Assembly (NCBI GenBank): GCA_902597385.1
Contig: CACJXQ010000003.1
Coordinates: 53,006-117,005, forward strand
From: an uncultured Pseudomonadota bacterium
GTDB taxonomy: Bacteria > Pseudomonadota > Gammaproteobacteria > Ga0077536
Direction of reading: 5' to 3'
Length of the DNA: 64,000 nt
Position 1 is the first letter of the stretch; every line of letters starts with the position of its first letter. The notes under the pieces are model-generated. The model saw nothing but the letters and a program-made list of their open reading frames with translations. It was not told where the DNA came from and did not search any database. The translations under genes were made by a program, and so were the position numbers. Positions 1-64,000 of this stretch are shown here, piece after piece.

Positions 1-306
1 CTAGCGGAACAACAGATTGATTTCATTCTAGACTCGATCGATTGGCTGGAAAAAAATGGTCGTCCAGGAATGCAACCGACTAAAGAAGCTCAGAACTTCT
101 GGCAGCAAGAAACACTTCGCTACGCAAAAAAAAGACCGGGGGCTCTAACCACCAAAAGTTGGTACTCAGGCGCGAATATTCCAGGAAAGCCCAGAATCTT
201 CATGGTCTATTGCGGTGGATTCAAGCGATATAACGAAACTTGCTATCAAGAGCTTGAAGACGGTTTCCCGAGCTATGAGCTACTAACTAAAGCATTGAGT
301 CGATAA
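1..306 (+). CDS. Flavin-containing (Baeyer-Villiger-type) monooxygenase, C-terminal fragment
   Basis: The reading frame is open from base 1, so this is the last ~101 residues of a gene cut by the window edge; the ORF-track Met at 70 is internal. The stretch SWYSGANIPGKPR followed by a Gly-Gly and a conserved Tyr resembles the C-terminus of FAD/NADPH Baeyer-Villiger monooxygenases of the cyclohexanone or phenylacetone type, which insert oxygen next to a ketone. The nucleotide-binding motifs and the family fingerprint lie outside the window, so substrate and exact subclass cannot be judged. The gene ends in a double stop-like TAATAG context and converges on the dehydrogenase at 424. Confidence 0.75.
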   Translation, partial: LAEQQIDFILDSIDWLEKNGRPGMQPTKEAQNFWQQETLRYAKKRPGALTTKSWYSGANIPGKPRIFMVYCGGFKRYNETCYQELEDGFPSYELLTKALSR

Positions 307-423
307 TAGTGTGAAACCTCGTTAGTCGCCACAATAGGGGCACATCGAAAATCGCTCTTAACCAATATTTCAGACATTAACTTAACGAGGTAGTCAAGCT
401 TTCAATGTCTTTTTGCGAGATCT

Positions 424-1311
424 TCAGTCCCTCCATTGACCCCGAATTGAAGCACCGGATGAACTCTCTAAAACCTTTATCGTTGCTAGGATATCTTCAT
501 CGGCAAAACCATTCTGACAAAACTCTTTCAGAAGACGTTGAGTAACTGAACCCATCGGAAGATCGACCCCCAATTCTTTCGCGAGATCTGTCGCTAGGTT
601 TATATCTTTAAAAGCTAGACTAACAGTAAAATTGGGACTTAATTTGTCCTTTAATATTGCCTTGACTCCACCTGCCCAAGTAGCACTATTTCCGCTACTG
701 GTTTTTACGATACTCCAAAGTATATTCGGATCAATACCTGCTTTTGCCCCAAGGATCAGTGCTTCTGCGTTACTCATCATATTTGAAAAAGCCAGCATAT
801 TGTTGACAAGCTTGATTATATTTCCCGTACCAGCCCCACCCACGTGAAACACGTTAGTTCCGATACAGTCCCATATTGGTCCTAGTGTGTCGAATACCTT
901 TTTTTCACCACCCACCATCACCGTGAGTTCTCCGCTTTTCGCGCCACGGGTACCGCCGCTAACGGGCGCGTCTAAAAAGCTTACATTTTTCAATTTAGCT
1001 ATAGAGTCTATTTCTCGAATTAGGCTTGGAGAGTTAGTGCTCAAATCTACAAGCACTTTTCCGGGAGACATTGACTCCATAACCTCACTAGCAACTATTC
1101 TCACTTCCTCTGGTCCTGGAAGAGACATCATAATTATTTCCGACTCCTGAGTGAGCGAATCTATACTAGAACAGCTAACCGCACCTTTTTCGACCAGCGA
1201 TTGAGTAGGGGCGTCCCGTATGTCAAACACAAAAAGTTTTTTACCTGAGCTGAGAATATTTGAGGCCATCGGTAGGCCCATAGCACCAATTCCTATAAAT
1301 CCAACTCGCAT
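424..1311 (-). CDS. NAD(P)-binding beta-hydroxyacid dehydrogenase (3-hydroxyisobutyrate dehydrogenase family)
   Basis: A 295-residue protein of normal family length. It starts with the Rossmann signature GFIGIGAMGLPMA, has the substrate-loop motif DAPVSGGTRGA near residue 115, and the catalytic-lysine segment GNIIKLVNN near residue 165. The family oxidises or reduces beta-hydroxyacids such as 3-hydroxyisobutyrate (valine breakdown) or tartronate semialdehyde (glyoxylate pathway) in the cytoplasm. The neighbours (monooxygenase on one side, rppH on the other) do not settle the substrate, so no gene symbol is given. It lies 117 bases downstream of rppH on the same strand and could be read from the same promoter. 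Confidence 0.85.
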   Translation of the reverse strand: MRVGFIGIGAMGLPMASNILSSGKKLFVFDIRDAPTQSLVEKGAVSCSSIDSLTQESEIIMMSLPGPEEVRIVASEVMESMSPGKVLVDLSTNSPSLIREIDSIAKLKNVSFLDAPVSGGTRGAKSGELTVMVGGEKKVFDTLGPIWDCIGTNVFHVGGAGTGNIIKLVNNMLAFSNMMSNAEALILGAKAGIDPNILWSIVKTSSGNSATWAGGVKAILKDKLSPNFTVSLAFKDINLATDLAKELGVDLPMGSVTQRLLKEFCQNGFADEDILATIKVLESSSGASIRGQWRD

Positions 1312-1428
1312 CTCTTTTTCCCTCAGAACACTAATTATAATGACAAAAGTATATCAACCTACATCCGTCAATAAGCTACAGCTTAGGTCAACACGCACAA
1401 AAACTTAATTAAGAAAACATTACCAACG

Positions 1429-1911
1429 TTAATTGAATAGTTTTTCGACTAAAGGTTCTAGTTGCCTCAAAGCGTTCGAGTACACGTCTTTTTTAAAATC
1501 CACCACCATATTAAGCGGTTCCCAATATTCTACCCAAGCCCATTCTTCAAATTCTGGAGAAGCATGTAGGTCTAATTTAATTTCGCTATCTTCCCCTTTG
1601 AATTCCAACAAGAACCAGATTTGTTTTTGACCCACACATTTTGGAGCACCGACTTTTCGCTGATATTTCTCAGGCAATCGATAATACAACCATCCCGCGG
1701 TGCGTCCGATCAAATCTACTTTTTCCCCAAGAAGGCCAACCTCTTCATGCAGCTCTCTATACATAGCCTGTTCGGAGGATTCTCCCTCCTCTATTCCGCC
1801 CTGGGGCATTTGCCAAAACTGCAATCCTACTCGACGCCCACAAAATATTTTTTTCGCCTTATTTAGGAGAATGATTCCGACGTTTGCCCTAAATCCCTCG
1901 TCATCAATCAT
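1429..1911 (-). CDS. rppH: RNA 5'-pyrophosphohydrolase
   Basis: A 160-residue Nudix hydrolase with a clear Nudix box (GGIEEGE...REL.EEVGL, about residues 38-60) and the N-terminal FRANVGIILLN of the RppH family. The enzyme removes pyrophosphate from the 5' triphosphate of mRNAs and so triggers RNase E decay. Length matches the family (about 160-175 residues). It sits 16 bases downstream of mdh on the same strand and is probably cotranscribed with it. The usual gamma-proteobacterial neighbour ptsP is not present here. Confidence 0.92.
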   Translation of the reverse strand: MIDDEGFRANVGIILLNKAKKIFCGRRVGLQFWQMPQGGIEEGESSEQAMYRELHEEVGLLGEKVDLIGRTAGWLYYRLPEKYQRKVGAPKCVGQKQIWFLLEFKGEDSEIKLDLHASPEFEEWAWVEYWEPLNMVVDFKKDVYSNALRQLEPLVEKLFN

Positions 1912-1927
1912 TTTGTCAGGACCAAGC

Positions 1928-2908
1928 TTATATATTACTTACTGCTTCTTTTTCCTCGAGAAGCTCTGTTTGGGTATCATTCATTTTTTGCCGACTGTAA
2001 TCAGACACTTCTAGGCCAGTTACAATTTCGTACTTTCCTCCAGAACATTTTACTGGAAAAGAATATACAAGACCGGATGACACATCATAGTTGTTGCCAT
2101 CGCTCCAAACGCCCATGCTAGTCCAATCATCCGAAGGAGTCCCTAAAACCCAATCTCGCATATGCTCTATTGCGGCATTCGCTGCAGAGGCAGCACTAGA
2201 TGCACCCCGAGCGTCAATAATCTCAGCACCACGTTTCGCTACCTTTGGAATATATTCTTTATCGTACCAGTCAGGCTCAACAAAACTCATCGCAGCTTTA
2301 CCCGCGACCTCAGCATGATGCAAATCAGGATATTGGGTCGTCGAGTGGTTACCCCAAATAGTTAATTTCTTAACCTCAGAAACATCACAAGCGGCTTTTT
2401 TTGCTATTTGATACTTGGCTCTATTGTGATCTAAACGAGTCATAGCAGTAATTTGTTCTGGAGGCACATCCGGGGCATTTTGAATGCATACCAAGGCATT
2501 CGTATTTGCGGGGTTTCCAACTACAACAATCTTAACGTGGGCATTCGCGACACTATTAATGGCACTACCTTGATCTTTGAAAATGCCGCCATTAGCTGCC
2601 AATAAATCGCTCCGCTCCATTCCAGGACCGCGCGGTCGAGCGCCGACCAACATACCATAATCACATCCGTCAAAGGCCACCTTGGCATCATCAGAAGCTT
2701 TGATGCTTGCTAAAAGAGGAAAGGCACAATCATCCAATTCCATCATCACTCCCTCTAGAGCTTTCATAGCTGGGGTTATTTCAAGTAATTGTAAGGAAAT
2801 GGGCTGGTCAGGGCCCAGCATCTGCCCTGACGCGATTCGAAACAAAATAGAATAAGCGATCTGTCCTGCAGCGCCACTAACCGTAACTTTCACGGGAGCC
2901 TTCATCAA
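1928..2908 (-). CDS. mdh: NAD-dependent malate dehydrogenase
   Basis: A 326-residue enzyme of the longer malate dehydrogenase type (about 325-330 residues, shared by many bacteria and the cytosolic eukaryotic form). Visible landmarks are the NAD-binding [11 protein letters not shown] at the N-terminus, the substrate-arginine segment MTRLDHNRA, and the catalytic-histidine segment [13 protein letters not shown]. It interconverts malate and oxaloacetate in the TCA cycle. It is transcribed divergently from sucA, so two TCA units share one control region. The start is the double ATG after a GAGG-type ribosome site; the second Met is an equally possible start. Confidence 0.95.
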
Positions 2909-3255
2909 AATTTCCTCTCTAGTTTTTTATTAGCTTTCATTGTAACAGTTTTAAGAACTTGTAATAACTAGGCAGATCTTCTGTGTATTTATCCGGCCCA
3001 TCTAAAAGTATGTAAAACCATTTATTTAAAACCTAACCTCCTTACACTTTTAAGCCGCAATATCCTCAATGGAATATAAGTGCCATTTCCTTTCCAACGT
3101 AATGAAACCAAATTTTTTAGGGCATTTTAGGTGACTTTTCGATAACTTTGGTAGAAAATCTCAAGTTAAGGGTTAAGTCCAAGGGATACCTTCTTCTTTG
3201 ACCCCAAGATTTATCGGATTTCTGTATAAAATTTCTTGAAAATAGGTAAACAAAG
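2909..3255. promoter_or_regulatory. Divergent control region between mdh and sucA
   Basis: About 350 bases without a convincing gene; the ORF at 3173-3400 on the minus strand runs into sucA and is a shadow. Two divergent TCA transcription units must start here, so it should hold both promoters. AT-rich blocks are present, including TATAAA close before sucA, but no -35/-10 pair with good spacing could be assigned. The ribosome site for sucA is weak (AGG about 9 bases before the ATG). Confidence 0.5.
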
Positions 3256-6078
3256 ATGGATTCGCCCTTCTCAATAACAGGAGAAAACCTGGAATACGTT
3301 GAACAAATCTACGAATTATTTTTGAAAAATCCCAACAGTGTTTCAAAAGAATGGAAAAAGTACTTTGAGACAAACGATTTGAATTCAGAGAGCGGATCAA
3401 ACCCAGAGGCTCATCGCCTGGCGAAAGCTGAGGTCATTGAAGCCGCGAAAAAAAAATCGAACAGAAACGAAAGCACATCTCAACCCGATTCAGTTAAGCA
3501 AGTTTCAGTTTTACAACTTATAAACGCCTATAGATTCAGAGGCCACAGAAATGCCAACTTGGACCCGCTCAACCAATACAAGCGACCTCAGGTGCCCGAG
3601 CTTGATCCCTCTTTTCACGACCTCCTTGAAAGCGATTTCGATACAGTTTTTAACACTGGTTCTCTTCAAGGGGTAGAAAACGCGACGTTGAGAGAGATTC
3701 TCAAAATCGTCAGAGAAACATATTGTGAGAATATCGGCGCAGAATACATGCACATTGTTGAAACTGCCGAAAAACGTTGGATACAGCAGCAACTAGAACC
3801 TAGCAAAGAAAATGTCCTTGCGAACGAGCGGCGAAAACAACTACTGAGATGCATTGTTGCTGCTGGCTCACTCGAACGTTATCTACACAAAAAATACGTA
3901 GGACAGAAGCGGTTCTCGTTGGAGGGAGGAGAGAGCACTATTGCATTACTTGACACTGTGGTCGAGGAATGCGGAAAACACGGCATCAAGGAGTGTGTTG
4001 TGGGTATGGCTCACAGAGGAAGATTAAATGTTTTAGTAAACATAATCGGGAAGCACCCCTCGGACTTGTTTGACGAATTTGAAGGCAAAGGGCGCCCGGA
4101 AAACCTATCAGGGGATGTTAAGTATCATCTAGGCTACTCCTCCGACATACAGACCCCTAGCGGCCCAGTACATCTAACGCTTGCATTTAACCCTTCTCAT
4201 TTAGAAATTATCGATCCAGTGGTGGAGGGATCTGTGCGAGCAAGACAGGATAGAAGAAGAGACTCTAGCCGAAATAAGGTGCTTCCATTAATACTTCATG
4301 GCGACGCGGCCTTCGCCGGACAGGGAGTAGTTATGGAAACGTTCAATTTATCCCAAACTAGAGGCTACTCAACCGGAGGCAGTTTGCATGTAATAATAAA
4401 CAATCAAATTGGTTTTACTACCAGCGAGCCCCTAGACTCGAGATCGACTCTTTACTGTACCGACGTCGCTAAGATGATCCAGGCCCCTATCTTTCACGTG
4501 AATGCGGACGACCCTGACGCTGTTGCAAGAGTCGCAAAAATCGCGCTCGATTTCAGGATGGAATTTAATAAAGATGTAATTATCGACCTAATTTGTTTCC
4601 GAAAACATGGACACAGCGAAACAGACGAACCAGCAACCACTCAGCCATTAATGTATAAAAAAATCAGAAGCCACCCTGGCACAGAAACCATATACGCTGA
4701 TAAGTTAGTTTCAGATGGAGTGCTGAAAAAAGGGGAAGCAGCAAAGATCAGAGAGCAATATATTAAAGCCTTAGAAGACAACCAGGTGGTATCCAGACCA
4801 TATGCAGAGCTACTAGATAATAGCGCCGTAAACTACTTTTTACCATTCTTAGGATCTAATTGGGAGTCAGAGTATGATAGCGCATTAAACGCGGATATCA
4901 TTTCCAAACTTGGGAGCAAATTTACTAAAGTACCCCCCAAATTCGAGCTGCATAGACAATCCAAGAGAATTTTAGAAGATAGAAAAGCGATGTTTAAAGG
5001 AGAATCGGCATGTGATTGGGGATTTGCCGAAACACTTGCCTATGCCTCACTGCTCTCGGAAGGTTGTCCAGTGCGTATTTCGGGCCAAGATTGTGGTCGC
5101 GGTACCTTCTCTCACAGACACGCAGTGCTAAACGATCAAAACAACGGAGAAGCGTACCTCCCTCTTCAAAACATAGATAAGAACCAAGGTGATTTTCTAG
5201 TCATCAATTCCACTCTTTCTGAAGAAGCAGTGTTAGCTTTTGAGTTTGGCTACGCAGCTGCAGAACCAAATGCTCTAGTTGTCTGGGAAGCTCAGTTTGG
5301 AGATTTTGCTAATGGAGCCCAAGTCGTAATCGATCAATTCATTGCGTCTTCAGAAGAAAAATGGGATCGATATTGTGGATTAGTCTTGTTCCTACCTCAC
5401 GGATACGATGGACAAGGACCTGAACACTCCTCTGCGAGGCTCGAGAGATTTCTCCAACTGTGCGCAGCGGAAAACATGCAAGTTTGCTATCCCACAACCC
5501 CCAGCCAACTTTTTCATATGCTACGAAGACAAATTCGCAGGCCCTATCGCAAGCCACTGATTGTTATGAGCCCCAAAAGTCTCCTGCGGAAAGGCTTATC
5601 TTTCTCTCCTCTCAAGGAATTTACCGAAGGAAAATACCAACCGGTCTTGGATGAGACCGAAAAAATATCAAAAGCCAAAGTTAAAAAAATCATACTATGC
5701 TCGGGGAAGATTTATTTTGATCTTTACGAGGCAAGGGAGAAAAACAATATCAAGGATTGCGCTATCATAAGACTGGAGCAGTTTCATCCATTCCCTAGAG
5801 AACAAATGCAAAACACACTCAGTCAGTATAAGAATGCCGCTGAATTGATTTGGGTACAGGAAGAACCGAGAAACCAGGGAGCTTGGTCTTATCTGCTATC
5901 ACGAAGGCATCTCGGCGGCTGTTTTGATGAATCAAAACCTTTAAAATGTGTTGCTAGACCTTATTCTTCTTCCCCAGCTGTTGGCTATCTATCGCTCCAC
6001 GAGGAACAACAGAAGAAAATAATTTCGGAGGCGCTAGAGCTTGAAGAAGGATCGCTACCGAAGAGAAAGAGTGCTTAA
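3256..6078 (+). CDS. sucA: 2-oxoglutarate dehydrogenase E1 component
   Basis: A 940-residue thiamine-diphosphate enzyme, the usual length for SucA. It has the N-terminal YVEQIYELFLKNP helix that tethers E1 to the complex, the RFRGHRNANLDPL segment, the GMAHRGRLNVL motif and the later HRHAVLNDQ region of the transketolase-like core. It decarboxylates 2-oxoglutarate and reductively succinylates the lipoyl group of SucB. It is the first gene of sucA-sucB-lpd, with gaps of 33 and 14 bases. Unlike the E. coli arrangement, neither sdhCDAB nor sucCD lies next to it. Confidence 0.97.
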   Translation: MDSPFSITGENLEYVEQIYELFLKNPNSVSKEWKKYFETNDLNSESGSNPEAHRLAKAEVIEAAKKKSNRNESTSQPDSVKQVSVLQLINAYRFRGHRNANLDPLNQYKRPQVPELDPSFHDLLESDFDTVFNTGSLQGVENATLREILKIVRETYCENIGAEYMHIVETAEKRWIQQQLEPSKENVLANERRKQLLRCIVAAGSLERYLHKKYVGQKRFSLEGGESTIALLDTVVEECGKHGIKECVVGMAHRGRLNVLVNIIGKHPSDLFDEFEGKGRPENLSGDVKYHLGYSSDIQTPSGPVHLTLAFNPSHLEIIDPVVEGSVRARQDRRRDSSRNKVLPLILHGDAAFAGQGVVMETFNLSQTRGYSTGGSLHVIINNQIGFTTSEPLDSRSTLYCTDVAKMIQAPIFHVNADDPDAVARVAKIALDFRMEFNKDVIIDLICFRKHGHSETDEPATTQPLMYKKIRSHPGTETIYADKLVSDGVLKKGEAAKIREQYIKALEDNQVVSRPYAELLDNSAVNYFLPFLGSNWESEYDSALNADIISKLGSKFTKVPPKFELHRQSKRILEDRKAMFKGESACDWGFAETLAYASLLSEGCPVRISGQDCGRGTFSHRHAVLNDQNNGEAYLPLQNIDKNQGDFLVINSTLSEEAVLAFEFGYAAAEPNALVVWEAQFGDFANGAQVVIDQFIASSEEKWDRYCGLVLFLPHGYDGQGPEHSSARLERFLQLCAAENMQVCYPTTPSQLFHMLRRQIRRPYRKPLIVMSPKSLLRKGLSFSPLKEFTEGKYQPVLDETEKISKAKVKKIILCSGKIYFDLYEAREKNNIKDCAIIRLEQFHPFPREQMQNTLSQYKNAAELIWVQEEPRNQGAWSYLLSRRHLGGCFDESKPLKCVARPYSSSPAVGYLSLHEEQQKKIISEALELEEGSLPKRKSA

Positions 6079-6111
6079 GTGGGTGTTATACACAATGTTT
6101 AGGAGATCGAA

Positions 6112-7308
6112 ATGTTAGTAGAGATAAAGGTACCCGATTTAGCTGAATCAGTTCCCGATGCAACATGCTTAACATGGATGAAAAATGAAGGGGACCACAT
6201 CACGGAGGGAGAAAACTTAATAGATTTAGAGACCGACAAGGTAACCTTGGAAATCGTAGCACCACATAGTGGTATGATTATCTCAATTTTAAAAAAGGAA
6301 GGTGAAGTAGTTCTCTCAGGAGATATCCTCGCGACTATTGACACAGAAAGTGTAGCCGTTAACACTTCCCAGTCGACACAAAATACCGAAAATATTGGCT
6401 CGGAAGAGTTTTCAAAAAATGAAAAGACCGTAGCCCAGAAAATCGGGCCAGCAGTGAAAAAATTGCTTATCGAGAAAGAGATAGATCCAAATTTAATCCA
6501 AGGCTCCGGTAAAGACGGCAGAATCACCAAAGGAGACGTAAATCTTTTCCTTCAAAACTCTGTCACTAGTGAAAAACCACCTCAAACCACTGGGATGACA
6601 TCACCAAAAAATAGAGAAAAAAGAGTGCCGTTAACACGCTTGAGAAAACGCATTGCAGAAAAGCTTTTAGCCGCTCAGGACCAAAATGCCTTGTTAACAA
6701 CGTTTAATGAAGCCGACATGAATGCAATTCAAAATCTTCGCAGACAATTCCGTGATGAATTTTCAATCAAACACGCCACCAAGCTTGGTTTCATGCCATT
6801 CTTTGTGAAAGCAGCAGTAGAGTCGCTAAAATCCTACCCTGTAGTAAATGCTTCTATTGATGAAGATGACGTTGTATATCATTCCTACTTCGACATAGGG
6901 GTGGCAGTAGGAAGTGGTAAGGGCTTGGTAGTACCCATTATTAGAGATGCTGACCTACTATCCTTCGCCGAAATTGAGAAAAAGATAATGGACTTCGGGG
7001 AGAGAGCCCAGGACGGTAAATTGAGTGTACAGGAGTTGACAGGGGGTACTTTTACCATAAGTAATGGGGGCATCTACGGTTCACTCCTGTCAACACCGAT
7101 AATAAACACCCCACAGAGCGCGATTCTAGGTATGCATAAAATACAAGACCGTCCGGTCGTCAAAGATGGAGAAATTACTATACGACCAATGATGTACCTA
7201 GCTTTGACTTACGACCATAGACTTATTGACGGTAGAGAGGCAGTCCAATTTCTTGATAGCCTAAAATCCTGTTTAGAAGAACCTAGCCGTCTCTTGCTAG
7301 ACTTATAG
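6112..7308 (+). CDS. sucB: Dihydrolipoyllysine-residue succinyltransferase (E2 of 2-oxoglutarate dehydrogenase)
   Basis: A 398-residue E2 protein. In order: one N-terminal lipoyl domain with the lipoylated lysine in [10 protein letters not shown] (about residue 43), a Ser/Asn-rich linker, a peripheral-subunit-binding domain ([14 protein letters not shown]...GRITKGDV, about 113-145), and the acyltransferase core ending with the active-site motif [11 protein letters not shown]. It transfers the succinyl group to CoA. The start follows a GGAG ribosome site. A single lipoyl domain is normal for SucB. Its lipoyl group would be supplied by lipA/lipB near 53-54 kb. Confidence 0.97.
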
Positions 7309-7322
7309 AGGGAAAATTAAAA

Positions 7323-8735
7323 ATGAGTGAATATGACCTAGTAGTAATAGGTGGAGGGCCAGGCGGATATGTGGCTGCGATCAAGGCTGCACAGATGGGT
7401 CTAAAAACCGCGTGCATCGATAAACAAACAGCCGCTGACGGCTCACCTGTGCTAGGCGGAACATGCCTAAACGTCGGTTGTATTCCTTCTAAAGCTCTAT
7501 TGGACAGCTCTCACCAATATGAGTTTTTTAATAAAGAAGGAAAGAAGCATGGCTTGGTTGGGAGCTTAAAAATTGACATAAGCCAGATGCAAAAAAGAAA
7601 AGAAACTGTTGTGAAAAATCTCACCCAAGGTATCTCTGGACTCCTTAAAAAAAACAATGTTGAATGGCTGCCTGGCTTTGGCAGTCTAAAGTCTAAAAAC
7701 GTTGTTCAATGCAAGTCTGAAAAAGGTCTAATCAAAAGTTTAAATACAAAAAATATCTTGCTGGCTTCCGGTTCTTTACCTTCCAGAATCCAGTCTTTGC
7801 CTATAGACAATGAATACATATTTGACTCCAGCGGGGCTCTTGAATTTAAATCTGCGCCAAAAGAACTTTGCATAATCGGAGCCGGCGTAATCGGCCTGGA
7901 ATTGGGAAGTGTGTGGAGAAGACTTGGTTCTAAGGTTACAGTGTTAGAAGCTCAAACCTCTTTTCTCGATACAGCAGACAAAGATGTTTCTGCAGAAGCT
8001 TTAAAATTATTCAAAAAACAAGGGCTAAAAATTGAGCTAGGTACTCTAGTCGCTGAAGCCAAAATAGCAAAAGAAAAAGTTACTATCTCTTATAAAAAAG
8101 GCTCAGAAAGACTCGAGTCTTCATTCGACAAAGTAGTCGTCGCTGTAGGGAGGTCACCATATACAGAGGGTCTCAATCTGGATGAAGCCGGGGTCAAATC
8201 AGACGACAAAGGATTTATCTTGGTTAACGAATTTAATGAGACTTCGACCAAAGGAATCTTCGCGATTGGGGACTGTACCCTCGGTCCAATGTTAGCTCAC
8301 AAAGCAAGTGAAGAGGGGATTTTAGTTGCCGAACATATGGCTGGTGCCAAAGCGCCTGTAGAAATCACCCATGTTCCTTGGATAATTTATACGTGGCCTG
8401 AAATGGCTTGGGTAGGCCCCTCTGAACAGTTTTTAAGAAATACTAAAAAGGAAATCAACGTTGGAAAATTTCCTTTTAGGGCCAGCGGAAGAAGCCACGC
8501 GAGAGGAGAAACTGAGGGTTTCGTAAAAGTTATAGCAGAGAAGAACAATGACCAGATACTTGCAGTCCATATTTTAGGTGCAAATGCTTCAGAACTAATT
8601 TCTGAGGCTGTAACTGCTATGGAATTTGGCGCAACTTCCGAAGATGTTGCTCGGATCATTCACGGTCATCCAACCCTGTCAGAGAGCATACATGAAGCGG
8701 CTTTAGCCACTCTTGGGAATGCAATTCACTATTAA
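7323..8735 (+). CDS. lpd: Dihydrolipoyl dehydrogenase (E3)
   Basis: A 470-residue FAD disulfide oxidoreductase of normal length. It has the FAD-binding VVIGGGPGGYVAA at the N-terminus, the redox-active disulfide GGTCLNVGCIPSKALL (about residues 46-60), an NAD-binding IIGAGVIGLELG near 183, and the C-terminal HGHPTLSE with the catalytic His-Glu pair. It reoxidises the lipoyl arms of SucB and, in other complexes, of pyruvate dehydrogenase. The 14-base gap to sucB implies one transcript. No clear hairpin terminator follows in the 128 bases before phaR. Confidence 0.96.
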   Translation: MSEYDLVVIGGGPGGYVAAIKAAQMGLKTACIDKQTAADGSPVLGGTCLNVGCIPSKALLDSSHQYEFFNKEGKKHGLVGSLKIDISQMQKRKETVVKNLTQGISGLLKKNNVEWLPGFGSLKSKNVVQCKSEKGLIKSLNTKNILLASGSLPSRIQSLPIDNEYIFDSSGALEFKSAPKELCIIGAGVIGLELGSVWRRLGSKVTVLEAQTSFLDTADKDVSAEALKLFKKQGLKIELGTLVAEAKIAKEKVTISYKKGSERLESSFDKVVVAVGRSPYTEGLNLDEAGVKSDDKGFILVNEFNETSTKGIFAIGDCTLGPMLAHKASEEGILVAEHMAGAKAPVEITHVPWIIYTWPEMAWVGPSEQFLRNTKKEINVGKFPFRASGRSHARGETEGFVKVIAEKNNDQILAVHILGANASELISEAVTAMEFGATSEDVARIIHGHPTLSESIHEAALATLGNAIHY

Positions 8736-8798
8736 AAACAAATTCTTAAATTACCTTTATTAAAGAAATGGCAAGATTTTGTGCGATAAAATAAAATA

Positions 8799-8812
8799 AC
8801 ATGCTTGCATGT
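8799..8812. promoter_or_regulatory. Palindrome upstream of phaR, candidate autoregulatory operator
   Basis: ACATGC-TT-GCATGT is a perfect 6+6 inverted repeat, 52 bases before the phaR start. PhaR-family repressors are known to control their own gene and to bind TGC/GCA-containing sites. The position fits an operator, but binding is an inference. Confidence 0.4.
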
Positions 8813-8863
8813 CCTTGCCGCTACCCTTAGATTAGGGTTCTGAATGAGGGAGTTTCTAGCGCT

Positions 8864-9346
8864 ATGGATACAGAAAGTCGGGTCATCAAAAAATATCCAA
8901 ATCGGCGGTTGTACGACACCACTGAGAGTAAGTATGTAACCCTTAACGATCTCAAAGAGCTCGTTGTAGAGCAGATAACTTTCACTGTGGTAGATAAGAA
9001 AACAGGTGATGACATTACTCGAAACGTACTACTTCAAATCATCATCGAGCAGGAAGAGGACAATGGTGAACCACTTTTCTCAGCCGAAGTCCTGCAGAAA
9101 TTGATAGGAATTTACGGAAATCCAAACCAAAGTTCAGCCGGGGACTTTTTGAGTAAAAGCGTCCAACTTTTCTGTGAACAGCAAAAATTATTTCAAAACC
9201 AAGTCGAAGAAGCCCTCTCGACAAACCCAATGTCGTCTATGGTCACTCAAATGACCAAACGCAACATGGAACTTTGGAAGGAAATGCAAGAATCTTTTTT
9301 GGGCTCCGAGGTAAGCACCTCCAAAAAAGAAGATAACTCTTCTTAG
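8864..9346 (+). CDS. phaR: Polyhydroxyalkanoate synthesis regulator PhaR
   Basis: A 160-residue protein that begins with the diagnostic PHB/PHA accumulation regulator DNA-binding domain (IKKYPNRRLYDT..S.YVTL..L, residues 8-35), followed by the granule-associated domain around residues 50-110. PhaR-type proteins repress the phasin gene and their own gene until they are titrated onto nascent PHA granules. The phasin at 11391 and phaC/phaE at 12-13.5 kb agree with this role. The tail is Ser/Lys/Asp-rich. It converges on pckG with a 37-base gap. Confidence 0.92.
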   Translation: MDTESRVIKKYPNRRLYDTTESKYVTLNDLKELVVEQITFTVVDKKTGDDITRNVLLQIIIEQEEDNGEPLFSAEVLQKLIGIYGNPNQSSAGDFLSKSVQLFCEQQKLFQNQVEEALSTNPMSSMVTQMTKRNMELWKEMQESFLGSEVSTSKKEDNSS

Positions 9347-9383
9347 ACCGCAGAGACTCGGGCTACTAAGTAAGCGAGTAGAC

Positions 9384-11135
9384 CTAAACGCTCCCAAGCG
9401 TGTTCTTGATCAATTCAGCACGGTCGTTCAATGCAACAGGTAGCCGGTCACCAAAAATCGAAAAATATTCCTTAATATCTTCAATCTCTTTCTTCCATGA
9501 TTTTTTATCAACAGCTAATAAGGACTCAGTAGCACCTGGCTGAAGATTCAATCCATCCAAGTTCAACTCCTCGGATTTTGGAAGATATCCAATCGCAGAT
9601 TCCGTTCCTTCTGCTTTTCCATCGGACTTGGCTAAAATCCATTCTAATACCCTAATATTCTCTCCAAAGCCGGGCCACAAAAACTTACCATCCGCCCCCT
9701 TCCGAAACCAGTTTACATGAAAAATAGGTGGCAGATTATCCGACCGAGAGGCAAAACTGAGCCAGTGTGCCCAGTAATCACCAAAATTGTAACCACAAAA
9801 AGGCTTCATCGCCATCGGATCCCTTCGAACCTTCCCTACTTGTCCAGCTGCCGCTGCTGTTGTCTCAGAGGCCATCGAGGCTCCAGCGAAGACGCCATGC
9901 TCCCAGTCATAGGTCTGAAAGACAAGTGGAGTCACGTTAGAACGTCTTCCTCCGAACACTATAGCGGATATTGGCACCCCACTTGGAGAGTTACCTTCTT
10001 TCGAAAAACTCGGGCATTGCGAGGCAGGAACCGTAAAACGAGCATTAGGATGCGCAGCAAGGTCCCCCGAGGTTGGATCAAATTTATTGCCCTTCCAATC
10101 AACTAAAGTATTAGGCCGAGTTAAATCGTGCCCCTCCCACCAAGGCTCTTGCTCAGACGTCAGGGCAACGTTCGTATAAATTGTGTTTTTCCCGAGGGTA
10201 TTCATACAATTCGGGTTTGTAGCGGAGCTTGTACCTGGAACAACACCGAAGAAACCTGCTTCCGGATTTATTGCTCTAAGCTGGCCAGAGTCATCTAAAT
10301 GCAACCAAGCAATATCATCGCCTACAGTCCAAATTTTCCAATCCTCGAACCCTTTTGGTGGAACGAGCATTGCCAAGTTAGTTTTACCGCAAGCAGAAGG
10401 AAACGCCGCAGCAATATATTTAGTCTCTCCCTGTGGCGGTTGGATACCCAAGATCAACATGTGTTCGGCTAACCATCCCTCTTGCTTAGCCGTCTCACTA
10501 GCTAGTCGTAAAGCGTGGCATTTTTTTCCAAGCAAAGCGTTGCCACCGTACCCAGAGCCAAAACTCTTTATAGTTTGCTCTTCTGGGAAATGCATTATAA
10601 ACCTTCTAGAAGGATCTAGTTCGCCAATAGAGTGAAGGCCTTTGACGAAGCTAGAACTACTATTAATTTTGGCAAGTGCAGCGTCTCCAATTTTTGACAT
10701 TATTCCCATGTTAAGCACGACATAAGGGCTGTCAGTAATCTCAACCCCTGCTCGAGCGTAGGGGGAACCAACAGGCCCCATTAAATAAGGGATCACATAC
10801 ATTGTTCTCCCCTTCATACTCCTCTCAAAAAGAGTATCGATCTTGGCATGCGCTTCAACTGGATTCATCCAGTTATTATTTGGGCCAGCATCATCCTCCA
10901 ATCTACTACAAATGAATGTAAGCTGTTCCACTCTTGCCACGTCATTAGGGTCTGATCTGTGTAAAAAACAATTTGGATGAGTTTTCTCATTTAGTTCCAA
11001 CAGATCGCCGGTTTTTAACATTTCCGCTATCAAGACCTTTCTTTCTTCTTCGCTACCATCACACCAATATATTTTTTCTGGCGCCACCAATTTGGCTACT
11101 TCAGTTACCCAACTTTCTAAATCTTTTTTACTCAT
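9384..11135 (-). CDS. pckG: Phosphoenolpyruvate carboxykinase, GTP-dependent
   Basis: A 583-residue enzyme of the GTP class (about 600 residues). It shows the nucleotide-binding FPSACGKTNLAM with the reactive cysteine of the P-loop (about 255-265), the metal/nucleotide motif WTVGDDIAWLH, and the RKGADGKFLWPGFGEN segment near the C-terminus. It converts oxaloacetate to PEP for gluconeogenesis. Placement between phaR and the phasin gene suits an organism that grows on acetate or other C2/lipid carbon, together with acs. The first five residues run straight into the domain, and the ATG is preceded by AGG-rich DNA. Confidence 0.96.
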   Translation of the reverse strand: MSKKDLESWVTEVAKLVAPEKIYWCDGSEEERKVLIAEMLKTGDLLELNEKTHPNCFLHRSDPNDVARVEQLTFICSRLEDDAGPNNNWMNPVEAHAKIDTLFERSMKGRTMYVIPYLMGPVGSPYARAGVEITDSPYVVLNMGIMSKIGDAALAKINSSSSFVKGLHSIGELDPSRRFIMHFPEEQTIKSFGSGYGGNALLGKKCHALRLASETAKQEGWLAEHMLILGIQPPQGETKYIAAAFPSACGKTNLAMLVPPKGFEDWKIWTVGDDIAWLHLDDSGQLRAINPEAGFFGVVPGTSSATNPNCMNTLGKNTIYTNVALTSEQEPWWEGHDLTRPNTLVDWKGNKFDPTSGDLAAHPNARFTVPASQCPSFSKEGNSPSGVPISAIVFGGRRSNVTPLVFQTYDWEHGVFAGASMASETTAAAAGQVGKVRRDPMAMKPFCGYNFGDYWAHWLSFASRSDNLPPIFHVNWFRKGADGKFLWPGFGENIRVLEWILAKSDGKAEGTESAIGYLPKSEELNLDGLNLQPGATESLLAVDKKSWKKEIEDIKEYFSIFGDRLPVALNDRAELIKNTLGSV

Positions 11136-11349
11136 AAAAACGTCTATAGGCCTCCTATTAAGCCTCTAATACTTTGTCAAAAAATGTGATAAATAGTTCC
11201 GAATATAGAAGAAAAACGACTTTTCGATATTTTCGAGGGATTCGGAAAAATCTAAGTAAGTCGCAATTATAAGGCTTGTTTCAATTATGTCTAAAAAAAA
11301 ATAAGAGATCGGAAAAAAAACCTTGAAATAAACGTCTGAAATAGTTATG

Positions 11350-11374
11350 CTGCATTGCAATATACTGCATCGCA
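11350..11374 (+). promoter_or_regulatory. Tandem CTGCATYGCA repeats before the phasin gene, candidate PhaR operator
   Basis: CTGCATTGCA (11350-11359) and CTGCATCGCA (11365-11374) are direct repeats 15 bases apart, ending just before the ribosome site of the phasin gene. TGC-rich sites in front of phasin genes are the known PhaR targets in other proteobacteria (established for the family), so this is a good operator candidate; binding here is inferred. Confidence 0.55.
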
Positions 11375-11390
11375 CAAAAGGAGAACTGTC

Positions 11391-11801
11391 GTGGAAAATA
11401 CTTTACACAAAGAATGGTCGACCATAACTCAGGACGCCTTCAAGGCCTCGAAAGAATTGGAAGATATCAACACAAAGGCCTTGGATAAGGTCACCGAGAA
11501 CCAGATAAACCTCTCTAACGCTTTCTTAGAAGCGAACACCAAATTTTTTGAAAACTTGTCGGCAAGCAAGAAGTATCCTGATTTATTAGCTAATCATAAC
11601 GAACTTTTAACTACGTATTCTGAAGTTTTTTCAAAAGCTACGACTAGCGCCGGGGATTTAGTAGCAGCTGTCAAGAATGATTATGAAGATTGGATAAAAA
11701 GAGGAATTGAAAAATCTACAAGCAATGAGTTGTTCCGTAATTTTATGCCTGCTAAAGAAACAACCGCCAAGAAGAATGGATATAAAAAGGATACGAAATA
11801 A
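11391..11801 (+). CDS. phaP: Phasin family protein
   Basis: The likely start is the GTG at 11391, seven bases after an AAGGAG ribosome site; the ORF-track Met at 11355 lies inside the operator repeats and has no site. The 136-residue product is a helical protein (ENTLHKEWSTI...KVTENQINLSNAFLEANTKFFENL) with the phasin-type pattern and a Lys-rich tail. Phasins coat PHA granules and limit their size. The gene stands alone between pckG and phaC, with candidate PhaR operators in front and a hairpin terminator behind. Sequence similarity within phasins is low, so the call leans on length, helical character and neighbours. Confidence 0.8.
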   Translation: MENTLHKEWSTITQDAFKASKELEDINTKALDKVTENQINLSNAFLEANTKFFENLSASKKYPDLLANHNELLTTYSEVFSKATTSAGDLVAAVKNDYEDWIKRGIEKSTSNELFRNFMPAKETTAKKNGYKKDTK

Positions 11802-11827
11802 TAAATAATTATTTATTTTGCTTTTGG

Positions 11828-11872
11828 AGTCCCTGTCTTTGCTTCTAGCTTCTTCAAAGAAAGGCAGGGACT
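11828..11872. terminator. Bidirectional hairpin between phasin gene and phaC
   Basis: AGTCCCTGTCTTT and AAAGGCAGGGACT form a 13-pair stem (one G-T pair) with a 19-base loop, placed between two convergent genes and followed by no long T-run. It probably ends transcription from one or both sides. Confidence 0.6.
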
Positions 11873-11888
11873 AAGGGGATTTCGATTA

Positions 11889-12920
11889 CTAATGTTGAGC
11901 ATCAAGCCAAGTAGCTATCACTCCCCCAGTAGAGCGACCAGCGGATTTGCCAACATAAAGGCCCACGTGGCCACAATCCATTTCGATCTCACTGTAATCA
12001 GGATGGGTTATAAGCCGTGCGAGCGCCTTTGACGATTCGATAGGGACGATGTGATCATTACTTGCGAAGATATTTAAGATCGGGGCTCTAATATCACTTG
12101 GTTCCACATGCAAGCCATTCAAAAATAGAGTCTTCTCCACTAAGGCGTTCTTTTGATAAAAAGTGGAGACAAATTCCATTAAAGCACTAGAACTAATGGC
12201 TGGGGAGTCAAAAATCCATTTCTCCATCTTTAAAAAATTTTGTACATAGGCAAGATCATGTCCATTTTCGATGAGATCAAAATATTTCTTTTGCAAAAGC
12301 TTATAAGGCTTAAGAAACAAAAAGAAAAAATTCAGCATTCTCCCATCGATTGTTTTGGGGAATTTTTCGAAAACTTTAAGATCTACATGCCTAATAAGGG
12401 CACTTAGTCTATCCTTTTCACTGTGAAAATCAATTGGGGTTGCCGTTGTTATCAAAGAGGAGATCTTTTCTGGAAATAGGCTCGCATAACAGACTGCAAA
12501 GGTTCCCCCTTGGCATAATCCGATAACATCTATTGCCTCTTTCGGAGAGACACCCCGAATATAGTCCACAGCGCTACCAAGGTAATCTATAATGTAGGTT
12601 GATAATTCAACTTCCGCATCGTTATCTCCAGGGTCACCCCAGTCTATAAGGTAGACAGGAAAACCAAAATCACAAAGCTCCTTTATTAAAGATCTTTCGG
12701 ACGATAGATCTGCGATTTCAGGTCGATTAACCAATGAGTAGACTAGCAGTATAGGACGATTATTTTTGGTTGCACCAGTACTTTCGTACTTGTACAAAAC
12801 CATCTCATCCTTTTGAAATTCCACTGTTCTGCGACTTAACCCAATTTTGATTGGCCCCGACCTATCAATATTTTTTAGTAGGGCTTTTAATTTGGAGTGA
12901 GAGTTTCTGGACTCTTTCAT
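11889..12920 (-). CDS. phaC: Class III polyhydroxyalkanoate synthase subunit PhaC
   Basis: A 343-residue alpha/beta-hydrolase-fold synthase, the size of the short class III PhaC (about 355 residues), not the ~590-residue class I type. The catalytic triad is visible: Cys in the lipase-like box GLCQGG (about 148), Asp in FASNDHIVP (about 288), and His in DCGHVGLY (about 318). It polymerises hydroxyacyl-CoA into PHA together with PhaE. It is 66 bases downstream of phaE on the same strand. Confidence 0.93.
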   Translation of the reverse strand: MKESRNSHSKLKALLKNIDRSGPIKIGLSRRTVEFQKDEMVLYKYESTGATKNNRPILLVYSLVNRPEIADLSSERSLIKELCDFGFPVYLIDWGDPGDNDAEVELSTYIIDYLGSAVDYIRGVSPKEAIDVIGLCQGGTFAVCYASLFPEKISSLITTATPIDFHSEKDRLSALIRHVDLKVFEKFPKTIDGRMLNFFFLFLKPYKLLQKKYFDLIENGHDLAYVQNFLKMEKWIFDSPAISSSALMEFVSTFYQKNALVEKTLFLNGLHVEPSDIRAPILNIFASNDHIVPIESSKALARLITHPDYSEIEMDCGHVGLYVGKSAGRSTGGVIATWLDAQH

Positions 12921-12986
12921 AAATATTAACGAATAAAGGGATTAAATTTCATGGTTTTTAGAGACAATTAAATATACTTTTAAAGG

Positions 12987-13508
12987 TTACATCTCTTTTG
13001 ATAGATGAGAAATGCAAGAATTAGACAGCTTTCCGAAATCTTTCGAGAATTCCGCCGTTAAAATCCACTCAGTATGAGCATCATCAGCACACTCTATCCA
13101 TTTTGCAAATACCTCTTTAGTGTCCAAACTATCACAATGCATGGTTTTCATTCGAAGGTTCTCTAAGGCAATAGAAATTGTATTTAGTGAGCCAGCGAGG
13201 AGACGTAGATAGGCTGCCACTAGGGGATCGCTAGATGAATCCGTTTCGCCTAATTTTTTATCTTCAAGATTCAGAGTCTCCCCAAGAGTTTTTAGCAGAG
13301 AGTAGGAGGGAAACATCAATTCCGCAAAACCATTTTTCTCGATAATGTCAAACCACTTTCTTTCAAAGACTCTTGTATCTTTATTAGTCCGTTCTTGATC
13401 TTCCTTAAAAAGGATTTTCAATACATTAGCTAATTCCTGCCACTGCTCGACAAGTAAGTCACCTACATATTTTTCTAGCTGATCTTTATGCTTCCTACTT
13501 ACGGTCAT
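12987..13508 (-). CDS. phaE: PhaE-like subunit of class III PHA synthase
   Basis: A 173-residue mostly helical protein placed directly upstream of phaC, with a C-terminal segment (ECADDAHTEWILTAEFSKDFGKLSNSCI) resembling the conserved end of PhaE. PhaE partners PhaC in class III synthases. Characterised PhaE proteins are roughly twice as long, so this is a short form lacking much of the N-terminal region. The identification rests on position plus the C-terminal pattern. It follows acs by 30 bases, so acs-phaE-phaC may be one operon. Confidence 0.7.
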   Translation of the reverse strand: MTVSRKHKDQLEKYVGDLLVEQWQELANVLKILFKEDQERTNKDTRVFERKWFDIIEKNGFAELMFPSYSLLKTLGETLNLEDKKLGETDSSSDPLVAAYLRLLAGSLNTISIALENLRMKTMHCDSLDTKEVFAKWIECADDAHTEWILTAEFSKDFGKLSNSCISHLSKEM

Positions 13509-13538
13509 TGTCTTCGGAGAAACGCAGTTCTAGAGTCT

Positions 13539-15479
13539 TTATAGTGATTGCAGGTAACTTTTTTTAAGCTCTTCAACAACCGACGGATCTGCTAGGGTAG
13601 TAGTATCTCCCAGATTCTCCAACTCATTTGCAGCGATTTTCCTTAAGATTCTCCTCATGATTTTTCCTGACCTTGTTTTAGGTAATCCTGGCGCCCACTG
13701 TATCTTGTCGGGGTTAGCAATAGGTCCTATCTCCTTTCTGACTAAATCAACCAACTCTTTCCGTAGATTTTCTGACGGTTGAATCCCATTCATTAAGGTC
13801 ACGTATGCATATATTCCTTGGCCTTTTATATCATGAGGGTAACCTACCACTGCCGCTTCTGAAACGTTTTCATGCAGGACTAGCGCGCTCTCTACCTCTG
13901 CAGTTCCCAACCTATGGCCAGATACATTAATCACGTCATCCACTCTGCCAGTAATCCAGTAATAACCATCACCATCTCGACGGGCTCCATCACCAGTAAA
14001 GTAGTATCCTGGATAGGTGCTGAAATAAGTCTCTTTAAAACGTTTGTGATCACCAAAAACAGTACGCATTTGACCAGGCCAAGATTTCTTGATCACCAGA
14101 GAACCCTCACCCTGGCCCTCTATTTCTTGGCCATCTCCATCCAACAAGGCTAGAACGACACCGAAAAATGGGAGAGTAGCGGATCCCGGTTTTAATGCTC
14201 TAGCGCCAGGAAGTGGAGTTATCATGATTCCACCCGTTTCAGTTTGCCACCAAGTATCGACAATCGGGCACCGTTCTTCACCAACAACTCTATAATACCA
14301 CTCCCATGCTTCCGGATTTATAGGCTCCCCTACCGTACCTAGAACTCTCAAGCTACTTCTGCTGGATGATGTGACGAATTCATCTCCTTGTCCCATCAAA
14401 GCTCTCAGGGCCGTAGGCGCAGTGTAAAATATATTTACCTGGTGTTTATCAACGACTTCCCACATTCGGCTGGCCGTTGGATAATTTGGAAGTCCTTCGA
14501 ACATAAGCGTCGTAGCCCCATTTGCCAACGGGCCATAGACAATATAAGAGTGTCCAGTAACCCATCCCACATCAGCAGTACACCAATAAATCTCTCCTGG
14601 TTGGTAATCAAATACGTAGTGATGGCTCATTGCCGCATGAAGCAAATAACCTCCTGTTGTGTGTAACACCCCCTTGGGCTTCCCAGTGGAACCAGAGGTA
14701 TAAAGAATGAATAACGGATCTTCTGCCGAACACTCCTCCGCTGGACAATCCAACTCGGCCGCCACGATACATTCATGGTACCAAACATCCCTCCCTTTGA
14801 CCCAATCAATCTTTCCGCCCGTTCGCTCTAAAACGAAAACAGTGTTAACGTCGGGACAGTTTTTCAGAGCATCGTCTGCGTTCTGCTTAAGGGGTATTTT
14901 TTTCCCACCTCTTACTCCTTCATCCGCAGTAATCAAGGCAGTACATTTCGAGTCCAAAATTCTGTCTTTCAATGCATCGGGGGAAAATCCTCCAAACACT
15001 ATAGAATGAACCGCACCAATTCTGGCACATGCCAGCATAGCCACCGCGGCCTCGGGCACCATTGGCATGTATATGGACACCCTATCACCTTTTTTAACAC
15101 CTCTTGATTTCATCGCATTGGCAAAACGACAAACTTCCTCATGTAACTCTCGATAGGTTATTTTTCGGTCCTCAGAGGGATCGTCTCCCTCCCACAAAAT
15201 AGCAATTTGATTCTCTTTTTCAGGCAAATGTCGATCTATACAATTTGAGGAAGCGTTCAATTTTGCTCCATCAAACCACGAAATTTCTGCGCTGTTAAAA
15301 TCAAAAGAAGAAACTGTTTCCCAAGGTTTACTCCAAGTAATGAATTTCCTCGCGTACTCCGCCCAAAACACGTCAGGATTATTTACCGAAGATTCATACA
15401 TTTCTCTATATTTACGGTCACTCACATGCGAGTTAGAGAACCTGTTTTGGTCAACCGGATAAACCTTTTCATCTTTCAT
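13539..15479 (-). CDS. acs: Acetyl-CoA synthetase
   Basis: A 646-residue AMP-forming ligase of the usual Acs length. It shows the nucleotide motif [14 protein letters not shown], the WWQTETGG motif, the hinge [20 protein letters not shown] and the C-terminal catalytic lysine in [15 protein letters not shown], the site of Pat/CobB acetylation control in other bacteria. It makes acetyl-CoA from acetate. Transcribed toward phaE and phaC, it would feed PHA synthesis and, through the TCA cycle and pckG, gluconeogenesis. Confidence 0.96.
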
Positions 15480-15671
15480 GCAATGTTCCCTTCTTAATTT
15501 ATTGGTTTGAAGTTTCCCCGTTATAATCTATCCATAAATGCCTGCATAGTCGAAACAAAGAAAAAATAATCAAAATGTTCTACACTCATTCTCAGATATC
15601 TGAAATTTTCCTACAATATATCATGAACCTAATTTTTCTATAGAATCAGTTTCTCAAAGTGGCAAAATAAA

Positions 15672-16682
15672 ATGAACAGTGAATTTGGCGAATACAAAAA
15701 AGAGCTACAATTTGCTCTGGAATCAGTCCGATTAGCAAGCAAAGCAACTTCTAAAATTCAAAAATCCCTAAAAAAGGGGGATATAGAAAAGAAAACAGAT
15801 TCTAGCCCCGTCACTATCGCAGACTATGCAGCCCAAGCCATAGTCAATAAGCACCTTTTTCAATCTTTAGGTGACGATCAAAAAATGGTGGCCGAAGAGG
15901 ACTCAAGTAACCTGAAAAAATCGACTAACTCAGAGCTACTTGGTGAAATTGTCCGCAAAGTAAAGGAGGTCATAAATGTTTCTGACTCATCTGAGATATT
16001 AGATCTCATTGACAAAGGGAACCATGATGCTTCTTCAGACAGATATTGGACTCTGGATCCTATTGATGGAACAAAAGGATTTATTAGAGGAGAACAATAT
16101 GCCATCTCTTTAGCGCTAATTGAAAATGGGGAAGTCATTTTAGGTGTATTGGGTTGCCCTAATTTATCTTCTAACCATATGAAACCTTTCGGATCTGGAG
16201 ACGACGAGGGTACTATTTATTTTTCGGTAAAAGGGAAAGGATCTTGGTCAGGCCCAACACATGGCCTTATTAAAAAAGATAGGTTAAGGATTAGTGATAA
16301 AATCACAGCCGATGAATGCCGCGCTTGCGAGTCAGTAGAATCCTCCCACTCGAGATTCAGCTATAGCAGCCGTATTTTCGATAAATTGGATATATCTTTA
16401 CCACCCTTGAGATTAGATTCACAATGCAAATATGCAGTAGTCGCAAGGGGACAAGCTGAAATCTACTTAAGGATTCCCACCGACTATCATTACGAAGAAA
16501 AGATTTGGGACCACGCAGCTGGTTCTATAATCGCGCAAGAAGCAGGAGCCACGGTAACGGATATCAAAGGGGAACAACTAGATTTCAGAATGGGGAAAAC
16601 TCTGAAGAAAAACCAAGGCATTGCTTGTACTATACCTCCTATTCATAACAAATTGCTTGAGGCTATAGGCAGCACCTTATGA
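15672..16682 (+). CDS. 3'(2'),5'-bisphosphate nucleotidase (inositol-monophosphatase superfamily)
   Basis: A 336-residue metal-dependent phosphatase. Motifs seen are the metal-binding Glu pair AEEDSS (about 75), DPIDGTKGFIRG (about 128-140) and the C-terminal WDHAAG. The GTKGFIRGEQYA segment and the length fit the HAL2-like enzymes that dephosphorylate PAP/PAPS, longer than the ~250-residue E. coli CysQ. The reaction recycles the by-product of sulfate assimilation and is sensitive to lithium in characterised members. It stands alone, 193 bases from acs in a divergent arrangement, so the control region is shared. Confidence 0.85.
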   Translation: MNSEFGEYKKELQFALESVRLASKATSKIQKSLKKGDIEKKTDSSPVTIADYAAQAIVNKHLFQSLGDDQKMVAEEDSSNLKKSTNSELLGEIVRKVKEVINVSDSSEILDLIDKGNHDASSDRYWTLDPIDGTKGFIRGEQYAISLALIENGEVILGVLGCPNLSSNHMKPFGSGDDEGTIYFSVKGKGSWSGPTHGLIKKDRLRISDKITADECRACESVESSHSRFSYSSRIFDKLDISLPPLRLDSQCKYAVVARGQAEIYLRIPTDYHYEEKIWDHAAGSIIAQEAGATVTDIKGEQLDFRMGKTLKKNQGIACTIPPIHNKLLEAIGSTL

Positions 16683-16784
16683 AAACCAAGAAAAGCTATT
16701 CATGGGCTATGAGAAACTCTCTAGCCGCGGTATAGTGAGGTTCATTTCTATGTTTATAAAAAATTAAAAAGGGGGATTTAAATA

Positions 16785-17198
16785 ATGAGCATTACGGCAA
16801 CCGCCTTAATCGGTTTAGTTATATGGACAATTGTCCTTGCCTTCGTGGTGATAGGAAAAAGACTATCGTCGGTTATCGGCGGAGAAAAAGATATACATAC
16901 CTTTCAACCGGATGGAAAAGACGTAGGAGATTTTGGACTCAGAGCCACACGTGCTCACCTCAACTCGCTAGAAGTTCTTCCACTAGCTGCAGGCATTATG
17001 CTACTTGCAATCGCTACCGATAATACTGCTATCACAGATGGTCTGGCTATGGCTTTTCTTTACTGCCGGGTAATTCAATCGGTGATTCATCTAATCTCTG
17101 TATCTAAAATGATGGTACTTTTAAGAGCTACCTTTTTTAGTGTGCAATTTGTGTTCTTAATTATTTGGGCTCTGGCCTTGTGTAACGTCACCGGCTAA
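16785..17198 (+). CDS. MAPEG family membrane protein
   Basis: A 137-residue protein with about four predicted membrane helices (residues 4-24, 60-80, 84-100 and 113-134) and the MAPEG signature RATRAHLNSLEVLPL. The family includes membrane glutathione S-transferases and related proteins, and bacterial members are mostly uncharacterised. Good ribosome site (AAGGGGG). It ends 10 bases before a strong hairpin. Confidence 0.82.
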   Translation: MSITATALIGLVIWTIVLAFVVIGKRLSSVIGGEKDIHTFQPDGKDVGDFGLRATRAHLNSLEVLPLAAGIMLLAIATDNTAITDGLAMAFLYCRVIQSVIHLISVSKMMVLLRATFFSVQFVFLIIWALALCNVTG

Positions 17199-17207
17199 GT
17201 CTTCCGG

Positions 17208-17243
17208 AATCACTAAGAGGCTAGTATGAGCCTCTTAGTGATT
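17208..17243. terminator. Strong hairpin after MAPEG gene
   Basis: A perfect 15-pair stem (AATCACTAAGAGGCT and its complement) around the 6-base loop AGTATG. No T-run follows directly, but position and stability make it a likely terminator. Confidence 0.65.
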
Positions 17244-17341
17244 ACTTAAAAAGTAATCTTGTATATTGGCTTTTTAAGAAAATCTCGTCTTTGGTTACGA
17301 AAAGCGGTGACCAAAAGGTATATTAACGAGGAAAAACTCTA

Positions 17342-18268
17342 ATGGCTTTTACCGCTGACTTCGAGAAATTTAAATTCGAAACCGACACTTTCGTAGGAAA
17401 AAGGGTCCTGATTACTGGTTCTGGCAAAGATGGAGGTATCGGACAAGCACTCGCCTTAGCTGCAGCGGCCAATGGTGCAAGAGCCGTAGGAATCCATTTT
17501 CATAGTAGTTATAGAGACGGATTCGATATGGTCTCTGCTATGCGGGAGAAAGGATTAAATATATTCGCCATGCAGGCAGATGTGACAAACACAAGGGACC
17601 TATGGGCCTCAAGAAGTTTTGTAAAAGAGCAGCTAGAGGGACAAGGACCAGACATTTTAATCTGTAATTCTGGACTTACAGAAGGAGGATATAGGTTTGG
17701 GAAAGCGCTACCCATAATTGATGAGGAATCTCGCCGAGAGCGAAGGGCAAGAGTCCGAAGAGATTTTATAGAAAGACTTGAAGAGTCAAAGCTAGTGATG
17801 GAAACAAAAATTGATGGCTTCATGTACATGACGCATCTTTGGGCTGGAGAAGCTGTATATCACAAACAACCACTGCATTTAATTTATATAAGTTCTATGC
17901 AGGCTATCGAACCAGGTCGTGCAGTACCAGGCTACGCTCTAGCCAATTGGGCTGTTCTTAAGCTACCCGAAATATTGAAAATTAATTTAGGTAAAGACAG
18001 CAATATGGTCGCGTCATCCTGCTTGATGTTACCCTTTATAAGAACAGGGATGACCGAAGAATATGCGGGAAATGAAAAAGTGTACGGACGTTGGCAGGCT
18101 AGAATGTTGGAGCCTTATGAGGCAGCCCAATCAATTACCAATCTGCTTGGAAGAAAAAGAGACGAACTGGACCTAGGTAATTTTAGGTTAGAGGTCGATG
18201 GAAACGCAGATAACCTTAATCTTTCATGGTCGAAAGTAGACCTTATTGTGTCTGAAACGAAGATTTAG
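17342..18268 (+). CDS. SDR-family protein with altered catalytic lysine position
   Basis: A 308-residue Rossmann-fold protein with the SDR cofactor motif TGSGKDGGIG (about residues 26-35) and a catalytic-type Ser in YISSMQ and Tyr in GYALAN. The usual YxxxK becomes YxxxN, so the lysine that lowers the tyrosine pKa is absent at its normal place. It resembles the reductase-like SDR proteins related to the ketoreductase domains of fatty-acid synthases, but its substrate is unknown. A good GAGG ribosome site precedes the ATG. It is followed 13 bases later by an EamA transporter gene. Confidence 0.75.
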   Translation: MAFTADFEKFKFETDTFVGKRVLITGSGKDGGIGQALALAAAANGARAVGIHFHSSYRDGFDMVSAMREKGLNIFAMQADVTNTRDLWASRSFVKEQLEGQGPDILICNSGLTEGGYRFGKALPIIDEESRRERRARVRRDFIERLEESKLVMETKIDGFMYMTHLWAGEAVYHKQPLHLIYISSMQAIEPGRAVPGYALANWAVLKLPEILKINLGKDSNMVASSCLMLPFIRTGMTEEYAGNEKVYGRWQARMLEPYEAAQSITNLLGRKRDELDLGNFRLEVDGNADNLNLSWSKVDLIVSETKI

Positions 18269-18281
18269 CTGAGAATACAAA

Positions 18282-19172
18282 GTGATCTCTCTAGCTAACG
18301 AGCGAGTTAAGCCCCTTATTGCTCTGGGTCTGATGACGGTTCTTTGGGGATGCGGCTGGACCGTACTCAAAATTGGCCTCATAGACGCCGAGCCATTCAA
18401 ATTCACAGCTTTAAGGATGTCCTTAAGTGCGATTTTTTTGCTACTCGTGCTAGCGTTCTCGGGCAGGCCTTTTCTCCCTACAAGAGTTCCAGAATTAATC
18501 ATTTTAGGAATTATACAGACTTCCTTGTTGTTCACTTTATCTACCTGTGCGGTAGATCAAGGTTCTTCAGGAAGAGTAGCATTCTTAGTGTATACCATGC
18601 CTTTCTTCACCCTAATTCTAGCTAGACTCCTCTTGGCAGAAAGGATAAGAGGGTTACAGTGGATAGCTATTTTCTTGGCTTTTTTGGGCCTTCTAGCAAT
18701 TCTGGAACCTTGGAAACAGTCGCTTACATCCGAAGGAGGCTTCTTAGGAGTGGCGGCGGGAGCAGTCTGGGCCATTAGCGTAATTATGGTAAAGAAAATT
18801 CAAGATAAAGAGCCAATAGATATGATATCCATGACTGCATGGCAAATGACTTTTGGAAGCGTACCTTTAATTTTTTTTGTATCGTTTGTCGATGAAAACC
18901 CAATAACGTGGTCCATTCGGTTTATTTTGGTTCTTGCATTTATCGCAATAGTAATAACAGGGCTTGGATGGTTGTTATGGGTTTATGCGCTAGAAAGGTT
19001 GGAGGCTGGCTCCGCAAGTCTCATCACGCTTGCAACCCCCGTCGTTGCTATCTCCACCTCTACCCTTCTTTTAAATGAAAATCCAAATAACACTGAAATT
19101 GCAGGAATGACTTTAATTACTGCCGCTCTTCTGTTTTTAGTTGTTCACGCAAATAGGGATGCTGACCCATAA
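18282..19172 (+). CDS. EamA/DMT-family transporter
   Basis: A 296-residue very hydrophobic protein with ten likely membrane helices arranged as two EamA repeats, the usual size for drug/metabolite exporters of the RhaT/YdcZ type. The start is a GTG. Members export amino acids, metabolites or toxic compounds; the cargo cannot be read from sequence. The 13-base gap suggests cotranscription with the SDR gene. Confidence 0.88.
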   Translation: MISLANERVKPLIALGLMTVLWGCGWTVLKIGLIDAEPFKFTALRMSLSAIFLLLVLAFSGRPFLPTRVPELIILGIIQTSLLFTLSTCAVDQGSSGRVAFLVYTMPFFTLILARLLLAERIRGLQWIAIFLAFLGLLAILEPWKQSLTSEGGFLGVAAGAVWAISVIMVKKIQDKEPIDMISMTAWQMTFGSVPLIFFVSFVDENPITWSIRFILVLAFIAIVITGLGWLLWVYALERLEAGSASLITLATPVVAISTSTLLLNENPNNTEIAGMTLITAALLFLVVHANRDADP

Positions 19173-19216
19173 ATGATTTCCACCAACAGTCTCAAAAGAG
19201 CCTGATGGAGAAAAAC

Positions 19217-19843
19217 TTAAAAACTTTGAGCTAATTGCTTTGCAGCATCGATGAGTTTATTCTCTAAGGACTGCAAATCTTCTGGAGGCGCCAAAGTGGG
19301 TTCAACCACCAGCCGTTCAACTTCCGTCAATCCAATAAATCCAAGCCAGCTTTCAAAACTAGGCTTCTGAAGATCAAAAGCTTCTGTCTCACTACCAGCT
19401 TCATAACTGCCTCCAGCTGCATAAATTGCCAAAACCTTACCCTGCACCAAGCCTTTAAAACCTTCCTCAGGAGAATGAGACCACGCTAAACCAGGTTGGG
19501 TAATCAAATCGATATAGTGTTTTAAAGTGTAGGGAAACCCGAAATTCCACATAGGCACAGAAAACACATATTTATCCGCTTGATTAAACTCGTCAAATAA
19601 AGATTCTATTTCCTTCCAGGCCTCCTCTTCAGCAGGAGTCGGAGCTTGCCCATGCATAATACTATATTTTGCGTTCAACCTATCTTCATTGAAAGGTGGA
19701 AGCGCCTTGCTCCACAGATCTATTACTTCAATAGTGTCCAATGGATTTTTATTTGAATATTCATCAAGGAAAGCTCGCGCTACCTTAATTGAATGCGATC
19801 TTTCTTTTCTAGGTGATGATTCAACATAAATTAGTTTCGCCAT
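19217..19843 (-). CDS. azoR: FMN-dependent NADH-azoreductase (AzoR-like flavoprotein)
   Basis: A 208-residue flavodoxin-fold oxidoreductase with the FMN-phosphate loop ESSPRKERSHS near the N-terminus and the FMN/quinone-site motif PMWNFGFPYTLKHYID (about residues 95-110), typical of AzoR. These enzymes reduce quinones and azo dyes and protect against thiol and quinone stress. The substrate in this organism is unknown. It ends the minus-strand run that starts with the amidase. Confidence 0.87.
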   Translation of the reverse strand: MAKLIYVESSPRKERSHSIKVARAFLDEYSNKNPLDTIEVIDLWSKALPPFNEDRLNAKYSIMHGQAPTPAEEEAWKEIESLFDEFNQADKYVFSVPMWNFGFPYTLKHYIDLITQPGLAWSHSPEEGFKGLVQGKVLAIYAAGGSYEAGSETEAFDLQKPSFESWLGFIGLTEVERLVVEPTLAPPEDLQSLENKLIDAAKQLAQSF

Positions 19844-19947
19844 AATGTTTCCTTTACTTGATAGAATTACCTTTTATTCGATTGAAATGATTCACTATAA
19901 GAACAGAGCAAGTTTGTTTTCTTTTTCTCTAAGTCAATACATATTTT

Positions 19948-21081
19948 TCATTTAGAGCCACGGGAGGGTAAACTAGCAGTGGCTTTTCCTTTGGCAGAAA
20001 GTTCGCCATCTTGGTTTTTCGCAACTAATTCAAAATCGACGAGATTTTTACCATTCTCTTTTCTTTTGTCAATCACTTCACCTTCTATGACTATGAGATC
20101 ACCGACAGGATTATGTCTCCTTATCTCCGAGTATAAATGAATAAGCCTACCACTGTCCCCTATCCAATTAGTAATAGAGTGAGACAACCAAGAGCAACGC
20201 TCTGGCCCGTAATCATAAGCGCCTGGAGCCCCTACCTTGCAAGCAAATTCTTCCTCCCAATGCACCCGTTCTGGGCAATCGGGTATTCCATATTTATTCT
20301 TTATCCCAGTCGCTGGATGTCGAGCCTGCATTTGCCAAGCTAGCTTATTGGCACGGATGTATAAACCGCCCCAACCCTGCGCATAGCATATGAATCCGGT
20401 AACTGTCATAGGACCTTTTGCCAATTTGGGAAGGGACTGTCCCACCTCCACCTCCTCAAAGTATCGGGGCAGTGACCCTCTAATCCGCTCTTCTTCATAA
20501 AGTACGTTGTGCTCAGCAAGCTCCTCCTCGGAGTACTGTTTTGTAGCATTTCCTTTTAAATCATCATATTTAGTACCCGCCTCGCGAGCTAAGTCCCGAT
20601 CAGTTCTAAAGCACCAAGAATCTCCGCTTGCTAACATTTTTCCAGTCTTATCGAAGAAATCTACGTGATATGTTTGTTGAACTGAACGTCCCGCAAAAGA
20701 TGTTTCATGCTCCACTAAATCTTTCAAATATGCCTCTGTAACTATCTCAGAATTTCTCGGAATTGGGGCGTACCAATAAAAATCACAGCCTGCAAACATA
20801 GCATGGACACCAGGAAGGCCACCAACGTAGCCGCTTATGATTCGACTGCAAGCAAAAATAAAGGATGGCGGAGCGATTATGTCTCCATACTCGGTGTCAC
20901 TAGCGTAATCTGGATCACACCATAATGGGTTATCATCACCTATACCATGCGCATAGTGCCTGATACTATCTCGTGTAGCCTCGTGGCACCAAGGCTCTAG
21001 CGACCGCTCTATCTTGACCCCAATTCGATTACGAAGTTCATCTAAAGCAGACTCTGTAATAGCTGAAAATTCTCTTTTAAT
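19948..21081 (-). CDS. MaoC-type (FAS1-dehydratase-like) dehydratase, probable ATT start
   Basis: The ORF track begins at an internal Met (20799). The frame stays open for 94 more codons and encodes conserved-looking sequence (RHYAHGIGDDNPLWCDPDYA...IIAPPSFIFA), the typical N-terminal hot-dog half of this family. A TAG stop precedes that stretch, and the only plausible start is ATT at 21081, seven bases after AAAAGGAG. No ATG, GTG or TTG occurs in frame between the stop and 20799. The full product is 377 residues with two hot-dog halves. The family hydrates enoyl-CoA-like substrates. It lies 53 bases downstream of the acyl-CoA ligase, suggesting a joint pathway. Confidence 0.82.
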   Translation of the reverse strand: MKREFSAITESALDELRNRIGVKIERSLEPWCHEATRDSIRHYAHGIGDDNPLWCDPDYASDTEYGDIIAPPSFIFACSRIISGYVGGLPGVHAMFAGCDFYWYAPIPRNSEIVTEAYLKDLVEHETSFAGRSVQQTYHVDFFDKTGKMLASGDSWCFRTDRDLAREAGTKYDDLKGNATKQYSEEELAEHNVLYEEERIRGSLPRYFEEVEVGQSLPKLAKGPMTVTGFICYAQGWGGLYIRANKLAWQMQARHPATGIKNKYGIPDCPERVHWEEEFACKVGAPGAYDYGPERCSWLSHSITNWIGDSGRLIHLYSEIRRHNPVGDLIVIEGEVIDKRKENGKNLVDFELVAKNQDGELSAKGKATASLPSRGSK

Positions 21082-21134
21082 CTGGCTACTCCTTTTCTAA
21101 CTGGCAAATAATAGATAATTTAAAAAATTTTAAT

Positions 21135-22670
21135 TCAGTCTCTCAAGGCTCCGTCTCGCAAAACTTTTCGATTCACTTTTCCGGCCGGCGTTTTTGGTAA
21201 GTCCTTCACAAAAGTGATATCTCTTGGGTACTCATGTTGAGATAGTCTTTCTTTCATATATTGTTTCAACAGTTCGGCATCACCTTTAAATCCCTCTTCA
21301 ATGACAACGTAACCCTTCGGAATCTGACCTCTAGTCTCATCAGGAACTCCTATTACCGCAGCCTCCGCCACTGACACATGAGTCAAGAGGATATTTTCTA
21401 TCTCGACAGCACTCATAGTCCAGCCAGCCGAAATGATTACATCGTCCGACCTACCAGAATGGAAAAAATAACCCTCATCATCATAATAACCGAAATCTTT
21501 AACTCTAAACCATTCTCCTTTACGCTTTACAGCTATCTCACCTATTTCATTTGCCAAAGCCACCTCTCCGGACTCACTCAATATCGTCACATCATTTCCT
21601 GGCGCAGGCTTACCTAAGGCCCCGCGTTTCACCAGATGCCCTTTCATTCCAGGATAATCGACCATAATAACACCGACCTCAGTGGTACCGTAAATACTAG
21701 AAGGGGAGACTCCGAAGTAATCTGTGACCCAATCAAATGTCTTTGCATCCAGAGGTTCCCCAGTAAAAGTGCACTTTGAAACCGAAAGATTATAATTTGA
21801 TTCCGAACTTTCTCTACGTAACATGCGGTAGACAGTTGCCGCAGCTGCAAAATTATTAACCTTTAATTCTTGTAACGCTTCCAACACCATTTTTGCTTGA
21901 AACTTCCCTGAATAAGCTACAATCTGAATACCTAGAGCTAACGGTGCTATTGTTCCATGCCAAAGACCGTGTCCCCACGCGGGTGATGATGGACAAAAGT
22001 ATATGTCTCCAGGCCTCAATCCTGTACCGAATAGCGCAGCAATCATTAAAGTCACTACCGACCTCTGCGAATGCTTGACCGCCTCCGGCAACTCTCGAGT
22101 AGTCCCTGAGGTATATTGGTACACACACAAATCTTTTGATTTCGTGGCAACCTTAAAATCTGATGGATACTTGTCTAGAGAGTTAAAGAACTGTTCGTCG
22201 GCTTTTAAAACTGGTATGGAGGGATACTGTACACGGATAGCATCGACCTCGTGGGCCACAATAATCGCAGGTTCACAATCTTTTATTCGAAGTGCTAAAC
22301 CGTCTGGTCCAAATAAAGTAAAAAGGGGAACCGCTATTGCGCCTCGCTTAATTGCCCCAAAGAGACAAGCATAGAAAATTCGGCCAGGTTCGAGGACTAA
22401 CGCAACTCTATCCCCTTTTGAAATATTACGCTCCTGTAAAAAATGAGCAAACTGACTGGAGTCTCGGATTAGCTGATCGAAATCCACATACTCAAGCCTG
22501 CCATTGTCATGTTTTACGGTAATCGCCCGACCTTTCCCACGGTGTCTGTCAACACACTCGTGAGCTAAGTTCATATTTTCTCTATCGCCATCAAACAGGC
22601 GCCAGAGCTCTTCCATAGAAAACTTCTGTTGCACCTCCAGATAGTCAGTTGCATTTAACAAAAACGACAT
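21135..22670 (-). CDS. AMP-dependent acyl-CoA synthetase/ligase
   Basis: A 511-residue ANL-superfamily enzyme. The adenylate motif is YQYTSGTTRELPEAVKH (about residue 165), followed by YGTTEVG, the hinge GRSDDVIISAGWTMSAVEIE and the catalytic lysine in PKTPAGKVNRKVLR. Length and the WGHGLWHGTIAPL segment resemble the acyl/aryl-CoA ligases, including medium-chain or benzoate-type ligases; the carboxylate is unknown. Its position just before the MaoC dehydratase suggests activation followed by hydration of the same compound. Confidence 0.88.
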   Translation of the reverse strand: MSFLLNATDYLEVQQKFSMEELWRLFDGDRENMNLAHECVDRHRGKGRAITVKHDNGRLEYVDFDQLIRDSSQFAHFLQERNISKGDRVALVLEPGRIFYACLFGAIKRGAIAVPLFTLFGPDGLALRIKDCEPAIIVAHEVDAIRVQYPSIPVLKADEQFFNSLDKYPSDFKVATKSKDLCVYQYTSGTTRELPEAVKHSQRSVVTLMIAALFGTGLRPGDIYFCPSSPAWGHGLWHGTIAPLALGIQIVAYSGKFQAKMVLEALQELKVNNFAAAATVYRMLRRESSESNYNLSVSKCTFTGEPLDAKTFDWVTDYFGVSPSSIYGTTEVGVIMVDYPGMKGHLVKRGALGKPAPGNDVTILSESGEVALANEIGEIAVKRKGEWFRVKDFGYYDDEGYFFHSGRSDDVIISAGWTMSAVEIENILLTHVSVAEAAVIGVPDETRGQIPKGYVVIEEGFKGDAELLKQYMKERLSQHEYPRDITFVKDLPKTPAGKVNRKVLRDGALRD

Positions 22671-22748
22671 AGGTTGAATGCCTTACCGGTTCAAAAAAAT
22701 AATAGAAACGTCCTGCCCAATATGCTACAACTAGGTTTCGCTTTACAA

Positions 22749-23621
22749 TTAGCTAATAGATACTTTTACATCATCCCCAACGCTAATTTTACCTTTCTCT
22801 GAGACATTGGCATAAACACCAACATTCCTTCCAGTCTTTTTCGCGATGGTCCTGAGTACATTTATATCACGAGGCAAAGTACCAGTTGAATGAGTAGTCA
22901 TACTGCACCTTATGGTGGGAATTTCACAGGCAAATTCTGTACCGCCAATATGTAAATTTTTACCGCACCAGTTTAATTCTGCTAGGCCCGAAATATCAGT
23001 TTCGACGACTATATTGGGTCGAAACCGGTCTCTTTCAAAAGAAGAGTCAGGTGAATGTTTACTAAGTTCTCTCAGCCAGCTAGTCGTGAGCAGATGGATA
23101 GGATAAGCGTCGAAATAGGTTCCTTTCGGTGTTGCAAATTCGTTAATTTCTTCCAATTTATCTGCGGGAAAAACGGACAGGTCTGGGAGTGGCTCGTCTT
23201 TCCCCAAGCCTAGCATCTGCCTAATCATGTCCTCACTCAACTCCTCCTTCCTTTTATAATGTTCCTCGTTGGTTTCTGAGAGGCGAGGAAATAGGGTAAC
23301 TTCAGTATTTAAATAATCGGAAATCTTTTGACTAACCCCTTCCGAATCAGTTCGAATCGTATTGCCATCTGGGAATAATATGTCTGCAGGCGGCACCGTA
23401 GAGGCAGTGGGTTCTGACAAATATTTTGCGGAACACTGCATCAAATCGGGAAAGCGTTTCGCTCCCTTTATTTCTCCTGAATTATTATCTTTTACAGCCC
23501 ACCCTCTATCTCCGTTGAGGCCTAGAGAATCTATATCAGCAACTTGCAGAGATTCGCCTCTCATGGACTTTACGGGATAACGCCAGATCTCTAGTACTCG
23601 GCCTACTGTTTCATACTTCAT
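22749..23621 (-). CDS. MOSC domain protein (N-terminal beta-barrel plus MOSC)
   Basis: A 290-residue protein with the N-terminal MOSC_N barrel (VGRVLEIWRYPVKSMRGESL) and a C-terminal MOSC domain with the conserved cysteine in EIPTIRCSMTTHST. MOSC proteins bind the molybdenum cofactor; relatives include YcbX and mARC, which reduce N-hydroxylated compounds. No ferredoxin domain is fused here, unlike YcbX. It lies 14 bases after the amidase gene and is likely cotranscribed. Confidence 0.85.
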   Translation of the reverse strand: MKYETVGRVLEIWRYPVKSMRGESLQVADIDSLGLNGDRGWAVKDNNSGEIKGAKRFPDLMQCSAKYLSEPTASTVPPADILFPDGNTIRTDSEGVSQKISDYLNTEVTLFPRLSETNEEHYKRKEELSEDMIRQMLGLGKDEPLPDLSVFPADKLEEINEFATPKGTYFDAYPIHLLTTSWLRELSKHSPDSSFERDRFRPNIVVETDISGLAELNWCGKNLHIGGTEFACEIPTIRCSMTTHSTGTLPRDINVLRTIAKKTGRNVGVYANVSEKGKISVGDDVKVSIS

Positions 23622-23635
23622 TAAACAAATTCCTT

Positions 23636-25081
23636 TTAAGTTTCATACCAAATTTGAGGCTTCCTATCTTTCCAAGGAACTGCCTCTTCTAATTGAGCGG
23701 CTAGATTAATAAGCGTCGCTTCATCATTCAACTTAGCGGCAAATTGCATTCCTATCGGCAACCCATCCGGGGACCAATGAAGAGGTAAGGAAATAGCAGG
23801 CTGACCCGTGGTGTTAAAAAGTGGCGTGAAGGGAATCCAATCAAAGACTTGCCTACTCCATTCCCTCGCATCGACCCCAGCTGCATTTTGGTCCAAAGTT
23901 CCAAGCTTAAGCGGAGGTTGAGAGATGGTGGGCGTGAGTAGGAGGTCAAAACGCTCGAACATTGCACCGGTTTGTCTACTGATTAAATTAAAGTTTGCCA
24001 GAGCAGTTTGTAGCTCAAATGCACTTAGAGATTTTCCGTGCTTATATATTTCCCATGTTACTCTCTCCAAATTTTCAAGAGAGGGAGATGTTCCGACTTT
24101 GTTTGCTAGGCCTTCAATTCCCCAAGCGACATAAGAGGTCCATATTACTATCAATTGCTCAAAATAGAATTGCCAATCAATATCGAAACTCTCTTCTACC
24201 ATTTCGTGACCGAGGCTTTCTAGACTGGAAACAGTCTTATTCAAACCATCGAGCACATGAGGGTGGACATTCGCTCCATTAATTGGCTTACCCGTCCAAC
24301 CTATCCGTAATTTTTTAGGCTTATCAGTACATTGCTGGATATAAGGTTTTTCAGGTGCCATTATTATATTCGGAGGGCCAATATCAGGTCCTTGTACAGC
24401 ATCTAACATTGTCGCTGTATCTCGGACAGTTCTACTTACAATTAGCTCAATAGCGTAGCCATTTAACCAGTCACCAAACCCTGGTCCGGTGGGTACCCGC
24501 TGCCGAGTGGGCTTTAAACCGACCAGCCCGCAACAAGAGGCCGGAATTCTTATCGAGCCTCCACCATCATTGGCATGGCCCATTGGTACCACTCCGGCAG
24601 CAACCATAGCCGCAGAACCGCCACTAGAACCTCCCGGCGTTCGAGAAAGGTCCCAAGGATTATGAGTAGGGCTGTAGAACTTAGACTCCGTGGTAGGGTT
24701 ATAGCCAAATTCAGGAGTCGCACACATGGCCGCCGTTACCACACCCGAATTTCTGAATCTTTTCATCAATTCACTGTCTTCAGACGCAACCACACTAGCT
24801 CCCAATTTACTCCCAGCTCTGCTGGGCGTTCCTTTCGCCTGAATCCCCAGTTCTTTCAGAAAAAATGGAACGCCGGTAAAGGGACCTCGCGGCAGATCAG
24901 AACTAGCCTCGGCACGAGCCATTTCATCAATTCTGGCAGTTACCCCATTCAGCTTCTCATTAACGGCTTCAATTCCCGACAGAGCGTCTTCTAATAACTC
25001 TGATGGTGTTACCTCTCCCTTCTCCACTAGTTTCGCTAAGCCAACACCATCGTAATTGGAATAGCCATCTAAGTTTGCCAT
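23636..25081 (-). CDS. Amidase (amidase-signature family)
   Basis: A 481-residue enzyme. The signature stretch GGSSGGSAAMVAAGVVP...DGGGSIRIPASCCGLVG is present, giving the Ser-cisSer pair, with the catalytic Lys in the preceding FFLKELG segment. The family hydrolyses amides; candidate substrates range from aliphatic amides to 6-aminohexanoate dimers, and sequence alone does not decide. It is the first gene of the minus-strand run amidase, MOSC, ligase, MaoC, azoR. Confidence 0.9.
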   Translation of the reverse strand: MANLDGYSNYDGVGLAKLVEKGEVTPSELLEDALSGIEAVNEKLNGVTARIDEMARAEASSDLPRGPFTGVPFFLKELGIQAKGTPSRAGSKLGASVVASEDSELMKRFRNSGVVTAAMCATPEFGYNPTTESKFYSPTHNPWDLSRTPGGSSGGSAAMVAAGVVPMGHANDGGGSIRIPASCCGLVGLKPTRQRVPTGPGFGDWLNGYAIELIVSRTVRDTATMLDAVQGPDIGPPNIIMAPEKPYIQQCTDKPKKLRIGWTGKPINGANVHPHVLDGLNKTVSSLESLGHEMVEESFDIDWQFYFEQLIVIWTSYVAWGIEGLANKVGTSPSLENLERVTWEIYKHGKSLSAFELQTALANFNLISRQTGAMFERFDLLLTPTISQPPLKLGTLDQNAAGVDAREWSRQVFDWIPFTPLFNTTGQPAISLPLHWSPDGLPIGMQFAAKLNDEATLINLAAQLEEAVPWKDRKPQIWYET

Positions 25082-25279
25082 ATCAGCCCCCCTTCAGATC
25101 TTTAAAAAGACATATCTCGATTACAGAGTCTACTTTAGCCTACAAGAAAAAGTCTATCAGTGTTCGCCGAACCTCTTTTACTATCTTAAACACTTATACC
25201 AGTTTATTTCAGTTTCTTTCTAGAATCTGATGTTTCAATATGATTTAAGGTAGAATATAAATTAAACGAGGCAAAAATT

Positions 25280-25900
25280 TTGAATATCCACAGTTGTGAA
25301 AATTCGAGGGGATTGAGACCGATTTGGTGTGCTGAAGAAATGGAACTGGAATATGATGTAACCATGCTCCCTTTTCCACCTCGTGTCCTAAAACCAGAGT
25401 ACCTAGATATTAATCCACTTGGAACGATTCCTTTCCTAGAGGATGGTCACGTAAAAATGACTGAATCAGTAGGAATGTGTATATATCTAGTCGAAAAATA
25501 TGGTCCAACAGATTTATCAATCCGACCAGAGGAAGCGGACTACCATTTGTACTTAAATTGGTTAACACACGCTGACGCCACACTTACCTTTCCGCAGACG
25601 GTAGTTTTACGATACACCATACAAGAACCAGGGGTAGCTGACGCAGCAGCCGAGGGCTATCGAAGATGGTTTGTCTCTCGACTAAAAATGCTCGAGTCTT
25701 CCCTTCGTGATCGGGAATTTCTCTGCAGTGATAGATTCACTATCGCCGATATATGTGTAAGTTATGCTATTTTTTTAGCCAAACAACTCAACATAGAACA
25801 AGCTATGAAGCCTAATATTACACGCTGGACCACAGCCTTATTTGAGCGTCCCGCTTTCAAAAGAGCACACGCACACAAATATATCGAAACCTGTGGATAG
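25280..25900 (+). CDS. Glutathione S-transferase family protein
   Basis: A 206-residue protein with an N-terminal thioredoxin-like domain (NSRGLRPIWCAEEMELEYDV, and the cis-Pro/ES motif GTIPFLEDGHVKMTESVGM) and a C-terminal helical GST domain with FTIADICVSYA. The start is TTG at 25280 after an ACGAGG site; the frame offers no ATG that would keep the first beta strand. Substrate unknown; it may act in xenobiotic or aromatic catabolism alongside the nearby hydrolases. Confidence 0.87.
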   Translation: MNIHSCENSRGLRPIWCAEEMELEYDVTMLPFPPRVLKPEYLDINPLGTIPFLEDGHVKMTESVGMCIYLVEKYGPTDLSIRPEEADYHLYLNWLTHADATLTFPQTVVLRYTIQEPGVADAAAEGYRRWFVSRLKMLESSLRDREFLCSDRFTIADICVSYAIFLAKQLNIEQAMKPNITRWTTALFERPAFKRAHAHKYIETCG

Positions 25901-25923
25901 CGTTTTCAATATTTAAATATTGG

Positions 25924-26313
25924 TTAGCCTATTCGAGCATTAACACGAATCTCCAAAAGCGCATCCGGAAACGCAAGCTCACTGACACCAATCGCAGTCC
26001 AAGCAGGGTACGGTTCCTCTATATATTTATCTTTTACACTCATAAAAGCCTTGAGGTGCTCGTTCAAGCCAATATGAAAAGTTGTCATCTCCAATATATT
26101 CGTATAGTCACCCCCTGCCTCTTTCAGCACTTCGCCAACACTAAGAAAAGCTTGCTCAAACTGTGTGACTGGGTCAAGAGACGCTTTCATAGTAGTAAGA
26201 TCAACACCGATTACACCCGAACATCTCAGAATATCTTTATCCAATACCGCCGGAGAAAAATGGAACTCCTCATAGAACAGTTTCATAGATGCGGGAATGA
26301 TACTCTTAGCCAT
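25924..26313 (-). CDS. RidA/YjgF family protein
   Basis: A 129-residue protein with the family pattern SGVIGVD, TQFEQAFLSVGEVLKEAGG and the C-terminal LEIRVNARIG, including the conserved Arg used to deaminate reactive enamines and imines in RidA. Other subfamilies act in catabolic pathways, for example as 2-aminomuconate deaminase-like or hydrolase-like proteins. It lies 10 bases after the alpha/beta-hydrolase gene, so the pair probably works together. Confidence 0.87.
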   Translation of the reverse strand: MAKSIIPASMKLFYEEFHFSPAVLDKDILRCSGVIGVDLTTMKASLDPVTQFEQAFLSVGEVLKEAGGDYTNILEMTTFHIGLNEHLKAFMSVKDKYIEEPYPAWTAIGVSELAFPDALLEIRVNARIG

Positions 26314-26323
26314 AAAAAACCCC

Positions 26324-27052
26324 CTATAAATGAATTGCTGTCAAAAATTCTAAACACTTCTGCTTGGCTTTCTCTCGTGCCTCACCACTCTTCCAATCTT
26401 GAATAAAGGTTACTTGAGGTGATATTTCTGAAATCATAAGAGATGTGGATTTAGGATGATAAATATCATCCCCCATGAGCACCAAAAGTGGAACCTCACA
26501 TTGGCTAACAAATGCCTCATCCACGTTGAACAACACCTTGTCTCCTCCAAACATATTTTCCCTAAAACTAGACCAAGCTTCCGATTCAACTTCTGGCATT
26601 TGAGACCGTAAACTATTAGACCAATCATCAAACAAGGAAAAAAATACATCACGATTATTATCCAGTCCAATAGTTTGAAAAAGGGTTGCAGATAACACAC
26701 GGTCAGAAATACGTTCAATCAGGCCGAATGCGTAAGGACCACCAATACACATCCCAATCACATGAAATTGTTTAATATCTAAATAATCCATGAGTCCGAT
26801 CTGGTCAGTTGCAAAGCTATGCCAGCCGTCCTGAGAAGATATAGGAGCTTTTGAGTGACCCGCATTTCTCTGGTCCATCGCTACGACTCGAAATTTTTCT
26901 TTGAGATGAACTCGCGGATCCCAAGGGGTGCCTTCCCAAAATCTAAGTGAAGATTTCATTCCTCCTGGCGCCAAAAGCAAAACTGCGGGTAAATTCTCCT
27001 CAGAGTCTTCGTAATAAATCGACACCTCTCCTTGCCGGAAAATAGGCATCAT
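26324..27052 (-). CDS. Alpha/beta-hydrolase-fold protein with Cys in the nucleophile elbow
   Basis: A 242-residue protein with the oxyanion region LLLAPGGMKSS and the strand-DQRNAGHS element. Its nucleophile elbow is GMCIGG (about residues 97-102), so Cys replaces the usual Ser. An Asp is placed correctly in LMGDDIYHP, but no His is seen at the usual C-terminal position except one in the last residues (IHL). Cys nucleophiles occur in dienelactone hydrolases. It may be a true hydrolase with unusual chemistry or a non-hydrolytic relative. Likely cotranscribed with the RidA gene. Confidence 0.75.
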   Translation of the reverse strand: MMPIFRQGEVSIYYEDSEENLPAVLLLAPGGMKSSLRFWEGTPWDPRVHLKEKFRVVAMDQRNAGHSKAPISSQDGWHSFATDQIGLMDYLDIKQFHVIGMCIGGPYAFGLIERISDRVLSATLFQTIGLDNNRDVFFSLFDDWSNSLRSQMPEVESEAWSSFRENMFGGDKVLFNVDEAFVSQCEVPLLVLMGDDIYHPKSTSLMISEISPQVTFIQDWKSGEAREKAKQKCLEFLTAIHL

Positions 27053-27239
27053 AATCTCCTTTTAATCATTATAATTTCTCTACATCAGACTACATTTGGT
27101 ATTTAGATATGAGAGCTAAGTTCTATCACACAGCTAGCATATCTGGAAGTTTTTTAATCCTTCTGGCCTGAGAATAACGAGACGTTCTATGGTTCAATCA
27201 GCTAGTTGCGCCCTCACCTCTCGAGAGAAACTCTGTAAA

Positions 27240-28127
27240 TCAATCATGCACCTTGAGAAATTTCGAAATGCATTCAAGGAATTTTTCAGCCTCCTCGATA
27301 TGAGCAACATGTGCTGATTCTTCAAAAATAAGCAAAGAAGAGCCATTCACACCTGCATGCAAGGTTTGAGCGCATCTTGGCCCCAACTCATCATATCTCC
27401 CGCACGTGATTAATACGGGTGTTGTTATTTTATGCAAGTCCGTAGTTCGATCCCAATATCGTAAATTACCTATGGTGGTGAATTCATTTGGTCCATTAAT
27501 TGCAGGATATACCGGAGAGTGCAGAAGATTCTCTACGGTACGCATCAGACAATCTGGCCATTCGCTTAATCGACATAGATGTCTTCTGTAAAAGTATTCT
27601 TCCGCAAAAACATAGTCCGGGTGCTTGAAATCACCGCGATTACCATGATATCGCAACGCGGTTCGATGTTCTTTTGGTAGCTCTTCTATGAGCCGCTCAC
27701 ATTCTGCAGAAAATTCAGGTATCGACGCTGACGTTGACGCGAGTATAACGCTCGCTAATCCGGCCGGCTCTCGTAGCAGATATTCCAAACCCAGCCAACC
27801 ACCCCAAGACTGGCCCATTAAGTGGCAACGATCGATACCCAGTTTTTCTCGCACTTCTTGCACTTCGTCGGCGAAGCGTTCTATGGTCCACAAAGAAGGG
27901 TTTTCAGGAATATCTGATTTTCCACAGCCGAGTTGGTCATAAAATATAACGGGGCGTTCGTCACCTAATGCGGCAAGTGGTTCAAGATAATCATGCCCGG
28001 CACCTGGCCCACCGTGGAGTAGAAGCAAAGGTAACCCTGGACCATCGCCTATTCGCTTTGTCCATATCTTATGTCCATTTTCTAACGTGATCGTAGTATC
28101 CATGTTTACCTTATATTTTTTTTCCAA
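27240..28127 (-). CDS. Proline iminopeptidase-type alpha/beta hydrolase
   Basis: A 295-residue hydrolase with the HGGPGAGHDYL motif that defines the prolyl aminopeptidase / L-amino-acid amidase group, the nucleophile elbow GQSWGG (about residue 105), Asp in TCGRYDELGP and His in ESAHVAHIEE. Family members release N-terminal proline or hydrolyse amino-acid amides in the cytoplasm. It is a single gene with about 190 bases on its 3' side that hold no further gene. Confidence 0.87.
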   Translation of the reverse strand: MEKKYKVNMDTTITLENGHKIWTKRIGDGPGLPLLLLHGGPGAGHDYLEPLAALGDERPVIFYDQLGCGKSDIPENPSLWTIERFADEVQEVREKLGIDRCHLMGQSWGGWLGLEYLLREPAGLASVILASTSASIPEFSAECERLIEELPKEHRTALRYHGNRGDFKHPDYVFAEEYFYRRHLCRLSEWPDCLMRTVENLLHSPVYPAINGPNEFTTIGNLRYWDRTTDLHKITTPVLITCGRYDELGPRCAQTLHAGVNGSSLLIFEESAHVAHIEEAEKFLECISKFLKVHD

Positions 28128-28279
28128 CTTGACTGCACAACAAAATCTACAGTTAGCTCAGAAAAATTGAAAGAATGGTTCAACCATGGCTCAGCAACCC
28201 ATGTTTTCATAAAAAGGGGGGCAACTCTGACACAGACACCTATAGAATTTCAAAGACATCTTCACTATAACCCAGCGCG

Positions 28280-28371
28280 TGGCGGAGAGAGAGGGATTCG
28301 AACCCTCGATACGGGATAAACCGCATACTCCCTTAGCAGGGGAGCGCCTTCAGCCACTCGGCCACCTCTCC
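28280..28371 (-). tRNA. tRNA-Ser (anticodon GCU)
   Basis: Read on the minus strand, it folds into a class II tRNA: acceptor GGAGAGG with TCTCTCC, D arm GCCGAGTGGCTGAAGGC, anticodon stem-loop CTCCCCTGCTAAGGGAG with anticodon GCT (28335-28337), a long variable arm and the T arm GAGGGTTCGAATCCCTC. Discriminator G and an encoded CCA (28280-28282) are present. It decodes AGC and AGU serine codons. No integrase lies next to it. Confidence 0.97.
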
Positions 28372-28579
28372 ATTGCGGATAAACTTTTATTGTATCAACA
28401 ACTTTTTCTAATTTCATATTAAATGTCTGATCTACTCTTTAGATGTCAATGTCAACAGCGCTTCAGTTGGTGTTGCCCAAATTGGGGGAAGTTGACATCT
28501 GACTGATGGTCAATTAATCCACTGGGGGCTTTTAATTAGGCTGGAACGGTTATGCGGGCAAAATAAGAATCTCTCGGTG
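28372..28579. other. Spacer between tRNA-Ser and lysC
   Basis: About 200 bases without a supported gene. It must contain the tRNA promoter and the lysC 3' end signals. No clear promoter or hairpin could be assigned. Confidence 0.4.
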
Positions 28580-29794
28580 CTAAGTAGATTCTAATCCAAA
28601 TTCCGCATGCAAGGCTCGAACACCGAGTTCGGAATATCTTTCCTCAACAACCACAGAGATCTTAATCTCAGAGGTCGAAATCATTTTTATGTTTATATTT
28701 TCTTTAGCTAGAGATGCAAACATCCTACTAGCGATCCCAGCATGGGAACGCATTCCTACTCCAATAACCGAGATTTTCACTATCTTATCATCGCCTTCTA
28801 CTCTACTAGCATCCATCTTTTTTGCTAGCGGACGAAGAATTTCCAATGTCTCCTCATAATCGGCTCTTGGGACAGTAAAAGTAAAATCAGTAGCTCCATT
28901 GGCGCCACTGTTTTGTACAATCATGTCCACTTCGATATTCTTTTGGGCTACTGGGCCTAAAATCTCATTGGCAATTCCAGGCCTGTCAGGAACTCCAACT
29001 ACCATAACCTGAGCTTCATTTTTGTTTAACGCAACCCCAGATATTATAGCCTTTTCCATTTTATTGTCCTCATCGGTAATTCGAGTCCCATCTCCATCTT
29101 CAAACGACGATAAGACACGGAGATTTACTTTATACTTGCTAGCAAATTCAACAGCTCGGATCTGAAGTACTTTAGCACCTAAACTCGCCATCTCCAGCAT
29201 TTCTTCATAAGTCAAGCAATCCAACCTTCTAGCCTCCGGCACAATTCTAGGATCTGTCGTATAAACGCCATCTACATCTGTATAGATTTGACATTCATCA
29301 GCGTTCATTGCTGCGGCCAAAGCAACGGCTGTAGTATCTGATCCCCCCCTACCAAGAGTAGTAACCATCCCAGAGTTATCTACACCTTGAAAACCAGCTA
29401 CCACGGGTATGACCCCCGATTCGGTCAAAGAAACAATCTTTTGAATTTCAATATTTTCTATTCTTGCTTTCCCATAACTATCATCAGTTTTAATTGGCAC
29501 CTGCCAACCGCATAGGGGAATCGCGCGAAGAGCTATTTCACGCAGGGCCATACTTAAAAGAGATATAGTTACCTGTTCTCCTGTGGAGAGCAGCATATCA
29601 AGAGAGCAACCTTTTGAGTCAGAGAAATTCTCTGCTAGCTTCACCAAGCGATTGGTTTCCCCGCTCATGGCGGATACGACAACTATTACTCTATTGCCCG
29701 CCTTAACACTTAAACTCACCTTCTCAGCGACGGCGCGTATCTTATCGATGTCCCCTACTGAGGTGCCACCGTATTTTTGAACAATTAAAGCCAT
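28580..29794 (-). CDS. lysC: Aspartate kinase
   Basis: A 404-residue enzyme of the ~400-residue monofunctional type. It starts with the kinase motif VQKYGGTSVGD, has the GRGGSDTTAVALA aspartate/ATP-binding segment (about residues 168-180), and carries two C-terminal ACT domains for feedback control by lysine and/or threonine. It starts the aspartate family pathway and is 23 bases downstream of alaS, the same order as in many gammaproteobacteria. Confidence 0.96.
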   Translation of the reverse strand: MALIVQKYGGTSVGDIDKIRAVAEKVSLSVKAGNRVIVVVSAMSGETNRLVKLAENFSDSKGCSLDMLLSTGEQVTISLLSMALREIALRAIPLCGWQVPIKTDDSYGKARIENIEIQKIVSLTESGVIPVVAGFQGVDNSGMVTTLGRGGSDTTAVALAAAMNADECQIYTDVDGVYTTDPRIVPEARRLDCLTYEEMLEMASLGAKVLQIRAVEFASKYKVNLRVLSSFEDGDGTRITDEDNKMEKAIISGVALNKNEAQVMVVGVPDRPGIANEILGPVAQKNIEVDMIVQNSGANGATDFTFTVPRADYEETLEILRPLAKKMDASRVEGDDKIVKISVIGVGMRSHAGIASRMFASLAKENINIKMISTSEIKISVVVEERYSELGVRALHAEFGLEST

Positions 29795-29817
29795 ATCAGT
29801 TTATTTCCGCGAAAGCA

Positions 29818-32445
29818 TCATTTTGCATCAGCAAGTTTGCTCTTTACCCATTCCTTCACTTTTCCTAATGCGGGTTCCAAGCCTTCAGGCATAGACCCTC
29901 CAGCCTGAGCCATGTCTGGACGGCCACCTCCTTTACCACCCACCTGGTCGGCCACAAAATTAATTAAATCTACTGCACTTACCTGTTTACTTAAATCTCG
30001 CGTAACTCCCGCAACCAAACGGACTTTATCCTGTTCAACAGTTCCCAAAACCACTATTATATTAGGATGTTTATCTTTCAAACGGTCACAGCTGTCTCTT
30101 AGCATGTCCATACTAGAATCTTGTAAAAATTTACTTAGAACCTTTACTTCACCCAACATCTCTATCGCATTACTCAAATCATCCTGGCCACCACCGGTTA
30201 GTCTCTTTTTGAGAGTAGCTATATCTTTTTCTAATTTGCCCTTCATTGTTACTAGGTCAGTTATTTTTTCTTCCAACCTGTCCGCACTCGATTTAACTAA
30301 CTCCGAAATTTTTGAAATTTTCTTTTGGTTATCAGCGATAAAGTTCTCTGCAGCCTCTCCACTAACCGCCTCGATTCTTCGGAGACCGGAACCAACTGAG
30401 GTTTGAGAAGTGATTTTGAAGATACCTAAATCTCCTGTCCGAAAAGCATGAGTACCTCCGCATAACTCTGATGAAAAAGGGCCCATAGACAACACCCTGA
30501 CTCTATCAGAATACTTCTCTTCAAAAAAAGCCACTGCTCCATCTTCAAGGGCTTTTTGGAAATCCTTTATTTCAGTTTGTATTGGGTAGTTAGCTCTTAT
30601 CTGGCTGTTAACTAGCTTCTCTACTTCCGACAACTCCGATACAGAGAGAGCCTTTTTATGACTAAAATCAAATCTCAATTTTGACGAGTCAACATAGGAA
30701 CCTTTCTGCTCAACATGATCTCCCAAGGTCGATCGAAGAGCAGCGTGTACTAAATGGGTAGCAGAATGATTGGATCTAGTCCTCTCTCTAGTTTTAGGGT
30801 CTACTTCGGCTTCGATAGTTTGACCAGACTGCATTGAGCCAGAAACCTGTTTGCCAATGTGTAAGTAACAGCCATTAGACACCTGTGTATCAAGCACATC
30901 GAATAGGCTCTCTTGCCCCCTAATACGTCCAATGTCCCCCACTTGCCCTCCAGATTCGGCGTAGAAAGGAGTGCGATCAAGAACGAGGATAGCCTCCTCA
31001 TCCTGAGATAAGACCTCTTTTTCAACCCCATCTACAAAGATTTTTTTAACCGTTGAATCAGAGCGCAGAGAATCATATCCAACGAAAGAAGTGTCATAGG
31101 AGAGTTCTTTTACGCTACTAACAACAACATCTATTTTAGAATCGCTCCTAGCAAATTGATGAGACTGTCTACCCAAATTCCGCTGTCGCTCCATAGCGGC
31201 ATCAAACCCAGACATATCCACAACGGCACCGTACTCTTTGGCCACATCAGCTGTAAGGTCAACAGGAAAACCGTAAGTATCATACAGCTGAAAAGCTACC
31301 TCCCCATCAATATCTTTATTCTTGGTTTGATCAATGTGTTCAAGAAGTATTTTCATCCCGTTATCCAAAGTCTCTAGAAATCGTTCCTCTTCCTCTCGAA
31401 GAATCTCGCTGAGCTGATCAGATTGTTCGGATAGAACACTGTAAGCCTCCCCCATTTCTTCAGCTAACGGGTCTATGAGGCGATGAAAAAAAACTTCCTT
31501 TTTTCCGAGTTTATGCCCATGCCTTATCGCCCTACGTATAATCCTCCGAAGCACATACCCTCGTCCCTCATTTGAAGGAGAAACACCATCTGCTATCAAA
31601 AAGGCACAAGAGCGAATGTGATCTGCAATCACCTTTAGGGAATCATCGGAGTCCATTGCTTCAGGAAATATTTGTTTACATCCGGATATCAAATTCTGAA
31701 AAAGATCAATATCATAGTTATTCGAGACGCCCTGCAAAACCGCCGCAATCCTCTCTAACCCCATACCAGTATCAACGCAAGGACTGGGAATTTTAGTAAT
31801 TACGCCATCCAAAGATCTTTCGTATTGCATGAAAACGAGATTCCAAATTTCTACGAATCTATCACCGTCAGCATTTTCGCTACCTGGCGGACCACCTTCC
31901 ACATTTGGGCCGTGATCGAAGAATATTTCAGAACATGGTCCACATGGGCCTGTATCACCCATCATCCAAAAATTATCGTCTTTTCCACAGTAGATTAGGC
32001 GCTCTTTTGGCAAACCAATTTTCTTGATCCAAAGGTTTGCGGATTCTTCGTCACCTTCTAGGACAGTCACCCACAATTTCGCCTCGGGAATTTCAAAGAC
32101 TCTAGTTAACAATTCCCAGGAATAATCAATAGCCTCTTCTTTAAAATAATCTCCAAAACTAAAGTTTCCTAACATCTCAAAGAAGGTGTGATGCCTAGCG
32201 GTGAAACCTACATTATCCAAATCGTTGTGTTTTCCTCCTGCTCTAACACATCGTTGAGATGACGCAGCTCGTTTATACGGAGGTTTTTTTTGCCCAAGAA
32301 AATAGTCTTTAAACTGAACCATCCCAGCGTTTGTAAAAAGCAAAGTCGGGTCATCTTTAGGGACCAGAGGACTACTATCAACCAGATTATGACCATTACT
32401 CTCAAAGTAATTGAGAAAGGTATTTCTTATTTCGCCCGTTTTCAT
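29818..32445 (-). CDS. alaS: Alanyl-tRNA synthetase
   Basis: An 875-residue class II synthetase of full length. Motif 1 region (GMVQFKDYFLG), the GDTGPCGPCSE signature, the editing-domain zinc motif SNHSATHLVHAALR...CGGTHAFRTGD and the C-terminal C-Ala glycine-rich segment GGKGGGRPDMAQAGG are all seen. It charges tRNA-Ala and edits mischarged Ser and Gly. Its start overlaps the recX stop by four bases (ATGA-type coupling). Confidence 0.97.
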   Translation of the reverse strand: MKTGEIRNTFLNYFESNGHNLVDSSPLVPKDDPTLLFTNAGMVQFKDYFLGQKKPPYKRAASSQRCVRAGGKHNDLDNVGFTARHHTFFEMLGNFSFGDYFKEEAIDYSWELLTRVFEIPEAKLWVTVLEGDEESANLWIKKIGLPKERLIYCGKDDNFWMMGDTGPCGPCSEIFFDHGPNVEGGPPGSENADGDRFVEIWNLVFMQYERSLDGVITKIPSPCVDTGMGLERIAAVLQGVSNNYDIDLFQNLISGCKQIFPEAMDSDDSLKVIADHIRSCAFLIADGVSPSNEGRGYVLRRIIRRAIRHGHKLGKKEVFFHRLIDPLAEEMGEAYSVLSEQSDQLSEILREEEERFLETLDNGMKILLEHIDQTKNKDIDGEVAFQLYDTYGFPVDLTADVAKEYGAVVDMSGFDAAMERQRNLGRQSHQFARSDSKIDVVVSSVKELSYDTSFVGYDSLRSDSTVKKIFVDGVEKEVLSQDEEAILVLDRTPFYAESGGQVGDIGRIRGQESLFDVLDTQVSNGCYLHIGKQVSGSMQSGQTIEAEVDPKTRERTRSNHSATHLVHAALRSTLGDHVEQKGSYVDSSKLRFDFSHKKALSVSELSEVEKLVNSQIRANYPIQTEIKDFQKALEDGAVAFFEEKYSDRVRVLSMGPFSSELCGGTHAFRTGDLGIFKITSQTSVGSGLRRIEAVSGEAAENFIADNQKKISKISELVKSSADRLEEKITDLVTMKGKLEKDIATLKKRLTGGGQDDLSNAIEMLGEVKVLSKFLQDSSMDMLRDSCDRLKDKHPNIIVVLGTVEQDKVRLVAGVTRDLSKQVSAVDLINFVADQVGGKGGGRPDMAQAGGSMPEGLEPALGKVKEWVKSKLADAK

Positions 32446-32852
32446 TGATTATTCCATTCACCTATGACCGCTTTTACGTGCTCCGTTTCAAATCCTTTAT
32501 AAGCCAGAAAACGAACCCTACGAGCATAGTCCTTGATACCAGTTATTTCAGAATCAAATTTTTTCTTATAAGTTCTTTTAGCGCACTCAAACCAATCTAT
32601 CCCTGATTCTTTTAAACTTCCGAGTGCCACCTTTTTTTCTATGCCTTTTTCTAAAAGCCCTTTCTTGATACGAATGGGTCCATACCCACCCTTAACCTTA
32701 CTCCTTACATACTCACTTGCAAAACGTTCATCACTTTGAAGACCTTGCTCCTCTAACTCCTGTACAAGCTCTAAGGGATCTCTCACTTCAAACCCTCGCC
32801 TTTTTATTTTCTCCAATAACTCTTGTTTAGAATGCTCTCTTGTCGCCAACAA
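32442..32852 (-). CDS. recX: Recombination regulator RecX
   Basis: A 136-residue, charged helical protein with three RecX helical repeats (LATREHSKQELLEKI, ...ASEYVRSKVKGGYGPIRIKKGL, ...RRVRFLAYKGFETEHVKAVI). RecX binds the RecA filament and moderates its activity. It lies 44 bases downstream of recA and overlaps alaS, the classical recA-recX-alaS order. Slightly shorter than the 150-residue average. Confidence 0.92.
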   Translation of the reverse strand: MLATREHSKQELLEKIKRRGFEVRDPLELVQELEEQGLQSDERFASEYVRSKVKGGYGPIRIKKGLLEKGIEKKVALGSLKESGIDWFECAKRTYKKKFDSEITGIKDYARRVRFLAYKGFETEHVKAVIGEWNNQ

Positions 32853-32896
32853 CTTTAAAAGATAAGGGCGCAGAGAAGTGTTGTCGAGTTTACTGC

Positions 32897-33928
32897 TCAG
32901 GATTCTTCTTCCTCCTCAGTCTCTTGCTCAACTTTATTAATTGGTATTACTTTTTCTCGTATCAGCGTTTCTATTTCAGTCGCCACCTCAGGTGAATCTT
33001 TGAGAAGCTGCCTAACATTTTCTTTACCTTGCCCCAGTCGATCGCCGTTATAACTGTACCATGCCCCCGTTTTTTCGACGATATCATGCTCGACTCCAAG
33101 CTCTATCAATTCACTCTCCCTAGAAATCCCTTCGTTATACATAATATCAAAAACAGCTTGTCTAAAAGGAGGGGCGACCTTATTTTTCACCACTTTCACT
33201 CTGGTTTCGTTGCCGATTATTTCGTCCCCCTTTTTCAGGGCGCCAATTCTTCTAATGTCGAGGCGCACAGAAGAATAAAATTTTAGGGCATTGCCTCCCG
33301 TCGTTGTCTCGGGACTACCAAACATCACCCCTATCTTCATTCTTATCTGATTTATAAAGATTACTAAAGTGTTCGATCGTTTTATGTTACCCGTTAGTTT
33401 ACGCAACGCTTGGGACATTAATCTAGCTTGCAAACCAACATGACTGTCGCCCATATCTCCCTCTATCTCGGCTTTGGGCGTCAAAGCAGCCACCGAATCG
33501 ACAACCACCAAATCAACAGCACCTGACCGGACCAACATATCTGTGATTTCTAATGCTTGTTCTCCCGTGTCTGGTTGAGAGACCAACAAATTCTCAACAT
33601 CGACACCCACTTTGCCTGCGTACACTGGATCTAAAGCATGTTCAGCATCAACAAAAGCTGCCGTACCACCTAATTTTTGAATCTCGGCCACAACATGCAA
33701 GGTGAGGGTGGTTTTTCCTGAGGATTCTGGCCCATAAATTTCAACCACTCTCCCTTTAGGAAGGCCCCCAATTCCAAGGGCAATATCGATGGAAAGAGAA
33801 CCAGTTGACACAGCTTCGACCGAAGAAACTACTTCATCAGTACCCATTCGCATAATCGAACCTGAACCAAATTGTTTCTCAATCTGGGACAGGGCCGCCC
33901 CGAGGGCTTTTTCCTTATTTTGATCCAT
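32897..33928 (-). CDS. recA: Recombinase RecA
   Basis: A 343-residue recombinase of standard length with Walker [10 protein letters not shown], the [10 protein letters not shown] Walker B, the L2-region motif [26 protein letters not shown], and a typical acidic tail ([10 protein letters not shown]). It pairs homologous DNA and activates LexA self-cleavage in bacteria with an SOS system. No CTGT-N8-ACAG LexA box was found in the 163 bases upstream. Confidence 0.98.
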
Positions 33929-33976
33929 TTTTTCTTTCCTTATTTTAGGGCATTACGAATTTAGTGACGTAGAACT

Positions 33977-33982
33977 ATTATA
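33977..33982 (-). promoter_or_regulatory. Candidate -10 box of recA
   Basis: TATAAT on the minus strand, 49 bases before the recA start. The best -35 candidate (TTGGCG) is weak and spaced 15 bases, so only the -10 is credible. Confidence 0.35.
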
Positions 33983-34091
33983 CAACTAAACGATTTACGC
34001 CAAGCATTAAAATTACTGATTTTTGACTTTTAACCGACAGAGTACCGGAGGAGGAGATAAACTTATGGGAAACGCCTATATTTTGCTTGTG

Positions 34092-34568
34092 TTAACATTT
34101 CAATAGGTCAGACAGAGTGGTCCTTAGAGCATAGTTCACGGCTTGATGCCTAATGCTGGGGCGATCTCCTGAAAAATTCATAGTTTCCACCCTTATTCCT
34201 CGAATAAGATTGTGGAAACCAAAGCAAACCGTTCCTACGGGCTTCTCTTTCGTTCCTCCGCCGGGTCCTGCAATCCCGGTAACAGAAATACTAACATCAG
34301 CCTCTGATAACTTTACTACCCCTTCAACCATCGCTTTTGCCACAGGCTCACTTACAGCCCCATACGATTCCAATAAGGACTTGGAGACACCTAATATTTT
34401 CTCCTTCGCCTCATTAGAGTAGGTCACTACTCCTAGTTCAAACCAATTTGAACTCCCAGGCAAATCGGTCAGGACCTTGGCAATACCACCCCCGGTACAG
34501 GATTCAGCCAAACCAATCTTATATTCTTTCCTGAGGAGTAATTCTGCCAGTTCAAGAGACAATTTCAT
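34092..34568 (-). CDS. pncC: Nicotinamide-nucleotide amidase (CinA C-terminal family)
   Basis: A 158-residue single-domain CinA-C protein with LAESCTGGGIAKVLTDLPGSS and VTGIAGPGGGTKEKPVGTV. The start is placed at the ATG at 34568, seven bases after GAGGG, because the longer track ORF reads back into tadA. It deamidates NMN to recycle pyridine nucleotides. It overlaps tadA by 17 bases and precedes recA, as in many proteobacteria. Confidence 0.9.
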   Translation of the reverse strand: MKLSLELAELLLRKEYKIGLAESCTGGGIAKVLTDLPGSSNWFELGVVTYSNEAKEKILGVSKSLLESYGAVSEPVAKAMVEGVVKLSEADVSISVTGIAGPGGGTKEKPVGTVCFGFHNLIRGIRVETMNFSGDRPSIRHQAVNYALRTTLSDLLKC

Positions 34569-35049
34569 GGAATTTCCCTCTAATTGCGTCATCCGGCTTG
34601 CCCCTCCTCTTTCTAAAGAAAGCTTTGAGTAACTCACCACATTCTGTTGCCTCTATTCCTCCCACAACAGACGGCCGATGATTTAGTTTACTATTTCCTA
34701 ATATCTCAAACACTGAACCTGCCGCTCCAGTCCTTTTATCAAATGCACCAAAAACTACCCTGTCCACTCTAGAATGAATGATAGCCCCAGCACACATCGG
34801 ACAAGGCTCCAGAGTTACGTAAAGAGTGAGGTCTTTCAAGCGATAATTGTTGACAACAGATCCAGCCGATCTCAAGGCTTCCATTTCAGCGTGCGCAGTA
34901 GGGTCATGCTTTTTTATAACCTGATTATAACCGCTTGCCACAATCTCGTCACACCGTACCAGAATCGCTCCAACAGGCACCTCTCCTTCTTTTTCAGCTT
35001 GTTTTGCCAGCGCTATGGCCAAACGCATAAATTTTGAATCATCTTCCAT
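34552..35049 (-). CDS. tadA: tRNA-specific adenosine deaminase
   Basis: A 165-residue zinc deaminase with the HAEMEALRSA motif (catalytic Glu, zinc His) and the PCPMCAGAI zinc-cysteine motif. TadA converts A34 to inosine in tRNA-Arg(ACG). Length matches the family. It is read with pncC as a two-gene unit. In many relatives tadA follows guaA; here the two are 13 kb apart. Confidence 0.94.
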   Translation of the reverse strand: MEDDSKFMRLAIALAKQAEKEGEVPVGAILVRCDEIVASGYNQVIKKHDPTAHAEMEALRSAGSVVNNYRLKDLTLYVTLEPCPMCAGAIIHSRVDRVVFGAFDKRTGAAGSVFEILGNSKLNHRPSVVGGIEATECGELLKAFFRKRRGKPDDAIRGKFHEIVS

Positions 35050-35091
35050 AAAATCTAGAAACGACTTCTACCTGATAACATCTATAGTCTC

Positions 35092-35952
35092 TTACTTTGA
35101 AAGATATAACGAAAACCACTCTGAAGCGGCTTCAGCAGCAGCTTGTTTGTACTTTCCATAGACATCGTAGTGTCGGCCTTCAATAGGGTATAGTTTCTTG
35201 GTCGCTCGAATTTTTTCAAAGGCTTCTACCTGCCACTCAGTTGGTGTTTGGGTATCCTCTTTCGCCACAATCAATGCTACCGGTTTTTCGATCATATTTA
35301 CGAATTGCAGCGGCTCATAGGTACGCATTAAATCAAATGTCCTCAAAGTTATTTGGTTAACATATTGGTTTCGAATATCACTACTTTTCACCCACTCTTC
35401 AGTCTCCGAGCCTACCAAAGCCGCCTTCGTTGTTTGGGGGATAGCCCCTTCTGCACGCGAATTAAGATCTTTCATCATCCGTTCAAGAAATTCTTTCTTT
35501 TTTTCTTCTGGAATCCATTTCTCAAAAGTTCTTGAACCACTTATTAACGGCACCTGGGAAACGATACAAGTGACCCTCATATCAAGTGCGCCTACAGTTA
35601 AAACGTGTCCTCCAGAATAACTAGTTCCCCATAGACCAATCTTCTCAGAATTAACTTCTGGCTTCTGTCTTACGAAGGATATGGCCTCCCGCATGTCAGA
35701 TATCTGTCGCCAGGGATCGGTCTCGCATCTGGGCCAACCCGAACTTAAACCCCAATTTCTGTGGTCATACATAAAACATGTGAAACCTCTTTTTACGAAA
35801 TGTTCAGCATAGAATGGTAAATCCATGGCAAATATTCCCGATAAGCCATGGCTCATCACAATAGTAGGGCGGGCAACCCCATCGCCTGATGAGATTAATT
35901 CACCATGCAATATGGCATTATCACTATTGAAGAATAGTTTACGTACTTCCAT
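35092..35952 (-). CDS. Alpha/beta hydrolase (dienelactone-hydrolase / X-Pro-peptidase-like)
   Basis: A 286-residue hydrolase: oxyanion motif SHGLSGIFAMD, strand-element DHRNWGLSSG, nucleophile elbow GTSYSGG (about residue 113), Asp in VAKEDTQTP and His in EGRHYDVYGKY. The family is broad (acyl-peptide or ester hydrolases) and the substrate is unknown. It is on the same strand as the acyl-CoA-dehydrogenase-like gene upstream, with a 34-base gap. Confidence 0.82.
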   Translation of the reverse strand: MEVRKLFFNSDNAILHGELISSGDGVARPTIVMSHGLSGIFAMDLPFYAEHFVKRGFTCFMYDHRNWGLSSGWPRCETDPWRQISDMREAISFVRQKPEVNSEKIGLWGTSYSGGHVLTVGALDMRVTCIVSQVPLISGSRTFEKWIPEEKKKEFLERMMKDLNSRAEGAIPQTTKAALVGSETEEWVKSSDIRNQYVNQITLRTFDLMRTYEPLQFVNMIEKPVALIVAKEDTQTPTEWQVEAFEKIRATKKLYPIEGRHYDVYGKYKQAAAEAASEWFSLYLSK

Positions 35953-35986
35953 TCATACCTCCATATTTCCCATTTCAAACCCGCTA

Positions 35987-36808
35987 TTAAAGATACATAT
36001 GAAACAATCTTTTATCTTTATCCCAATCTACAGAAGAAGTTACATTATCTTCGATGTTTTCGAGGATATACTCTTTAGCTCGAACTCGAAGAGAACTTAA
36101 CTTTCCCGATGACTCACTTTCGGATTTTTTTAAATGCCAATAATAGTCACTACAGAGCGACTTCAAATTATCTTCTGGTTTTTTTCCAATCGAAATTTTC
36201 TTAGACAAAAAGAAAGACAATATGGATAGAATCATATAATTCGATTCTACTTTTTTAAATTCCCGAATTAACGATTTCTCAAAAAATTGGTTATCTTCGA
36301 CCTTAACTCTGTCAAATATTGCCCAACCTTGACTTATATTATTCAAAATTTTTACCGAATTATGATTATTTACAGACACGCCAATATCTTTGTCACGAAT
36401 AATGACCCCACCGGTATCTTCAGGGTTATCATTACCCGGTTTGAGAGTAACAATAAGCCGCCCAGCGTATTCGGAATGGGCCACCCAACTTTTTGATCCT
36501 GACAAAAAATAGACTAGACCATCTTTTTTTAAAGTAGTGGGTAACATTTCTGCGTTTTCATCAGGCTGTTCACTAAATAAAAAACTGGACCACCCCCACC
36601 AATCTTTGTTCGGGAACAAAGTATGTAGAGCAGATTGATAACCCGCCACAAATATGCCCTCTAAAGAGATAGACTCAGCTGAGAACTTAATCGAAATATC
36701 GGGAGGACTTAACTTATGAAAGTTATGCGCTATCCAATGCGAGAATAGATCCTTCTCATTATTTTTCTCTGAAACTATTAACTGCCCGTTCAATAATTGG
36801 TCTAACAT
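35987..36808 (-). CDS. Acyl-CoA-dehydrogenase-like protein, short and divergent
   Basis: A 273-residue protein. The middle (VYFLSGSKSWVAHSEYAGRLIVT and the following strand pattern) resembles the beta domain of acyl-CoA dehydrogenases, where a flavin contact GxKxW..ng is found. It is about 100 residues shorter than a normal enzyme, and the C-terminal part lacks the usual helical-domain motifs. It may be a shrunken, catalytically altered paralogue. Upstream sequence showed no missing part in frame. Identification is tentative. Confidence 0.5.
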   Translation of the reverse strand: MLDQLLNGQLIVSEKNNEKDLFSHWIAHNFHKLSPPDISIKFSAESISLEGIFVAGYQSALHTLFPNKDWWGWSSFLFSEQPDENAEMLPTTLKKDGLVYFLSGSKSWVAHSEYAGRLIVTLKPGNDNPEDTGGVIIRDKDIGVSVNNHNSVKILNNISQGWAIFDRVKVEDNQFFEKSLIREFKKVESNYMILSILSFFLSKKISIGKKPEDNLKSLCSDYYWHLKKSESESSGKLSSLRVRAKEYILENIEDNVTSSVDWDKDKRLFHMYL

Positions 36809-36906
36809 TTATTTACCTTTTCCACCTCAGCCGGATAGAAGGTAACAGAAAACCAGCACTTAAACGAACAGGGAATCAATTATCCCACAAAAAGCACTCA
36901 AAAAAC

Positions 36907-37116
36907 CTATGGGTTAGATAACAGGCGCAGAGTAGAGTGAATATCTCTCAGTTCATTTAGTTTGTATTCACGAGACCCGCGATGACGCCGAACACTCTTC
37001 AGACAATACTTTAAAGTTAGTTCTAAACTTAAACGCACCAGTCTCCATCGAACTCGCCCCAAAACCCACCACAAGATCAATTTTCCAAGAGACAAAAATA
37101 AGCCGCCGATTACCAT
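36907..37116 (-). CDS. Doubtful small ORF with basic, partly hydrophobic product
   Basis: A 69-codon frame. The product has a hydrophobic N-terminus (residues 3-20) and is rich in Arg and Lys. A possible AAGG site lies about 9 bases upstream. No family is recognised and there is no neighbour it clearly belongs to. It could be a chance ORF. Confidence 0.2.
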   Translation of the reverse strand: MVIGGLFLSLGKLILWWVLGRVRWRLVRLSLELTLKYCLKSVRRHRGSREYKLNELRDIHSTLRLLSNP

Positions 37117-37371
37117 TTTCCAAACCTTTTTTTAGGTAATAAGCGGACTGCCAAGGCCAACCAAAAAAGAGTTAACAAAACACCCTCAAAAGACTCCATA
37201 ATAAAACCCCTCCTGAAAAGTCAGTTAAATCACTTAGACTGAATGCAAGTTTCTCTGTTCAATAGAGAATTTAATTAAGTCCGATTCATACCGAATTCAA
37301 CTAGATTGGTTATTTATGCCATAAAAGAACCTAAATTGCTAGTGTTCATTTATAAAAATCGACTATCTGGC

Positions 37372-37402
37372 GATAAAAACTTCTTTTAGAGAAGTTTTTA
37401 TC
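37372..37402 (-). terminator. Hairpin after the 37409-39537 gene run
   Basis: A perfect 13-pair stem (GATAAAAACTTCT and its complement) around TTTAG, six bases downstream of the hydrolase stop on the minus strand. Its AT-rich stem suits an intrinsic terminator. Confidence 0.65.
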
Positions 37403-37408
37403 AGATAT

Positions 37409-38224
37409 TTAAACAATCGACCTATTTTTCAGGAATTTAAGGCAAGCGGAGGCCAATTTCTCTGGTTGTTCCATCATGATTAAATGCCCCATGCCCTCGG
37501 CTATACCACCTTCAGCCAAACCATCAGGGATCATTTCTATAGTCTCTTGAACAGCTTTTTCAGAGATATGATAATCAGCCTCACCTTTAAACAGAAAAAT
37601 AGGGCTTCTTATATTTTTGAGATCTTCTCTGACATCATGATCATTCCAAGCATCCATATCAGCCACACAAGTTTCCTGATAAGTACAACGGTGTTGCCAT
37701 TTTGATTCTAAAACTATCTCCTCGTCGCAGGGATAATACATAGCGGACGTGGAAGCATTATCAACCAATGCAGCGAACCCTGGGAAACTATGAGGATCGT
37801 TGTAACCTGACAAAAAGGAAATTGACCCAGTATTAGCAGCCGCTTCAAAAGCCATCCCTGCTAAAATATCTGTGGGGTGGTTACAGGCTATATTTAACGT
37901 CATGTCACCACCTATCCCACTTCCGCAAACGACCGGTTTTTCACCGGGACAAACAATCGATATGAACTCCCATACCCATTCGGCGTACTCGGACATTTTT
38001 CGAAAAGGTTCCCAATTAACGGGCATTGACTTTGCGTGGCCAGGCAAATCGGGAGCTATTACTTTAAAACCTGCATCTGCCATTATAGGCATAAATTTGT
38101 ACCATTGGAGCGAACATGCCCAACCCATATGAATACAAATAAGGGGAATTCCCTCCCCACAAATATCGTAATAAGTTCTTGTATTAAGAACCTCTGTATA
38201 ACGTCCAGTAATTTCGTGCCCCAT
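37409..38224 (-). CDS. Alpha/beta hydrolase
   Basis: A 271-residue enzyme with a complete triad: nucleophile elbow GSGIGG (about residue 102), Asp in KGEADYHI and His in GMGHLIMMEQPEKL. Oxyanion-region CIHMGW replaces the usual HGxPG. Related to esterases and C-C hydrolases; the substrate is unknown. It lies 14 bases downstream of the SCP2-like gene and is followed by a hairpin, so it ends the operon. Confidence 0.82.
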   Translation of the reverse strand: MGHEITGRYTEVLNTRTYYDICGEGIPLICIHMGWACSLQWYKFMPIMADAGFKVIAPDLPGHAKSMPVNWEPFRKMSEYAEWVWEFISIVCPGEKPVVCGSGIGGDMTLNIACNHPTDILAGMAFEAAANTGSISFLSGYNDPHSFPGFAALVDNASTSAMYYPCDEEIVLESKWQHRCTYQETCVADMDAWNDHDVREDLKNIRSPIFLFKGEADYHISEKAVQETIEMIPDGLAEGGIAEGMGHLIMMEQPEKLASACLKFLKNRSIV

Positions 38225-38238
38225 TTTCCCCTCCTTAT

Positions 38239-38607
38239 CTAAAGATCCCGTATAGCTATTACAATCATTTGATTTGATTCATACATACGATTTGCCTGTA
38301 AGAGATCACCATCAACAGAGATATCTCCAGTGTCTAGAAAATGTCCAACATGACGATCACCTTTCCGAAGTGACAACCAATTTTCCATCGTCGCCTCAAT
38401 CTTGTAATCCCAACCAAGCGGATTTGCCATGGGAAAGTACTCCATGTGATCTATCACTTTTCCACCATAAAGTTTCAACCAATAAGCCTTATCCCCAAAA
38501 CATAACATAATCTTCACATCAGACCATTTACTGACTAAATTAAATTTCTTATTTGCGTTGAGTTTTCCTCTCAAACCTACTATAAAATCTAAACTTGGAA
38601 ATTCCAT
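38239..38607 (-). CDS. SCP2-like lipid-binding protein
   Basis: A 122-residue protein. The C-terminal pattern (ATMENWLSLRKGDRHVGHFLDTGDISVDGDLLQANRMYESNQMIV) matches the last half of SCP2/sterol-carrier-fold domains, which bind acyl chains or sterols. It sits between an epimerase and a hydrolase in one operon-like run with gaps of 14 and 39 bases, which suggests processing of a hydrophobic compound. Confidence 0.55.
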   Translation of the reverse strand: MEFPSLDFIVGLRGKLNANKKFNLVSKWSDVKIMLCFGDKAYWLKLYGGKVIDHMEYFPMANPLGWDYKIEATMENWLSLRKGDRHVGHFLDTGDISVDGDLLQANRMYESNQMIVIAIRDL

Positions 38608-38646
38608 TGCCCTCCCTCCTGACTATATGGTATTCAACTGCTCGAA

Positions 38647-39537
38647 TTATTTTAACTCTTTTTCAACAAACTCCAAGACGCTCTGAGAAGACTCAAAAAC
38701 CAAATCCTCAAACAATTTCTCGTAGAGCATCTTTTTTTTGGCTAGTATAAATATGAATTTCATTACTTTTTTAGGAACAGAAAAGAGAATAATCGGTTCA
38801 TTTTTGTTTAACTTTAAAACAATGGATTCAGTTGAGAGCGGTTGAGGATCGGTTATCAGTTCAATTCCTTGCCATTTTACCTTGTCTAGAGCATAGTCTG
38901 TTACTACATTCGCGAGCGTTTCCACCGAAATAATCGAACGCCTATTACCGACACCCTTGAAAGGCAGAGGAACCCGCCAGTTGATAATTTTTTTCAACAA
39001 ACCGAGGTTTCCTGGAGCCTCCTCTCCATATACTAGTGGCAACCTTAAGATGAGGACTTCGATACCATATGAGGAGGAGTTTTCAACCAAAAATTTTTCA
39101 GCATCGAATTTCGACTTTGAGTAAGGAGTTTTTGGTGATAACTTTGATTTAAGATTCAACCGCTTCGTGGCTGACGTTAACCCATAAACGCCCACTGTGC
39201 TGAAAAAAACAAATTTCTTGACACCCGCCTCAGCGCACATTTGAAACAACATTTTCGTTGCCAAAAAATTAAGGGCTTGGTACTTCCTGTTTTTCTCTTT
39301 CCCATGAACCAAAGCTGCACCGTGCACAAAGGTGTCCACTCCATCTAGAAGAGAAACGTCGATTTTCGTAACATTCTCCAGACTGAATTCGCTTACTTTA
39401 TAGTCGCACTTTTTCTTCTTTGACCTCTGGTAGGACACTACCTTTATATTCTTCTGGATCGATCGCTTGATGATCTCTTGGCCACAGAAACCAGTCCCAC
39501 CAGATATTCCTATAACTTTAGTCATTTTTGTTCTCAA
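38647..39537 (-). CDS. NAD-dependent epimerase/dehydratase family protein
   Basis: A 296-residue extended SDR. N-terminal GISGGTGFCGQEI binds the dinucleotide, and the catalytic pair is Ser-Thr in FFSTVGVYG and YxxxK in TPYSKSKFDAEKF. Similar proteins are UDP-sugar 4-epimerases and lipopolysaccharide O-antigen nucleotide-sugar dehydratase relatives. It ends the host segment before the mobile element. No other sugar genes are nearby, so a sterol or other small-molecule substrate is equally possible. Confidence 0.8.
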   Translation of the reverse strand: MRTKMTKVIGISGGTGFCGQEIIKRSIQKNIKVVSYQRSKKKKCDYKVSEFSLENVTKIDVSLLDGVDTFVHGAALVHGKEKNRKYQALNFLATKMLFQMCAEAGVKKFVFFSTVGVYGLTSATKRLNLKSKLSPKTPYSKSKFDAEKFLVENSSSYGIEVLILRLPLVYGEEAPGNLGLLKKIINWRVPLPFKGVGNRRSIISVETLANVVTDYALDKVKWQGIELITDPQPLSTESIVLKLNKNEPIILFSVPKKVMKFIFILAKKKMLYEKLFEDLVFESSQSVLEFVEKELK

Positions 39538-39726
39538 ATAGGCTTTCTATCTCTATTTGTTTCAGTATACATAATGAAAGGCGACTCCTTATAGCCCTTA
39601 CTATCGAGATTAGGCCCTCTTGGACTTCGCATGCCCCCAATTAACTGACTGATTAATTTTTTTAATGTGCTATGTGGATATGTTTTATCTAAAATGACTC
39701 ATCAAATCAGGGATTTATTTCTAGGT

Positions 39727-39759
39727 GTGAAAGTAATTAATATAATCAATTACTTACAC
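39727..39759 (-). terminator. Hairpin next to left att core, probable original guaA terminator
   Basis: GTGAAAGTAATT and AATTACTTACAC pair over 12 positions (one mismatch) around a 9-base loop, ending 8 bases beyond the duplicated guaA stop codon at 39768. This is where the guaA terminator should stand if the element were removed. Confidence 0.6.
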
Positions 39760-39767
39760 TTAAATAA

Positions 39768-39786
39768 CTACTCCCACTCAATAGTT
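39768..39786. repeat. attL core: duplicated 3' end of guaA
   Basis: CTACTCCCACTCAATAGTT in the same orientation as the guaA end at 48482-48500 (16/19 identical, with an uninterrupted identical block TTCCCACTC/CTCCCACTC covering TCCCACTC). Read on the minus strand it still encodes T-I-E-W-E-stop. Confidence 0.9.
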
Positions 39787-39825
39787 ATGTCGTTATAACC
39801 TATTGTTTCATATAGGTATTTTTTG

Positions 39826-39845
39826 ACTTTGTAGGAACTTTGTAG
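39826..39845 (+). repeat. Left arm-type sites: ACTTTGTAG pair, 11-base period
   Basis: ACTTTGTAG at 39826-39834 and 39837-39845, exactly one helical turn apart, 40 bases inside attL. Identical pair in the same orientation near attR. Likely arm sites for the integrase. Confidence 0.7.
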
Positions 39846-39952
39846 GTTCATTTTGACTTCTATACTCGCACACACACTTATAACTTATTGAGAACACAAC
39901 TATAAATCATCGTTTTACGAAAACAAAACGATTGTTTGACTTATTATTTTAC

Positions 39953-40009
39953 ACGAATACAAAACACATAAGTTGCTGTTTTTGCTATGTTTTTTATTTA
40001 CTTTGTATA
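39953..40009 (+). repeat. Left copy of ~57-base subterminal direct repeat
   Basis: Shares with 48334-48389 an exact 18-base block TAAGTTGCTGTTTTTGCT (39969-39986) plus flanking ACGAAYACAAA and a closing ACTTTGTATA. Located just before the serine recombinase promoter. Confidence 0.8.
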
Positions 40010-40025
40010 GGTAAAAAAGTATAAT
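39997..40025 (+). promoter_or_regulatory. Candidate promoter of the serine recombinase gene
   Basis: TTTACT, 17 bases, TATAAT (40020-40025), 42 bases before the start codon. The -35 overlaps an ACTTTGTAT repeat, so a protein bound there could repress the gene. Confidence 0.5.
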
Positions 40026-40045
40026 AATCGTATAGTAAATAGTCT

Positions 40046-40065
40046 GGTTTGTAGGGAGTTTGTAG
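40046..40065 (+). repeat. GTTTGTAG pair overlapping the recombinase ribosome site
   Basis: GGTTTGTAG (40046-40054) and AGTTTGTAG (40057-40065), again 11 bases apart. The GGGAG ribosome site lies between them, so occupancy could also block translation or transcription. Confidence 0.55.
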
Positions 40066-40067
40066 AA

Positions 40068-40652
40068 ATGAAAAAGGTTTGTTTATACGCAAGGGTTTCA
40101 ACGAAGGAACAGGACTGCGAGAGACAGTTGATAGAACTAAGAGAGGTCGCAGAAAACCACGATTACGAAGTAGTCGCAGAGTATGTTGATGAAGGGATTT
40201 CTGGTGCAAAGAAATCTCGTCCTGCTTTAGACAAAATGCTGAAGGATGCAATGTCTCGTAAGTTCTCTGTGGTAATGACTTTGGAACTATCAAGGTTAGG
40301 TCGTTCAGTATCCAATATGTGCGAGATAGTAGAGATTTTGAAGTCTAAAAAAATAGACCTCTTTATCAAAAACCAGAATGTAGATACTTCAACAATAGTC
40401 GGTGAGTTCTTCTTCAACATAATGAACTCTGTTGCTCAGTATGAAAAAGACTTGATTAGAGAGAGGGTTGTGTCTGGGTTAGAGAACGCAAGGAAGAAAG
40501 GACGGATTGGAGGAAGACCTACTAATCTCAATGAGGAAACCAAGAACAAGATTATTGAGATGAAACGCAATAAAGTCGGGTTGAAAAAGATTGCGGTAGA
40601 AACCAAGTGCGGTGTCTCTACCATACGCAAGTTTCTAAAAGAGGTTGCGTAA
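40068..40652 (+). CDS. Serine recombinase (resolvase/invertase family)
   Basis: A 194-residue small serine recombinase. The catalytic Ser is at 11 in YARVSTKEQD, with SRPALDKML, the LSRLGRS arginine motif, the long E helix (IMNSVAQYEKDLIRERVVSGL) and a C-terminal Hin/resolvase-type HTH (GLKKIAVETKCGVSTIRKFL). Such proteins resolve multimers or invert DNA. In an element with its own tyrosine integrase, a resolvase of plasmid-like multimers is the simplest role. It ends in KEVA, from an AGAGGTTGCG end shared with other element genes. Confidence 0.93.
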   Translation: MKKVCLYARVSTKEQDCERQLIELREVAENHDYEVVAEYVDEGISGAKKSRPALDKMLKDAMSRKFSVVMTLELSRLGRSVSNMCEIVEILKSKKIDLFIKNQNVDTSTIVGEFFFNIMNSVAQYEKDLIRERVVSGLENARKKGRIGGRPTNLNEETKNKIIEMKRNKVGLKKIAVETKCGVSTIRKFLKEVA

Positions 40653-40654
40653 AG

Positions 40655-40688
40655 AACTACAAGTTGTGAGTTTTTGGAGAATACCCTT
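40655..40688 (+). repeat. Element motif copy 1, upstream of the rep-like gene
   Basis: AACTACAAGTTGTGAG-TTTTTGG-AGAATACCC. Copies 2 and 3 are at 43802 and 43925. It contains the odd palindrome ACAA-G-TTGT. Confidence 0.8.
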
Positions 40689-40715
40689 CCGCTACTACTA
40701 CACTATCTATTAGTG

Positions 40716-40736
40716 CTTTTTAGAAAACCTAAAAAG
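40716..40736. other. Perfect hairpin before the rep-like gene, candidate nick site or terminator
   Basis: CTTTTTAG-AAAAC-CTAAAAAG, an 8-pair stem with a 5-base loop, 102 bases before the likely Rep start and 64 bases after the recombinase stop. Without a T-run it is a weak terminator; hairpins of this kind occur at rolling-circle double-strand origins. Confidence 0.45.
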
Positions 40737-40837
40737 ACTATATATAAATAATATAAATAGATTTGCAGAAAAGAAAAGATGACTTTTTAGATGTTCTCGT
40801 TGTCTTTCTAATCTGCAATGTATGGGGTGAAAACGGA

Positions 40838-41407
40838 ATGGGTGGAGTTCAAAAATACGAGATACAAAAATGGTTAGAGGGGTTTTCTTTCAGTCATCTC
40901 ATAACGATTGAACCCACCCCATTCCTACCGCACAAAAGAGATGAAGTCCTACAAAGATTTAGGATTATTGAGTTCTTCATAAACAAAAAGTATTTGAGGA
41001 ATAGTTTTACTCAATGGATATATGAAGATAGATTTTGGTTTGTGGGTTGGAAACAGGGAGATGGAACTACGAAGAACCGACATTACCATCTACTTCTACA
41101 CTCACCTGACCTTATCTACAAGAATACTGGTGTGAAATACCAACTCGCTATGGATATTTGGTGGAACTGGATACAACTTCCTTCCGTCAATCCCTATACG
41201 CAAAAAAGAAGAAAGATGTTTTATGGAAGTGGAAATCTTCCGATAAAAGTAGAACGCATCAAAAGTAATACTGGTGCAGTCCGCTATTCTTCAAGGGATA
41301 TGGACTATTGGTCGGAAGATGCAGACGATTTCTTTTTCACCACCCCCAATAGACCGACAAAGAACCGCACAACGGTTCCCTCGTCTTACGAACTATCCAG
41401 TTGTTAG
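40838..41407 (+). CDS. HUH-endonuclease Rep-like protein (putative rolling-circle initiator)
   Basis: From ATG 40838 (preceded by GGGGTG) the product is 189 residues; the track's TTG start at 40763 adds an unlikely hydrophobic leader. Three HUH-type motifs appear in order with normal spacing: FSHLITIEPTP (residues 18-28), the metal-binding RHYHLLLHSP with His82 and His84, and a tyrosine motif VRYSSRDMDYW with Tyr150, which resembles the YxxKxxD motif of Rep proteins. No helicase domain is attached, so host UvrD/Rep helicase would be needed. A function in nicking the element origin is inferred from motifs, a nearby hairpin and repeats. Confidence 0.65.
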   Translation: MGGVQKYEIQKWLEGFSFSHLITIEPTPFLPHKRDEVLQRFRIIEFFINKKYLRNSFTQWIYEDRFWFVGWKQGDGTTKNRHYHLLLHSPDLIYKNTGVKYQLAMDIWWNWIQLPSVNPYTQKRRKMFYGSGNLPIKVERIKSNTGAVRYSSRDMDYWSEDADDFFFTTPNRPTKNRTTVPSSYELSSC

Positions 41408-41621
41408 AGAGGTTAGAAGTTTTGACCCGATTGTTTTACGCAGTTGGGGATGTTTTTACTCGTCCCAAGAAAAGTTTTACGCACTTTTTCCGCTATTTAC
41501 CGCAGTCGCACATCCTATCGTTATAAATAATATAAACCTCATATAAGACGATACAGAGGTGATACACCAAGAGATGAATAACCATTCATCTTACGGAAAT
41601 AAATGCATTAGAGGATTGCCT
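41408..41621. other. Spacer after the rep-like gene
   Basis: About 210 bases with no supported gene. The track ORF at 41274-41546 overlaps the rep-like gene in another frame and reads as a shadow. AT-rich ATAAATAATATAA stretches recur here and at 40741, before the rep-like gene, so a promoter is likely. Confidence 0.4.
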
Positions 41622-41786
41622 ATGAACTCACAAGACACAAAACAAGAACCCAAGAAGGAACTTACTTGGGATTTCATATGCGAACAGATTGGAAAGGAAA
41701 GATTTGACCCTTATTACACTAATGCATATGGAGTAAATCTTGCAGAAAGTAAATACAGGAGACAGAAAGAAGATGCAAAAACATAG
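41622..41786 (+). CDS. Small protein of unknown function
   Basis: The start is put at ATG 41622, seven bases after GAGG, giving 54 residues (the track's Met at 41559 lacks a site). The product is charged, with a helical EPKKELTWDFICEQIGKERFDPYY core. It overlaps the RHH gene by 14 bases, so the pair is likely translated together. No family recognised. Because it sits directly before an RHH-type protein it could be part of a regulatory or toxin-antitoxin pair, but nothing in the sequence shows a toxin. Confidence 0.55.
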   Translation: MNSQDTKQEPKKELTWDFICEQIGKERFDPYYTNAYGVNLAESKYRRQKEDAKT

Positions 41787-41967
41787 ATACTTGACCCATT
41801 TAGATAATGGATTGTGGGATGACCTACAAAAACTAAAAAAACTGGATAATCAGTCCATCAATAGTTTGATGAATACTGCGGTGAGGAAACTAATAAGGGA
41901 ACGAGTTAGTGAAGTCGCACAAATGCGAAAGACAAGAACCACATTAGACAATATGGTTTCCGTCTAA
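41773..41967 (+). CDS. Ribbon-helix-helix (CopG-like) DNA-binding protein
   Basis: 64 residues from ATG 41773. The pattern YLTHLDNGLWDDLQKLKKLDNQSINSLMNTAVRKLIRE is a beta-strand followed by two helices with the SINSLM turn, as in CopG, Arc and plasmid-partition or antitoxin proteins. On rolling-circle plasmids CopG-type proteins repress the rep gene, and a rep-like gene is just upstream. Coupled by TAATG to the next gene. Confidence 0.72.
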   Translation: MQKHRYLTHLDNGLWDDLQKLKKLDNQSINSLMNTAVRKLIRERVSEVAQMRKTRTTLDNMVSV

Positions 41968-42197
41968 TGTCCTCTATGTTTGATACTTTTATGCGTTCAA
42001 GGATTGAACCTGACCGACAACAGAAACAAAACCAAGAAAGGTATAAATCTATGTCGCAGAAAAGTCTTTTAGAGAGAACCAGAACACAAAACAGACCTAT
42101 TGCTGATATGAGTTCTGCTCTAAAAAAGGTGAGGACAAGTAAGGTAGGACTACCACATTCTTATGTATCTGCTACGACTACCGCACCTTATAAGTAA
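41967..42197 (+). CDS. Unknown small basic protein
   Basis: 76 residues, rich in Arg, Gln and Ser (SRIEPDRQQKQNQERYKSM), predicted disordered. Its ATG overlaps the RHH stop codon by one base (TAATG), so it is translationally coupled. No family recognised. It might assist the RHH protein or the replication machinery; no direct evidence. Confidence 0.5.
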   Translation: MSSMFDTFMRSRIEPDRQQKQNQERYKSMSQKSLLERTRTQNRPIADMSSALKKVRTSKVGLPHSYVSATTTAPYK

Positions 42198-42264
42198 AAG
42201 AAACTCTAATGATTTGTTATACCGCCTCCCAAGAAAGTAGTTTATCAAAAGAGTTTAGGATAGA

Positions 42265-42291
42265 GGTGTCCCATTCAGTTATGGGAACACC
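42265..42291 (+). other. Hairpin in the element, transcript 3' region
   Basis: GGTGTCCCAT and ATGGGAACACC with one bulged A around TCAGTT. It lies 67 bases after the small basic gene and may stabilise or end that transcript. Confidence 0.4.
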
Positions 42292-42410
42292 CTGTCCCTT
42301 TATAAAAAACCTAACTAAAACTGGACTTTTTCTAATACAGTTATTTCTCCAAAAATATAGTTATTTTCGTTATGAACTTACTTTTGTAAGATAGTTTTAG
42401 AAGGGTTATG

Positions 42411-42449
42411 GACGGAGAGGTCTTGCATAGAGACTTCTTCGTCTTTTTT
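42411..42449 (+). terminator. Strong rho-independent terminator
   Basis: GACGGAGAGGTCT pairs fully with AGACTTCTTCGTC (13 pairs, two G-U) around a 7-base loop, then TTTTTTA. It marks the end of the plus-strand operon that begins near the rep-like gene, and faces the minus-strand gene at 42455. Confidence 0.85.
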
Positions 42450-42454
42450 ATTCA

Positions 42455-42661
42455 TCAGTCTTTCCATTCTTTTATATGGATAGGATGCTTATAACTACCC
42501 CACATACTATACCCATCTACTCTCACTTCTATTCTTTTATCATTATCGTTTGCAGAAAAAAACATTCCTATATTCCACACTTGAACCAACGCAATCACAC
42601 CCAACAGAACGATTACTACTGGTTGTAGTTTGACCTGATAAACAATCGTTTCCTTACTCAT
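42455..42661 (-). CDS. Small single-helix membrane protein
   Basis: 68 residues. Residues 13-34 (VVIVLLGVIALVQVWNIGMFF) form one transmembrane helix; the rest is a polar C-terminal tail. A GGAGG ribosome site precedes the start. It is 15 bases downstream of the HTH gene and probably cotranscribed. Function unknown; small membrane proteins of this kind occur in phage and plasmid modules. Confidence 0.55.
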   Translation of the reverse strand: MSKETIVYQVKLQPVVIVLLGVIALVQVWNIGMFFSANDNDKRIEVRVDGYSMWGSYKHPIHIKEWKD

Positions 42662-42676
42662 AGTCTTACCTCCTTG

Positions 42677-43768
42677 TTAGACGATTTCGTGTTCCTCAAT
42701 ATACCAACCCAACATTTTTTGGATTTCCTTGTCGTTGTAGAGTTCATCTGCTTCCTTATCTTCCTTCTCTTTCTTCTTCCTCAACTTCCTTTGTTCTTCC
42801 TCTAATCGCAGTTCTTCCAACACTTCCTCTCTGGTGAGTTCTTCTTCTGGTTCTGGTGGAATGTAGTTAGGGTCAGGTTCTATATTGTTATAGGGAAATG
42901 CGGTGTGATTAGGAACTCTCTTCCAACGATGAATGTATTTCCCCTTCTTACCTAATCTTTCTGTCCTGTAAGTTTGCAATCTTCTGCGTTCTGCGTCAGT
43001 TATATCCTCTGGGATAGGTGGATAGGGGAAATGACCTATACAAACATTATCAAGGATTTCATCTGCTCTGCGTCTATATTCGGTTAGGTCAATCTCTCTG
43101 GGGTTCTTTATTGTTATTCCCCTGTCTTTGTTTCGTGCAACTCTTTTCCGTTCAATCTCTTTTATTTCTGCACCAATGGTTTTCCAATCTGTTTTCTTGT
43201 ATTTCCCACCATATGCATTGTCTTGTAGGTAGTTCTTTATGGTTGAGAGGGACAGATTGACCTGCCTTGCAATCTTATGAAGTCCTACACCCTCTAACCT
43301 CAATCGCAGTATTTGCGTCTGCTTATCAGGTGCTATGCGATAGTGTTCGTAATGCTTGTGTAGTCGTTCATACACCAGTAATGGAAATCGTAGGTCATCT
43401 CTTTTGGAGTTCGTGGTAGTAGAAAACTTCGGTTCAGTGTTCCATTTCCTCAACACCTTTCCGTCCTTCTGGGGTTTGGAATAACCGAACAGGACTTCCC
43501 ATCGTTCCACAGGATGAGACTTCCCATCATAGACACTCTTTCTGGTTTGGGGTTCTTTCCACCATTCGTCAAAGGAAGTGGTGCTGATGACTTTACTTCC
43601 ACCCCAACCCTTATATTTCGTCCAATCAACTTGTCTGGTCGGGTCTGCATCTGCGACTTGTAGAAATCTATACCAGTAGAAATAAGTGGTATAGAAATCA
43701 TCTAACCAAAGTTTTTTATCCTTTCGGTATTTGTTGTATCTGCTGTCTCTATTCCACTTCCTACCCAT
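42677..43768 (-). CDS. Large HTH protein of unknown family
   Basis: A 363-residue protein. N-terminal Trp/Tyr-rich region (residues 1-120, for example FDEWWKEPQTRKSV), a helix-turn-helix at about residues 153-180 (LRLEGVGLHKIARQVNLSLSTIKNYLQ), then a very basic and later Glu/Lys-rich coiled tail (EEELTREEVLEELRLEEEQRKLRKKKEKEDK). No family recognised. It is divergent from the operon at 44014; the intergenic region holds copies 2 and 3 of the element motif, so it is a candidate regulator binding those sites. Confidence 0.6.
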   Translation of the reverse strand: MGRKWNRDSRYNKYRKDKKLWLDDFYTTYFYWYRFLQVADADPTRQVDWTKYKGWGGSKVISTTSFDEWWKEPQTRKSVYDGKSHPVERWEVLFGYSKPQKDGKVLRKWNTEPKFSTTTNSKRDDLRFPLLVYERLHKHYEHYRIAPDKQTQILRLRLEGVGLHKIARQVNLSLSTIKNYLQDNAYGGKYKKTDWKTIGAEIKEIERKRVARNKDRGITIKNPREIDLTEYRRRADEILDNVCIGHFPYPPIPEDITDAERRRLQTYRTERLGKKGKYIHRWKRVPNHTAFPYNNIEPDPNYIPPEPEEELTREEVLEELRLEEEQRKLRKKKEKEDKEADELYNDKEIQKMLGWYIEEHEIV

Positions 43769-43801
43769 TCTAAAAGTCTAACAAATAGACCTCTTTTCCC
43801 A

Positions 43802-43960
43802 AACTACAAGTTGTGAGGTTTTGGCGATTACCCCCTCACAAAAACGATAATGGATACATCAGTTGGGGAAATAACTTCTCCAAGAAAATAAGGGGAAAAC
43901 GAGTAAAAACGACAGGAAAAACCAAACTACAAGTTGTGAGGTTTTGGTGATTACTCCCCC
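43802..43960. repeat. Element motif copies 2 and 3 in the divergent intergenic region
   Basis: AACTACAAGTTGTGAGGTTTTGG at 43802-43824 and 43925-43947 (identical through that block), each followed by CGATTACCCC or TGATTACTCC. A shared AAACGATA follows near both. Start-to-start distance is 123 bases. They lie between the HTH gene (minus) and the 44014 gene (plus), an operator-like setting. Confidence 0.85.
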
Positions 43961-44013
43961 CGATAAACGATACTAAATATATAGAAATAACATAACAAAT
44001 ACAGGAGAAAGTT

Positions 44014-44463
44014 ATGACTACAAAAAACATAAAAGAAGTGGTTTTCACAGAAGACCAATATGATGAACTGAACCAGATACTCTACAAAGAAGAGTTAGGG
44101 ACTATTCACAAGACCCAACTATTTGCAGATTGTTTTGAGGACAACCTTGACCTATTCAATGCGTGGAAGGAACAGTTCCTCACAGAAACAATCACCCTTT
44201 CTGCAGATTACAGGGTCTATGCATCTCAATACGACATAACAATAGATGCACACGACATAGACCCAGACAGTTGGGATGCAATAAATCGTGGGGACAAATG
44301 TTGGGACGAAGTAGTGTGTTGTGAAGGTTCTGGGTTAGAACCACACGATGCAGACCTCTCTGTAGAGAGTGTAGATAGTGTAGATGAGCAATCAAGGAAA
44401 CCATCTATTCGTCTTTCCTACGACCAATACCTGATTACAACAGGACAAAAGAAGGTCGCATAA
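44014..44463 (+). CDS. Acidic protein of unknown function
   Basis: A 149-residue protein with 32 Asp/Glu and 13 Arg/Lys by count, so strongly acidic. Ribosome site AGGAG before the ATG. No family is recognised. It is the first gene of the plus-strand block and ends in KKVA. Strong acidity is compatible with a DNA-mimic or anti-restriction role, but nothing else supports that. Confidence 0.55.
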   Translation: MTTKNIKEVVFTEDQYDELNQILYKEELGTIHKTQLFADCFEDNLDLFNAWKEQFLTETITLSADYRVYASQYDITIDAHDIDPDSWDAINRGDKCWDEVVCCEGSGLEPHDADLSVESVDSVDEQSRKPSIRLSYDQYLITTGQKKVA

Positions 44464-44607
44464 GTGAAAGGGGTTGGGGATAAAAACACATATTTCTAAC
44501 CCCCTTTCATCTCAAAAATGAGACTACCAAAAATCAACAAGTTAGGAGTGCAGAACCAACCTTTTTCAGTGGGGGTTTTAGACCCCCCTGTTTGAGGGAT
44601 TGCGAAA
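44464..44607. other. Spacer with two G/C-rich hairpins
   Basis: GAAAGGGGTT/AACCCCCTTTC (44466-44508) and CAGTGGGGG-TTTTAGA-CCCCCCTG (44567-44590). Both G-runs sit between the acidic gene and a downstream operon; either could terminate or partly shield the transcript. Confidence 0.45.
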
Positions 44608-44901
44608 GTGAATGAAATGTCTAACCGAAGGAAAGAAGTGAAATGTTTTCTCAAAGAACTGAAAGGTCAGGTGGAAACACTTGATGAGGTGATAGGGAAG
44701 AAACACAACAAAGTCTATATCTCTGTAAGAGATACAGAGGGAGACATTGTAGAACTTCCACCAATAGTTATGAGTAAGACACCTTCTTGCGTTTTTTGGA
44801 GAGTAGATACGACTAAACACATAAAACGAATATTGAGGGAACACGACATCCCTTATGAAAACACAAAAACAGGTTTTCTAACGATTACCAACAACCAGTA
44901 A
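44608..44901 (+). CDS. Unknown element protein (97 residues)
   Basis: Starts at GTG 44608, nine bases after GAGGG; the next ATG (44617) is too far from that site. Charged protein with helical N-terminus (NRRKEVKCFLKELKGQVETL) and a later beta-rich region. No family recognised. First of five plus-strand genes with short gaps. Confidence 0.5.
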   Translation: MNEMSNRRKEVKCFLKELKGQVETLDEVIGKKHNKVYISVRDTEGDIVELPPIVMSKTPSCVFWRVDTTKHIKRILREHDIPYENTKTGFLTITNNQ

Positions 44902-44912
44902 GGACAAATGAT

Positions 44913-45095
44913 ATGAAACTACAAGATTTAGACAACCCAGAAGGGATGAAGTCTTTTGTGAAGGATTTTACGGAATACCTTATTTCCCAGAAACCAGATT
45001 TGGAAAAGGAAATCAGGGAAACAATGAAATACGCAGAAAAAGAATGTGATGCGATTTTTGACGCAACTACGAACAAACCACCGTTTTATCTATAG
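44913..45095 (+). CDS. Unknown element protein (60 residues)
   Basis: Short acidic helical protein (FTEYLISQKPDLEKEIRETMKYAEKECDAIF). Start ATG follows AAGGAC. It lies 11 bases after the previous gene and 12 bases before the next. No family recognised. Confidence 0.5.
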   Translation: MKLQDLDNPEGMKSFVKDFTEYLISQKPDLEKEIRETMKYAEKECDAIFDATTNKPPFYL

Positions 45096-45107
45096 GAGGC
45101 AAAGACG

Positions 45108-45854
45108 ATGAATGAGTTTGAAAAAGTAATCCAAGAAGGTTGTGAGAAAAGGAGAAAAGAAGAAATAGGAAGATGTGTAATAAACATCAACTCCCCTTAT
45201 AGTTCAAAATCCTCAATAGCAACTTCAAAGAAAAGAATAAAAGAGATTGAAAAAATACCCTTTGACTGCGAAATAAAAAACAAAGAGGACGCAAAAGAGT
45301 TCTTTGATAAGTTTGCGAGTTCAATACTTTTTAGAAAATGTTTTGGGAAAATCATTATTCCTACCCCTAACAGATTTGGTAAGACAATCTTTGGGAAACT
45401 TCGAAAAAGTTGGAATGAATGTAATAACCTTGTTTTCATTTTTGAGGACGGAACTGCACTACCACACCTATCCTCTTTCCAATCCAAGACACATAGTTTT
45501 GAAGAAAAGTTGGAAGTCAAAGTAAGAAAAAACGCACGTTATGTGAATAAGACACCAGAGGAATGTGTGGAGTATTTTGAAAAAAACTTCTTTGGTGATG
45601 CGACTGAAAGAGAAAAAGTATCGGTTAGTTCTACATTCGTCATAGAGTTCAAAAACGAAATAGATTTTGAACTTCCTTTGACTGGAAACCTGACGGAACA
45701 AGAAAAGATTTCCTATTTACAGGATTTCATCTCAAAGAACGGTGGATGTATGGATATATACGACACTTCCAAGACCTTCGCAAACCGCAAATACCTGCAA
45801 AAGGATTTTGACTTCCAAATCATTCAACCAGTAGAAGAGAAGGAGGTTGCGTGA
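45108..45854 (+). CDS. Unknown element protein (248 residues)
   Basis: Perfect AGGAGG ribosome site. Lys/Glu-rich, mixed alpha/beta, with no catalytic motif recognised. It ends in KEVA, where the AGGAGG of the next gene is embedded in the codons. The largest product of the small-gene block, so the best candidate for a key function there. Confidence 0.55.
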   Translation: MNEFEKVIQEGCEKRRKEEIGRCVININSPYSSKSSIATSKKRIKEIEKIPFDCEIKNKEDAKEFFDKFASSILFRKCFGKIIIPTPNRFGKTIFGKLRKSWNECNNLVFIFEDGTALPHLSSFQSKTHSFEEKLEVKVRKNARYVNKTPEECVEYFEKNFFGDATEREKVSVSSTFVIEFKNEIDFELPLTGNLTEQEKISYLQDFISKNGGCMDIYDTSKTFANRKYLQKDFDFQIIQPVEEKEVA

Positions 45855-46108
45855 TGAAAGACAAACGATACACCATAAAAATGTCCCTAAACATAGAAGA
45901 AACTAATGATACTTGTGGGGAAAAGAACATCACCTTTTATAACGAGGATAATGCACTCGACCACATTATTATTTTAGGAGAGTTTTTTGACTTACTTTTA
46001 GAGAACAAGAGTTGGGGAACGACAGGTTCTAATGACGAACTGGTTGAACGCATACTAAAACCCATAAGAGAAAAAATAGAACCTCCAAAGAAAAAGGAGG
46101 TTGCGTGA
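45854..46108 (+). CDS. Unknown element protein (84 residues)
   Basis: The start is ATG 45854, overlapping the previous stop (TGATG), seven bases after AGGAGG; the track's GTG at 45851 is one codon earlier. Acidic in the middle. It ends in KKEVA through the same embedded ribosome site. No family recognised. Confidence 0.5.
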   Translation: MKDKRYTIKMSLNIEETNDTCGEKNITFYNEDNALDHIIILGEFFDLLLENKSWGTTGSNDELVERILKPIREKIEPPKKKEVA

Positions 46109-46470
46109 TGAAAGACGATAATACTTTTGCGTTAGATGTAATAAAAACCTATGTGAGGGAATACAAAAGAACGAGAAGAACCACAAAAATACCTCTTTCT
46201 CTATTTGACCCTAATATGACGGAGAACATTTACATAAACCCTTACCGACAAGGGGGGAGGAAAAAACACCTTATCCAATCACAACGACAGTATGACGATT
46301 GGATAGAGAAAAAAGAACCATTCCCATATGCAATAACTGGTTTTAGATTGAATGACCCAATAACGGAGGTATGCGAAGTTATATACGACTATGCAGTCAA
46401 AAGTAGGATAGAGGAACTTGGTGGTTTTTCCTACGAAAAGAAACGACCTCACTTGCGTTTGGTGCAGTAG
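46108..46470 (+). CDS. Unknown element protein (120 residues)
   Basis: Start ATG 46108 by TGATG coupling, seven bases after a second AGGAGG. Basic and aromatic (VREYKRTRRTTKIPLSLF, ...NPYRQGGRKKHLIQSQRQYDDW). Nucleic-acid binding is possible by charge only. Last gene of the plus-strand block; no clear terminator follows. Confidence 0.5.
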   Translation: MKDDNTFALDVIKTYVREYKRTRRTTKIPLSLFDPNMTENIYINPYRQGGRKKHLIQSQRQYDDWIEKKEPFPYAITGFRLNDPITEVCEVIYDYAVKSRIEELGGFSYEKKRPHLRLVQ

Positions 46471-46564
46471 AAACACCCACCCCCTTTTTTCTACATAACT
46501 TTTCTAACCTACAAAAGTAGGGTTGAACCTGACGAGAAATACCACCCCCTAAAACTAACCGACC

Positions 46565-46789
46565 TTATATTTCACTTCCCTGTATATCGTCATAGGGGGT
46601 TTTATATTCATAAACCTTCCTACCACTCCCAAAGAACTGGAACGTCCCATCGTCCTCTTGTGTGATAGGGACAGACCCCACTTCTAACACCTTTGCAAAG
46701 TAAGGAACACGAACCAACGCATCTTCAAGGTTAGAAAAGTTTGTCGTGTTATTTGGGTTCATAGTTTTATAGTGATTGTAAGGACGCAA
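46565..46789 (-). CDS. Unknown small protein next to the integrase
   Basis: 74 residues, or 65 from the second Met at 46762; neither start has a good ribosome site. It contains a mixed polar segment (VPYFAKVLEVGSVPITQEDDGTFQFFGSGRKVYEYKTPYDD). It lies between the integrase stop and the plus-strand block, on the integrase strand, so it may share the integrase transcript or act as a directionality factor, but no HTH is visible. Confidence 0.4.
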   Translation of the reverse strand: MRPYNHYKTMNPNNTTNFSNLEDALVRVPYFAKVLEVGSVPITQEDDGTFQFFGSGRKVYEYKTPYDDIQGSEI

Positions 46790-46897
46790 CGATAGTGTCC
46801 CTCAATCCACTCTCAATAAAGATTAGTTTTAGTTCGTTGGAGTAAGAGTAAAAAAGTATTGTGATTGCGACACCCAGAAGGAACTTCACCATCTACC

Positions 46898-48256
46898 CTA
46901 CTCTCTCGCCATTAGATTTCTGGGTAGTTCGTCATCACCTATAAACAATGTATCTGCATCGTCATAAGTGGATTTCTTACGAGTGATATAGTCCATTCGT
47001 TTCTCAACATCAGGGTGTCCGTAATGTTCCTCAATATACTTGACGGAACATCCCATAATCGCCGACAGAGTAAAGACATCTACATTCCCAAAGTTTAGAC
47101 GATAGGTTGCAAAAGTATGTCGCAAACTATAATAGGTATAAGGTAATCCAACCTCATATTTGTCTATACCACTCTCTTCCTTTATTACTTTCCACAAATC
47201 GTAAAGAACATCTCTTTTGATAAGTTCTTTGGGATTATCATAGTCAGGGAAAACAAAGTCTCTTGGTTTGGTCGCTGGTGAGTATCTTTTGATGCGGTCT
47301 AATATATCGCCTCTCAAACCAATCGCAGTTCTTTCTCCTTTGTGTTTCACTTTTGAGATTTCTGGTGGAACAACAATCTTCACATTTGGATACTTGTTCT
47401 TACCTTTGATAATAGAAACCAAGTTCCATTTCAGTTGTCTTGCTTCACCTAAACGCAGTCCTGTATTTGCAAGAACAAAGATAAAATCACGCACTAACTT
47501 ACGATGGTATTTTTCTTTCTTATCCTTGACTGACTTGTCCCACTTGTTTAGGTATTTCCACAGACATCGGTATGCTTCTACTGGTAAGTGTTCTCTCTTA
47601 CGAGTGGTCTTTGCCATCTCTTCCCATTTAGGAACTTGATTACCTGCTATATACCCTTCTTCTATTCCAAACTTATACATAGACCCGATTGTTGCTCGTT
47701 CATTTATCAGGGTAATGTTTTGGACTTTGGGTGAGTTGTCTTTACGAAACCGATAATACTGACGGTATTTTTTATCATCTATGTTTGCGACACTTGTATT
47801 CTCACCGACAAACGCAAGGAACTGCTTGGTCTGTGTCTTTATAGTTCCCCATCTCCCTTGCGTGATATGTCCGTCATCCACTCGTCTTTGTTGGTGTTGC
47901 ATATACAACTCAACCAACTCTTTCGCATCAAGGGAAAAAATCTTTCTCCCTGTTTGCATCAAACCCATAATGGAATAGTAGTTTTCTTTTGCGACTTCTT
48001 TTGCCTTTCCTAAATCTCTTTCTCTTGTAGATTTACGGAAATACTTTCCCTCCTTCCTCACCAAATAACGCATTTGCCAAACATCACCAGATGCTTTTGT
48101 GCGAAAGAGTTTTACATCTCCATCAAGGATGTCGTGTTCTTCACTATGGAACTTTACGACTTTCTTTTTAGTCTTTTTCTTCTTCCCTTGACGCACTCCT
48201 GCTGGAGTAGAAAGTGCATCGTCTTGGTTTAGAAGTTCTCGTTTCTTTGGAGACAT
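46898..48256 (-). CDS. int: Tyrosine recombinase (integrase)
   Basis: A 452-residue phage-type integrase: Lys-rich N-terminus, SAM-like core-binding domain (about residues 105-210), catalytic domain with Arg in NTGLRLGEARQLKW, SLRHTFATYRL, and the nucleophile Tyr in YIEEHYGH. It faces away from guaA at the right edge of the element, the usual place for an integrase. It would catalyse integration and excision at the guaA core. Confidence 0.95.
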   Translation of the reverse strand: MSPKKRELLNQDDALSTPAGVRQGKKKKTKKKVVKFHSEEHDILDGDVKLFRTKASGDVWQMRYLVRKEGKYFRKSTRERDLGKAKEVAKENYYSIMGLMQTGRKIFSLDAKELVELYMQHQQRRVDDGHITQGRWGTIKTQTKQFLAFVGENTSVANIDDKKYRQYYRFRKDNSPKVQNITLINERATIGSMYKFGIEEGYIAGNQVPKWEEMAKTTRKREHLPVEAYRCLWKYLNKWDKSVKDKKEKYHRKLVRDFIFVLANTGLRLGEARQLKWNLVSIIKGKNKYPNVKIVVPPEISKVKHKGERTAIGLRGDILDRIKRYSPATKPRDFVFPDYDNPKELIKRDVLYDLWKVIKEESGIDKYEVGLPYTYYSLRHTFATYRLNFGNVDVFTLSAIMGCSVKYIEEHYGHPDVEKRMDYITRKKSTYDDADTLFIGDDELPRNLMARE

Positions 48257-48333
48257 CCGTTGTTCCCTAACATTTATGAAAACTAATCGTAGTCCTACTT
48301 TGTAGGTTCTTTGATTTATTGAAAAATCGTCCT

Positions 48334-48389
48334 ACGAACACAAATCCGTAAGTTGCTGTTTTTGCTGGATTATCTACGGACTTTGTATA
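48334..48389 (+). repeat. Right copy of the ~57-base subterminal direct repeat
   Basis: Contains the exact 18-base block TAAGTTGCTGTTTTTGCT (48349-48366) found at 39969-39986, in the same orientation. Confidence 0.8.
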
Positions 48390-48400
48390 TTAGGGATTAT

Positions 48401-48420
48401 ACTTTGTAGATACTTTGTAG
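48401..48420 (+). repeat. Right arm-type sites: ACTTTGTAG pair, 11-base period
   Basis: ACTTTGTAG at 48401-48409 and 48412-48420, same orientation and spacing as the left pair, 62 bases inside attR. Confidence 0.7.
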
Positions 48421-48481
48421 GTCAATACTAAAAATAAACTTGTTTATTTTCAATAAGTTATGAAGATTATTGTATTTCCTG

Positions 48482-48500
48482 CTATTCCCACTCTATCGTT
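48482..48500. repeat. attR core: 3' end of guaA
   Basis: CTATTCCCACTCTATCGTT, the last codons and stop of the intact guaA, matching the left core 16/19 with the identical block TCCCACTC. Confidence 0.9.
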
Positions 48501-50053
48501 CCAGGAGGTTTGCTGGTAACGTCATAAACGACTCTTGATACATTAGGAACTTGATTAACTATTTTTGCAGCCACTCTCTCTAAAAACTTTTGGTCTAGCT
48601 CTACGCACTTTGCAGTCATAAAATCGTCAGTGGTGACAGCCCTCAGTGCTATGACATGCTCGTAACTTCGGGCGTCACCTTTAACTCCTACAGAGAAAAT
48701 AGGCAAGAAAACAGCGAAAGCCTGGCTTATCTTGTGATAGAGATTGGCATCTCTTATTTCCTCTAGGAAAATATTATCTGCCTCCCTTAACACCTCGAGG
48801 TAACTAGACTTAACTTCCCCCAAAACACGAACAGCTAGTCCAGGGCCAGGAAACGGGTGCCGTAGAACTATATCTTCAGGCACTCCTAATTCCTTTCCCA
48901 CATTCCTAACCTCATCTTTAAATAACAAACGTAAAGGCTCAATTAATTTTAACTTCATGTGCTCTGGGAGACCACCGACGTTGTGATGGGATTTTATCAC
49001 ATGACTTCCAGCACCATCTGCTGCTGATTCAATGACATCTGGGTAAATGGTCCCTTGAGCTAACCAAGATATCCCAGCTATTCTGAGAGATTCCCGCTCA
49101 AAAACCTCAATAAACTTTTTTCCGATAATCTTTCTCTTTTCTTCAGGATCAGTTACGCCAGCTAATGCCTCCAGAAATTCGTTCTGAGCATTAACAAAAC
49201 GAATGTTTAAACCCATAGATCCTTGGAAAGTATTAATGACTTGCTCAGCTTCCCCTAATCTCAACAAACCATTGTCTACAAATACGCAAACCAATTGATC
49301 TCCTATCGCTCTGTGCAAAAGAGACGCTGCTACAGACGAATCAACCCCGCCCGAAAGGCCAAGTAGAACCTTTTCAGCGCCTACCTCTCTCTTGATAGAT
49401 CTTAAACTACTTTTGATAAAGTCCTCAGTACTCCATGATTTAGCGCAGCCACATATCTCTACACAAAATCGTTCCAAGATTTCCTTACCGCGTTTGGTAT
49501 GTGTTACTTCTGGATGAAACTGCAATCCATAAAATCTTCTAACTTCATCAGCGATCCCTGCTATGGGAGTATTCAAGGTAGAAGCGATCACCTTAAAGCC
49601 AGGAGGCAGCTTTGTTACGCTATCCCCATGGCTCATCCAGACATCTAGAAGACCATGCTTACTCTCATTAGTGGCATCCTGAATTCCTTCTAGTAGTCGA
49701 GAGTGTCCCCTTGCTCGTACCTGCGCAAATCCAAACTCTTTTTCTTGACTTGTTTGCACCTGTCCTCCGGTATAAGAGGCAAGACTCTGCATACCGAAGC
49801 ATATCCCAAGGATGGGAACTCCAAGAGCGACAAATAAAGGCAACCCTTCGACATCAACAGTATCATTTGATACTGAATCAGGACTACCTGATAGTATCAC
49901 TCCGCTAGGCCGAAAAATTCCGATCTTTTCTTTAGAAACATTGGGCGGATAAATCTCGCTGTATATCCCTATTTCCCTAACCCTTCTAGCTATTAGCTGC
50001 GTGTATTGGGAGCCATAATCAATTATTAAAATGCGATCTAAATTAACTGACAT
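48482..50053 (-). CDS. guaA: GMP synthase (glutamine-hydrolysing)
   Basis: A 523-residue enzyme, full length. N-terminal glutaminase with the cysteine motif GICFGMQSLA (about residue 85), the ATP-pyrophosphatase P-loop LSGGVDSSVAA (about 230) and the C-terminal dimerisation domain ending in TIEWE. It converts XMP to GMP. It lies 27 bases after guaB. The element at its 3' end leaves the C-terminus intact. Confidence 0.98.
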   Translation of the reverse strand: MSVNLDRILIIDYGSQYTQLIARRVREIGIYSEIYPPNVSKEKIGIFRPSGVILSGSPDSVSNDTVDVEGLPLFVALGVPILGICFGMQSLASYTGGQVQTSQEKEFGFAQVRARGHSRLLEGIQDATNESKHGLLDVWMSHGDSVTKLPPGFKVIASTLNTPIAGIADEVRRFYGLQFHPEVTHTKRGKEILERFCVEICGCAKSWSTEDFIKSSLRSIKREVGAEKVLLGLSGGVDSSVAASLLHRAIGDQLVCVFVDNGLLRLGEAEQVINTFQGSMGLNIRFVNAQNEFLEALAGVTDPEEKRKIIGKKFIEVFERESLRIAGISWLAQGTIYPDVIESAADGAGSHVIKSHHNVGGLPEHMKLKLIEPLRLLFKDEVRNVGKELGVPEDIVLRHPFPGPGLAVRVLGEVKSSYLEVLREADNIFLEEIRDANLYHKISQAFAVFLPIFSVGVKGDARSYEHVIALRAVTTDDFMTAKCVELDQKFLERVAAKIVNQVPNVSRVVYDVTSKPPGTIEWE

Positions 50054-50080
50054 AGATAAAATGGGGAATGGTCGTGCGCA

Positions 50081-51592
<1,512 letters not shown>

Positions 51593-51633
51593 TTAGCCGC
51601 CAGTAAATCTAAAACATTTCCGACCCTTAGAAA

Positions 51634-52980
51634 ATGAGACATCCCATGCAACAAATGCCACCAATTCTATCAGTGAGCGAATTAAATCAGGTGACTCAAT
51701 CAATCGTGGAAAGAGAAATTGGGGTGGTTTATGTACGAGGCGAAATCTCTAATTTGGCCACCCCGACTTCTGGCCATATGTACTTTTCTCTTAAGGATGA
51801 AAAATCTCAAGTTCGTTGTGCGATGTTCAGAAATAAACCTGGTGCAAAAGGTTTCATTCCCAAAAATGGTACAGAAGTAGTAGCTCACGGGCTAGCCAGT
51901 GTTTACTCAATAAGAGGGGACTACCAATTAATTGTAGAGACGATGGAACTTTCAGGAGATGGAATTTTAAGGGCCAAATTTGAAGCTCTCAAAAATAAGC
52001 TAGAAGATGCTGACTTTTTCGATCAGGCCAGAAAAAAGCCTCTTCCCAAATGGCCGAATACAATAGGTATTGTCACCTCGCCGACCGGCGCCGCAATTCG
52101 AGATATTCTAACCGTCATGAAGAGACGGAGCCCTTCGATTACGGCAATCATTTATCCGTGTGTAGTCCAAGGAGAAAACGCAGCTTCTGAAATCGCACGA
52201 TCGATATTTGTAGCAAATCAACGGAAGGAATGCGACGTCTTGATAATTTCCAGAGGCGGCGGATCACTGGAAGACCTATGGCCTTTTAACGAGGAGTTGG
52301 TTGCCCAGGCCGTTTTCGACTCTTTATTACCAATTGTAAGTGGCATAGGCCATGAAGTAGATATAACCATAGCGGATTTAGTGGCAGACGCCAGGGCTCC
52401 AACACCTTCTGCTGCAGCGGAAATTGTAACACCCGAAACTAGCGTCGCTTACGAACAACTCGTATCCCTTAAAAAACGGTTATTATTAGCTTCAAAAATT
52501 CAGATCAATACAAAGACGAGTCAACTTTCAACTCTAGCCTCGAAAATCAGACACCCAAGAAAGGATTTAGAATTTAGATTTCAGCAGACCGATGACCTAC
52601 TAAGGCAATTATATAAAAATGTTAGTTTCCAAATGCAGTTTCGTCGTATGAGTTTCGAAAATCAGCGTTCTCGCTTAAAAACTTTAGCTCCTAAAAGAAG
52701 TATAGAGAAAAATCGATCAAAACTAACTGATGCTATTTTAAAACTAAAAACAAGTGTCTCGTATAAGTACAAAGAAAATCAGACAAAAACTCAACATCTG
52801 ATAACAAGTATTAAAAATCTAGGACATCAACGCACTCTAGAAAGAGGATATACGCTTGTTATTGATGATAAAGGCAAGTTAGTTAAAAACCCTAAGGAAT
52901 TGACGGTAGGTCAGCCTATTACAACCCTATTTAAGTCCGGTAAGGTTGATTCTGTTGTGAAATTAATAGAGGAATCTTAA
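51634..52980 (+). CDS. xseA: Exodeoxyribonuclease VII large subunit
   Basis: A 448-residue protein: OB fold at the N-terminus (GVVYVRGEISNLATPTSGHMYFSLKD), a catalytic region (ISRGGGSLEDLWPFNEE and the GIGHEVDITIADLVADARAPTPSAAAE segment, about 210-260) and a long coiled-coil C-terminal half. It degrades single-stranded DNA with XseB. Divergent from guaB and convergent on lipA with a 15-base gap. Confidence 0.96.
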   Translation: MRHPMQQMPPILSVSELNQVTQSIVEREIGVVYVRGEISNLATPTSGHMYFSLKDEKSQVRCAMFRNKPGAKGFIPKNGTEVVAHGLASVYSIRGDYQLIVETMELSGDGILRAKFEALKNKLEDADFFDQARKKPLPKWPNTIGIVTSPTGAAIRDILTVMKRRSPSITAIIYPCVVQGENAASEIARSIFVANQRKECDVLIISRGGGSLEDLWPFNEELVAQAVFDSLLPIVSGIGHEVDITIADLVADARAPTPSAAAEIVTPETSVAYEQLVSLKKRLLLASKIQINTKTSQLSTLASKIRHPRKDLEFRFQQTDDLLRQLYKNVSFQMQFRRMSFENQRSRLKTLAPKRSIEKNRSKLTDAILKLKTSVSYKYKENQTKTQHLITSIKNLGHQRTLERGYTLVIDDKGKLVKNPKELTVGQPITTLFKSGKVDSVVKLIEES

Positions 52981-52995
52981 AACAAGTTGGAAAGA

Positions 52996-53937
52996 TTAAT
53001 TTGATTTAGCCTGCTCATCTGCGTGATATGACGATCGCACCAAAGGACCACTCGCAACATTTACAAAACCTAAAGATTTCGCAAACTCTTCCAGCTCTTT
53101 AAACTCTTCCGGCTTTACATATCTAGCTACTGGGAGATGATACTTGCTGGGCTGTAAATACTGACCAAGTGTTACCATGTCACAACCATGCCCCTTAAGA
53201 TCAGTTAAACACTGCTCTATTTCTTTTAGACTTTCTCCGAGACCCAGCATTAGCCCCGATTTAGTCAGCACGCTCGGTGCTAGTCTCTTAAACTCGTTGA
53301 TAATACTCAAGGACCAGTCGTAGTCTGAGCCTGGTCTAACTGATTTGTAAAGAGATCTCACAGTTTCCATGTTATGGTTAAAGACGTCAGGTAAAGATAT
53401 CAGAAGACCGTTCATGGCGCGTTCCATTCTACCTCTGAAATCTGGAACGAGAATTTCGATTTTGATTCCATTTACCCGAGCTCTTATCGCTTTGACACAT
53501 TGCGCAAAATGACCTGCTCCACCGTCTAAAAGATCATCCCTATCAACAGAGGTAACCACTACGTATTTTAATCTCATTAAGGCAGCAGCCTCAGCAATCC
53601 GATCTGGTTCATCTGGGTCAAGGGCGTCCGGGCGACCATGAGCTACATCACAGAATGGACACCTACGGGTACAAAAATTCCCCATTGCCATAAAGGTAGC
53701 AGTCCCGTTCGAAAAGCATTCCCCTAAATTAGGACAAGAGGCTTGCTCACAAACGGTGTTGAGTTCACTATCTCTTAGTAATTTTTTGAGCTCCAAGACT
53801 CTGACACCCGATGGAGCAGTTACTTTTATCCATTCAGGCTTTGGTAACTTGGGTACGGATTTAACCTTTATTGGGATTTTAGATAGCTTTGTTTCACCTC
53901 GCTGGCTTCGGCTAGGCAATTTAGTTATATCTGTCAT
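52996..53937 (-). CDS. lipA: Lipoyl synthase
   Basis: A 313-residue radical-SAM enzyme. The N-terminal auxiliary cluster motif [12 protein letters not shown], the radical-SAM motif [13 protein letters not shown] (about residue 90) and the C-terminal serine of the RSSYHADE end are all seen. It inserts two sulfurs into octanoyl-protein, which lipoylates SucB here. It is 17 bases downstream of lipB. Confidence 0.97.
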
Positions 53938-53954
53938 TATATAAACCTATTTTT

Positions 53955-54608
53955 TTACTCGCAGAACCCGATCGCCTCAATTTCAGTCATCTTTTGTCCA
54001 CGATATATGTTGGCATAGAGATTTTCTCTTACTTTACACGAAACAGCTTCTATCTTAGATTTTATACCTAAACTCGACAGCTGGGTTACTTCCATACCCT
54101 CAATACCGCATGGATCTATCGCCTCGAAAGGTTCTAAATCCATATCGACATTGACCGATAAGCCGTGGTAACTGAAGCCATTAGATATCCTAAGCCCTAT
54201 AGAAGCCACTTTCTTATTTTCAACATACACCCCAGGAAAGTCTCGACGGCCGTAAGACGGGATACCAAAAGATTCCAAATAATCAATAACTGCTTTCTCT
54301 AGCATTATCACAAACTCTTTGGGACCAAGCTCTAATCTTCGAAAATTCAAAATAGTGTAAAGCACTAATTGGCCTTTTCCATGATAAGTAACTAGCCCAC
54401 CCCTATCACTTCTTACTATTGGGATTGAACGAGCTAATAAAGGCACACTGCTTGTTTTACTACGCTTCCCTAAGGTGTAAACCGAAGTGTGCTCCACCGT
54501 CCAGAATTCATCAACCCCAGCAGGATCAAGAGATTGAACTCTTTTTTTCATTTTTTCCAAGCAGAATTCGTAATCAACCAACCCCACTATCCTAGAAACA
54601 ACTTTCAT
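53955..54608 (-). CDS. lipB: Octanoyltransferase
   Basis: A 217-residue protein with RGGLVTYHGKGQLVLY, the catalytic lysine in VASIGLRISNGFSYHGLSVNVDMDL, and the cysteine in DPCGIEGMEVT. It transfers octanoyl from acyl-carrier protein to lipoyl domains. It overlaps the YbeD-like gene by four bases and precedes lipA, the common order. Confidence 0.95.
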   Translation of the reverse strand: MKVVSRIVGLVDYEFCLEKMKKRVQSLDPAGVDEFWTVEHTSVYTLGKRSKTSSVPLLARSIPIVRSDRGGLVTYHGKGQLVLYTILNFRRLELGPKEFVIMLEKAVIDYLESFGIPSYGRRDFPGVYVENKKVASIGLRISNGFSYHGLSVNVDMDLEPFEAIDPCGIEGMEVTQLSSLGIKSKIEAVSCKVRENLYANIYRGQKMTEIEAIGFCE

Positions 54609-54874
54609 AAGACCATAATTATTTCTGGCTTAGATGAAAGATCTTTGTATATAGCATCCAAAATATTTTTACTAGAAACCCTCACCGTGATGGTCACAGA
54701 CGTATACTTTCCCCTACCACTCTTTTTAGTACACATAGACTCTGCCAAAAAATCACTAATGTGCTGCCTGATTATGGACAAAACTAATTCAGACAACTTC
54801 GTTGAGCTCCTGCCGATCACCTTTATCGGAAAATCACAGGGGAACTCTATAATGCTATCTCGATTTTCCATCAT
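54605..54874 (-). CDS. YbeD/DUF493 family protein
   Basis: An 89-residue ferredoxin-like-fold protein with the family pattern IEFPCDFPIKVIG and YTSVTITVRV. YbeD-type proteins lie upstream of lipB in many gammaproteobacteria and may have an allosteric or regulatory role. It is translationally coupled to lipB. Confidence 0.85.
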   Translation of the reverse strand: MMENRDSIIEFPCDFPIKVIGRSSTKLSELVLSIIRQHISDFLAESMCTKKSGRGKYTSVTITVRVSSKNILDAIYKDLSSKPEIIMVL

Positions 54875-55098
54875 TAGATTTCGAATTCATTCTCTCTTAC
54901 AAAGATAAATATAAAAGTCGGTCGTTCGAAAAGAAGACTAACATAATTTAATGCATAAACTACTGGATTACGACAATCTCATTAAGTTGCTATAATAACT
55001 TTAAAGAGAGACATCATGAACTCATACCGGTCAATAAGCGAATAATATAACAAGAGTTTTATCCAAAATTAGGAGTTTTCCTCAGGGAAAAATCTAAA
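54875..55098. promoter_or_regulatory. Divergent spacer between ybeD-like and ABC genes
   Basis: About 220 bases, no gene seen. It should contain promoters for both directions. An AT-rich stretch TTGCTATAATAACTTTA (TATAAT at 54993-54998) is a credible -10 for the ABC genes. Confidence 0.4.
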
Positions 55099-56013
55099 GT
55101 GAACGCATTAGCTATAGAATCATTAGAGAAAATCTATCAAAACGGGACCATTGCGCTTAAAAACGTCAACCTCAAAGTAGATGACGGAGATTTTTTTGCA
55201 CTTCTTGGTCCTAACGGAGCGGGAAAATCTACCTTAATAGGAATCATTTCCTCACTGGTAACAAAAACCTCGGGCAGAGTTAGTATTTTTGACATCAACA
55301 TAGACAAGAGTTTTGGACTAGCGCGCTCTATGCTAGGAATAGTACCTCAGGAGGTGAACTTTAATCAATTTGAAACGCTCGATGAAATACTAATAAATCA
55401 GGCTGGATTTTATGGAATCCCTCGTAAAGAGGCTATCGAAAAGTCAAACTACCTGCTGAACAAATTGAAACTCTGGAAACAACGTAAGGATATTTCAAGA
55501 ACTCTTTCTGGAGGAATGAAAAGACGCCTAATGATAGCCCGAGCTCTGATTCACGATCCTAAACTCCTGTTACTAGATGAACCTACCGCTGGAGTTGATA
55601 TAGAGATTCGAAAAACCATGTGGGATTTCTTCAAAACATTAAACAGCTCCGGCACAACAATTATATTAACGACCCACTATCTAGAAGAGGCAGAACATTT
55701 GTGTAACCGAGTTGGGATTATTAACGGTGGTTCCATAATCGTAGATACATCCATGACTGAACTTCTGTCAAAAAGAAATTCGGAAAGTTTTATATTAGAC
55801 TGTGCGGAAAAATATACCGATCTACCAGAACTAGGTTCCGCTAGCGTACTTGCCATTGATGACTTGAGGTTCGAGATAACAGTGGAAAAAGGAACCGACT
55901 TAAACGGAATTTTTAAGGAACTATCGAAGTCTGGAATTGATATCAAAAGTATGCGAAACAAAGGCAATCGCCTTGAAACATTATTTCTGGATCTGACAGG
56001 TAATTATGAGTAA
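55099..56013 (+). CDS. ABC transporter ATP-binding protein (YadG/NodI type)
   Basis: A 304-residue ATPase: Walker A GPNGAGKST, signature LSGGMKRRLM, Walker B LLLLDEPTAGVD and H-loop TTHYLEEAEHL. The start is GTG, with AGGGA upstream. This type pairs with an ABC-2 permease to export lipids, polysaccharides or drugs. The permease gene overlaps its end by eight bases. The substrate is unknown. Confidence 0.93.
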   Translation: MNALAIESLEKIYQNGTIALKNVNLKVDDGDFFALLGPNGAGKSTLIGIISSLVTKTSGRVSIFDINIDKSFGLARSMLGIVPQEVNFNQFETLDEILINQAGFYGIPRKEAIEKSNYLLNKLKLWKQRKDISRTLSGGMKRRLMIARALIHDPKLLLLDEPTAGVDIEIRKTMWDFFKTLNSSGTTIILTTHYLEEAEHLCNRVGIINGGSIIVDTSMTELLSKRNSESFILDCAEKYTDLPELGSASVLAIDDLRFEITVEKGTDLNGIFKELSKSGIDIKSMRNKGNRLETLFLDLTGNYE

Positions 56014-56812
56014 AAACATCCTATACACCTCTAGAACTAAGCGCAGCAAACTTTGGTTGATCAGTTTTCAGACCATCGTCGCCAAAGAGTTGAACCGCTT
56101 CCTCCGAATCTGGCTACAAACTTTATTACCACCTGCCATCACAATGTCGCTTTACTTCGTTATTTTTGGGAGCGTGATCGGCAACCGTATTGGGGAGATG
56201 TCAGGTATAAACTACATGTCCTACATCGCGCCAGGGATAATCATGATGGCAATCATCACCAACACTTACGGAAATGTGGTTTCCTCATTTTTTGGAGCGA
56301 AATTTCAAAGGCATATAGAGGAAATACTCGTGTCTCCAACACCCAATATTATTATTTTAGCGGGATATGTAACCGGGGGCGTATGCCGCGGGATTCTAGT
56401 AGGCTTGATTGTGACAGCGGTCACACTGTTTTTTACTCCGCTAAAAATATACTCCCTCCCGATTTCCATTTCAGTAGTGGTCCTAACTGCCGTCTTATTC
56501 TCACTACTTGGATTTATAAATGGAATTTTCGCCAAGAAATTTGATGATATAGCAATCGTACCAACTTTCGTTTTAACACCTTTAACTTACCTGGGTGGAG
56601 TTTTTTATTCGATAGACCTATTACCTCCATTTTGGAAAGAGCTATCTCTTATCAATCCCGTTCTTTACATGGTTAACGCCTTCCGTTTTGGCTTTCTTGG
56701 TGTGAGCGATATAGGCCTAATTCAAGCTTTTGCAGTTATCGTAACTTTCATATTATTAATGACTTTTTTGTGCTTATATTTTATGAAAAAAAGTTTTGGG
56801 CTTAGGGCATAA
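56006..56812 (+). CDS. ABC-2 type transporter permease (YadH type)
   Basis: A 268-residue membrane protein with about six helices (for example ISVVVLTAVLFSLLGFINGIFA) and the ABC-2 pattern LTPLTYLGGVFYSIDLLPPFWKELSLINPV. It overlaps the ATPase gene by eight bases, so the pair is one transporter. It converges on the transaminase gene with an 11-base overlap. Confidence 0.93.
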   Translation: MSKNILYTSRTKRSKLWLISFQTIVAKELNRFLRIWLQTLLPPAITMSLYFVIFGSVIGNRIGEMSGINYMSYIAPGIIMMAIITNTYGNVVSSFFGAKFQRHIEEILVSPTPNIIILAGYVTGGVCRGILVGLIVTAVTLFFTPLKIYSLPISISVVVLTAVLFSLLGFINGIFAKKFDDIAIVPTFVLTPLTYLGGVFYSIDLLPPFWKELSLINPVLYMVNAFRFGFLGVSDIGLIQAFAVIVTFILLMTFLCLYFMKKSFGLRA

Positions 56813-57641
56813 TACCTTTTTCAATACTAAGCTGTTTATGGAATCGTTGAGCAACCTCGTACTGCTGACCATCCCCGACTATACCTTCGTCTAAACGACT
56901 GACACACCTAATTCCGAATGAAGTATTTGTAAGCCAGATTTCATTCGCTGTCCTAAGACGGGAAATAGCAATTTTCTCCTCGATTACAGGAACGCCCATT
57001 GAAACGGAAAGACGTATTACTATCTCCCTGGTAATACCAGGAAGAATGTTAGAGTCGAGGGGCGAAGTGTAGATTACTCCGTCATTAGAGACAATAAAAA
57101 CACTCGAAGATGCCCCTTCCGTCAAATAACCATCATATTGTAAAATCGCCTCAGATGCGCCTTTACTGGTGGCTAAATTACGCAACCTGGTATTAGCAAA
57201 TAGAGAGGTGGTCTTTATATGACACCCCCTCCAACGTTCATCTTCAGCAGTAATTGCAACGACCTTTTCCAATTCTGTTTTTGCCGCCGACTCAGATATC
57301 ATAACAAAAACAGTAGGACAGCTTGCCTTTGGAAATTCGTGGTTACGAGGTGCATCGCCCCTCGTGATTTGAATGTAAATACTCCCGAATACACACCCGT
57401 TGCGTGAGATAAGATTAGAAATTAAGCTTGACCAAGCCTCGGATGAGAGCGGATTTGATAATCCCATTTCTGACAAATTAAGATCAAGCCTCTCTAGATG
57501 AAGGGATAATGCAAAAGCTTTTCGAGAATATACTCCTATAACTTCATATATACCCTCACCAAAAATGAAGCCTCTGTCTAACACAGATACCTTAGCATCC
57601 ACCAAATCAACGTAATCCCCATTTAAATAACACTCTTTCAT
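56802..57641 (-). CDS. dat: PLP class IV aminotransferase (D-amino-acid transaminase type)
   Basis: A 279-residue fold-type IV enzyme. The Schiff-base lysine lies in HIKTTSLFANTRL (about 145), and the phosphate/cofactor segment is LTEGASSSVFIV (about 175). Length fits D-alanine aminotransferase, which makes D-Ala and D-Glu for peptidoglycan; 4-amino-4-deoxychorismate lyase or branched-chain types are alternatives. Placement directly after dacA, five bases apart, favours a wall-related role, and this gene commonly sits there in gammaproteobacteria. Confidence 0.8.
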   Translation of the reverse strand: MKECYLNGDYVDLVDAKVSVLDRGFIFGEGIYEVIGVYSRKAFALSLHLERLDLNLSEMGLSNPLSSEAWSSLISNLISRNGCVFGSIYIQITRGDAPRNHEFPKASCPTVFVMISESAAKTELEKVVAITAEDERWRGCHIKTTSLFANTRLRNLATSKGASEAILQYDGYLTEGASSSVFIVSNDGVIYTSPLDSNILPGITREIVIRLSVSMGVPVIEEKIAISRLRTANEIWLTNTSFGIRCVSRLDEGIVGDGQQYEVAQRFHKQLSIEKGIMP

Positions 57642-57646
57642 ATTTT

Positions 57647-58810
57647 TTAATTAAGGAGTAGGTCAATTTTATCTGGAATTGAGCCAAAAAAACCCGCCTT
57701 CTCAATTGCTTCTAACGCTACAATATCTTCGGAATAGTTTGTTCCATCAGGCAAATTAATTTCCACTTTACCAATAATTTGACCCCTCTCAATCGGAGCC
57801 TTCAAGGGTTCCATAAACTTTTTATTGATCTGCATATCCTTGAATTTTCCCTTCTGCAGAGTCAAGAAAACCGGAGCTTTAACACCTGCTTTAACAAGAT
57901 CTTTTTTTCCAATCCATACCCTATTAGTAGCAATCTCTTCGCCAATTTTGAAAATTTCTCTAGTATCAAAAAATCGGAAACCATATGATAGTAATGTCCT
58001 GCTGTCCTTAACACGCATGTAATTCGATCGGGCTCCCATTACAGCTGCCACTAGTCTCATAGAATTTTTTTTCGCTGAAGTAACTAAACAGTAACCTGCA
58101 CTCTCAGTGTAGCCAGTCTTAATACCGTCTACACTAGCATCTCTAAAAAGAAGTGCATTCCTATTTCTCTGCTTTATATTGTTGTATTTGAATTCTCGCA
58201 ACTTGAATCTACTATAAATCTCTGGAAACTTTTGAATAAGAGCTCTCGATAGGGTGGCCGCATCTCTAGCACTCAAATAAGTTTCACGATCAGGCAATCC
58301 TGTAACATTACCAAAACTAGTATTGTCCATTTTGAGCTTTTTAGCTTCTAGATTCATTTTTTCAACAAAAGCTGTCTCATTACCGAAAAGATGTTCTGCC
58401 AAGGCGACACTTGAATCATTACCTGATTGAATGATGACGCCGTTGAGAAGATCATCGATCGATACTTCTTTTCCAACTTCTATGAACATCCTAGAACCTT
58501 CCATTTTCCAAGCTTTTTTGCTGACCTTTGTTGTCTCTGTAAGTTTTAGATGACCATCGCGAATAGCTTGGGCGGCAACATAGGTGGTCATTATTTTAAC
58601 CAAGCTAGCAGGTTCCACACTTTTATCGGCATTTTTTTCCGCGAGTACCTCACCAGTCTGATGATCTACCAAAATAAATGAATCAACAGAAACAGGAGGT
58701 GCTGGAATAGATGATACGCCGGATAATACCTCAAAGGAGAAAACCATCATTCCCACCGTTAGACCGGTTTTAGCTTTTGCTTGCAGAGCATTCTTCAATA
58801 ATCGACTCAT
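57647..58810 (-). CDS. dacA: D-alanyl-D-alanine carboxypeptidase (PBP5/6 family)
   Basis: A 387-residue low-molecular-weight penicillin-binding protein. N-terminal signal sequence, SxxK in SLVKIMTT (catalytic Ser69), SGN in QSGNDSSVAL, KTG in GIKTGYTES, and the C-terminal PBP5-C domain. It trims the terminal D-Ala from peptidoglycan pentapeptides in the periplasm. The membrane-anchoring amphipathic end appears several residues shorter than in E. coli PBP5. Confidence 0.95.
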   Translation of the reverse strand: MSRLLKNALQAKAKTGLTVGMMVFSFEVLSGVSSIPAPPVSVDSFILVDHQTGEVLAEKNADKSVEPASLVKIMTTYVAAQAIRDGHLKLTETTKVSKKAWKMEGSRMFIEVGKEVSIDDLLNGVIIQSGNDSSVALAEHLFGNETAFVEKMNLEAKKLKMDNTSFGNVTGLPDRETYLSARDAATLSRALIQKFPEIYSRFKLREFKYNNIKQRNRNALLFRDASVDGIKTGYTESAGYCLVTSAKKNSMRLVAAVMGARSNYMRVKDSRTLLSYGFRFFDTREIFKIGEEIATNRVWIGKKDLVKAGVKAPVFLTLQKGKFKDMQINKKFMEPLKAPIERGQIIGKVEINLPDGTNYSEDIVALEAIEKAGFFGSIPDKIDLLLN

Positions 58811-58837
58811 CCAAATAATTCCTTTTAAATTTTTATC

Positions 58838-59557
58838 CTACAAACTTCGATTCAAAATAGAATATTCTGAAATCCCCACGCCTTCTAATTTACTCTTAAG
58901 CTTACTTTCGGAAATTTGATTTTCCAAAGGAATCGAACTTACTACTTTAAATAACCCATCTTGCGTTTCTACAACTTCTATTGTGAATTTAGGCAGTTTG
59001 TTGTTTAAAAGACTGGATAGCTTAATCGCATTTTTTTTTGTTCGAAAGGCTCCAAACTGAACAAAACTAATTTTGGGCTTTATTTCTTCAACTAAGGTTT
59101 TAACAAAAGAAATCTTAACCTTCGCAGTTCCCTGACGAGTCATGCCTAGTTCTTTAGCAGCGGCATACGAGAGGTCAATTATGCGGCCGTCGACAAAGGG
59201 TCCACGATCATTTACTTTGACCAACACTTTTTTCTGATTTTCCAAGTTGAGCACTTGCACCAGACATGGCAAGGGGAGCGTTTTGTGAGCCGCGGTAATA
59301 GCATTCATGTCGTATATTTCCCCTGTTGAGGTAGGTTTTCCGTGAAATTTTTTACCATACCAAGAGGCAATACCGATCTCCTCAAAAGCTGACACCTCAC
59401 TAATGGGGAAATATTTCTTTCCAAAAACTACATAAAAGTTTTTTTCTGTCTTATCAAGCCCCTTTCCTTCTACACCAGCTTCGTCGCGCACACTATTTTT
59501 GTTAGAGCAAGAGAGAAGAAACGCTCCCACAAGCAAACAAACCAACCAAATTCTCAT
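58838..59557 (-). CDS. rlpA: RlpA-like lipoprotein (septal lytic transglycosylase family)
   Basis: A 239-residue outer-membrane lipoprotein: signal with lipobox LLSC (Cys17), a double-psi beta-barrel (EIGIASWYGKKFHGKPTSTGEIYDMN...VKVNDRGPFVDGRIIDLSYAAA) and a C-terminal SPOR domain (FVQFGAFRTKKNAIKLSSLL). In Pseudomonas it cleaves denuded glycan strands during division; SPOR directs it to the septum. Between mltB and dacA as in many gammaproteobacteria. Confidence 0.94.
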   Translation of the reverse strand: MRIWLVCLLVGAFLLSCSNKNSVRDEAGVEGKGLDKTEKNFYVVFGKKYFPISEVSAFEEIGIASWYGKKFHGKPTSTGEIYDMNAITAAHKTLPLPCLVQVLNLENQKKVLVKVNDRGPFVDGRIIDLSYAAAKELGMTRQGTAKVKISFVKTLVEEIKPKISFVQFGAFRTKKNAIKLSSLLNNKLPKFTIEVVETQDGLFKVVSSIPLENQISESKLKSKLEGVGISEYSILNRSL

Positions 59558-59563
59558 AGCAAA

Positions 59564-60577
59564 CTATCGCACTATATGTCCATTGAAATTGCACTCTTGC
59601 TGCAACGAAGAAGCAAGCAGCGCAACAACCAAGGCATATTTCACCCTTGGGTTATATCGAAAGATAGCGTAAAAATTTTCAAAAACTATTCGGTGCTTTA
59701 GGACACCGTCTTCTTTGAATTCGACAATAGAAACGCGTGTCTTGTCTGGCATGTTGCCAGCATCAAAAGTAAAGGCATCTAGTGCGTCTAGGGTCGCAAC
59801 TAGTTTTGCCGTATTCGTTGTTATTTTCTGATCATATCCTTCTTTTAGTTCAGCATCTAAGTAGACCAATCCATCCCGTTGCCAACCGTGATGTTTCAGA
59901 TAGTTTCCCACACTGCCTATCGCATCTTCCCTACTCATCCTAATATCTTTTTTACCATCGCCATCAAAGTCTACCGCTAACTTTCTAACATTATTAGGCA
60001 TAAACTGAGGTATTCCTATAGCTCCTGCGTAGGATCCTCTCAGCTCACGCATATCTAGACCCTCCTCTCTGGCCAAAAGGAAAAATTCCGTTAGTTGATA
60101 GCGAAAAAACTTCTCCCTTTTTGAATTTCCACCCGGGTAATGAAATGCCAGAGTGGGAAGAGAATCTAGAAGCCGATAGTTACCAGTATTGGCGCCGTAG
60201 ATAGTTTCGATACCAATGATTGCGGCGATAACACTCTCCGGCACGCCATAAACCTTTCTAGCCTTAGTTAAAGTATTCTTGTTCTCACTCCAAAATATAC
60301 ATCCCTGCTCAAGCTTCTTAGAAGTCAAGAATATTTTTTTATATTCCCCCCATGGCTTTGTTTTCTCCGCAGGCCTCGACATTAGTCTAATTATTGCTTT
60401 TGAGCCCTCTGCAAAACTTAAAACATCCCTAACCTCGCCTCGATCGAAATTATGATTCTTACTTAATTCAGTTGCGAAGCTATCTAAAGCATCACTATCT
60501 AACTGAAACGAAAAAACGGAATTTGAAAAAATTACGGACAAAAGAAAACTTATTCTGAAACAAGAAGGAATAAACAT
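59564..60577 (-). CDS. mltB: Lytic murein transglycosylase B
   Basis: A 337-residue transglycosylase with a signal sequence, the catalytic Glu in GIETIYGANTG (about residue 120), and GAIGIPQFMPNNVRKLAVDFDGDGKKDI. It cleaves glycan strands to 1,6-anhydro ends in the periplasm. No lipobox is clear in the signal, unlike E. coli MltB. It is five bases downstream of rodA. Confidence 0.94.
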   Translation of the reverse strand: MFIPSCFRISFLLSVIFSNSVFSFQLDSDALDSFATELSKNHNFDRGEVRDVLSFAEGSKAIIRLMSRPAEKTKPWGEYKKIFLTSKKLEQGCIFWSENKNTLTKARKVYGVPESVIAAIIGIETIYGANTGNYRLLDSLPTLAFHYPGGNSKREKFFRYQLTEFFLLAREEGLDMRELRGSYAGAIGIPQFMPNNVRKLAVDFDGDGKKDIRMSREDAIGSVGNYLKHHGWQRDGLVYLDAELKEGYDQKITTNTAKLVATLDALDAFTFDAGNMPDKTRVSIVEFKEDGVLKHRIVFENFYAIFRYNPRVKYALVVALLASSLQQECNFNGHIVR

Positions 60578-60582
60578 GAATT

Positions 60583-61668
60583 TTAAAAAACCAATTTTCG
60601 GTGAGTGTGTATCGACATTAAAACGCCCATAGCGATTAGAATTGTTACTAAAGAGGTGCCTCCAAAACTGACTAAGGGCAGAGGTATCCCCACCACAGGC
60701 AGCTGGCCGGTAACCATGCTCATATTGACAAATACATATATAAAAAGGGTCAAGGTCAGAACTACCGATACTAACCTACCGAAGGCATCCTGCGCTAGCA
60801 AAGCGATTTGAATACCTCTCACTATAATTAAACTATAGCCAAGTAGCATAATTACAACTCCCACTAAACCAAACTCCTCACAATAAACAGCGAAGATGAA
60901 ATCAGTTGCTCGCTCGGGAAGAAACTCCAAATGGGATTGGGTGCCATTTAACCAACCCTTGCCAAATACGCCGCCTGATCCTACCGCTATAGTCGACTGT
61001 ATTATATGATACCCCGCTCCAAGAGCGTCTCTATCAGGGTCAAATAGTGTCAAAACTCTTTGTCTCTGATAGTCGTGCATCGTCAACCAACCTATAGGCG
61101 CCGATGCAATCCCTAAAAGAAGACTGTTGCGAATAAAGGGCCAACTTATTCCAGCAAAAAATAACACCATAAGCCCGGAAAATGCAACCAACACAGCAGT
61201 ACCTAAATCAGGTTGCATTGCTATGAGGACAGTCGGAAAAAATATCAGGACTCCTGCAATAGCGATAGTTTTTAAATCTGGAGGTAGAAGTTTATTGGAA
61301 ACTAAACTCGCCACCGTCAACGGTACAGCAATTTTCGTAATCTCCGATGGTTGGAACCTGAAAAACCCCAAATCAAGCCAGCGCTGAACTCCTCTACCAG
61401 TACCAAAAAACAAGACGATTACCAACAGAGATAAGGCAATGAAATATAATATAGGAGCCCAATAAGCAATCCTGTAGGGGGGAATTTGGGCTACTATTAT
61501 CATGGCCATAAGACCAACCGTTAATCTGAGCCCTTGATGCAAAATAGTATCAAACGACTGTTCCGACGCACTATAAAGAACCATCAGTCCTAGAGCAGAC
61601 ATAAGTAAAACTCCGACGAGCAAGGGAGGGTCAAAATGAAATCTATCTGCAATGCTATTTCTAACCAT
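60583..61668 (-). CDS. rodA: Rod-shape peptidoglycan polymerase RodA (SEDS)
   Basis: About 361 residues from the ATG at 61668, which overlaps the mrdA stop by eight bases and follows GAAGGTGG; the track starts nine codons earlier. It has ten or so membrane helices, the LDLGFFRFQPSEI motif, QPDLGTAVLV, the catalytic Asp region and the VVGIPLPLVSFGG loop. RodA polymerises glycan strands with PBP2 in the elongasome. Confidence 0.96.
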   Translation of the reverse strand: MVRNSIADRFHFDPPLLVGVLLMSALGLMVLYSASEQSFDTILHQGLRLTVGLMAMIIVAQIPPYRIAYWAPILYFIALSLLVIVLFFGTGRGVQRWLDLGFFRFQPSEITKIAVPLTVASLVSNKLLPPDLKTIAIAGVLIFFPTVLIAMQPDLGTAVLVAFSGLMVLFFAGISWPFIRNSLLLGIASAPIGWLTMHDYQRQRVLTLFDPDRDALGAGYHIIQSTIAVGSGGVFGKGWLNGTQSHLEFLPERATDFIFAVYCEEFGLVGVVIMLLGYSLIIVRGIQIALLAQDAFGRLVSVVLTLTLFIYVFVNMSMVTGQLPVVGIPLPLVSFGGTSLVTILIAMGVLMSIHTHRKLVF

Positions 61669-63523
61669 CACCGCCACCTTCTTCAAAAAAAGCATCTATC
61701 ATCTTACGCGCAATTGGAGCAGCGGTTGAGCTGCCAGAAGAACCGTTTTCTACAACCACGGCTAATGCAATTTGAGGGTTCTCTGTAGGGGCGAATGCTA
61801 TGAATAAAGCGTGATCCTTCAAATGAGCGGGTACTTTTTCTTCGTCAAACTCCTCGTCCTGTGCAATAGCAAAAACCTGAGATGTTCCTGTTTTTCCAGC
61901 GAAACGAACCGGGGCACCGTACCCACTTCCCCGAGCAGTGCCTGAAGATCCGTGAACCACCTCAACCATACTATCTGCGATTATCTGCCAATATTCCTCA
62001 TTATCTGGGAAGAGCGCTTGAATCGGAAGACCTTGTAGACTCACCTCGGGACTGCCGTCTGGATTCTCAATATGTTGAACTAAATAGGGTGCTCGCACCT
62101 GGCCTTGCATTGCGATTGTAGCGGTGAAATGGGCTAATTGAATAGGAGTCGCAAGCAAGAAACCTTGACCTATCCCAGTAATCAAAGTCTCCCCTGGATA
62201 CCATGGAAGATTTTTATTTTGCCTTTTCCATTCTGGCGAAGGTAGCAGCCCTTTTTGCTCTCCAGGGAGATCTATCCCAGTTTTTCTTCCGAATCCGAAA
62301 CCATCTAAAACATTGACCACCTTTTGGATACCTAGTTCATCTGACATTTTATAAAAATACACGTCACAAGATCTCACTATTGCGGCCTTTAAATCAACCG
62401 CACCATGTCCATCCTTTTCCCAGCATCGATATCGATGACTATCACCGGGGAAAGAGAACCACCCTGGACAGATGATCTTTCTATTAATATTCTTACCATC
62501 TAAAATGGCGGTCAACCCAACCATAGGTTTTATAGTTGATCCAGGCGGGTACTGGCCTTGCAGAGCCCTGTCAAAAAGAGGCCGAGCCTTCGATGAACTC
62601 CATTCCTTATACAACTCCCGGCTGATACCATTTACGAACTCGTTTGGATTAAATGAAGGATAGCTAACTGATGCTAGTACAGCACCACTCGAGGGCTCTA
62701 CCGCAACAATCGCACCCTTTAATCCACCAAGATCACGCAAAGATTGGGCTGCGATAGTCTGCAACCTAGAGTCTATAGTAAGAACAATGTTCTTCCCAGG
62801 GACTGGGGGTACACGCTCTAACACTCTCAGAACTCGCCCTTCTGCATTGACCTCCACTGTTTGTTCTCCTACCTTACCATGCAGAATATTTTCCCTTGCC
62901 TTTTCAACTCCGGTTTTTCCAATGTGATTAGTAGCACCGTAGTTTTTATCTTCAAAAATCTCCTTGTCTTTCTTGCTTATTCGAGCGACGTAACCCAAAA
63001 CGTGAGCAGTATCCTCTCCTAATGGATAATATCTTGATAGGCCAGCATCTATCCCGACACCAGGAAAATTGTGTTGATTAACTGAAAATATAGCGAGCTG
63101 TTCTGCATTTAAATCAGCATCTATCACAACCGGTGCAAATTTAGGTGAACCCTCTAGTCGCCCTTCTATATCAGAGCGCGTTGAGGCAGGTATACCAAGT
63201 AGAGCCGTTAATTCCTCAATTGTCTTATCAAGATCACCCACCTTCTCAGGCACCAAATACAAGCTAAAAGACGGCCTATTTTCAGCCAAAAGTACCCCGT
63301 CTTGGCTTAGCACAAGGCCTCGAGGAGGAGCAACAGGTCTAATTTTAATATGATTTTCTTTCGATAGGGTCGTGTAATGGAGATGATTGTAAACTTGAAG
63401 ATAAACAAGTCTAGAAACTATCACTGCTACCAAAATTAACATTAAGATACCGGCAAAAATAACCCGGTTATAGAAGATATCCTTCTCCTTCTCAGAATCC
63501 CTAATAGCGTGCAAATTCTTCAA
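61661..63523 (-). CDS. mrdA: Penicillin-binding protein 2
   Basis: A 620-residue class B transpeptidase: one N-terminal membrane helix (VIFAGILMLILVAVIVSRLVYL), a pedestal domain, SxxK in PPGSTIKPMVG, SxD in VRSCDVYFY and KTG in FAGKTGTSQVFA. It cross-links elongating wall together with RodA. The upstream gap to mreD is 12 bases, so mreD-mrdA-rodA-mltB-rlpA-dacA is probably one transcript. Confidence 0.97.
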   Translation of the reverse strand: MKNLHAIRDSEKEKDIFYNRVIFAGILMLILVAVIVSRLVYLQVYNHLHYTTLSKENHIKIRPVAPPRGLVLSQDGVLLAENRPSFSLYLVPEKVGDLDKTIEELTALLGIPASTRSDIEGRLEGSPKFAPVVIDADLNAEQLAIFSVNQHNFPGVGIDAGLSRYYPLGEDTAHVLGYVARISKKDKEIFEDKNYGATNHIGKTGVEKARENILHGKVGEQTVEVNAEGRVLRVLERVPPVPGKNIVLTIDSRLQTIAAQSLRDLGGLKGAIVAVEPSSGAVLASVSYPSFNPNEFVNGISRELYKEWSSSKARPLFDRALQGQYPPGSTIKPMVGLTAILDGKNINRKIICPGWFSFPGDSHRYRCWEKDGHGAVDLKAAIVRSCDVYFYKMSDELGIQKVVNVLDGFGFGRKTGIDLPGEQKGLLPSPEWKRQNKNLPWYPGETLITGIGQGFLLATPIQLAHFTATIAMQGQVRAPYLVQHIENPDGSPEVSLQGLPIQALFPDNEEYWQIIADSMVEVVHGSSGTARGSGYGAPVRFAGKTGTSQVFAIAQDEEFDEEKVPAHLKDHALFIAFAPTENPQIALAVVVENGSSGSSTAAPIARKMIDAFFEEGGGDG

Positions 63524-63535
63524 TTTATAGGCCCA

Positions 63536-64000
63536 TTAACGAAGAGTAAACCGTCGTATCATTTCATCCAAGAAAAGAGCTACCCATGTCCATAAAACCG
63601 CGCTGGATAGTGCTTCTCCGATAGGAGAAAATCCGGCCAAAATGGAGACATCAAAGTTCTGAATCTTACTTAAAAATATCACGTAGACCAAAAATAGTAA
63701 AAACACGAAAAAACTTTGCTGCAATCTTGGGTAGATTTTAAATCTCTTCGAATAAGTACTTGCTACCATCGCAATCATAGATAAACCCAAAGCTTGCTCC
63801 CCCAAAGTTCCGCCATTGAACACATCAAAGAATATTCCAGTCACAAAACTTAAAAAGACACCATACTTGTGGGGATAATTCACCACAAAATAGAAAACCA
63901 ACAATGCGACCCAACAAGGACGCCAAGACTCCATCCAGCTCGGCAGCGGTATAGCTGCCAACATAAAGGCGACAAAAAAACAAAACAGAATAAAGCCACC
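63536..64000 (-). CDS. mreD: Rod-shape protein MreD, N-terminus cut by the window
   Basis: The frame is open from the track's Met (63964) to the window edge; the upstream codons GGFILFCFFVAF look like the first membrane helix, so the true start is outside. At least 155 residues and five hydrophobic segments, with the GTGIFFDVFNGGTLGEQALGLSMIA type pattern. MreD is the membrane partner of MreC and RodA in cell elongation. mreB and mreC are expected just beyond the edge. Confidence 0.9.
   Translation of the reverse strand, partial: GGFILFCFFVAFMLAAIPLPSWMESWRPCWVALLVFYFVVNYPHKYGVFLSFVTGIFFDVFNGGTLGEQALGLSMIAMVASTYSKRFKIYPRLQQSFFVFLLFLVYVIFLSKIQNFDVSILAGFSPIGEALSSAVLWTWVALFLDEMIRRFTLR

Follow-up and report, generated by a model that had tools for sequence, protein, structure and literature searches.

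An integrase-bearing element at guaA of an uncultured gammaproteobacterium encodes a candidate single-domain HUH endonuclease

Described integrative elements and rolling-circle initiators

Integrative elements that encode a rolling-circle-type initiator and no helicase are known, and some of these initiators double as the relaxase (PMC5704250). IMEs whose relaxases resemble rolling-circle initiators (Rep_Trans/MobT and Rep_2) have also been described, and several IMEs use the 3' end of guaA (PMC5704250). The element analyzed here lies in a 64,000-nucleotide stretch of DNA from an uncultured Pseudomonadota bacterium (contig CACJXQ010000003.1), hereafter called the window. Like the guaA IMEs, it combines a tyrosine integrase, the guaA 3' end and one predicted rolling-circle-type HUH protein without a helicase. 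The described guaA IMEs with rolling-circle initiators are, however, streptococcal and use other Rep families, and unlike in IMEs, no mobilization partner was recognized in the window element.

Two other systems share part of this plan. PICMI satellites show integrase-driven integration, reported rolling-circle replication and packaging as concatemers (PMC10803314), and the window element resembles them as a small marine integrative element with an integrase. PICMIs differ in encoding a primase-type protein and AlpA and in integrating beside fis, and no HUH protein is mentioned for them in that paper (PMC10803314). The RstA protein of CTXphi is an HUH initiator without its own helicase, and the host UvrD unwinds the DNA (PMC4439123). 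The window protein is similar to RstA in being a candidate HUH nicking protein of an integrative element, for which reliance on a host helicase is likewise proposed, whereas CTXphi is a filamentous phage and RstA belongs to another Rep family (pfam02486).

Among protein families, the REP_ORF2-G2P (PF23343) and YagK_YfjJ_C (PF11726) proteins of filamentous phages and cryptic prophages share the motif order of the window protein, in which a helix containing a conserved Trp lies between the HYH motif and the Tyr motif that comes after it. Unlike these proteins, the window protein has YxxR instead of YxxK, matches neither model and is encoded in an element without recognized phage structural genes. 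Charybdis elements (PMC12324425) were also considered and rejected: they are about 4.6 kb in size, and their hallmark genes are missing in the window element.

The guaA element and its HUH gene

An element of approximately 8,714 bp was delimited between 15-bp repeats of the 3' end of guaA (48482–50053, minus strand). The right att repeat, TCCCACTCTATCGTT (48486–48500), lies inside the guaA 3' end. The left att repeat, TCCCACTCAATAGTT (39772–39786), is a diverged copy, of which the minus-strand reading encodes TIEWE followed by a stop, i.e., the GuaA C-terminus. The element is absent at guaA in relative G002, whose GuaA is 96% identical; the alignment with this genome is lost at the guaA stop and picks up again at window position 39512, a different 0.5-kb stretch lying between the two points. 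A tyrosine recombinase (integrase) of 452 aa is encoded at 46898–48256 on the minus strand (Pfam Phage_integrase, 3.7e-10; PHROG integrase, 1.2e-29). Its gene begins next to the end of guaA and is directed into the element. The tyrosine integrase, the att repeats flanking the element at its target gene and the element-free site in G002 identify the locus as an integrative element, which agrees with an earlier note on this DNA that placed the HUH protein inside an integrase-bearing element. A repeat beside the left att (ACTTTGTAGGAACTTTGTAGGT; 39826–39847) is matched by one beside the right att (48401–48422), and judging from their sequence the two are probably arm sites of the integrase.

The opposite end of the element contains a small serine recombinase of the resolvase/invertase type (194 aa; 40068–40652, plus strand; Pfam Resolvase, 2.2e-42) and the HUH ORF. 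Other element genes include a 363-aa protein with a resolvase-type HTH, recognized from its ORF and Pfam (42677–43768, minus strand), which has no relatives in 58 genomes or in viral contigs. A run of plus-strand genes taken from the ORF list (44014–46470) encodes proteins of 149, 97, 60, 248, 85, and 121 aa, among which the 149-, 248-, and 121-aa ORFs have no significant family match in our scans. A 68-aa protein encoded at 42455–42661 has one apparent transmembrane stretch by eye. No transfer, coupling-protein or accessory mobilization gene was recognized among the element genes, nor any packaging, capsid-remodeling, AlpA-like or phage structural gene.

The HUH ORF (40838–41407, plus strand) begins with ATG and encodes 189 aa; an alternative TTG start at 40763 would give a 214-aa protein. 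Its frame is intact and coding-like, and is preferred by codon usage over the other five frames. Alignment, profile comparison and the predicted fold all point to a single-domain, Rep-type HUH endonuclease. As described before, the ORF contains three motifs in order, namely FSHLITIEP (motif I, residues 18–26), HYHLLLH (motif II, residues 82–88, with His82 and His84) and VRYSSRDMDYW (motif III, residues 148–158, with Tyr150). Composition shuffling of the protein yields this ordered pattern at a frequency of 1.75e-4, which serves only as a rough guard against chance, the pattern having been written post hoc with the motifs already seen. The tyrosine motif, previously noted as YxxR/KxxD, reads YSSR and is of the YxxR form, with Arg where Lys is usual; the same is seen in relatives from three loci (L111, L127, and L067). 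The 189-aa ORF contains no fused helicase, also as noted earlier.

Searches with the HUH protein did not assign it to a known family. The protein has no Pfam match at E ≤ 10, which includes REP_ORF2-G2P (PF23343), likewise unmatched when this family was searched for in the window's own genome, and the model of IS200/IS605 or RAYT Y1 transposases. Rep_OBD (PF01719, pMV158-type Rep) has no match at E ≤ 10 in the same genome, and the curated cut-off of YagK_YfjJ_C (PF11726) is not reached, the similarity to this family being profile-profile only. PHROGs and NCBIfam gave no convincing family match, and homologue searches of PDB sequences returned nothing or noise. Phage and plasmid collections contain no convincing homologue, and neither do viral contigs, including scans with artificial motif alignments. 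The viral-contig scans were pattern-limited, and the artificial mutated copies of the window protein only steered the choice of scan pattern and were never used as evidence. Direct searches for homologues in 58 relatives' genomes and in genome contigs were unsuccessful, and 369 genomes of the window's class gave weak matches only, the inspected ones being noise. In classical relaxases (MOB), the Tyr precedes the HUH motif; the window protein does not have this layout, since Tyr150 comes after His82 and His84.

An AT-rich stem-loop upstream of the HUH gene (AGTGCTTTTTAG/CTAAAAAGACT; 40712–40739, plus strand) is a candidate origin. The earlier note had suggested that the hairpin at 40716–40736 and the first copy of a repeated motif could form the origin. 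Both exist, but the hairpin is not exceptional in the element: the region 40650–40840 folds well as ssDNA (z −3.7), and 42180–42479 folds as well or better (z −4.4 to −4.8). A GC-richer hairpin at 42265–42291 (GGTGTCCCAT/ATGGGAACACC), located after a plus-strand gene run, is a candidate terminator or alternative origin. The repeated motif is 61 bp long and contains an exact core of 15 bp (ACTACAAGTTGTGAG); its copy 1 lies at 40652–40712 (plus strand) between the serine recombinase and HUH genes. The other copies (43799–43859 and 43922–43982) are 3 kb away between divergent genes, so that an operator or recombinase site fits equally well. Operators, recombinase sites and Rep sites are all conceivable roles of the 61-bp repeats.

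Relatives associated with the integrase family

Relatives were retrieved through the integrase, which was aligned with two distant integrases before genome contigs were scanned. A total of 79 genome loci with related integrases were obtained. A small HUH-family ORF is present in 18 of these 79 loci, and in 16 of the 42 in which the sequence extends 7 kb or more downstream of the integrase; for scale, among 185 whole genomes of the window's class only 14 were matched by PF23343. The HUH ORFs are located 0.4–7.6 kb downstream of the integrase in all loci but one. Those of L139 and L141 pass the PF23343 (REP_ORF2-G2P) cut-off, those of L066 and L111 match PF23343 weakly, and those of L110 and L141 resemble a PHROG replication initiator. 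The HUH relatives match replication families or nothing, with no match to a mobilization family. Most likely, this HUH family travels with one tyrosine-integrase family in chromosomal elements, mostly of Proteobacteria.

The two closest integrase matches are from a Nitrospinota MAG (L065, 48% identity) and a Hyphomicrobiales MAG (L066, 36% identity), and both directly follow guaA. The L065 stretch ends shortly past the integrase; no HUH homologue was detected in the rest of that genome, although divergent proteins could easily have escaped the search used. L066 is the closest integrase relative with full flanks and shares the guaA site with the window element. It encodes a homologue of the window serine recombinase (11966–12538) and a 172-aa HUH ORF (13436–13954), in which WTHMLTLGF, THFHFHVLLALD, and AAKYVTKQIHSD represent the same three motifs in order. 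A second att copy delimiting the L066 element was looked for and not found.

Further genes recur at these loci. A DUF6641-type protein (PF20346, phrog_31551), of which no mention was found in the literature searched, is encoded in 12 of the 18 HUH-bearing loci. It is found near the HUH ORF, for example in L110 (14293–14736) and L127 (12642–13100), and also in L152 (7165–7593). An AAA ATPase is encoded near the HUH ORF in 4 of the 18 loci, at 16279–17019 in L067 and as homologues in L082, L088, and L099; the L067 copy, the only one scanned, resembles phage clamp loaders (phrog_168, 3.5e-19). A search starting from the HUH family identified four further members in other genomes. A serine recombinase is encoded on the same stretch as two of these, in one case together with an ORF that appears P4-type integrase-like by eye only, and one of the four has a DUF6641 relative nearby.

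Some loci depart from this arrangement. The HUH-family members in L081 (12184–12726) and L103 (7066–7710) have no HxH pair and are possibly inactive. A second type of HUH-like ORF, 290–330 aa in size, was observed near related integrases in Terasakiella (L097) and Magnetospirillum (L098); one of the two weakly matches Rep_1 (17 bits), and a weak zinc-binding match was obtained for both. Inspection revealed no HUH gene at a second integrase of the window's genome (L020) or at one in a relative (L021). Scanning viral contigs with the integrase alone gave no relatives, and the integrase alignment retrieved 13 viral loci, none of which contains a relative of the window HUH protein according to phmmer.

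In an alignment of the window protein with 15 integrase-linked HUH ORFs, H82, H84, and Y150 form the only invariant columns, T23 is nearly invariant, and the window protein shares 10–18% identity with its relatives. The three residues on whose conservation the earlier assignment depended are thus exactly those that are invariant in the 16 sequences. In profile comparison, the window protein scores 29.4 against YagK/YfjJ_C-type Reps, the best score among the groups tested, with control maxima of 20.1 for 85 window ORFs and 19.4 for 120 shuffles. Among 120 shuffles that kept HYHLLLH, one reaches the score of the window protein, and true Reps of a sister group (n = 8) score 16.6–30.8. Another Rep group gave no signal. 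An HMM comparison with Rep families, as had been suggested for this protein, yields profile-profile similarity to YagK/YfjJ_C-type Reps but no Pfam match. Against a profile of 17 integrase-linked HUH ORFs, which left out L066 and the window protein, the score is 23.6, with maxima of 22.7 for 87 window ORFs, 19.4 for 100 shuffles and 22.9 for 100 HYHLLLH-keeping shuffles. The controls are exceeded by modest margins, and with a plain HMM of the sister family the window protein reaches only 4.6–6.3 bits; it is therefore the combination of conservation, context and fold that carries the case.

AlphaFold2 with the 16-sequence alignment produced a model (pLDDT 60, pTM 0.61) with the HUH order of strands (18–24, 67–73, 82–88, and 136–140) and helices (34–49, 98–113, and 144–152). 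H82 and H84 are located on the HUH strand 82–88, and Y150 on the helix 144–152, after the HUH motif. A Foldseek search of BFVD with this model gave 12 matches at E ≤ 0.001 (2e-4 to 1e-3), the named ones being phage or viral replication proteins. Ranks 1–8 of the PDB structure search are HUH nucleases of parvovirus, AAV and circovirus, none significant alone. The model made without an alignment is poor (pLDDT 33). Because the alignment was assembled from ORFs chosen for HUH motifs, the HUH topology on which the earlier reading depended, and which the model has together with its viral and phage Rep matches, supports consistency and is not fully independent proof.

Proposed replication and alternative explanations

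We consider it probable (roughly 0.6) that the ORF encodes a single-domain, Rep-type HUH nicking enzyme and is a divergent member of the integrase-linked small-HUH family. The earlier description of a Rep-like protein of a mobile element is partly supported: the support concerns a Rep-type HUH endonuclease in a tyrosine-integrase element, with rolling-circle replication as its possible role. The motifs, their conservation, the consistent fold, the element boundaries and the integrase association are computed results. In the mechanism we propose, excision by the integrase would release the 8.7-kb element in circular form from the 3' end of guaA. Next, the HUH protein would bind its origin and cut one strand via Tyr150, with the metal held by His82 and His84, and the 5' end would remain attached to it. 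Unwinding of the strand would fall to a host helicase (UvrD or Rep, for example) and its copying to a host polymerase; the resulting single strands or multimers would serve amplification and spread. Multimer resolution may be the task of the serine recombinase.

Two alternatives concern the use to which the nicking would be put. The element may be a phage satellite, with a helper phage inducing excision, the HUH protein making rolling-circle multimers and helper particles packaging them. This explanation is compatible with the preferred one. In its size of 8.7 kb and its low number of genes, the element is similar to PICMIs and other marine satellites (PMC10803314); the AAA ATPase in four sister loci, resembling phage clamp loaders in the one scanned, also fits. 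We regard it as unlikely, however, since packaging, capsid-remodeling and AlpA-like genes were not recognized in the element, the phage collection contains no significant relative of the window HUH protein or of three sister HUH proteins, and the pattern-limited scans of viral contigs gave no significant HUH relative either. A Rep-like relaxase that nicks an oriT, with the excised element being mobilized by a co-resident conjugative system (IME) and the rolling circle serving mainly transfer, appears somewhat less likely still. Having an integrase and no recognized transfer genes of its own, the element would suit such a lifestyle, but no coupling protein or accessory mobilization gene was recognized, the HUH relatives match replication families or nothing and never mobilization families, and the window Tyr follows the HUH motif instead of preceding it as in classical relaxases.

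The remaining alternatives question the activity or the identity of the protein. It is improbable that the protein is a decayed or regulatory remnant, which would bind its own promoter region or be inactive, leaving the element to be replicated solely as part of the chromosome. The HxH pair has been lost from some of the family members encoded in sister loci, and the window protein is very divergent, with Arg instead of the usual motif III Lys; yet it retains the three catalytic residues at 10–18% identity to its relatives, its reading frame is intact and coding-like, and YxxR is also found in L111, L127, and L067. Least probable of all is a coincidental motif resemblance in a protein that is not an HUH nuclease. 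In its favor, curated families are unmatched and single-sequence folding fails, but the window protein scores above all or nearly all controls in the profile comparisons, H82, H84, and Y150 are conserved, and the HUH genes adjoin related integrases.

Returning to the Rep-type nicking enzyme, we tentatively suggest, at a lower level of confidence, that these elements represent an undescribed lineage. Small, mostly proteobacterial elements would combine one tyrosine-integrase family with an unrecognized small HUH initiator, often with DUF6641 and sometimes with a serine recombinase or a phage-like clamp loader, and would excise, undergo rolling-circle amplification and be disseminated as satellites or mobilizable elements. 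An element with an integrase and a rolling-circle initiator is of a known kind, and the HUH protein family appears to be undescribed. Since the window protein and most scanned family members escape detection at the cut-offs of Pfam, PHROGs and NCBIfam, elements of this type probably appear in annotations as islands of hypothetical genes. Recognizing the initiator beside the integrase provides them with a replication mechanism that can be tested and with a marker by which others can be identified. It would also carry the plan of integrase plus rolling-circle initiator beyond the streptococcal IMEs, for which it is well described, into Proteobacteria of marine and freshwater habitats that have a different HUH family.
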